A stretch of 10,270 nt of DNA from Candidatus Altarchaeota archaeon (lineage in GTDB: Archaea > Altiarchaeota > Altiarchaeia > IMC4 > DAOVSA01). The notes below the pieces were generated by a model that was not told the origin of the DNA, searched no databases, and worked only from the letters and a program-made list of their open reading frames with translations. How positions within the stretch are numbered: position 1 is the first letter of the stretch; each line of letters begins with the position of its first letter. Location of the stretch: contig DAOVSA010000011.1 in NCBI GenBank assembly GCA_030633635.1, positions 1 to 10,270 of the forward strand, given 5' to 3'. This document shows, in pieces, positions 1 to 10,270 of the stretch. The position numbers and the translations under genes are program-made.

Positions 1-11
1 ATGGTTATCTT

Positions 12-332
12 ATGACATATAGCAGAGCACCCCTTTACATCATATATTTTGTATTGGGGATGATCTTCTGGGCAGGAATATTTTTTGATGTAGATTGCAC
101 ATCTGTTTTCCGGATTGGACTTATAGTAACAATAGCAGGCTATCTGAAGGATGCTTATGATGAATATCTTATTGGCAAGAAGAGGAAATCACCACTGGTA
201 TTTAAATATTGCGAGCACTCGCCATTCCTCCTGGTTACAGCATGGATGTTGTGGAATTGCGGATTCTGTCTCCTGGCACTTTTTTGCTTTATTGATGTTG
301 TATGTGATATTTCCCAGGATATACGAGCTTAA
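12..332 (+). CDS. small predicted integral membrane protein, unknown function
   Basis: I do not recognise this 106-residue protein. It has three hydrophobic stretches (about residues 7-26, 31-46 and 71-95) separated by a polar loop containing the basic patch GKKRKS (55-60), so it is probably a small membrane protein with up to three helices. Four cysteines cluster in the C-terminal third (C67, C83, C86, C92), with a further one at C99. The ATG overlaps a TGA at 13-15 (ATGA). If an upstream gene ends there the two would be translationally coupled, but that gene lies outside the window. No strong Shine-Dalgarno sequence is visible. The reading frame closes at TAA, and the next 146 bp up to the cold-shock gene hold only that gene's promoter. 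It could be a spurious frame, but the ordered hydrophobic pattern favours a real gene. Confidence 0.5.
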   Translation: MTYSRAPLYIIYFVLGMIFWAGIFFDVDCTSVFRIGLIVTIAGYLKDAYDEYLIGKKRKSPLVFKYCEHSPFLLVTAWMLWNCGFCLLALFCFIDVVCDISQDIRA

Positions 333-424
333 CTTTTGTTGTATCGCCCAGTGTTATATTAAAATCAGTTGAAATAGAAATCACAAACTTCGCGCAAAAA
401 TAAAGAATGTCTTTTATCTAACTA

Positions 425-434
425 TTTATATATA
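425..434 (+). promoter_or_regulatory. TATA box for the cold-shock gene
   Basis: The run tttatatata lies in an AT-rich stretch 45-54 bp before the preferred ATG at 479. Archaeal transcription normally starts about 25 bp downstream of the box centre, which predicts a start near 454 and a leader of about 25 nt that includes the ribosome binding site at 466-470. This also argues against using the in-frame ATG at 449. Confidence 0.5.
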
Positions 435-478
435 TCTAAACTTTATTATTGATGTTAATCCTTAACGGAGAATTAAAA

Positions 479-688
479 ATGGAAGGAACAGTTAAATGGT
501 TTGATAGCAAAAAGGGATATGGTTTTGTTGAAGGAGAAGATGGCGAAGATTATTTTGCACACTATACAGCTATAGAAGAGGGGACATTTATACATGATAA
601 TGACCATGTATCATTTGATCCTGTAGAAACTGAGCGTGGAAAGCAGGCTCAGAAGGTTAAAAAAGTTGGAGATCAGCAAACAGAATAA
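479..688 (+). CDS. cold-shock domain protein (CspA family)
   Basis: A 69-residue single cold-shock domain, the usual length for the family. CspA-type proteins are five-stranded OB folds that bind single-stranded RNA or DNA and act as RNA chaperones in the cytoplasm. The opening MEGTVKWFDSKKGYGFVEG is canonical, with RNP1 at K12-V17 (KGYGFV). RNP2 at D24-Y29 reads DYFAHY, where most family members read VFVHF, so one aromatic is a tyrosine and one valine an alanine. I chose the ATG at 479 because cggag (466-470) sits 8 nt upstream and because homologues begin at this methionine. An earlier in-frame ATG at 449 would add ten non-homologous residues and lacks a ribosome binding site. The gene has its own TATA box and a 3' stem-loop, so it is probably monocistronic. 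Confidence 0.93.
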   Translation: MEGTVKWFDSKKGYGFVEGEDGEDYFAHYTAIEEGTFIHDNDHVSFDPVETERGKQAQKVKKVGDQQTE

Positions 689-709
689 AAAATTAAGTTC
701 TTTTATTCT
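682..709 (+). terminator. stem-loop over the stop codon of the cold-shock gene, possible terminator
   Basis: agaataaaa (682-690) pairs perfectly with ttttattct (701-709) around a 10-nt loop, and the stop codon lies inside the left arm. T-rich sequence follows (711-729). Archaeal terminators rely mainly on T-tracts, so this could equally be an mRNA 3'-end stabiliser. The stem is very AT-rich and weak. Confidence 0.35.
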
Positions 710-781
710 CTTGTTTCGATTTCTTTTTAGATGGATGGCTTGGTAGTTATGTATGGGATAGTTTTAACTTTCTTATAGATT

Positions 782-825
782 ATCACTAAACTGAAGATAA
801 TTGACTAAACCTAGATTGACTAAAA
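782..825 (+). repeat. short degenerate tandem repeat in the nhaP promoter region
   Basis: attgactaaa occurs at 800-809 and again at 815-824 (period 15). A related atcactaaac lies just before it (782-791). The last copy abuts the TATA-like element at 827-835, so the repeats sit where a regulator or the BRE would act. A simple slippage duplication is the more economical reading. Confidence 0.5.
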
Positions 826-826
826 C

Positions 827-835
827 TATAATTTA
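827..835 (+). promoter_or_regulatory. TATA box for nhaP, predicting a leaderless transcript
   Basis: tataattta is preceded by the A-rich, BRE-like ctaaaac (820-826). Its centre is about 28 bp from the ATG at 859, so transcription should begin at or within a few bases of the start codon. No Shine-Dalgarno sequence at normal spacing is present, which agrees with a leaderless mRNA. Confidence 0.5.
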
Positions 836-858
836 TTTGATCAATACAAAAGAGTTAT

Positions 859-2412
859 ATGGTTTTAGCATCAGGAATCTTGATACCGGAAACACAATTT
901 TTGATCTTACTCATTTTAGCAGTTATCGTATCAATAATTGTCAAGTATATAAAACTACCCTACACCATAGCCCTGGTACTGGTTGGACTCCTTGTTGGTC
1001 TTGCAGGAATAGAGGAAATCGAACTGAGCAGGGAGCTTATCTTTTTTGTTTTCCTGCCGGCACTCCTTTTTGAGGGGTCGATTCATATTGATCTTGACCA
1101 GCTGAGAAAAAATGCGAAAATAATTCTTATCCTGTCATTTTTCGGCCTGGTTCTTTCCACATTCATTGTCGGTATTTTGATACATAAACTTACCCATATC
1201 CCGTTAATCTTTTCAGTCCTTTTCGGGGCCATGGTAATGCCAACTGATCCGGTCTCTGTTCTCGCGTTGTTCAAGAAACTAGGTGTTTCAAAGGAGCTGA
1301 CAACTATCGTTGAGGGGGAAAGTCTGTTCAATGACGGGGCAGGTATTGTCATCTTCGAGGTTCTCCTAGCCCTTGCCGTGGAAAAAGCACATTTCAACTT
1401 GATTGAAACTCTTTTAGACTTTGGTTACGTCGTTATAGGTGGTCTTGGAATAGGTTTAATCCTGGGATATGTTGCTTATGGTGTCTTAAAGCACATTGAC
1501 GATCACCTGATAGAGATTCTCATCACAGGGATACTAGCGTATGGAACCTTTATTGTAGCTGAATCAATTCATGCTTCCGGTGTTATGGGAGTTGTGGTTG
1601 CAGGACTCTTTATAGGGAACCGCGGAACACAGTTTGCGATGTCCCCAACAACGAGAATATCCATCCTCACCACATGGGAGATCGCTGCATTTATCGTAAA
1701 TTCTGTAATATTCCTTTTGATAGGAATTAGAATTCCACTTGGAAATCTCTACGAAAGTGCTTTTCTCGTGTTAGCAGCAATTTTTGCTGTTGTCCTGGCA
1801 AGAGTTCTAAGTGTTTACCCCCTTGTTTTATTGTCCAATCTGAAATCAAAAAGAAAAATATCGGGTAGCTGGCAGCATGTAATAAACTGGGGCGGTCTTC
1901 ACGGTTCGATTCCGATAGCCCTCTTTTTAGGTCTTAAACCCGACATGGCTCACATAGATGAGATCTCCATAATGGTCTTTGGCGTTGTTTTGTTCTCTTT
2001 GATAATCCAGGCTTTGACTATAGAACCGTTGATAAAAAGATTGAAGATAATTACAATAAACCCACATGAAATAGAATACGAAAAAATTATGGCTAAAAAG
2101 ATATCTAACCAGAGAGCAAGAGAAACGGTTAAGGAGTTATATGCTAGAAAGGAGATTCCTCACGAGTTGTATCATGAACTTAAAGATCTCTACGAAAAGG
2201 AGGCCGATGAACTAAAGGTTCTGGCATCAAAAAAACTTGAAAAAGAAGAGGATCTGAGGGAAAAGCAACTGAACATAGCAAAACGAAAGATACTTATTGC
2301 TCAAAAAAGTTCTATTTTGGAGTCTCTTAGAAGGGGTTTGGTCTCTGAGGAGGTTGCCTCTGAACTGGTCCAGGACCTGGATTCGGAGATAGATAGTTTA
2401 AATTCTCATTAA
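859..2412 (+). CDS. nhaP: Na+/H+ antiporter, CPA1/NhaP family
   Basis: A 517-residue cation/proton antiporter that would exchange cytoplasmic Na+ (or K+) for external protons. The first ~395 residues are strongly hydrophobic (about 12-13 helices). Family signatures are FLPALLFEGS (65-74), TDPV (129-132) and EGESLFNDG (152-160), which contains the ion-binding N158-D159 pair and conserved E154. R315 in LARVLSVY is retained. The later glycine-rich motif reads WGGLHGSIPIAL (343-354 region), with H348 where many NhaP proteins have arginine. Residues ~400-517 form a charged, mostly helical cytoplasmic tail, coiled-coil-like around 440-480, a usual place for regulation in this family. An in-frame TGA at 838 fixes ATG 859 as the first possible ATG. 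The gene is followed 68 bp later by a SpoIIM-like gene with its own TATA box. The exact cation cannot be told from sequence. Confidence 0.93.
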   Translation: MVLASGILIPETQFLILLILAVIVSIIVKYIKLPYTIALVLVGLLVGLAGIEEIELSRELIFFVFLPALLFEGSIHIDLDQLRKNAKIILILSFFGLVLSTFIVGILIHKLTHIPLIFSVLFGAMVMPTDPVSVLALFKKLGVSKELTTIVEGESLFNDGAGIVIFEVLLALAVEKAHFNLIETLLDFGYVVIGGLGIGLILGYVAYGVLKHIDDHLIEILITGILAYGTFIVAESIHASGVMGVVVAGLFIGNRGTQFAMSPTTRISILTTWEIAAFIVNSVIFLLIGIRIPLGNLYESAFLVLAAIFAVVLARVLSVYPLVLLSNLKSKRKISGSWQHVINWGGLHGSIPIALFLGLKPDMAHIDEISIMVFGVVLFSLIIQALTIEPLIKRLKIITINPHEIEYEKIMAKKISNQRARETVKELYARKEIPHELYHELKDLYEKEADELKVLASKKLEKEEDLREKQLNIAKRKILIAQKSSILESLRRGLVSEEVASELVQDLDSEIDSLNSH

Positions 2413-2426
2413 TTACTCATTAATTA
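2405..2426 (+). repeat. 11-bp perfect tandem duplication across the nhaP stop codon
   Basis: ctcattaatta is present at 2405-2415 and again immediately at 2416-2426. The nhaP TAA (2410-2412) lies inside the first copy, so the second copy is untranslated. It is one of several tandem duplications located on gene ends in this window. Confidence 0.85.
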
Positions 2427-2434
2427 ACTTGTTC

Positions 2435-2442
2435 TATATATT
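2435..2442 (+). promoter_or_regulatory. TATA-like element for the SpoIIM-family gene
   Basis: tatatatt lies about 43 bp before the ATG at 2481. It predicts a start near 2464 and a short leader carrying the ribosome binding site aaggtg (2471-2476). It suggests this gene can be transcribed independently of nhaP, although readthrough across a 68-bp gap is also plausible. Confidence 0.4.
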
Positions 2443-2480
2443 GTAAAACCAATCCTCCATAGTTAATTTTAAGGTGTAAA

Positions 2481-3386
2481 ATGGTAGTAGAGTCGATAAT
2501 AAAGCCGGTGGATGCGGAAAGAAAGCCATGGAGTGCTTTTGGAGTTGGAGTCCTATTCGCATCTGTATCGCTGTGGCTTGCTTATTCAATATTTCCATCC
2601 AATGCAAGCGTTTTAATGGTGGCATTCGTTACCATAGCTGCCGTTCCAATGATGTATAAGGCACTTGGTATGGAAGAGGACATGGATGAAAGAATAGCTG
2701 ATGGAAAAGAGAAATTATCAATAATTGAAAGGCACTATGATATAATATCGCTCTATACATTCTTTTTCCTGGGAACTCTGATTGCATTCATTTTCTGGTA
2801 TATAGTTTTACCATCATCTGGACAGCATTACCTCCTGGGAATGGAAATTCCAACAGATGAAGTGTGCTTCAGGGAACAGATAAATGTTTTGGTTAGAATG
2901 GGGGTGGTTTCGGGCAGTGTGGTTTCGGGTAATGTAGTGTCTGGTTTTACAGTTCATGATATCTCATTTAATGATATAATACTGAACAATTTGTTTGTAT
3001 TATTCCTGTGTTTTTTCACATCATTTTTATTTGGCTCCGGAGCCATATTTCTACTCACATGGCAGGCATCGGTTATAGGGGCATTCATAGGTGCATACGC
3101 ATGCCATATAGTCGCATCGATGGACACATCACCGACAATAATACATTATCTTATGGCAGCAACCTACGTTTCATTGTCTCTCGTCGTTCACGGGGTACCG
3201 GAGATTCTTGCATATTTTCTTGGGGCAATTGCCGGAGGTATATTCTCAAGGTCCATAGTTCGGGATCTACCTCACCTCAGGAAAAAGTATGGAAAGTATA
3301 AAGAAGTTATTAAGGACATCACAACACTCATTTTAATTGCAGTACTCTTGATAATAATTGCCGGTGTTCTGGAGGTTTGGTTATAG
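2481..3386 (+). CDS. SpoIIM-superfamily (stage II sporulation protein M-like, DUF95) membrane protein
   Basis: A 301-residue polytopic membrane protein. Hydrophobic segments lie at about 20-38, 44-60, 90-110, 168-191, 196-212, 222-236, 240-254 and 280-300. The SpoIIM signature shows in the C-terminal half: a paired asparagine at the start of a helix (N169-N170), the glycine-rich helix pair around 184-205, and HGVPEILAYFLGAIAGG (237-253), matching the family's HG-x-x-E motif. Archaea do not sporulate, and the role of archaeal members is not established; their fold suggests a transport or membrane-remodelling function. The ATG at 2481 has aaggtg four nt upstream. The loop before the core contains three VVSG units (142-155) encoded by a 15-bp tandem repeat. 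The gene follows nhaP on the same strand, so a joint role in envelope or ion physiology is possible but unproven. Confidence 0.8.
   Translation: MVVESIIKPVDAERKPWSAFGVGVLFASVSLWLAYSIFPSNASVLMVAFVTIAAVPMMYKALGMEEDMDERIADGKEKLSIIERHYDIISLYTFFFLGTLIAFIFWYIVLPSSGQHYLLGMEIPTDEVCFREQINVLVRMGVVSGSVVSGNVVSGFTVHDISFNDIILNNLFVLFLCFFTSFLFGSGAIFLLTWQASVIGAFIGAYACHIVASMDTSPTIIHYLMAATYVSLSLVVHGVPEILAYFLGAIAGGIFSRSIVRDLPHLRKKYGKYKEVIKDITTLILIAVLLIIIAGVLEVWL
2904..2948 (+). repeat. three 15-bp tandem units encoding VVSG-x
   Basis: Units 2904-2918, 2919-2933 and 2934-2948 each encode VVSG plus one variable residue (S, N, F). The first two are nearly identical in DNA; the third has diverged by synonymous changes. 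The repeat keeps the frame and lies in a predicted extramembrane loop, consistent with a tolerated slippage expansion. Confidence 0.75.
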
Positions 3387-3450
3387 ATTGATGTATGTGT
3401 GGGTTAGATACCTGATCGTTTGTATCAATTTTATCCTAAACGGGGGGATA

Positions 3451-3460
3451 TTTATAAATA
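3451..3460 (+). promoter_or_regulatory. TATA box upstream of the hairpin cluster and PIN gene
   Basis: tttataaata follows a G-rich run (3442-3447) and is the best TATA match between the SpoIIM-like gene and the PIN gene. It predicts transcription from about 3480, giving a leader of about 290 nt before the preferred PIN start. Weaker TATA-like stretches at 3512-3521 and 3552-3561 would give shorter leaders that still include the hairpins. Confidence 0.4.
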
Positions 3461-3586
3461 AACCTTGCATTGTTTTTTATTACTTCGATAACATTTAGAG
3501 ATTACCCATAGTTATATTTTAGCCATTTTAAATTTTAATAATGATTATAATGATTATATTATCGAACATTAAATTTTTAAATATTC

Positions 3587-3763
3587 AAGAAAATCTTCTT
3601 CGAAAACACGAAAAATTTCCTATGGGAATTTTGGTGCGAACAAATCAAAGATTTGTTGCACAATTAGAGCCAAAGGGCTCTAATTCGTGTCCAATTAGTG
3701 ACGAAGTCACTAATTCGGATTTTAACTGTTCTGTACTTGAGATTACAGAACATCGAGTAAATC
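3587..3763 (+). repeat. cluster of consecutive hairpins (palindromic repeats) ahead of the PIN gene
   Basis: Successive stems are as follows. (a) aagaa/ttctt, 3587-3600, short. (b) aaaatttcc 3612-3620 with gggaatttt 3624-3632, loop tat, one G-T wobble, extended by cac 3607-3609 with gtg 3634-3636. (c) aacaaatc 3639-3646 with gatttgtt 3650-3657, loop aaa, extended by tgc 3635-3637 with gca 3658-3660 around one bulged base. (d) aattagagcc 3662-3671 with ggctctaatt 3676-3685, loop aaag. (e) aattagtgac 3693-3702 with gtcactaatt 3706-3715, loop gaa. (f) tgttctgta 3727-3735 with tacagaaca 3744-3752, loop 8 nt, with outer pairing of gatttta 3718-3724 and taaatc 3758-3763. Stems d and e share the same outer half (aattag/ctaatt) and both are followed by cg. 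This looks like a palindromic repeat family or a structured leader RNA. Confidence 0.85.
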
Positions 3764-3768
3764 CCAAA

Positions 3769-4233
3769 ATGCAAAAATTAAAGACGAAAATAGGAATAGA
3801 TGCACCTGTTATAGTCAGTATAATCAAAAACCCGGAAGCGTTGTGGTATCTGGTGGAGTCAAATGTGTTTACTGCCGATTCCGGGCTCTGTATCTGCAGA
3901 AAGAATCTGGAGAGGGCAAAAGATATTTTGATGACTAAATACGATTATGCGGAGGAGGATGCACTCAATTCAGTTAATACGGCGATTAAGGATCTAAACA
4001 TCGATGTGCTGGATCTAGATCCGGTTGATTTTTCCCTGGCAAATTCCCTGCTAAAAAAATACGCAAAACATGGATTGTGCGAACCAGATAATTTCATTTT
4101 GGCGTGTTTGATCAGAAATCAGGTCGAAATTTTTTACACCACAAATAACGCTCTCATAAAGGCAGCCAGAGAGGCAGGAATAAACCCCAGAAAGTTTCCA
4201 ACCAGAGAAGAAATACGGATGAAAAAGGGGTAA
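3769..4233 (+). CDS. PIN-domain protein (VapC-like fold, predicted ribonuclease)
   Basis: A 154-residue protein with PIN-domain architecture. A first strand ends in the acidic residue D11 (KIGIDAPVIVSI), where PIN proteins have DTNVL. A helical middle follows (about 20-100), then the late acidic motif EPDNFILACLIRN (105-117, D107), and a final strand IFYTTNNALIKAA (121-133). There N127 stands where most active PIN nucleases have aspartate (T-x-D). Active members are Mg2+-dependent RNases, often VapC toxins. With one expected acid replaced by asparagine, activity is uncertain. I chose ATG 3769 because the fold begins a few residues later. The in-frame ATG at 3541 would add 76 residues, much of them palindrome-derived. 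No convincing ribosome binding site precedes 3769. No VapB-like antitoxin gene is adjacent on either side, which is unusual for a VapC toxin. The gene converges with the DUF5612 gene. Confidence 0.6.
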   Translation: MQKLKTKIGIDAPVIVSIIKNPEALWYLVESNVFTADSGLCICRKNLERAKDILMTKYDYAEEDALNSVNTAIKDLNIDVLDLDPVDFSLANSLLKKYAKHGLCEPDNFILACLIRNQVEIFYTTNNALIKAAREAGINPRKFPTREEIRMKKG

Positions 4234-4263
4234 AAAATCAGTTAAGTGTTAGTCCTTCCTATA

Positions 4264-4301
4264 AATATTTTTAATCAATATCAATATTTTTAATCAATAT
4301 C
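4264..4301 (+). repeat. 19-bp perfect tandem duplication at the convergent PIN/DUF5612 junction
   Basis: Two identical 19-mers, 4264-4282 and 4283-4301, each contain the T-tract attttt. The minus-strand stop codon of the DUF5612 gene (4294-4296) falls inside the second copy. For the plus-strand PIN transcript the duplication doubles a T5 tract, which may act as an archaeal terminator. Confidence 0.85.
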
Positions 4302-4968
4302 TCTTGGCCTTTTGTTTCTTTAAATCGAATTCTGCTGTATCTGCAATTGCCATTACCGCCATAACTCCTGCCTGTATCGGATCGGAAACAACCAGATCTG
4401 AAACATCCGGAACCGATCCTGCCATGCTTAATGAAATCACTGGAATTCCCTCCTTTTGAACTTCCCTTACCGCCTTGGTTATCTCACCCCCCATCAAAGA
4501 ACCTGCCAGGATCAAAATTTTTACCCTTGGGAGTCGTACTACAGCTCTTACTGCATCTGCAGTTGATTTTTCACCTATCAGGGGAATGGTATCAACAGAT
4601 ATTTTCTCGCCGCGGATGTTATGACGATCTGCTTCAGATATCGCGCCCTTTGCCACTTCTGCAACCTGGGCCCCGCCACCTACAACAATCACCCTTTTTC
4701 CATAAATCTCATAAAATGTTGGTACACCAATTACTGACAAAACAACATCCAGATCGCTTAATTCACCAGTTAATTCCTTTATATCTCTTATTCCCTCGAT
4801 CTCAATGTACAAATGTGCATTTTCCTGGGTAAACTGTTCTATATAAACTATATTTCCTTCGTGTGAAGCGATTATAGTAGTAACCTCTTTTAATGCACCT
4901 ACTACATTCTTTATCTCGATCCATAGCGCGATTTTATCATGCATTTTTATTAGAATTTTATCATGCAT
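4294..4968 (-). CDS. ACT-domain protein of the DUF5612 type
   Basis: A 224-residue cytoplasmic protein. Residues ~12-80 form an ACT domain (IALWIEIKNVVGALKEVTT, then a second strand ending HLYIEIEGI), a fold that usually binds amino acids and regulates metabolic enzymes. The rest (~85-210) is alpha/beta with a glycine turn VVGGGAQVA (95-103) and the segment LAGSLMGGEITKAV (154-167). This two-part layout matches a conserved protein of methanogens and relatives whose function is unknown. I placed the start at ATG 4968, which overlaps the stop of the upstream gene by 8 nt and implies translational coupling. A second in-frame ATG at 4944 begins a duplicated MHDKI and is equally good for the domain. 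A TTG at 4974 is less likely. Position downstream of argG suggests a link to amino acid metabolism, but that is inference. Confidence 0.78.
   Translation of the reverse strand: MHDKILIKMHDKIALWIEIKNVVGALKEVTTIIASHEGNIVYIEQFTQENAHLYIEIEGIRDIKELTGELSDLDVVLSVIGVPTFYEIYGKRVIVVGGGAQVAEVAKGAISEADRHNIRGEKISVDTIPLIGEKSTADAVRAVVRLPRVKILILAGSLMGGEITKAVREVQKEGIPVISLSMAGSVPDVSDLVVSDPIQAGVMAVMAIADTAEFDLKKQKAKRY
4930..4968 (-). repeat. duplicated translation-start segment (MHDKI) of the DUF5612 gene
   Basis: Read on the minus strand, atgcatgataaaat begins at 4968 and recurs beginning at 4944 (period 24 bp), so the first codons of the gene are present twice in frame. Each copy carries a usable ATG, creating two alternative starts eight codons apart. 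Confidence 0.75.
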
Positions 4969-5386
4969 TGCCAAACATTGCCAGAATTATTAAAAGTAGC
5001 AATAAGATTACAAATGTGTAGATAAGGTATCTGGCTATTCCAAAGACGATTTTATAAGTTACTACCGCTGCAATTGCAAGAATAATAAGATTTAGTGCCG
5101 CACCAGTCCATGCGGGTGGTTGCTCTTGAGTTATCATCCCTATGAGCGACATACCTATGTCAATAAGGCATGATCCAATCAATCTTGCACCGTAAAATAT
5201 CCCCTTTACCCCGTCTATCAGTTTATCGAGTGTTGTTGCATTGACTGCGTGACTTATCTCTATGGGGTTTATTAGCCCATTTTCCTCGCCCGGCTGTGCC
5301 GAAATCGTACTTAAAAGAAGTAACATTGAAACAAAAAATAACATTGAAACGATAAAACGCCCGTATCTGACCTTTTTTGTGTTCAT
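4961..5386 (-). CDS. predicted secreted or membrane protein with signal peptide and two C-terminal helices, unknown function
   Basis: I do not recognise this 141-residue protein. It begins with a basic N-terminus (MNTKKVRYGR) and a hydrophobic run to residue 30 ending STISA|QPGEE, a good signal-peptide pattern with likely cleavage after A30. A polar external stretch follows (31-60), then a moderately hydrophobic region (62-86) and two strong membrane helices (95-113 and 116-138), leaving almost no C-terminal tail. The ATG at 5386 has aagga about 7 nt upstream. It starts 39 bp after argG and its stop overlaps the DUF5612 start, so argG, this gene and the DUF5612 gene probably form one transcript. 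The signal peptide contains an in-frame duplication (VSMLF/VSMLL) made by a 12-bp direct repeat at 5321-5332 and 5339-5350. Its presence between two cytoplasmic amino-acid-related genes is unexplained. Confidence 0.7.
   Translation of the reverse strand: MNTKKVRYGRFIVSMLFFVSMLLLLSTISAQPGEENGLINPIEISHAVNATTLDKLIDGVKGIFYGARLIGSCLIDIGMSLIGMITQEQPPAWTGAALNLIILAIAAVVTYKIVFGIARYLIYTFVILLLLLIILAMFGNA
5321..5350 (-). repeat. 12-bp direct repeat, period 18, within a signal peptide
   Basis: taacattgaaac (plus-strand reading) occurs at 5321-5332 and 5339-5350. The period of six codons preserves the frame and doubles a VSML hydrophobic unit, lengthening the signal sequence core. Confidence 0.7.
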
Positions 5387-5425
5387 TTTTGATTCCTTAT
5401 ATTTTATAATATGAAATCAGATTAA

Positions 5426-6631
5426 TTAATCATTATTTCTATTTCTAATTTTTTCTAATTTTCTATTTCTAATTTTGTTTGCAATTCTTGATTGCAGGCC
5501 CCACAGTTCTGTGAAACCCTCGGATGTTTTTTCATCGAAAGTGCTTTCCTTACCATAAGTGGCTAAATTTTGATCGTATATTGCATTTTTAGACTTTCTA
5601 CCAACCACCATTGACAAACCCTTATACAGTTTCATTCTGACCGTTCCGGTGACCTTTTCATTGATTTTATCGATAAAGGATTCCAGATCTTCCCTGAGAG
5701 GGTCCAGCCACAGCCCGGAGTATGCCAGATATGCCCATTTTTGTTCAACAAAACCGCGGAACAAATTCTCATTAATTGTGCATACATATTTCTCCAGGTC
5801 TTCATGCGCTTTTAACAAAACAACGGCTGCAGGTGCCTCATAAACCTCCCGGGTTTTTAAGCCGATAATACGATCTTCCATGTGATCTATGCGTCCGATT
5901 CCATTGGCTCCTGCGACTTTATTTAGGGTTTCTATCAGATCTACCCCCCCCATTTCAACACCATTTAATTGAGTTGGGATTCCATTTTCGAATTCTATTT
6001 CCAGATATTTGGGTTTATCTGGAGCATTTTCCGGTTGAGTTGTCCATTTGAATGCATCGGCCGGGGGTTCTTTCTCAGGATCTTCTAAAACTCCGCATTC
6101 TATGCTTCTACCCCACAGATTCTGATCGATACTGTACAGGGTTTCTTCGATTTCTATCCCGTGTTCTTTTGCGAATTTAATTCCCTCTTCTCTGCTTAAT
6201 CCCTGTTCTACTGCCGGAAAAACTATTTTTAAGTTTTCATTCAGTGCCTTGATCGTCACGTCAAATCTAACCCGGTCGTTACCTTTTCCAGTACAACCAT
6301 GAGCAACTACAGTTGCGTTTTCTTTTTCTGCAATTTTAACCAGATGTTTTGCTATCAACGGTCTTGACAGGGCAGTTCCAAGTGGATATGCTCCCTCATA
6401 CAACGCATTTGCCTTGATGGATGGAAAAACATAATCTTTTATGAATTCTTCTCTCAGGTCCAATACATAAGGTTTTGCATCCAGTCGCTTCACCTGTTCT
6501 TTAATTTGCTCTAAGTCTTCTTTTTGACCGAGTTCGGCCGTAAATGTCACAACCTCGTATCCTTTTTCCTGCAACCACCGAATTGCCAATGATGTATCCA
6601 AACCACCAGAATATGCCAATATTATCTTCAT
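5426..6631 (-). CDS. argG: argininosuccinate synthase
   Basis: A 401-residue enzyme that condenses citrulline and aspartate using ATP to form argininosuccinate, the penultimate step of arginine biosynthesis, in the cytoplasm. The N-terminal ATP pyrophosphatase motif AYSGGLDTS (6-14) is intact. So are SRPLIAK (89-95), the signature HGCTGKGNDRVRF (111-123) and the substrate-site segment YSIDQNLWGRSIECG (166-180). Length is normal for the family. The ATG at 6631 begins the standard MKIILAYSGG. The conserved core ends near IANKIR. The last ~16 residues are KIRNRKLE followed by KIRNRNND, a tail produced by a 24-bp-period DNA repeat rather than a conserved domain. The gene is divergent from serA and probably leads the operon continuing into the small membrane protein and the DUF5612 gene. 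Confidence 0.98.
   Translation of the reverse strand: MKIILAYSGGLDTSLAIRWLQEKGYEVVTFTAELGQKEDLEQIKEQVKRLDAKPYVLDLREEFIKDYVFPSIKANALYEGAYPLGTALSRPLIAKHLVKIAEKENATVVAHGCTGKGNDRVRFDVTIKALNENLKIVFPAVEQGLSREEGIKFAKEHGIEIEETLYSIDQNLWGRSIECGVLEDPEKEPPADAFKWTTQPENAPDKPKYLEIEFENGIPTQLNGVEMGGVDLIETLNKVAGANGIGRIDHMEDRIIGLKTREVYEAPAAVVLLKAHEDLEKYVCTINENLFRGFVEQKWAYLAYSGLWLDPLREDLESFIDKINEKVTGTVRMKLYKGLSMVVGRKSKNAIYDQNLATYGKESTFDEKTSEGFTELWGLQSRIANKIRNRKLEKIRNRNND
5437..5476 (-). repeat. tandem repeat encoding the argG C-terminal tail
   Basis: ttctatttctaatttt (plus strand) occurs at 5437-5452 and 5461-5476, a 24-bp period. A third partial unit, ttctaatttt, lies between them (5453-5462). In the argG frame this gives KIRNR twice, close to the stop codon at 5426-5428. 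Confidence 0.8.
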
Positions 6632-6674
6632 CTTAGTCCCTTTTAGTCCTTTTCTTCTTAATAATCATTACCTC

Positions 6675-6686
6675 TTTATTAATAAA
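6675..6686. promoter_or_regulatory. palindromic TATA-like element shared by argG and serA
   Basis: tttattaataaa is its own reverse complement and sits near the middle of the 105-bp divergent gap, 44 bp from the argG ATG and 51 bp from the serA ATG. Both distances suit archaeal promoters. On the argG side the flank reads cacaaa just upstream of the box (6687-6692 reversed), a better BRE than the pyrimidine-rich tacctc on the serA side, so argG may be the preferred direction. Confidence 0.45.
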
Positions 6687-6736
6687 TTTGTGAATAATAG
6701 TTAACGTGTAACTTCAAATGTAAAGTAGATATAAAG

Positions 6737-7651
6737 ATGAAACCAAAAGTCCTAGTTGCGGATAAGATACATAGTGACGCGATAGATAAATTAAAAAAAT
6801 TTGCAGACGTTGATCTCGATTTTGGATTAACACCTGAAGAGTTAATGAAAAGGATAGCAGAATACGATGTATTGATCGTTAGAAGCAGTACGCAGGTTAC
6901 CAAAACCCTCATAGATGCAAGTAACTTGAAGGTGATAGGCAGAGCCGGGGTGGGTCTGGATAATATCGATGTAGGTGCTGCGAAGGATAAAGGTATTGAG
7001 GTAGTGAATGCACCTGAATCGGTTACTATTTCCGTTGCGGAGCACGCTTTTGGTTTGATAATCTCTTTGTTTCGAAAAATTCCGATTGCAGATAAATCCC
7101 TGAGAGACGAGAGGTGGGATCGACATAAGTTCATAGGTACGGAACTGTATGGAAAAACCCTCGGCATAGTTGGTTTTGGTCGCATAGGTAAGGAAATTGC
7201 ACTGAGAGCCAGATCATTCGGTATGGATATACTAGTCGATGATCCAAACATCACCAGTGAAGATGCACGTGAATTTAATGCAAATCTGGTTGAGCTGGAT
7301 GAATTATTGGAAAGTGCTGATGTGATCACCATTCATGTGCCATTAACCCCAGACACAAAGAATCTGATCAACGTGAGAGAGCTAAAGTTGATGAAGGATT
7401 CAGCCATACTAATTAATACGTCGAGGGGGGGGATAGTTAATGAAAACTCACTGTATTTGGCATTGAAAAATGAAGAGATTTATGGAGCAGCATTAGATGT
7501 TTTTGAAAACGAACCTCCGATTAATAGCCCGCTTTTCGGGTTAGATAATATCGTATTAACTCCTCATTTGGGCGCTTCCACCAGTGAAGCACAGAGAAAC
7601 GCCGGAATAGTTGTTGTTGAGAAGATAAAAAAGATTTTTAAGGATGAATGA
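6737..7651 (+). CDS. serA: D-3-phosphoglycerate dehydrogenase, short form without ACT domain
   Basis: A 304-residue NAD-dependent 2-hydroxyacid dehydrogenase, most like phosphoglycerate dehydrogenase, which oxidises 3-phosphoglycerate to phosphohydroxypyruvate in the first step of serine biosynthesis. The substrate domain contains RSSTQVT (49-55) and GRAGVGLDNID (68-78). The Rossmann motif is VGFGRIG (145-151). Catalytic residues are R230 (NTSRGG), E259 (FENEP) and H277 (TPHLGAS). It ends right after the catalytic core, so it lacks the ASB and ACT domains used for serine feedback in long archaeal SerA proteins. Feedback inhibition through an ACT domain is therefore not expected. A related 2-hydroxyacid dehydrogenase activity cannot be ruled out. 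The ATG at 6737 matches the family start; no clear Shine-Dalgarno sequence is present. The stop overlaps the next gene by 8 nt. Confidence 0.9.
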   Translation: MKPKVLVADKIHSDAIDKLKKFADVDLDFGLTPEELMKRIAEYDVLIVRSSTQVTKTLIDASNLKVIGRAGVGLDNIDVGAAKDKGIEVVNAPESVTISVAEHAFGLIISLFRKIPIADKSLRDERWDRHKFIGTELYGKTLGIVGFGRIGKEIALRARSFGMDILVDDPNITSEDAREFNANLVELDELLESADVITIHVPLTPDTKNLINVRELKLMKDSAILINTSRGGIVNENSLYLALKNEEIYGAALDVFENEPPINSPLFGLDNIVLTPHLGASTSEAQRNAGIVVVEKIKKIFKDE

Positions 7652-8705
7652 TAATTACCGCAAGAAAATATCCCGAAATCACAAATTCATTACCTTATTC
7701 TTGGCAGGTATTGGGATAATCATTGGGATATTATACTTTATCGGAATAAAAGATATACTTTATGAGGCATCTAAACTCAGAATAGAATATCTCGCGATCT
7801 TATTACTCATCGAATTCACCATACTATTTGTGTGGGCATTCAAATGGAAGATTATCCTCAGGGAATCAGACGTGTTCTTTAAAAACATATTCTCTACATA
7901 TCTGCTTGGAATTTTGATGAATAATTTAACTCCTGTCGGTATAGCTGGCGGTGAGCCATTTAGGGCATATGTATTGTCCAAAGTCGATAAAATTTCGATT
8001 GAAAAATCATTTGCAAGCGTTACTACGGATCTGTTTTTGTGTATACCCCCTATCTTTGTGATAAGCATAGTCGCGATATTCTTTGTATTCTCCTACGGCA
8101 TGTCATCAAATATCGCATTACTTTTGGTTATGATCTCTTTTCTATTGTTTATCACATTCCTCGTGACGATGGCAATATTCTTAAATAAAAATTTTTCTAT
8201 GAAAATCATTAAGTTGTTTTTAGGGATAACATCAAAAATTCCGTTTCTTAAGAGTAGAGCAACGAATGCATATTCACGAATTGATCATATACTGGATGAG
8301 TTCCATGAAACCATAATGGAAAACATGAGGGACAAATATATATTGACCGTCGGGACCCTGTTATCTGGACTTGCATGGTTTTTAACTTTATTTAGAACCT
8401 ATGTGCTCTTTAAGATGCTTAATATCCCCATTTCATTCCCGGAAGTGATAATCGTCCAAATTACTGTGATTACAGTATCATTCTTACCGGTTTTACCGGG
8501 TGCACTGGGTGTATGGGAGGGAACAAGCATTGCTTTGTATACTGGACTTGGTATATCACCTGCATCTGCTGCTGCTGCAACCATAATCGATAGATTCATA
8601 GGTTTCTGGATTCCGGCAGTATTTGGGGTGATTGCAACCATCCATCTGGGTGTCAATATTATCAAGATTCGGGATGAGGATATGGTGCATAATCCAAAAA
8701 ATTAG
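7644..8705 (+). CDS. UPF0104/flippase-like integral membrane protein (lysylphosphatidylglycerol synthase TM-region family)
   Basis: A 353-residue protein with about eight membrane helices (near 16-36, 47-66, 83-98, 131-150, 156-180, 233-255, 265-282 and 312-336). Family signatures are NNLTPVGIAGGEPFRAY (93-109) and LPVLPGALGVWEGTSIALY (281-299), followed by a helix with a conserved arginine (R317). These match the TIGR00374/UPF0104 group, related to the flippase half of bacterial MprF. It lacks the soluble aminoacyl-transferase half, so a lipid-transport role is more likely than lysyl-PG synthesis; the substrate is unknown. The ATG at 7644 overlaps the serA stop (atgaatga), implying translational coupling, though a functional link to serine synthesis is only a possibility (serine is a phospholipid headgroup precursor in archaea). 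Confidence 0.88.
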   Translation: MNDNYRKKISRNHKFITLFLAGIGIIIGILYFIGIKDILYEASKLRIEYLAILLLIEFTILFVWAFKWKIILRESDVFFKNIFSTYLLGILMNNLTPVGIAGGEPFRAYVLSKVDKISIEKSFASVTTDLFLCIPPIFVISIVAIFFVFSYGMSSNIALLLVMISFLLFITFLVTMAIFLNKNFSMKIIKLFLGITSKIPFLKSRATNAYSRIDHILDEFHETIMENMRDKYILTVGTLLSGLAWFLTLFRTYVLFKMLNIPISFPEVIIVQITVITVSFLPVLPGALGVWEGTSIALYTGLGISPASAAAATIIDRFIGFWIPAVFGVIATIHLGVNIIKIRDEDMVHNPKN

Positions 8706-8720
8706 AAAAAGAATTGATGA

Positions 8721-8794
8721 TCTCTATTTAGATCTAAGGATCTCTATTGATCTATCTCTATTGATCTATCTCTATTGATCTATCTCTATTGATC
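8721..8794. repeat. 14-bp tandem repeat array between convergent genes
   Basis: tctctattgatcta is repeated perfectly three times (8741-8754, 8755-8768, 8769-8782), with a fourth partial copy (8783-8794). A diverged 20-bp variant precedes them (8721-8740) and contains the 10-bp palindrome ttagatctaa (8728-8737). Every perfect unit has a GATC. The array fills most of the 98 bp between the flippase stop (8705) and the TFB stop (8804). No T-rich terminator is evident on either strand. Confidence 0.9.
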
Positions 8795-8803
8795 CGGATA
8801 TTG

Positions 8804-9736
8804 CTATGAAGGTACCGGCGTTGGGCATTTCTCAGGTATCATCGAATGTTTTTTAGCAACTACCATCAATTCATTATACCTGCCCTGTATGGTGGTTTTT
8901 GAGATTCCTGGAAACTTTATGATTTCTCCCTGGGTTTGTTTGTCTCCCGTTAATTTTCCTGCCAAATATATCGACGCTATGGCCACAGTTATTGGCACTC
9001 TTCCAGCTGTAACGCCCTCTTCTCTTGCTTTTTCAAGTATTTCAATCGCCTTGGCCATGGTTTCACCGGACACCAGCAATTCACTTGCAATTCTTGGCAC
9101 ATAATCAATCGCTGCAATCACTGGTGCTTTTAACTTCAATTTTTTGCATATAAACCGATAACTTCTCCCTATTTCTTTTTTATCCTTGCCAGATACCTCT
9201 TCCAACTCCTCGAGTGTTTTTGGTCTGTGATGCTGTCTTGATATCAGGTAAATTATCGCCGCAACAATGCTTTCTATTGATCTACCCCGGATCAGGCCCT
9301 TACTTAAGGTCTTTCTGTATAACATCGCGCATTCTTCCTTGATGTTCTCGGGGATATTCAAATAAGAACACATCCTGTCCAACTCAGGCAAAGCTATGGA
9401 TAAATTCCTTTGAACAGAATCTGCCATTCTGGACCTGCGCTGCCATTTTCTAAGCCTGTACAATTGAGCTTTTCTCTCTGGTTGGATTGCACCTCCACGG
9501 ATATCCCTGTCGTACCTGTCAATCTCTGTGGTCAGGCCTTTGCCCATCTTCGCGAACTTTACCGGACCCCCGGTTCTTGCTCTCTTTGACTTTTGATCCT
9601 CATCAAAAGCCCTCCATTCCGGGCCAAAATCGAAAAAAGTATCCTCTAAAATCAAACCACAATTTCTACAAAATACCTCACCGTGCCTGTAATCACTTAC
9701 TATTCTCTCACTCCCACAGTCTGGACATTTATTCAT
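8804..9736 (-). CDS. tfb: transcription initiation factor TFB (TFIIB homologue)
   Basis: A 310-residue basal transcription factor that bridges TBP-bound promoter DNA and RNA polymerase. It has a zinc ribbon with C4, C7, C23 and C26 (CPDC...CRNC), a B-reader/linker region with EWRAF (40-44), a basic segment RKWQRRSRM (96-104), and two cyclin-like repeats (about 112-200 and 206-298). The length is typical. The helix-turn-helix of the second repeat, which reads the BRE, is unusual: it reads GISKTTIQGRYNEL (277-290) where most archaeal TFBs have a VTxVTxRNRYKEL-like sequence. T281 and Q284 stand at the positions of human TFIIB V283 and R286. The start ATG overlaps the stop of the upstream winged-helix gene (ATGA), so the two are translationally coupled. 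It may be the only TFB or one of several paralogues; the window cannot tell. Confidence 0.96.
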   Translation of the reverse strand: MNKCPDCGSERIVSDYRHGEVFCRNCGLILEDTFFDFGPEWRAFDEDQKSKRARTGGPVKFAKMGKGLTTEIDRYDRDIRGGAIQPERKAQLYRLRKWQRRSRMADSVQRNLSIALPELDRMCSYLNIPENIKEECAMLYRKTLSKGLIRGRSIESIVAAIIYLISRQHHRPKTLEELEEVSGKDKKEIGRSYRFICKKLKLKAPVIAAIDYVPRIASELLVSGETMAKAIEILEKAREEGVTAGRVPITVAIASIYLAGKLTGDKQTQGEIIKFPGISKTTIQGRYNELMVVAKKHSMIPEKCPTPVPS

Positions 9737-10146
9737 TTTCTAATGCTTGGAAAACCTGTTCTTTTGTCTAGTTCTATAGCCGTTTCCTTGAGATCCTCAA
9801 AAATCCTCAAGGTATCCCTTTCTGCCTCCTTTATAGTTCTATATAAACTTCCACCCCGAAGTCCATATTTTGTTCCGGACCGGGTAACCAGACCAGCTTG
9901 TATCAATCTGTTCAAATGATTCACTACCGCACCTCTGGACATTCTTATCGCGATTGCAATATCATTACTCGATACTTTTTCCCCATTTCTTGCGCATTCC
10001 AGCAGTTTTCTAAATATCTGGGATGCGGTCTTATCCTTATCTTTATCCTCATAAAATCCAAGAGATCTGCATATCCAGCAAATATCTGCATCTATATCTC
10101 CTTCAAGTGGTTTTTCAATGCACCGTATCTGTAGTCGGAAACTCAT
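9733..10146 (-). CDS. winged helix-turn-helix transcriptional regulator (ArsR-like)
   Basis: A 137-residue cytoplasmic DNA-binding protein. Residues 1-38 (containing LEGDIDADICWICRSLGF) form a conserved N-terminal segment seen in a family of methanogen-lineage regulators. The winged helix spans about 40-98, with recognition helix SRGAVVNHLNRLIQAGL (70-86) and a short wing to 98. A charged helix from 101 to 128 probably mediates dimerisation. I chose ATG 10146, preceded by gtgat four nt upstream, over an in-frame GTG at 10155 that would add three residues. The TGA overlaps the TFB start codon, so this regulator and TFB are made from one mRNA. The target is unknown; the coupling suggests it may control its own operon or work with TFB. 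Cys23 and Cys26 are present but there is no full metal site. Confidence 0.82.
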   Translation of the reverse strand: MSFRLQIRCIEKPLEGDIDADICWICRSLGFYEDKDKDKTASQIFRKLLECARNGEKVSSNDIAIAIRMSRGAVVNHLNRLIQAGLVTRSGTKYGLRGGSLYRTIKEAERDTLRIFEDLKETAIELDKRTGFPSIRK

Positions 10147-10179
10147 CTGAATCACGATTTTATGTGTCTATGTGCCTGG

Positions 10180-10188
10180 TTTTTAAAT
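10180..10188 (-). promoter_or_regulatory. TATA-like element for the regulator-TFB operon
   Basis: On the minus strand catttaaaaacc lies about 38 bp upstream of ATG 10146, predicting a start near 10159 and a short leader that includes gtgat. The surrounding 10190-10270 is extremely AT-rich and contains no gene, so other TATA-like boxes there cannot be excluded. Confidence 0.35.
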
Positions 10189-10270
10189 GTTATTATATTT
10201 ATTATATTATATGTATTTTAACTATAAATATATAATTTTTTTTTGATATAAGATAAACAAAATTAGTATA

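What the first reader, a model, noticed from the sequence alone, without database searches (positions are those of the whole stretch)
3587..3763. Run of five or six back-to-back hairpins directly upstream of a PIN ribonuclease-like gene
Seen in sequence: perfect or near-perfect stems of 8-10 bp (3612-3632, 3639-3657, 3662-3685, 3693-3715, 3727-3752) follow one another with little spacing and 3-4-nt loops (the last has 8 nt). Two share the outer half-stem aattag/ctaatt. Chance is an unlikely explanation. Known: PIN proteins are often RNases regulated through RNA or protein antitoxins, and palindromic repeats also occur as dispersed mobile units. Inference: this is either a structured leader or antitoxin-like RNA that the PIN protein binds or cleaves, or a palindromic repeat family that landed here. 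No VapB gene is adjacent, which leaves room for RNA-level control.
Basis: partly seen in the sequence, partly recalled or inferred. Interest (0 to 1): 0.7.

Follow-up and report, generated by a model that had tools for sequence, protein, structure and literature searches.

The report
Nested mobile double-hairpin repeats in archaea
The run of hairpins looks like three small mobile DNA pieces, each a pair of hairpins, inserted one inside another; relatives are scattered through genomes of several related uncultured archaea, and the gene it happens to precede is probably incidental.

Summary
The five hairpins are real (RNA fold z -8.5; 4 perfect stems in 177 nt, at most 2 in 200 shuffles). The stretch is a dispersed repeat in its own genome. 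Comparing copies resolves it into three nested double-hairpin units: U1 (~62 nt), opened by U2 (57-59 nt), opened by U3 (52-53 nt); copies without U3 and copies of U1 alone exist. U1 is found in 5 of 29 genomes of the phylum, own included (Altiarchaeota-type), with compensatory changes (22 double-changed, 3 one-sided, 17 unpaired of 378 cells). Insertion is seen twice: U1 sits in the L18-S5 ribosomal gene junction of G015 but not at that junction in 11 other genomes; and in the complete genome G003, copies of one IS200-type transposase gene carry double-hairpin inserts of 51-57 nt or multiples, one nested in another. Best reading: small non-autonomous mobile DNA, kept by shape, that grows by inserting into itself, like organellar double-hairpin elements and bacterial REPINs. 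The mover is unknown. A link to the PIN-like gene is unlikely, though one other copy precedes a NYN gene.

The parts
3585..3606 (+). U1 left part: TCAAG end and hairpin H1 up to the point where U2 is inserted
   Evidence: Alignment with single U1 copies L002 1442-1506, L005, L008, L013, L022, L035, L036, L037, L039
3607..3636 (+). U2 left half: CACG + hairpin (3611-3632) + GTG
   Evidence: Present without U3 in L004, L005, L006 (two copies) and L021
3637..3689 (+). U3: 53-nt double hairpin (3639-3657 and 3662-3685), between the two halves of U2
   Evidence: Present in window, L002, L003; absent at the same point in 5 of 8 aligned copies
3690..3718 (+). U2 right half: TCC + hairpin 3693-3715 + bulged C + GG
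3719..3758 (+). U1 right part: rest of the H1 3' arm, hairpin H2 (3727-3752), CATCGAG end
3769..4233 (+). neighbouring weakly PIN-like ORF (154 aa from ATG 3769); not part of the element
   Evidence: PF01850 E=0.075, below cut-off; no homologue in 30 relatives; low-confidence fold

Best explanation
The hairpin run is a composite of three small mobile DNA units, each a double hairpin of about 52-62 nt. U1 landed between the SpoIIM-like gene and the PIN-like ORF, U2 inserted into hairpin H1 of U1, and U3 inserted between the two hairpins of U2. Shown: dispersed copies; nested presence and absence; an orthologous empty site for U1; insertion into transposase genes in a relative; compensatory changes. 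Inferred: the order of events in the window; that the units are non-autonomous; that hairpin shape rather than a fixed sequence is recognised or kept; and that they move as DNA, perhaps as folded single strands, by an enzyme acting in trans or by replication-coupled copying. Any effect on neighbouring genes is incidental.
For: Dispersed in the own genome (U1 model 17 matches, reverse-strand duplicates included), next to varied genes. U1 alone, U1+U2 and U1+U2+U3 forms coexist. U1 in 5 of 29 genomes of the phylum. Orthologous empty site: in G015 U1 fills the gap between L18 and S5 genes; in 11 of 11 other genomes with S5 the upstream ORF overlaps S5 or ends within about 11 nt of a possible start, and no hairpin pair is there (the upstream ORF was identified as L18 by family search only in G015). 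G003: double-hairpin inserts of 51, 53, 54, 54, 56 and 57 nt and of 108, 110 and 165 nt at 8 sites of one IS200-type element, including a 52-nt one nested in the 56-nt one. A further G003 subfamily sits at 9 places in about 6 distinct flanks. Covariation on 21 copies: 95.5% of cells paired, 7 pairs and 22 cells changed on both sides against 2.5 and 5.6 in shuffles and at most 2 and 4 when slid; 3 one-sided G-U cells. A copy in G007 is 89% identical to one in the window's genome although ArgG is 56% identical. No reverse transcriptase in 4 carriers tested.
Against: No mover identified. Y1 (IS200-type) transposase is found in 2 of 5 carriers and 3 of 24 non-carriers of the phylum, and not in the own genome, which is only 71% complete. 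No fixed target duplication or target motif across inserts, by eye. End 5-mers match on both sides in 8 of 21 copies (shuffled mean 5.1, p 0.02). Not all length differences between the IS copies are clean double hairpins: L048 has 30- and 16-nt pieces in one diverged stretch and a further 16, L049 has 28 and 43, L055 has 16, and L047 splits into 50, 86 and 63. In the covariation count the number of pair types is no higher than in shuffles (10 against 10.8), and on the first 9 copies pairs changed on both sides were not above shuffles (4 against 3.6). No empty site is known for the window's own insertion. One NYN neighbour. Cross-species similarity could be constraint.
Confidence: 0.85

Rival explanations
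1. A structured leader or antitoxin-like RNA that regulates, or is cut by, the PIN-like protein downstream.
For: Position about 10 nt upstream of ATG 3769; strong fold; conserved pairing; one other own copy lies 34 nt before a NYN gene.
Against: 35 proteins at 17 U1 copies in four other carriers include no PIN or NYN; those carriers lack a homologue of the protein; internal insertions change the structure between copies; few G-U pairs among the changes.
Confidence: 0.05
2. REP/REPIN-like elements in the strict sense, moved by a REP-associated or IS200-type HUH transposase in trans.
For: Paired hairpins in opposite sense with single-base bulges (read); a bulge matters in E. coli REP recognition (PMC8266576, passages); no constant target duplication; Y1 transposases in G003 and G015.
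Against: Y1 family in only 2 of 5 carriers. The intact G003 enzyme scores 40 bits for the RAYT model, cut-off 80. 86 distinct 8-nt arm cores among 126 hairpins do not fit recognition of a fixed stem sequence. No GTAG-type foot noticed by eye.
Confidence: 0.25
3. Host-made structure: replication slippage and template switching at palindromes create, perfect and multiply the hairpins, with no transposition enzyme.
For: U2 and U3 lie at a palindrome centre or a hairpin junction; stems pair although sequences differ; no fixed target repeat.
Against: Discrete unit size (51-57 nt) at unrelated sites, with recurrent subfamily ends; cross-genus copies 89-94% identical.
Confidence: 0.2

Closest known systems
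Short palindromic repeats of Volvox carteri mitochondrial and plastid DNA (PMC2670323, passages read)
   Same: About 50 nt on average, loops of 3-5 nt, intergenic, both orientations, 'inserted within another palindromic repeat' to make larger composites
   Different: Organelles of a eukaryote; palindromes with shared motifs; here an archaeal genome with double-hairpin quanta and many stem sequences
Double-hairpin elements of fungal mtDNA and repetitive hairpin-forming elements of sponge mtDNA (PMC2800124, passages read; the Allomyces work only as cited there)
   Same: Double hairpins, insertions in genes and spacers, complementary substitutions
   Different: Mitochondrial; sponge doubles ascribed there to tandem insertion of single hairpins; here the double hairpin is itself the inserted unit
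REP / BIME / REPIN with RAYT (PMC3116915, PMC8266576, passages read)
   Same: Prokaryotic, extragenic, paired inverted hairpins, bulges in some, compensatory changes in the spacer, no gene of its own
   Different: REPs carry a conserved motif (GTAG most often) and REPINs conserved ends, and lie with a RAYT; here no such motif noticed, insertion is nested, and no matching enzyme was found in 3 of 5 carriers
IS200/IS605-derived miniature elements (from recall)
   Same: Hairpins, no fixed target duplication
   Different: No likeness noticed by eye to the end hairpins of the G003 IS200 element

Membership tests
REP/REPIN | hairpins with a conserved foot motif (GTAG/CGTC type) | tested here: inconclusive
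   None noticed by eye in the copies of A1, A2, A4 or the G003 inserts; no motif search was run
REP/REPIN | RAYT (REP-associated Y1 transposase) in the genome | tested here: inconclusive
   No Y1_Tnp in own genome, 71% complete; G003 enzyme is IS200 type (132 bits, cut-off 55), RAYT model 40 bits below cut-off 80
REP/REPIN | two hairpins in inverse orientation form the unit | tested here: met
   Inserted quanta are double hairpins; bulges on opposite sides in those read
Organellar double-hairpin / palindromic elements (DHE, RHE, Volvox type) | short hairpin-forming unit dispersed mainly in spacers | tested here: met
   13 of 19 G003 clusters outside ORFs of 150 aa or more, which cover 77%
Organellar double-hairpin / palindromic elements (DHE, RHE, Volvox type) | nested insertion into one another | tested here: met
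Organellar double-hairpin / palindromic elements (DHE, RHE, Volvox type) | located in organelle DNA / common descent with them | tested here: not met
   Archaeal genome; descent from organellar elements was not looked for
PIN-linked regulatory RNA | occurs upstream of PIN homologues | tested here: not met
   one NYN neighbour at L003 is the exception
Rfam RNA families | match at gathering score | tested here: not met
   0 matches in the window; best below threshold at 3450-3850: E 0.86 and 4.1

The most novel reading that the evidence does not exclude
A class of prokaryotic mobile DNA defined by shape rather than sequence: the transposing quantum is a 51-62-nt double hairpin whose stems may have very many sequences so long as they pair, which inserts into or beside other hairpins and so builds branching 'hairpin forests', moved by an enzyme or replication process not yet described.
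Probability: 0.35. Interest if true: 0.8.

Novelty: new variant of a known kind. Interest (0 to 1): 0.6.

Why it matters
Nested palindromic and double-hairpin elements are known from mitochondria and plastids, where the passages I read leave open how they move. A counterpart in an archaeal chromosome, with empty and filled sites inside one genome and at an orthologous ribosomal gene junction, gives a place to look for the mover. It also warns that a strong, conserved fold upstream of a gene in these archaea can be mobile DNA rather than regulatory RNA.

Tried and rejected
PIN-linked leader RNA: not supported, with the NYN neighbour at L003 told above. Known RNA family: none. tRNA-like cloverleaf: ARAGORN finds none. 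Reverse-transcribed element: no RVT_1 in G000, G003, G007, G015; G001 not tested. Spread by known viruses: the H2 pattern has 0 exact matches in viral contigs, one strict pattern only. The G025 hit (E 7e-4) was judged chance: no run of hairpins seen at L024. Integron attC sites were thought of and not tested. Taxonomy look-up found no name. A BLAST printout came out empty and was replaced by a pairwise alignment script. A first script on the S5 junction ignored strand and was redone.

Caveats on counts. The hairpin counts (125 perfect, 13 with one mismatch, 37 with two; shuffles 4.0 with one and 31.4 with two) come from regions chosen for holding perfect stems, partly on contigs chosen for hits, so the ratio is inflated. 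Survey samples are regular steps or arbitrary contigs, not random draws. R1 counts include reverse-strand duplicates. A4 holds 21 of the 71 matches; composites, duplicates and weak matches were left out. The tip of H1 was left out of the count because the alignment is poor there. In one search, 27 loci were given; its alignment A3 (31 matches) was not used for counting. One search read one strand (5 of 9 places); one search read all 9, and three of them share flanks, as do two others on one side. The neighbour scan took the nearest ORFs within 500 nt or overlapping at 17 of the 21 A4 copies, all 17 outside the own genome, and 15 proteins at 9 of 10 other own loci; L011 neighbours were not scanned, nor the right-hand neighbour of L009, which is the gene scanned at L006.

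Full report
Observation. The hairpins reported at 3587-3763 are present as described. The stretch folds to -63.4 kcal/mol against -31.7 (sd 3.7) for shuffles, z -8.5. Four perfect stems of at least 8 bp lie within 177 nt; 200 dinucleotide shuffles of the window gave at most two. No Rfam family at gathering score and no tRNA was found in the window.

It is a dispersed repeat. Searching the window's own genome (868,591 bp, 193 contigs, 71% complete) with 3587-3775 gave 24 matches at E up to 10, among them two further near-full copies at 84 and 87% identity. A second query, from a shorter copy, gave 21 matches at E up to 0.1. ORFs were read at 11 loci, the window included (two of them lie on one contig and flank the same gene), and 15 neighbouring proteins were scanned: prepilin-type peptidase, Memo, NYN, RNase P Rpr2, DUF211, GAPDH, S17, peptidase C25, T2SSE ATPase, Toprim, aspartate dehydrogenase, a cell-wall-binding protein, and three without a family. 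The NYN gene at L003 starts 34 nt from the repeat, and NYN is a PIN-like nuclease fold (recall), so two of 11 loci lie before a PIN-type gene if the weak PIN label of the window is believed. At 17 U1 copies in four other carriers, 35 adjacent or overlapping proteins include no PIN or NYN. The window's neighbour is only weakly PIN-like, has no homologue in 30 relatives, and its single-sequence fold is poor.

Anatomy. Aligning copies shows a base unit U1 of about 62 nt: TCAAG, hairpin H1 (AAAATTTYC..GRAAATTTT), TACTG, hairpin H2 (TGTNCTGTAAT NNNN ATTACAGNACA and variants), CAT. Longer copies are U1 with a second double hairpin, U2 (57-59 nt), set into the 3' arm of H1. The window, L002 and L003 have a third, U3 (52-53 nt), between the two halves of U2. 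Five of eight aligned copies, including one from G007, lack U3 at the same point. The window is therefore three nested double hairpins: U1 3585-3606 and 3719-3758, U2 3607-3636 and 3690-3718, U3 3637-3689. Several inner hairpins carry a single bulged base at the foot, on the 3' side in one hairpin of a unit and the 5' side in the other (read).

Who has it. A 25-nt pattern from H2 hit 10 stretches in a collection of 84,980 species: 8 in ND3_Bin_21 (titled Euryarchaeota) and 2 in Candidatus Altiarchaeota CSMAG_1619; none in viral contigs. The tool may leave out the window's own genome. Contig lengths and positions identify ND3_Bin_21 with G015 and CSMAG_1619 with G007. A covariance model of U1 matched 5 of 29 genomes of the phylum: G000 17, G015 43, G001 5, G003 3 and G007 3 matches, reverse-strand duplicates included.

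Hairpin forests. Clusters of three or more perfect stems were 19 in 198 kb of the complete genome G003, 2 in 15 kb of G015, 1 in 24 kb of G007 and 1 in 61 kb of G005. There were none in samples of G001, G002, G004 and G008 (33, 55, 51 and 64 kb), none in 400 kb of four control archaea, and none in 85 kb of own contigs taken in regular steps. The own genome is a light carrier, or its copies were lost at assembly breaks. In G003, 13 of 19 clusters lie outside ORFs of 150 aa or more, which cover 77%.

Direct evidence of insertion. First, an orthologous site: in G015, U1 lies between the genes of ribosomal proteins L18 and S5. In the 11 other genomes searched, the window's own included, S5 is preceded by a long ORF that overlaps it or ends within about 11 nt of a possible start, with no hairpin pair between; I identified that ORF as L18 by family search in G015 only. 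Second, within one genome: G003 has several copies of an IS200-type element. Aligned to the copy with an intact ORF (L042), others carry double-hairpin inserts of 51 (L055), 54 (L049), 54 (L049, L054, L055), 56 (L050) and 57 nt (L049), and multiples of 108 (L047, L048, L049), 110 and 165 nt (L049). L042 itself carries a 53-nt double hairpin absent from L048, L055 and two partial copies in L079. The 108-nt insert is the 56-nt insert of L050 with a further 52-nt double hairpin inside it, so nesting is caught step by step. Some other length differences (16, 28, 30 and 43 nt, and the split alignment of L047) are not clean double hairpins. A subfamily defined by one hairpin occurs at 9 places in G003: three share flanks and two share one flank, leaving about six distinct settings; the partner hairpin differs between settings yet pairs.

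Pairing is kept. On 21 U1 copies from five genomes, 95.5% of 378 cells are paired. Seven pairs show changes on both sides (22 cells) against 2.5 pairs and 5.6 cells in shuffles, and at most 2 pairs and 4 cells when slid; 3 cells are one-sided G-U changes and 17 are unpaired, 7 of them one recurrent C-T mismatch in H2. The number of pair types is not above shuffles, and on the first nine copies alone the pairs changed on both sides were not above shuffles. RNA helices often change through G-U (general knowledge); their scarcity suggests that the DNA hairpin, or an arm-correcting copying process, is what is conserved (inference). In G003, G015 and G007 clusters, 126 hairpins use 86 different 8-nt arm cores.

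Spread. A composite in G007 is 89% identical to one in the window's genome, while the six other own copies in that alignment are 73-78% identical to it; one U1 pair between the two genomes reaches 94%. ArgG is 56% identical between them. Lateral transfer is the simplest explanation; constraint is the rival.

Mechanism. No reverse transcriptase was found in four carriers. Y1 transposases are in G003, G015, G009 (weak), G018 and G021, that is 2 of 5 carriers and 3 of 24 non-carriers, so they do not track the element well in these partly incomplete genomes. There is no fixed-length target duplication by eye, and end 5-mers match in 8 of 21 copies, p 0.02, which is weak. I favour DNA-level movement in trans on folded single strands, with low confidence in the enzyme; a replication template-switch origin remains open.

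Literature. Nine searches listed nothing on such elements in Altiarchaeota; three of them matched thousands of papers, of which 12-15 were shown. RepRanger and a survey of 118,019 genomes, searched for terms and seen in passages, hold no mention of Altiarchaeota. Volvox organelle palindromes, sponge elements and REP/REPIN, seen in passages, are the closest. The library holds only open-licence papers, so absence from print is not established.

Noticed in passing
L047, L048, L049, L050, L054, L055 (G003): IS200-type transposase copies carry double-hairpin inserts; one copy with an intact ORF (L042) remains, itself with one double hairpin upstream.
   Followed up: yes
L177 1501-1566 / L194 1439-1504 (G015): U1 sits in the ribosomal protein operon between L18 and S5, whose first start codon falls in the end of the repeat.
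   Followed up: yes
L011 634-820 (G000 C111): A long composite with inverted rather than direct ends (ATCAAGAAAATTTTCC ... GGAAATTTTTTTGAT) enclosing several hairpins.
   Followed up: no
L011, L025, L026, L027 (G000, G015, G007): A recurrent frame like TGTGGC [hairpin] GACAYRTGTC [hairpin] GCCACA with variable hairpins, apparently another double-hairpin family.
   Followed up: partly
L003 1004-1465 and L004 625-984 (G000): Own copies lie next to a NYN gene (34 nt) and an RNase P Rpr2 gene (90 nt); probably chance, but worth a count in a closed genome.
   Followed up: partly
G000 contigs C95, C98, C167 near their starts: Weak 22-nt repeat matches 28-44 bases from contig ends: the assembly may break at these repeats, so own copy number may be a lower bound.
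   Followed up: no
window 3541-4233: The frame of the PIN-like ORF stays open through the whole hairpin composite, giving an apparent 76-residue extension that is probably spurious.
   Followed up: no
window 8723-8794: Tandem repeats of about 14 nt (TCTATTGATCTATC) downstream of the membrane-protein gene.
   Followed up: no
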